The notes under the pieces were generated by a model that saw nothing but the letters and a program-made list of their open reading frames with translations, searched no databases and was not told the DNA's origin. 13,081 bases of DNA from Ignavibacteria bacterium (GTDB lineage Bacteria > Bacteroidota > Ignavibacteria > Ignavibacteriales > Ignavibacteriaceae), in contig JAUSIA010000239.1 in NCBI GenBank assembly GCA_030648225.1, forward strand, positions 1-13,081, read 5' to 3'. Positions 1-13,081 of the stretch are shown piece by piece (position 1 is the stretch's first letter; each line of letters starts with the position of its first letter). A program made the position numbers and the translations under genes.

Positions 1-1439
1 CCGATGGTACTCCGGCAAAATACTCTCCCAATAATATTCCATTTAAACCAAAAAGATTTATAAAAGTAAATCCTAACGGAGTTCAGGAGGGTGATTTTGT
101 TTTTGTGATGGGATATCCCGGCAGAACTTATAAGCATCAGCCTTCAGATTACTTAGTTTACCAGCAAAAATATCAGCTCCCGTATATTTCTGAATTATAT
201 GAATGGATGATTAATCTTTACGAAGAACAAGGCAATAACGATCCTGAATTTGCCCTGAAAATATCATCTCAAATAAAAAGCCTGGCAAACGTAGAGAAAA
301 ATTATAAAAGTAAATTGGTTGGCATTGATCGTTTAGATATTATTGAAAAAAAGAATGAAGAAGATATACGGCTTGATGAATTTATTAAATCGAATGGTGA
401 ACTTAGAGAAAAGTATGGAAATGTAATTGAAGAAATTGATGAAGTGTACAATGACCTTTATCAATCTGGCAGGCTTCCGCTTATGTTTTCAGTTGTCAGC
501 AGGTATTCTGCTGCATACAGGCTTGCAGAGATTCTTGTGGAAAAGCAGAAAGAGATGAACAAACCTGAGAGTGAAAGGAAAAATATTTATACCGAAAAAG
601 GAAAAGATGATTTGGATAAAACTATAAATAATTTATTTAAAGATTTTTATCCTGAAGTTGATAAAAAAATATTTATAAAAATGCTGTCTGATGCTTCGGT
701 TTTCCAGGAAACTTCCGGTATGGATATTTTTAAAGAACTTAATGAAAAATATTTAGCTGAAGTTTATGATGAAACATCTCTGCTTGATGAATCTGAATAC
801 AGAGAAACTTTAAAATTATCACTGGAAGATTTTGAATCTTTTGAGGACCCTCTGTTTAAACTTGTAAAAGAGCTTGAACAAATAAATGATATGGAAGAAA
901 AGAGAGGTGATTTAAGAGAAGGAAATCTAAATGTACTTCTTCCAAAATATATGGAAGCAAAACGTCTTTGGCTCTCAAAAGATTTTGTGCCGGATGCAAA
1001 TAGTACATTGCGTTTAACTTATGGCTATGTTAAAGGATATTCACCATCAGATGCAACATATTATTCGCCCATAACCACTTTAACAGGTGTAATTGAAAAA
1101 GGTAAAGAAAGCGGGGATTATGAGGTAAATAAAAAGCTGGTTGAGATTTATGAGAAGGGAGACCTTGGAAAATTTAAAGATGAAAAATTAAATGATGTTC
1201 CTGTAGCAATTTTATATAACACAGATACAAGCGGTGGCAATTCAGGCAGCCCCGTTCTTGATGCTTACGGGCAATTAGTTGGTGTTAATTTCGACAGAGC
1301 ATTTGAAGGAACTATTAATGATTTTACTTGGAGTCCTCTTTACTCAAGATCAATTGGTGTTGATATACGTTATGTTTTATTTGTTACACAAAAAGTTGGA
1401 GGAGCAGATTTTCTTTTAAAAGAAATGGGAGTTTTATAA
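1..1439 (+). CDS. S46 family dipeptidyl-peptidase, DPP11-like (5' end outside window)
   Basis: Periplasmic or surface serine exopeptidase that removes dipeptides from the N-terminus of oligopeptides. The reading frame is open from base 3, giving 478 visible residues. The GTG at 105 is an internal Val in VMGYPGRTYKH, a typical S46 block, so it is not the start. Near the C-terminus, TSGGNSGSPV carries the catalytic Ser (codon 1242-1244). Phe at +16 and Arg at +18 from that Ser (codons 1290 and 1296, in VNFDRAFEG) match Phe671 and Arg673 of Porphyromonas gingivalis DPP11, where Arg gives Asp/Glu preference; DPP7 enzymes have Gly there. From the Ser to the end is 64 residues, close to the family, so roughly 240 N-terminal residues are missing, including the signal peptide and the His and Asp of the triad. 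The middle part is helical and charged, as in the S46 lid domain. Family call is firm; acidic specificity is inferred. Confidence 0.93.
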   Translation, partial: DGTPAKYSPNNIPFKPKRFIKVNPNGVQEGDFVFVMGYPGRTYKHQPSDYLVYQQKYQLPYISELYEWMINLYEEQGNNDPEFALKISSQIKSLANVEKNYKSKLVGIDRLDIIEKKNEEDIRLDEFIKSNGELREKYGNVIEEIDEVYNDLYQSGRLPLMFSVVSRYSAAYRLAEILVEKQKEMNKPESERKNIYTEKGKDDLDKTINNLFKDFYPEVDKKIFIKMLSDASVFQETSGMDIFKELNEKYLAEVYDETSLLDESEYRETLKLSLEDFESFEDPLFKLVKELEQINDMEEKRGDLREGNLNVLLPKYMEAKRLWLSKDFVPDANSTLRLTYGYVKGYSPSDATYYSPITTLTGVIEKGKESGDYEVNKKLVEIYEKGDLGKFKDEKLNDVPVAILYNTDTSGGNSGSPVLDAYGQLVGVNFDRAFEGTINDFTWSPLYSRSIGVDIRYVLFVTQKVGGADFLLKEMGVL

Positions 1440-1890
1440 AATTAATGCTGGATTTTAAAGGTCCGGTTATATCTAAATTTTTACGTAATTGTACATTATG
1501 AACTGAGAATTTGTATGGAATATTTCCTCCCAAAATAATACAAAACAGGTAAAAATTACCTTTGACTTACTTTTCTGCCCAAGGCTCTCCTTCTGGAAAA
1601 GGAAGATGGAATCAAAAAAAAATTAATCCTTCCAAATCTCCACAAGTTATTTCCAGTAATAATGGACTCTTTCTTTTCTTATTTGACTTTTAGCAACAAA
1701 ATATTCTTAAGAAATTAGAAAAATTAACTCAATTATATACTCATTTTTAAATTCTAATTTTGAGACCAGTGTGGCATTGAACATGACGTAATAGAGCAGG
1801 TTTTTATTCTTATACATGAAAAAACTTGATTTGTAATTATTACAACATTCAGAAGAATTATTATAAAAGATTTTAGAATCGGAGGAATAA
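1440..1890. other. 451-bp intergenic region without a convincing gene
   Basis: This gap separates the S46 peptidase from the two-gene helicase unit. It holds a small perfect hairpin at 1547-1561 (AGGTAA, 3-nt loop, TTACCT) followed by a mixed T-rich stretch, which might be a weak terminator. A cluster of short inverted G/A- and C/T-rich blocks lies at 1588-1633 (TCCTT/AAGGA at 1588-1603, and GGAAG 1601-1605 with CTTCC 1629-1633); these could form a weak alternative structure. A minus-strand open frame covers part of the region, but its composition is that of random AT-rich sequence and it runs into the next gene antisense. A possible but weak promoter is TTACAA at 1840-1845 with TATAAA at 1862-1867 (16-bp spacer). 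I see no RNA gene or repeat array. Confidence 0.5.
1881..1886 (+). promoter_or_regulatory. Ribosome-binding site of the 176-aa gene
   Basis: GGAGGA lies five to six bases before the ATG at 1891. It is the clearest Shine-Dalgarno sequence in the window and fixes the start of the gene. The other genes have weak or no such site. Confidence 0.75.
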
Positions 1891-2421
1891 ATGGATCTTC
1901 GCAAAATTGCCTTTCTTGAAACATACACCTTAGAAAATGATGGTGGTATAATGGGTGCTATTCTCGTAACTGATGGTGATACCAAACCACTCGAGTTCAG
2001 GGTAACTGCACCGATTAAACCTACAAATTTTCAGAAGACTCTTTATGGAGATGTACTTCTTGAGCACATTTTAACGGAGCTTGTTTCTGTCCCTCTGCTT
2101 AATGCAATTAATGAAGAGATTGATTTGATTCTTGTCAGAGATCCTCTCTTCCTGGGTGTTAATGAAAAGCAGGGAATAAGAGTAGTAAGAGTTATAAATG
2201 AGGAAGATAAGAATTTTAAAGCAGGTAAATCTATTCAGGAACTTGCATCTTCAAACGGAAGCCCAAAAACTTATGTTGAGACTTCCAAGAAATTTGAATC
2301 GGAATTAGCAGAGATAAAAGCAAAACTCAGTTTTTTATCAGAACATAGAAACCTGGTAGAACCATTCGACAGACTGAAAGTTGCCTGCGAGCAGGTTCAC
2401 CTTCAGAAGACTGGTGAGTAA
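1891..2421 (+). CDS. Conserved-looking protein of unknown function, first gene of helicase unit
   Basis: I do not recognise a named family. The 176-aa product has no signal peptide or membrane segment, so it should be cytoplasmic. Residues 1-110 look like a compact alpha/beta domain: alternating hydrophobic strands (ILVTDGDT, EFRVTAP), then the striking block PIKPTNFQKTLYGDVL at about residues 42-57, a hydrophobic helix (LTELVSVPLL), and strands around IDLILVRD and GIRVVRVI. A short polar linker follows, and residues about 125-160 form a charged, probably coiled-coil helix. The start is set by the strong GGAGG site. The stop is 24 bp before the SNF2-like gene on the same strand, so the two are probably co-transcribed and may act together. 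Possible roles such as nucleic-acid binding or an accessory subunit are guesses from this pairing only. Confidence 0.85.
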   Translation: MDLRKIAFLETYTLENDGGIMGAILVTDGDTKPLEFRVTAPIKPTNFQKTLYGDVLLEHILTELVSVPLLNAINEEIDLILVRDPLFLGVNEKQGIRVVRVINEEDKNFKAGKSIQELASSNGSPKTYVETSKKFESELAEIKAKLSFLSEHRNLVEPFDRLKVACEQVHLQKTGE

Positions 2422-2445
2422 ATCTGCCAAAGACGGATAAATTGA

Positions 2446-5262
2446 ATGTACAAAACAATCAGGAAAAAGGTTGCTTCTACTGTTTCTGAAATTGAAAGAA
2501 CTGAAGATTTTGCCTGGGGTAAATGGCTTAAAGAACCTGCACTGAGTGAACATACCATAGAAGGTTTCCAGACTTCGCTTCTTGATACCAACCAATATAA
2601 CTCCTGGCTGGAAAAACCGGAATTCCAGAAAAAGAAATTTGATTTCAGGGAAACATTTGTTTTTCCCGAATCTAAAAATCTACATCCTAAAAAATTTAAA
2701 ACTCACACAGTCTTTTTTGGTCTTGCAAAAACTGAAGTAAAGAAATTAAAACTTTTTGACAGACAATTTAAATTTGAACATAAACCTGAAAAAGTAGAGT
2801 TTAGAAGTATTTCTGTGAAACTGAAAGATATTAAATGGAATTTATCCCCAACAAAAGTTGAAGAAAAGCCATGGGAATTAAAACCATATATCTTAAAAAT
2901 TGATCTGCTTGAACCGGATAATTTGGTGCTTAATAAATATGCCGGTAAAGAATCTAAAGTAGAGTTTAAAGTTGTAAAAGCTCCTCCAAAAATTTATAAA
3001 GTAAAGATCACTGGTTTAGATAAAATAAAGCTTGCCAAAATTTATTACCTTAAAAACATTAGCCTGCACGATGTAAGAATATTAAGAGATTCATATAATC
3101 TTCTTACTAAACCCGCAGTTCAGCAGGAAGATCTAAAATATTTTGTAACTGAAGAGGAGAAAAAGACGGAAGTTTTACAGGAAGAAACTATTGTTGAAGA
3201 GACGAAACCTGTTGAGGAAATAAAACATGTTGATACGGAAGAATCAGAAGGGATATATAATGAGTTTATTAATAAGAGTATTGATCAGCAAATGTCTGAA
3301 ATTCTTTCCGGTGACTTCAATCCTGTAGAATTAGTTAAAGAGGATCAAATTCAGCAGGAAACAAAACCTGAAGAAACTTTGGAAGCCCCGGTTTCCAATG
3401 AAGATATTTACAACCATGAAAAAGAAAAAATTATTGAGGAACCTGAAGAAGCTGAACCCGAGGAAGTTGAAGAACCTGATGAAGCTGATGAGAATGAACA
3501 TGAAAATGAATTTGAGTCTCTATATTACTTTCAGGAATCAGGTGCTGAATTTTTATTAGACGGGAAGCGTGCTCTATTATCAGATGAAATGGGAATGGGG
3601 AAAACTATACAGGTGATCGCCGCTTTGAAGAATCATTTTGCAGGCAAAAAAATTAAGTCTGCAGTTATTGTTTGTGAATCAACTGAAATCGGGAGTTGGG
3701 GAAAAATAACCGGAGATGTTGATGGATGGCTGGGACATTTTCATCAAAGAGCACCGGAATTAAAAGTTGAAGCAGGGGACGGAACTCCGCAGGAAAGAAG
3801 CAAACAATGGAAGGAACTACCTGATGTTTTAATCCTTTCTTACGATTCTTTCTTTTTTGATCTTGAAGAAAATATTATTAATTCAAAAGAACTGAAGAAA
3901 ATCAACTGCTTTATTTTTGATGAAGTCCATAATTTATTTAATCATAAAAATTATAACACCCAAAAACTTTCAAAAGCAATTAATTCAAAATATCTCTGGG
4001 CTCTAACAAGTTACCCTGAAGAGGCAGTAAAAGAAAAATTAGAAAAAGTATTTAAAGAGAAACTTTCAATTAAAAATTACCTTGGAAGATCAAGGAAAGA
4101 AGTTGCAGGAGATCTTCGCGGAATTACCTGGCAGAACAAATGGCTTACTCTTGATGAAGAACAGGTTGAAGACTATAATGAAGCATTTGCAACTGCAAAA
4201 GAAAAAGTGCAGTGGTTTCTTGAATCGGGAAATCCACTAAGGTTTAATGCTAATGTATTTACGCTTCTTCATCAGCTTAAACAGGTCTGCAACTTTTCCG
4301 AGAAAAAAGGGAAGAGCAGGAAAACAAAAATACTGCTGGAGCATGTAAACCGGATTGAAAAAAACAACCAGAAAGTTGTTATCTTTTCACAGTATGATAA
4401 AGCGGGGACGAAGAAGATTGAAGAGGTGTTGAATAAAAACAATATTAAATTTCTTTCTTATGCACCCGGAATGTCAACCAAGGAAATGGAAACTGTACTG
4501 AAGAATTTCAGCAGCCCCGCAGGAAGCGGGGTAACCGCACTTGTTTCCGGTATTAAACCTTCAAGAGTAAAAATTCCTTCAGGAAATATTTCTTATGTTA
4601 TTCATTTTGATCTATGGTGGAATCCAGCTTCATTATGGCAGACTGAGGAAGCAGTAATTGGTTCATCAAATGGAGAAAAACAAAACCTGAACGTTTACAG
4701 CTACCTAATGAAAGGAACAGTTGAAGAAAGAATTCATTCGCTTCTTTATAAAAAAGGATTCCTCAATAAGCATGTAATGGAAACAGTAAACCCTGATTCT
4801 ATAGCAGAGATGTTAACCAATCCGGAATGGCTTGAAATATTTGATATGCCTGATGAAGAATATAAACAGAGATATCAAAAAGGACTCCTTGAGACAGAAA
4901 GGAGAATTGATAACTATTCAATAAACGAGTTTATGGAGAGAGGTAAAAACTTTTTTGCAAAGCTTGGTTATAAGAATCTTGATGCAGCAGAAAATAAAAA
5001 TGGTGATTCATTTGATATAAGGGGAATTTTCAAGAAAGCAAAGTTCGATCAGCAGATGAGCGCAAGGTTTTTGCTTAAAGAAACTGTAAACGAAGATGAA
5101 GTTAAAGCACATCTTGCTGAACTTAAAGTGAAATCAAGTAATGGAAAGTTTTTTCTTATCACAAAAGGCACTTTTGAAGGTGACAAAGTCATTCGCCCGA
5201 ATGAAGCATTAATAGACCGCAGACTGCTCATTAATTATTTCTACCAGTTTATAGTTATATAG
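2446..5262 (+). CDS. Divergent SNF2-like ATPase with C-terminal Mrr-like domain
   Basis: Protein of 938 aa with an in-frame TGA immediately before the ATG, which makes this the first possible ATG. Residues 1-235 are Lys-rich and match no family I know. Residues 236-357 are a strongly acidic, probably disordered linker. The SNF2 core runs from about 357 to 790: a Q-motif-like FQESG, Walker A DEMGMGKT (K386, T387), Walker B DEVH (492-495), motif IV VVIFSQY (to Y650) and VIHFDLWWNPA (WW at 724-725), then GTVEERI. Motif III is ALTSYP instead of the LTGTP type, the Gly-rich part of motif V is missing, and DRAHRIGQ of motif VI is replaced by EEAVIGSSNG, without Arg. Residues about 826-935 resemble an Mrr-type nuclease fold (FFAKLGY, DSFDIRG, EDEVKAHL, KFFLITKGTF, ALIDRRLL), but the expected Q-x-K reads QMS (870-872). 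I infer an ATP-binding DNA-associated protein that is perhaps not a normal translocase or nuclease. Gene 24 bp upstream is its likely partner. Confidence 0.88.
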   Translation: MYKTIRKKVASTVSEIERTEDFAWGKWLKEPALSEHTIEGFQTSLLDTNQYNSWLEKPEFQKKKFDFRETFVFPESKNLHPKKFKTHTVFFGLAKTEVKKLKLFDRQFKFEHKPEKVEFRSISVKLKDIKWNLSPTKVEEKPWELKPYILKIDLLEPDNLVLNKYAGKESKVEFKVVKAPPKIYKVKITGLDKIKLAKIYYLKNISLHDVRILRDSYNLLTKPAVQQEDLKYFVTEEEKKTEVLQEETIVEETKPVEEIKHVDTEESEGIYNEFINKSIDQQMSEILSGDFNPVELVKEDQIQQETKPEETLEAPVSNEDIYNHEKEKIIEEPEEAEPEEVEEPDEADENEHENEFESLYYFQESGAEFLLDGKRALLSDEMGMGKTIQVIAALKNHFAGKKIKSAVIVCESTEIGSWGKITGDVDGWLGHFHQRAPELKVEAGDGTPQERSKQWKELPDVLILSYDSFFFDLEENIINSKELKKINCFIFDEVHNLFNHKNYNTQKLSKAINSKYLWALTSYPEEAVKEKLEKVFKEKLSIKNYLGRSRKEVAGDLRGITWQNKWLTLDEEQVEDYNEAFATAKEKVQWFLESGNPLRFNANVFTLLHQLKQVCNFSEKKGKSRKTKILLEHVNRIEKNNQKVVIFSQYDKAGTKKIEEVLNKNNIKFLSYAPGMSTKEMETVLKNFSSPAGSGVTALVSGIKPSRVKIPSGNISYVIHFDLWWNPASLWQTEEAVIGSSNGEKQNLNVYSYLMKGTVEERIHSLLYKKGFLNKHVMETVNPDSIAEMLTNPEWLEIFDMPDEEYKQRYQKGLLETERRIDNYSINEFMERGKNFFAKLGYKNLDAAENKNGDSFDIRGIFKKAKFDQQMSARFLLKETVNEDEVKAHLAELKVKSSNGKFFLITKGTFEGDKVIRPNEALIDRRLLINYFYQFIVI

Positions 5263-5360
5263 ACTCTTTCCTTTTGCTGCATTTGATTTCAGTAAATTTT
5301 GATTTTAATAACCGACGGAATAAATCCTTGCCTAAGACAAAGAAGATTCTGAATATATCT

Positions 5361-6341
5361 TTACTGTTGTTCTGTTTCAAAGTTGGTTTTAACTTTTTTC
5401 CCTTTTATAAAATCTGAAAGTTCTATAAACCCCCCTGAAAGAGAGACTAATACTGTATAAAAAAACAACAGGAAGGAATAAGCCATAGCATCTCCTGCAG
5501 GTATTCCATAATTACCCAATAAGAAAACTAATGAGCCTTCTCTTACTCCCAGTCCGGCAAAAGAAATTGGAAGTATCGCTAATATTCCTATTACCGAGCC
5601 GATCCATGCAATGTCAAAAAAAGTAATATTAATTCCCAGGGATAAAGCTAATAAATAGGCAGCTATAATCCCTAAAAAATGATAAAAGAATAGTAGCCCA
5701 AAGATTTGAAAATTATCTTTCAAAGTTAATTTCTGGAATTTTTGTATTGACTTGAAAAGTTTCGGAATAATGTTTTTGATTAGTTCAGGAAATGGAATAA
5801 ACAATATCTTTCTTTCAAAAAAAGTTAAAAATCTGGAGTTAAGTAGAAGAAAATATGAAACAATTATAATTAAGAAGATAAACAACCAAATTAGAATAAG
5901 CTGATTTTGCTTGGCCTTTATGAGTGCTGGCAATGAAAAAATAATTCCAGTATAGAATAACATAAGTATCTCAAGGAAACGGTTAAAAACAACAACGGCA
6001 GCAGCATCTGATTTGCTTCCATATTTAGAAAGCTTGTACCACTTTATAGCTCCGCCCGAAAGTGTTCCCGGTAGAAATAGGCCGTAAAACCTTGTAGCCA
6101 TCTGTATCTTTAGTATCTGAAAAGTTGAAATAATTATTCCCATTGCTCTGGTTAAATAACCGGTTTCAAAAGCTGATAAATAAACGATTGGTATACAAAT
6201 AAGTATGCTAAGAATTATTAAGAAAATATCTGCATTTTCCAAAGATTTAACGATCTCATAAATCGGTATCTTGTAAAAGAGAAATGAAAGAATAGTCCCA
6301 GAAATAGCAAGTTTTAAAAACAGTTTGATATTTTTTTTCAT
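5361..6341 (-). CDS. Flippase-like membrane protein, LPG-synthase TM family
   Basis: Integral inner-membrane protein of 326 aa from the lysylphosphatidylglycerol-synthase transmembrane / UPF0104 family (PF03706 type). Hydrophobic spans occur at about residues 7-23, 39-58, 66-80, 122-141, 147-168, 212-235, 243-260 and 285-304. Family signatures are visible: FLPGTLSGGAIKWYKL (about 89-104), NRFLE (R121, E124) and PISFAGLGVREG (P258, G263, R267, E268). Members act in lipid or glycolipid handling, or transfer a residue to a lipid; the short form without a soluble catalytic domain often lies in polysaccharide and glycolipid loci and is called flippase-like, but its reaction is usually unproven. 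It is the last gene of the minus-strand cluster, 29 bp after the phosphodiesterase-like gene, with no clear Shine-Dalgarno site. It converges on the SNF2-like gene across about 98 bp in which I see no clear terminator. Confidence 0.85.
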   Translation of the reverse strand: MKKNIKLFLKLAISGTILSFLFYKIPIYEIVKSLENADIFLIILSILICIPIVYLSAFETGYLTRAMGIIISTFQILKIQMATRFYGLFLPGTLSGGAIKWYKLSKYGSKSDAAAVVVFNRFLEILMLFYTGIIFSLPALIKAKQNQLILIWLFIFLIIIVSYFLLLNSRFLTFFERKILFIPFPELIKNIIPKLFKSIQKFQKLTLKDNFQIFGLLFFYHFLGIIAAYLLALSLGINITFFDIAWIGSVIGILAILPISFAGLGVREGSLVFLLGNYGIPAGDAMAYSFLLFFYTVLVSLSGGFIELSDFIKGKKVKTNFETEQQ

Positions 6342-6370
6342 TTTAGATTTAAAATAAAGCAGGATTTTTT

Positions 6371-7909
6371 TTATAAGATATCTTCGATCACCTTGCCATC
6401 ATAATCTTCAAGTACTGAAACACCAAGGAGATGAAGAATAGTTGGAGCTAAATCTACGATATGTTTCTTTTCAAAAGTTGAATTTATTTTAATGTTTTTT
6501 CCAGCAGCTAATAAAAACCCTTCCGGACGATGGTTGCCGCTTCTGCCATCAGGATTAATCCCCGGTGAGGGCCATTCCAGCTCACCATATTCTGATGAAA
6601 TTATTTTTTTATAGCTTACTGCAGGTTTAAATTTCCATTTTACTATAATATCGGGTAAATTATTAAACCCATTCCCCTTATAAAATATTTGGTCACTTCT
6701 GCTTATGCTTTCTACCACAGGTTCAAAATTATTTGCATCTTTAAAAGTTTTCAACCCTTCAATTACTTTATTGCAAAGCCAATCATATTCTTCCCCTTGT
6801 TCGACTATACCTTCCTTTTCTCTTCCTTTTAAATTAATTCTGATATAACCCTGAAGATCGGCAACTAAGTTAAAGACTTTAGTTGTGGTCCAGTCTACTT
6901 TACCCATTCGCCAATAGGCCGTCATTTTATCTTGCAGCCAGAATGGAAGGAACTTTCTAAAATTTGATCTCCATTCCAATGGAACTGCATTTCTTAATTT
7001 TTTTATGAAATTATCACTTTTAATTTTTTCTGATTCCGCTTTACCATTTAAAATCCTTGCGATCATTTGAAGCAGAATTTTATCAGCAAGAGTTGTATTC
7101 ACTCCCATTCCATGCAGCGAAAAGATTAAAATTGTAGCTTCCTTACTGGTGCAATTTATAATTTTGCCTATAGCTTCATCGCAGGATTGATAAATGTCCC
7201 TTAAGGCATTATCAAATTGTATTTTCTGTTCTTCTGAAAAATCACCTTTTATATTTGTTGGCTCCCAAAATTTATGTCCTCCTCTGTGCGTGGAAGAAAA
7301 ACAGCATAAGAATAAATTCCATTCTTCATCTTTAATTAAAGCAGTAACAAGTTCAGCTTCTTTTTTATTAGCGTTGATCAACTCATCTTTTAATTTCAAA
7401 AGATCAGTCATTTCCTGAAGTCCGCCTACTTCATCACTAATTGGCGGTTTACCAAAATTTTTTATTACCCAATTAATCTTTTCTTTTGGAAAAGATGATA
7501 TAGGATAAATCCTGTCATGCAAAGCCCAGCCTGAAATTTCAATTCCATTGAATGTTTTAGGCGGGTATGTTAAAGGCATATCAACTGCAATAACTTTACA
7601 ATTATTGTCTAATAGTCTATAGAAAGGAGTTGCCGGAATCCATTCTGGGTTTGGTCGTTCATAATCCATTTTATCACTGTTCCATTGAAGATAATGGTAA
7701 AACCCATGTTTTCCGGCAAGAGTTGATGTGTGGAAAGTTGGCCAGGTTGAACCTACCAGCCAGTCGGCTGAGGAATTTAATCTTCCATAGGTTCCCTTTA
7801 AACGCAAAGAAGCTAAATTTTTTAAATATCCTTCATTCATCCATCTTTCAATTAAGCTTGGTTCAGCAGCATCTAAACCAATAGCAAGAATTTTTTTAGT
7901 TGATTTCAT
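6371..7909 (-). CDS. Alkaline-phosphatase-superfamily phosphodiesterase/phosphatase-like enzyme (copy 1)
   Basis: Complete 512-aa member of the type I phosphodiesterase/nucleotide pyrophosphatase branch of the alkaline phosphatase superfamily, expected to break or transfer a phosphate (or related) ester using two metal ions. The N-terminal ILAIGLDAAEP has the first metal Asp (D13). GSTWPTFHTSTLAGKHGF (about 53-70) holds the probable Ser/Thr nucleophile. Later blocks are STHRGGHKFW (H208, H212), FSLHGMG (264-269), GRSGNHRPEGF (H460) and IVDLAPTILHLLGV near the end. The usual D-x-x-G-H reads H-x-x-G-H and the usual S-D-H-G reads S-L-H-G, typical of a divergent subfamily. There is no signal peptide, so it is probably cytoplasmic. 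The start overlaps the 3' end of the Gfo/Idh/MocA gene by 14 bp, indicating translational coupling. It is paralogous to the gene at 11914. Substrate unknown; the glycan genes around it suggest a sugar-phosphate derivative. Confidence 0.87.
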   Translation of the reverse strand: MKSTKKILAIGLDAAEPSLIERWMNEGYLKNLASLRLKGTYGRLNSSADWLVGSTWPTFHTSTLAGKHGFYHYLQWNSDKMDYERPNPEWIPATPFYRLLDNNCKVIAVDMPLTYPPKTFNGIEISGWALHDRIYPISSFPKEKINWVIKNFGKPPISDEVGGLQEMTDLLKLKDELINANKKEAELVTALIKDEEWNLFLCCFSSTHRGGHKFWEPTNIKGDFSEEQKIQFDNALRDIYQSCDEAIGKIINCTSKEATILIFSLHGMGVNTTLADKILLQMIARILNGKAESEKIKSDNFIKKLRNAVPLEWRSNFRKFLPFWLQDKMTAYWRMGKVDWTTTKVFNLVADLQGYIRINLKGREKEGIVEQGEEYDWLCNKVIEGLKTFKDANNFEPVVESISRSDQIFYKGNGFNNLPDIIVKWKFKPAVSYKKIISSEYGELEWPSPGINPDGRSGNHRPEGFLLAAGKNIKINSTFEKKHIVDLAPTILHLLGVSVLEDYDGKVIEDIL

Positions 7910-8882
7910 TTAAAAAAATTTCCTTTCCGTTTTTATTAATTGAAATACGGGTTGCTTCAATTGCTAATATTGCGGCAATTCCATCTTTGATCCCGGGATG
8001 AGCCTGATTATTTAATCTGATTAATTCGAAGAAATTTTTTAATTGAATATCATAAGTTTTTTTTATAGGCGAAGTCTTCCTCGTGAGTTTTCTTTTAATC
8101 ATATCATTTAAGTCAAGGAATGATCTAATATTTCCCGGTTCCGGATTTATCCTTACCGAAGAAAGAGTTACAAAAAAAGTTTCATTATCACTTCTTACTT
8201 TAATTGATTTTATTGTTTTGTTTAAATGTGAAAGATGACATTTAATAGAAATTCCTCCGGAAATTTTAACATTCATTTGAAAAATATCTTCACCTGCTGA
8301 AACAGCAGATATTGATTTTATCTCCTTATTAAAGATGAATCTTATTAAATCAAATAAATGAGGACCTAAATTGTCTAAGGGATCGCTAATAAATGAAACG
8401 GGGTTCCACTTACTATAATTACTCGTAAGGACCATTTCTGCTGAATTAATTTTTGGATTTTCAGAAAGTTTCTCTTTTAAATGAACTATTGGCTGCCAAT
8501 ATCTATGATTAAAGCCCATCATAAGAGATGCTTTTGAAGATGATTCCAGCTCAATTAGTTCTTTTATTCCTCCTGTTGATAATGCCAGCGGTTTTTCGAC
8601 TAATACATATTTATTTTTTTTTAATAACTCAGAAGACAATGCAATGTGTGTATCAGGCGGGCTGCATATAATTCCGGCATCAATTTGGTCAATTAAATTT
8701 CCATCCAGTGAATGATAATGAAAACAATTTTTAAATTTTTTACCGATCAACTCTCTTCTTTCTTCATTAGGGTCTACAACCGCTACAACTTCAACATCGG
8801 AAAATTTATTTATTGCCGATAAATAAATTAATTCAGCAGCCCTGCCGCATCCTATTAATCCAATTTTTAATGAGGGAATCAA
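7896..8882 (-). CDS. Gfo/Idh/MocA family sugar oxidoreductase
   Basis: Cytoplasmic NAD(P)-dependent dehydrogenase of 328 aa, a usual length for the family. The N-terminal Rossmann fold shows IGLIGCGRAAE (G8-x2-G11-x-G13) and an acidic residue after the second strand (VVDPNEER). VEKPLA (E96, K97, P98) is the family hallmark near the active site. In the C-terminal domain DNLGPHLFDLIRF carries the likely catalytic H175 and D178. Members in glycan loci oxidise or reduce sugar nucleotides or free sugars, for example at C3. The start overlaps the stop of the upstream glycosyltransferase in an ATGA, and its own end overlaps the next gene by 14 bp, so it sits firmly inside the operon. The substrate cannot be predicted from sequence alone. 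Confidence 0.92.
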   Translation of the reverse strand: MIPSLKIGLIGCGRAAELIYLSAINKFSDVEVVAVVDPNEERRELIGKKFKNCFHYHSLDGNLIDQIDAGIICSPPDTHIALSSELLKKNKYVLVEKPLALSTGGIKELIELESSSKASLMMGFNHRYWQPIVHLKEKLSENPKINSAEMVLTSNYSKWNPVSFISDPLDNLGPHLFDLIRFIFNKEIKSISAVSAGEDIFQMNVKISGGISIKCHLSHLNKTIKSIKVRSDNETFFVTLSSVRINPEPGNIRSFLDLNDMIKRKLTRKTSPIKKTYDIQLKNFFELIRLNNQAHPGIKDGIAAILAIEATRISINKNGKEIFLNEIN

Positions 8883-9802
8883 GTATGTTCCTTCAAAAGC
8901 TTTTGATTACCTTTCCAAAATCCTTTTGTCCAGGCTGATAATCCCAAAATTAAAAAAGGGAAGTAAAATATAATTCTTACAATTCCTATCGGATTCCACT
9001 GCATCGTCCGGACTGAAATATAAATTAACCTCTTAAATCCGAACAGAAGCGAATATAACCAACTGCTTCTAAATTTATTTTGTTTGGAAGAAATCTTTAG
9101 ATTTAAATAACCTCTATAAAAACCAAGACTTTCATTATGCTTCATAAACCCGGTAAAATTTTTTCTGCCGCTATGATGTATAACTATTTGAGGATTAAAA
9201 ATAATTTTACCTTTACATATTCTAATTGCAGATTCACTAAATTTTACATCTTCGCCGGTTTCAACCTGTTCCGGAAACCCACCTGTCTTAATAAATAATC
9301 CTTTAGTAATTCCTAAATTGCACGCCGGGAAATGACTAATATTATTTGATGGACGATGCTTCTGGAAATCGGGGAACTGCAATAAATTATCAACAGATGC
9401 AATTGGATGAAATGGGTATAAATTAATTATCGGACCTATAACTATTTCATTTCCATCTTTTAGAGATGAAAAAATTTTAAAGACCCAGGTTGAAGAAGGG
9501 ACACAATCTGCATCTGTAAAAGCTAAAAGGTTTGATTTCGAATTTAATACACCAAGATTTCTTGCTTTTCCAGGATACATTAATGAATTAGAAGAAATTA
9601 AAATTACATTTGGTATCGAATTAATTAATTGTTTTACCTCCTGGTCATTTCCACTTTCCACAACTATCACTTCAAATGGATAATCAAAATTTTGATTTTG
9701 TAATCCATTTAAACAGCATGCTAAGTCCTGTTTATCACCATAAAAAGGTATAACCACTGATATTACTATAGAGGAAATTTGAGAATTGACTTCACTGTTC
9801 AT
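8879..9802 (-). CDS. Glycosyltransferase family 2 (second GT of the cluster)
   Basis: Protein of 307 aa with a GT-A fold that transfers a sugar from a nucleotide-sugar donor. After a short N-terminal tail, ISVVIPFYGDKQDL begins the fold; FEVIVVESGND (44-53) is the nucleotide-binding strand; FTDADCV gives the metal-binding DxD (D97, D99); GGFPEQVETGEDVKFS contains the catalytic-site ED (E184, D185). The C-terminal part has an amphipathic and hydrophobic segment (about 272-293) that probably anchors it at the inner membrane. It is separated by one base from the upstream GT2 gene and shares an ATGA with the downstream dehydrogenase. It is clearly different from its GT2 neighbour, so the two probably add different sugars or make different linkages. 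Donor and acceptor are unknown. Confidence 0.92.
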   Translation of the reverse strand: MNSEVNSQISSIVISVVIPFYGDKQDLACCLNGLQNQNFDYPFEVIVVESGNDQEVKQLINSIPNVILISSNSLMYPGKARNLGVLNSKSNLLAFTDADCVPSSTWVFKIFSSLKDGNEIVIGPIINLYPFHPIASVDNLLQFPDFQKHRPSNNISHFPACNLGITKGLFIKTGGFPEQVETGEDVKFSESAIRICKGKIIFNPQIVIHHSGRKNFTGFMKHNESLGFYRGYLNLKISSKQNKFRSSWLYSLLFGFKRLIYISVRTMQWNPIGIVRIIFYFPFLILGLSAWTKGFWKGNQKLLKEHT

Positions 9803-9803
9803 C

Positions 9804-10718
9804 TTATTTGAACAAACTTAAAAAACTGCGAAAATGAGTATAAACTATTTTATACTCCCCGCGAGTTAGCTGCTTGAGAATAAGTATCAATGTTTTAAAT
9901 GGTAAAACGGAAAAAATAGTTATAAGTTGCAAGATATTTGCATGTTTTTTTATTAAATAAAAATAATTCTTTACTTTGTAAAACTCATACTCATCTACTG
10001 CTTTACCTCTTCCTTTTTTGCCCCCCTTATGATAAATAATTGCTCTATGGTTATAAAAAATCTTAAAACTTTTTTCTTTTGCCCTGATTGAAAAATCAAC
10101 ATCTTCCCACCCATAGGGATTAAAGTTTTCATCAAAAAGTCCAACTTTGCTAATTAGTTCATTACTAACGAGACACAATCCTCCACATGATGAAATGAAT
10201 TTAGATTGATCATATTGTCCTTCATCTTTTTTTCCACCTCCAATATTAACAATCTTACCTGTGAATAGATTAACAGACATTCCTCCTGCATATCCAATTA
10301 TCCCAGGCATATTCATTATATAGCATTTTGGTGTAACAATGCCGATGGTTTTATCCAAATCAAAAGATTTAACCATTTCGGAAAGAGCATATTTTTCTAC
10401 AATAACATCATTATCTAAAAACAGAATAAATTTATAATTAAATTTTTCATTGGCGAACCTGATGCCGAGATTACGTCCCCCTGCCACTCCTAAATTTATT
10501 TCACTTTCAATGAGATGAATATTTGGGAATTCATTTTTAATTGCATCCACCGATCCATCCCTGGAGCCATTATCTACAACAATAACTTCAAATTCTTTAT
10601 AGTCCTGTTTGAATATACTGTTTAGACATTCAAGAAGATCCTCTTTTTTATTGTGATTTAAAACGATTATAGCAACAAGATGCTTTTTATACATAATGGG
10701 TTGATTTTCCTCAAACAT
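9804..10718 (-). CDS. Glycosyltransferase family 2, rhamnosyltransferase-like
   Basis: Protein of 304 aa with all GT2 landmarks: VAIIVLNHNKKEDLLECL, VIVVDNGSRDGS (D49), NLGVAGGRNLGI (75-86), FLDNDV with the DxD-type site (D102, D104) and FNPYGWEDVDFSIRA (E205, D206, D208). The NHN, NxGxxGGRNxG and WEDVDF blocks are those of the WbbL/rhamnosyltransferase-like subgroup, though donor specificity is not proven by them. The C-terminal 60 residues are hydrophobic and basic, probably membrane-associated. A second possible start is the ATG at 10692-10694 (Met9), just before the first beta strand; neither start has a convincing Shine-Dalgarno site. It follows the only sizeable gap in the cluster (165 bp) and is one base from the next GT gene. 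Confidence 0.92.
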   Translation of the reverse strand: MFEENQPIMYKKHLVAIIVLNHNKKEDLLECLNSIFKQDYKEFEVIVVDNGSRDGSVDAIKNEFPNIHLIESEINLGVAGGRNLGIRFANEKFNYKFILFLDNDVIVEKYALSEMVKSFDLDKTIGIVTPKCYIMNMPGIIGYAGGMSVNLFTGKIVNIGGGKKDEGQYDQSKFISSCGGLCLVSNELISKVGLFDENFNPYGWEDVDFSIRAKEKSFKIFYNHRAIIYHKGGKKGRGKAVDEYEFYKVKNYFYLIKKHANILQLITIFSVLPFKTLILILKQLTRGEYKIVYTHFRSFLSLFK

Positions 10719-10883
10719 ACTTTTTCAGGATATTTAATAAAAACATTATTGTAAAAATCTATATGGTTGCTTATTGTGACCCTGCTAAATTTTTGAAACT
10801 CCTTTTTGCTACCTGCCCGTGACTTCTGCAGATTCCAATAATGGGATCTTGAAAAAGAGAAATTTAATAATTCCCCTGAAACA
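10719..10883. other. 165-bp gap inside the minus-strand cluster
   Basis: This is the only gap over 30 bp between cluster genes. Just at its upstream edge, a 5-bp hairpin (CCTGA at 10884-10888 and TCAGG at 10875-10879, read on the minus strand, loop TGTT) includes the stop codon of the aldo/keto reductase. It has no T-run after it, so it is not a standard terminator. A minus-strand frame runs through the gap, but it begins inside the reductase gene, continues into the glycosyltransferase gene, and resembles no protein I know. An internal promoter is possible, but I see no good -35/-10 pair. Confidence 0.4.
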
Positions 10884-11897
10884 TCAGGAAGATACAGTAT
10901 ACTTTGATTCTTGAGAATAAATTTTAAAGACTTTTTCCAATTCTTTAAAAGATAGATCCGGCTTTGAAAGTATTCTGAGATTTTCTTTAAGATGTTCAAA
11001 TGATTTTGTTCCTGCAATAAGAGTTGATACCTCATGAAATTTAAGAATAAACCTGATAGCAGCTTCGGGTATAATTTTTTTATTAATTTCCTTTTCCAGC
11101 TTTTTTAAGTTTCCCTTATGTCGCTCATAAAATTCTTGCCCGCTTATTAAAGATCCGGTTTTCACTTTGCCATATTCTGTTAATAATCCTCTTGCAAGAG
11201 GCACTTTTGCAATTATTCCGATTTTTTTTTGCTCAAGAAATGGGAAAAGTTTCCACGCAGCTTCCTGATGAAGCAAATTAAACTCTATCTGTAAAGCTGA
11301 AATTTCAGGATAATTTAAACACAAAACAGCATCATCTATTGTATGTGCAGAAACCCCATAAAAACGAATTTTACCTTCTTTCTTCAGCTCGTTTAAAATT
11401 TTAAATATTTCTCCTTTTTGGATTAATTCAGTAGGAGGATTATGGAGAAGATAAAAATCTATATAATCTGTATTAAGCCGTTTTAAACTTTTCTCTATAG
11501 ATGATTGAATATGCTTATAAGAAAAATTCTGATTTTTTTTAGATAGTTTCTTTAAATTCTTTTTAAATGGAGCAATCAGCTTTCGTGCATTACCAAGAAA
11601 AGGGATTAAACTTTTAGCCCTTAAGCTTAATGACGATGGCAAAAAACCAACTTTTGTACAAATAATTACTTTACTTCTTTTATTCCCGAATGCTTTGCCG
11701 ATCAATATTTCCGAATGTCCATAAGCATAGCTATCAGCAGTATCAAAAAAGTTAATACCGTTTTCAAAAGCATAGTTCAGAACCTTGAGAAATTCATTTT
11801 CATCAGCATAGTTAAATATTGAATTGCCGAGGGAAGAACAACCCAATCCCAGTTCAGAAACTTCTAATCCTGTAAAGCCTAAATTTCTATAATTCAT
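10884..11897 (-). CDS. Aldo/keto reductase family oxidoreductase
   Basis: Cytoplasmic NADPH-dependent reductase of 337 aa with the TIM-barrel AKR fold. MNYRNLGFTGLEVSELGLG is the standard opening. The catalytic tetrad is complete: D52 and Y57 in FFDTADSYAYGHSE, K82 in CTKVGF and H152 in YLLHNPP. Later, IRFYGVSAH, LQIEFNLLHQEA and STLIAGTKSFEHLKENL match strand and NADP-binding regions of the family. The stretch at about 85-125 is a longer, Lys-rich insertion than in most short AKRs and probably forms a surface loop. In glycan clusters such enzymes often reduce a keto-sugar or are annotated as putative sugar dehydrogenases; the true substrate is not known. It starts 16 bp after the stop of the phosphodiesterase-like gene upstream, which supports co-transcription. 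Confidence 0.92.
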   Translation of the reverse strand: MNYRNLGFTGLEVSELGLGCSSLGNSIFNYADENEFLKVLNYAFENGINFFDTADSYAYGHSEILIGKAFGNKRSKVIICTKVGFLPSSLSLRAKSLIPFLGNARKLIAPFKKNLKKLSKKNQNFSYKHIQSSIEKSLKRLNTDYIDFYLLHNPPTELIQKGEIFKILNELKKEGKIRFYGVSAHTIDDAVLCLNYPEISALQIEFNLLHQEAAWKLFPFLEQKKIGIIAKVPLARGLLTEYGKVKTGSLISGQEFYERHKGNLKKLEKEINKKIIPEAAIRFILKFHEVSTLIAGTKSFEHLKENLRILSKPDLSFKELEKVFKIYSQESKYTVSS

Positions 11898-11913
11898 ATT
11901 TGCTAAAATAAGA

Positions 11914-13081
11914 TTATGAACTTATCATATCATTTAAAACTTCCCCATCAATATCATCCGGGATTGGCACATTAAAAAAATGAAGAATCGTTGGAGCAAT
12001 ATCCATAATATTTTTTTCTTCAAGCTGCTTTAAGGGTTTGATATTTTTTCCATTAGCTATTATGAAACCGTAAGTTTGATGTGCACCTGAACGCTTATCG
12101 GGAAGTTCTCCTTGTATTGTTCCAATTCGTGTTGAATAAAGAGAATCTATAGGGTTTTCTCCTTCCCATTTTATTATTATATCGGGAAGATCATTAATAT
12201 ATTTACCACTATATCGCTCTCTTACTTTTATAACTTCTTTTACAGCTTTACTCCCTGTTCGAGGATTAATTAATTCGAGAAAAACATTCTTTATCTCTTC
12301 ACATATAATATCATATTCTTTACCAGGATTTACTTGTCCCAGTGGCTCACGCCCATTTAAATTAATTCTTATGGCTCCGGTAAAATCGGTTGGAACAGTA
12401 AAAGCCTTGCTATATTTCCAATCATTTCCCAATGTTAAAAATCTTCTTGTCCAGTCATCCCACAATTTTGCAGGAACAACTTTTTTAACTTTTTCTATCA
12501 CCTGGGCAGAAATTAAATTTTCAACTTTTTTTATTGCATAAGGTCCCCATCTTCCGGCGGGAAAGAATTTTTCTAATATATTTTTATCATTTTGGTGATT
12601 ACCATTTCCTGCCAATCCGATTTTTTTTAATATTTCAGGAACGAGGTGTTGCCCCGAATAATTTGGTCCCATTCCGGTATTAGAAAAAATAAAAATTGTT
12701 GCCTCAGGATATATTTTAATTATTTCACTTAGCGATTTATCAACTTCTTTATAAACATCAATAATAGCATCTCCACACAATTTGGCAGTTTCAGGGTTAT
12801 ATTTTGGATTTTTTTCATCCATCAAATGCCAGAAATAGTGGCCAGCCCAGTGCATTTCAGCAAAACCTATAAGAAAAAAATCCCAGGGTTCTTTTTCCAT
12901 TATCCATTTTACGATTGAAGTTCTCTTCTTTACACCAATTAAAAGTTTCTGCCGGAGTTCTTCCCATTCATCTGCATCTTCAATTATTTTTTGATACCAA
13001 CCTTCAAGAGGATGATGCCCAAATCTTGAAAAAATTTCTTTAAGCAGTTCCGGAGGTTGTGAACATTGTTTGAAATTTAAA
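11914..13081 (-). CDS. Alkaline-phosphatase-superfamily enzyme (copy 2, N-terminus outside window)
   Basis: Paralogue of the gene at 6371. The frame stays open to the window edge, about 60 codons beyond the ATG at 12898-12900; that Met lies inside a conserved region (IVKWIMEKEPWDFFL), so it is not the start. About 388 residues are visible, and roughly the first 100-150, with the first metal Asp and the nucleophile, are missing. Visible blocks are GFAEMHWAGHYFW (second His codon at 12838-12840), FSNTGMGPNYSGQHL, GAIRINLNGREP, LPDIIIKWEG, DKRSGAHQTYGF and IMDIAPTILHFFNV, which line up in order with copy 1. It differs at the usual S-D-H-G site: here SNTGMG, with Thr where copy 1 still has His, so metal binding may be altered. 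It is the most upstream visible gene of the cluster, 16 bp before the aldo/keto reductase. Presumably it handles a phosphate-type ester on a glycan intermediate; this is inference. Confidence 0.85.
   Translation of the reverse strand, partial: LNFKQCSQPPELLKEIFSRFGHHPLEGWYQKIIEDADEWEELRQKLLIGVKKRTSIVKWIMEKEPWDFFLIGFAEMHWAGHYFWHLMDEKNPKYNPETAKLCGDAIIDVYKEVDKSLSEIIKIYPEATIFIFSNTGMGPNYSGQHLVPEILKKIGLAGNGNHQNDKNILEKFFPAGRWGPYAIKKVENLISAQVIEKVKKVVPAKLWDDWTRRFLTLGNDWKYSKAFTVPTDFTGAIRINLNGREPLGQVNPGKEYDIICEEIKNVFLELINPRTGSKAVKEVIKVRERYSGKYINDLPDIIIKWEGENPIDSLYSTRIGTIQGELPDKRSGAHQTYGFIIANGKNIKPLKQLEEKNIMDIAPTILHFFNVPIPDDIDGEVLNDMISS

Follow-up and report, generated by a model that had tools for sequence, protein, structure and literature searches.

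ZorD of the Zorya system joins a SNF2 helicase to an Mrr-like nuclease. Hachiman, in the excerpted account, consists of a working helicase, HamB, and a nuclease, HamA (PMC12278908). DndH contains an inactive SWI2/SNF2 P-loop domain that lacks arginine fingers and is a proposed DNA binder, and an inactive SWI2/SNF2 domain in PglZ is proposed to recognise invasive nucleic acids (excerpts of PMC10853773 and PMC12839542, respectively). The two genes described here, ORF1 and ORF2, resemble HamAB in pairing a large helicase-type protein with a smaller partner, as far as the excerpt goes (PMC12278908), and ORF2 resembles the excerpted DndH and PglZ domains in being derived from SNF2 proteins and lacking catalytic residues (PMC10853773, PMC12839542). 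In the same excerpts, however, DndH and PglZ have only the second P-loop domain and belong to larger multi-gene systems, while ORF2 has both lobes and a single fixed partner. The locus differs from ZorD in that no ZorA- or ZorB-like gene is found among the eight neighbours in the window, the catalytic motifs of ORF2 are degenerate, and the partner of ORF2 is a predicted RNase H-fold protein. By analogy the pair may function as a pared-down form of DndH, PglZ, or Hachiman, and it is assigned to none of them.

The window, the whole stretch of 13,081 nucleotides that was analysed, corresponds to contig C176; the genome it comes from is incomplete, with 69% completeness and 510 contigs. ORF1 (1891-2421, plus strand) encodes 176 amino acids between an ATG start and a TAA stop, and direct reading of the sequence places a Shine-Dalgarno-like GGAGGA at 1881-1886 on the same strand. 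ORF2 (2446-5262, plus strand) encodes a pseudo-SNF2 protein of 938 amino acids and begins after a spacing of 24 bp. A gap of 451 bp (1440-1890) lies between ORF1 and the S46 peptidase gene before it, and the gene on the 3' side of ORF2 is convergent (5361-6341, minus strand). These coordinates confirm the layout given by a sequence-only reading of the locus: two genes on one strand, 24 bp apart behind a ribosome-binding site, with the 451-bp gap upstream and convergent genes downstream. The peptidase gene (3-1439, plus strand) encodes the C-terminal part of an S46-family protein and runs off the start of the contig. The minus-strand genes at 5361-13080 form a run that is possibly a surface-glycan cluster. 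Its members include an LPG-synthase-type (lysylphosphatidylglycerol-synthase-type) membrane protein, a phosphodiesterase-like protein, a second, weakly sulfatase-like protein, a Gfo/Idh oxidoreductase, two GT2 glycosyltransferases, and an aldo/keto reductase. A scan of the window against Rfam at gathering scores gave no match.

ORF1 and ORF2 are a fixed pair, associated far more regularly than chance would allow. In all 35 ORF1 loci identified in GTDB genome contigs, the gene that follows on the same strand falls in a single BLAST cluster, that of the ORF2 family, with partial copies counted. The gaps between the two genes range from -37 to +28 bp, with starts chosen mechanically. ORF2 is a single frame of 755-1164 amino acids in 31 of the loci; a contig end truncates it in three (L049, L053, and L058), and in L052 it is broken into two frames. 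Among 59 genomes, the window's own and its relatives, strong ORF2 matches (E <= 2.5e-38) occur in exactly the 17 that have ORF1, on the same contig and strand, and in one genome (G001) the ORF2 gene is divided between two contigs. Weak ORF2 matches (E 1e-9 to 1e-19) occur in another 11 genomes. Only the ORF1-ORF2 pair is constant, since the next commonest neighbour, the FeoB gene, is present in just 17 of the 35 loci. FeoB is upstream on the opposite strand (L053, L056, L058, L059, L062-L069, L071, L072, L074, L076, and L079), with a FeoA-type gene in 14 loci and a Fur-type gene in 13; this is regional synteny outside the unit.

The flanks of one locus support the presence or absence of ORF1 and ORF2 as one cassette. 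The gene order in genome G032 (L050) is a 113-aa gene, a SpoU methylase, ORF1, ORF2, and an amylase-like gene. G005, which belongs to the same genus, has the 113-aa gene, SpoU, and the amylase-like gene in a row, with 33 bp separating the last two, and G019 has this arrangement and also lacks the pair. Empty sites were thus found in two of the 11 pair-less SpoU-flank regions, and the flank differs in the other nine. The two-part unit that had been proposed from the sequence is therefore supported, with adjacency fixed in both directions and the two genes present or absent together.

The pair looks like the product of old vertical inheritance with losses. One search of the protein database counted 390 homologues of ORF1 and listed 120 of them. 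The record titles of the 35 loci give Ignavibacteria, Ignavibacteriaceae, Ignavibacterium, Melioribacter(aceae), Bacteroidetes, and the like. A 3.4-kb contig labelled Gammaproteobacteria (L052, JAHIYS010000144.1) is probably a mis-binned Ignavibacteria contig. The pair is present in 17 of the 59 genomes and absent from 42, and it is present in 11 of 395 genomes drawn from the phylum, all 11 in the window's own order. Fixed adjacency across distant phyla, which the sequence-only reading had named as possible support, was not found, and these searches place the pair in only one order. A search of viral contigs, plasmids, and phage records found no relatives of the pair.

In 16 genomes the distances of ORF1 and ORF2 agree (r 0.83), as do those of ORF1 and RecA (0.67) and of ORF2 and RecA (0.64), and none of 5000 permutations was as high for any of the three. 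With RecA removed, the ORF1-ORF2 correlation is 0.71. Most supported clades are common to the ORF1, ORF2, and RecA trees, and the RecA tree gives G044 a different position. Vertical inheritance with losses is suggested because these distances and trees largely agree. Mean corrected distances are 0.51 for ORF1, 2.06 for ORF2, and 0.20 for RecA, so that ORF2 has diverged about four times as much as ORF1. On a RecA tree of 17 pair-bearing and 13 pair-less genomes, presence of the pair takes 6 changes against a shuffled mean of 10.0, with 4 of 500 shuffles as low; the label counts do not come from an unbiased sample, because the pair-less genomes were chosen. Estimates of dN/dS for both genes were obtained in 7 of 13 pairs and range over 0.018-0.059 for ORF1 and 0.071-0.174 for ORF2; these values are rough because dS is above 1 in most of the seven.

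ORF2 has a SNF2 core that has lost key motor residues. SNF2-rel_dom matches the window protein with an E value of 2.1e-17, its PHROGs matches comprise a DNA helicase family and some weak rows, and the ZorD and DpdE profiles match the SNF2 core. The N-terminal region (residues 1-350; 2446-3495, plus strand) is mostly predicted with pLDDT under 50 and is acidic toward its end. It has conserved positions at R6, A10, W27, L28, F90, F91, L154, and L155, and it is a candidate docking region for ORF1. Motif and fold analysis places the core at residues 351-800 (3496-4845, plus strand), and the protein has the two-lobe SNF2 fold. In the window protein the Walker A motif (GMGKT, 383-387) and the DE of motif II (492-493) are intact, and the arginine positions of motif VI are occupied by A736 and G739. 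The motif VI arginine pair is found in none of 35 ORF2 family members versus all 85 ordinary relatives. This statement covers the pair, since a single arginine survives in a few members: one of the 35 keeps the second, and three of the 51 sequences in another alignment keep the first.

The 51 sequences, which were hand-picked, comprise the window protein, 29 from the protein database, and 21 from the 35 loci. The Walker A GK[ST] is lost in 21 of them, and both GK[ST] and the DE of motif II are intact in 25. The ORF2 family thus differs from SWI2/SNF2 ATPases (Sulfolobus core, 1z63) both in lacking the motif VI arginine pair and in its frequent loss of Walker A. Members that have lost Walker A fall in several branches of the tree; no count of the losses is given because the base of the family does not resolve and a long-branch warning applies. 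The proposal of a SNF2-type ATPase that processes DNA is unsupported, since no member examined has the motif VI arginine pair. The motifs leave room for some ATPase activity, because the window protein keeps Walker A and DE and a few members keep a single motif VI arginine.

The nuclease motif of Mrr and other PD-(D/E)xK enzymes is D ... (Q/E)xK. The Mrr-like domain of ORF2 (about residues 826-938; 4921-5259, plus strand) lacks a conserved nuclease motif. Among 49 ORF2 members, position 857 is D in 26, position 872 is Q in three and E in none, and position 874 is K in 13 and R in 29; all three motif residues occur together in none of the 49. The Mrr_cat profile matches 12 of the 51 family members scanned, and the window protein is not among them. 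L050, L055, and L070 seemingly have no Mrr-like domain. By its residues the domain is degenerate, and it is present in most members. As a family label, divergent SNF2/Mrr-like was right.

The predicted model makes ORF1 a compact protein with an RNase H fold of the Endonuclease V/UvrC/PIWI class, a fold assignment that sequence profiles do not back. The predicted model has the RNase H-like fold of Endonuclease V. One of five ORF1 models is confident, with a mean pLDDT of 76.5 versus 37-46 for the rest. The small protein, called unknown in the earlier reading, indeed has no match to a named family. Pfam gave no family at E <= 1, and hence no match to the Endonuclease V profile (PF04493), and PHROGs gave none. 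Two NCBIfam rows (E 0.12 and 0.17), an MTase_II match (E 0.006), and the single row from a solved-structure sequence search with the ORF1 profile (E 0.86) were judged to be chance. Comparison of the ORF1 profile with Endonuclease V and UvrC alignments gave no significant match, and the Endonuclease V side of this test is weak because 2 of its 14 rows (L098 and L103) look wrong-frame. The C-terminal RNase H domain of UvrC and PIWI are folds more distant from ORF1 than Endonuclease V. Endonuclease V itself differs in that ORF1 has no sequence match to it, has Gly at the Asp position in subclades, and has a SNF2-like gene as partner in 35 of 35 loci. Endonuclease V profiles match 3 of 41 genomes, one of which (G044) carries the pair as well, a pattern that is uninformative on a possible replacement of Endonuclease V by ORF1. 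An Endonuclease V-like protein (L106, a 214-aa frame) in another genome of the same phylum scores 39 bits, compared with over 200 for ordinary Endonuclease V, and represents a divergent subfamily.

The conservation of ORF1 is very strong, and the strand-1 catalytic Asp position of Endonuclease V is not conserved in the family. We take this position to be residue 10, with the register inferred from the start points of VIA alignments. Among 231 sequences, which are unthinned and in which loci and database proteins may overlap, residue 10 is E in 198, D in 13, G in 18, and N in one, with one gap. An acid is thus present at residue 10 in 211 of 231 sequences, and one (D or E) is present at residue 84 in 215. 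In one subclade all 14 members have Gly opposite the catalytic Asp. Entropy and invariant positions place the most conserved stretch at residues 19-75 (1945-2115, plus strand), with mean entropies of 0.25 bits for residues 19-45 and 0.44 bits for residues 46-75 (157 sequences). E35, E58, D78, N91, E138, E157, and R161 are invariant in all 231 sequences, and H59 is identical in 230.

That most sequences retain an acid at residues 10 and 84, the two likely catalytic positions, counts against a non-catalytic protein. A DNA-repair or RNA-processing pair, in which ORF1 would be a working noncanonical Endonuclease V/UvrC-like nuclease that ORF2 loads on damaged or transcribed DNA, is nevertheless rather unlikely, given the subclade with Gly in all 14 members, a most conserved stretch that is centred elsewhere than on residues 10 and 84, and the profile comparison with Endonuclease V and UvrC, which was not significant (the Endonuclease V side being weak). 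The invariant residues E35, E58, H59, D78, and N91 could also build the active site of a novel enzyme with an RNase H scaffold, for which ORF2 would serve as targeting scaffold. The complete or nearly complete identity of these residues and of E138, E157, and R161 favours such an enzyme, but invariant charged residues could equally form a binding surface, and we regard it as improbable. Simple decay of ORF2, with the unit on its way out, is the least credible reading. It would account for the loss of ATPase motifs in many members, for the absence of the unit from 42 of 59 genomes, and for the split gene of L052, but 31 of 35 loci have a single long frame and three more are contig-cut, the dN/dS of ORF2 is low and points to purifying selection, and the constraint on ORF1 is very strong.

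Hachiman works through a sensor helicase that restrains a small effector nuclease. An active immune system of this helicase-nuclease type, in which ORF2 senses DNA and frees the ORF1 nuclease, would fit the two-gene design, a large, fast-evolving protein with a small partner, the ZorD and DpdE matches to the SNF2 core, the absence of the pair in many lineages, and the proposals, in the excerpted papers, that inactive SWI2/SNF2 domains of DndH and PglZ bind or sense DNA (PMC10853773, PMC12839542). The defence-profile scan of ORF1 and ORF2 gave no row named for Hachiman, in a library whose content of HamA and HamB models is unconfirmed. PADLOC matched none of the eight neighbours in the window and two of ten in six other loci, GlgB and ZorB/MotB, the latter a weak match through the OmpA domain of an outer-membrane protein beside the pair in L080. 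Together with this context, the agreement of the gene trees with RecA, the lack of relatives in phages, plasmids, and viral contigs, the Gly at the RNase H Asp position in subclades, and the lost arginine pair make an immune system unlikely. A defence role is possible, and the context does not suggest it, the scanned neighbours forming no defence island: because the eight window neighbours have no PADLOC match, inheritance looks vertical, and no phage, plasmid, or viral relatives were found, a defence setting is unsupported. An undescribed two-component DNA-processing or defence system had been suggested; the two-part unit is supported, and the DNA-processing ATPase and the defence setting are not.

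The best explanation, which we hold with about even confidence, is a vertically inherited two-gene unit of Ignavibacteriales, an obligate pair of two nucleic-acid-enzyme folds that have lost canonical catalytic residues and that would sense or mark nucleic acid. Since key motor residues are missing from ORF2, the pair probably acts by binding or sensing nucleic acid, and probably does not cut it or move along it. ORF2 would grip DNA by means of its two lobes, and it possibly binds ATP, with no efficient turnover, in the subclade of the window protein, which keeps both Walker motifs (A and B). Its long flexible N-terminal region would dock ORF1. The resulting complex would sense or mark nucleic-acid structure instead of translocating or cutting, with ORF1 as the conserved reader and ORF2 as a DNA-gripping scaffold, perhaps in a regulatory role. 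The functional claim stays moderate, since the enzymology is drawn from sequence. More tentatively, the helicase-like and nuclease-like proteins, both without canonical catalysis, may jointly read nucleic acid, with the ultraconserved surface of ORF1 recognising a single universal target and ORF2, which evolves fast, adapting around it.

Literature searches, read at the level of titles and abstract openings, turned up no account of the pair. Bacteria commonly pair a helicase with a nuclease, and such pairs are usually explained by their catalytic activities. The present pair has been kept by selection across an order despite an arginine-finger pair that is lost in all members examined and an RNase H Asp position that tolerates Gly. 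The nameless ORF1 family gains a predicted fold and a partner. If the reader complex is real, it would be a whole-complex analogue, in one order, of the inactive SNF2 domains that occur singly in DndH and PglZ. The pair would then show what a helicase-nuclease-type pair does without canonical catalysis, and it would provide a testable pseudo-SNF2 model.
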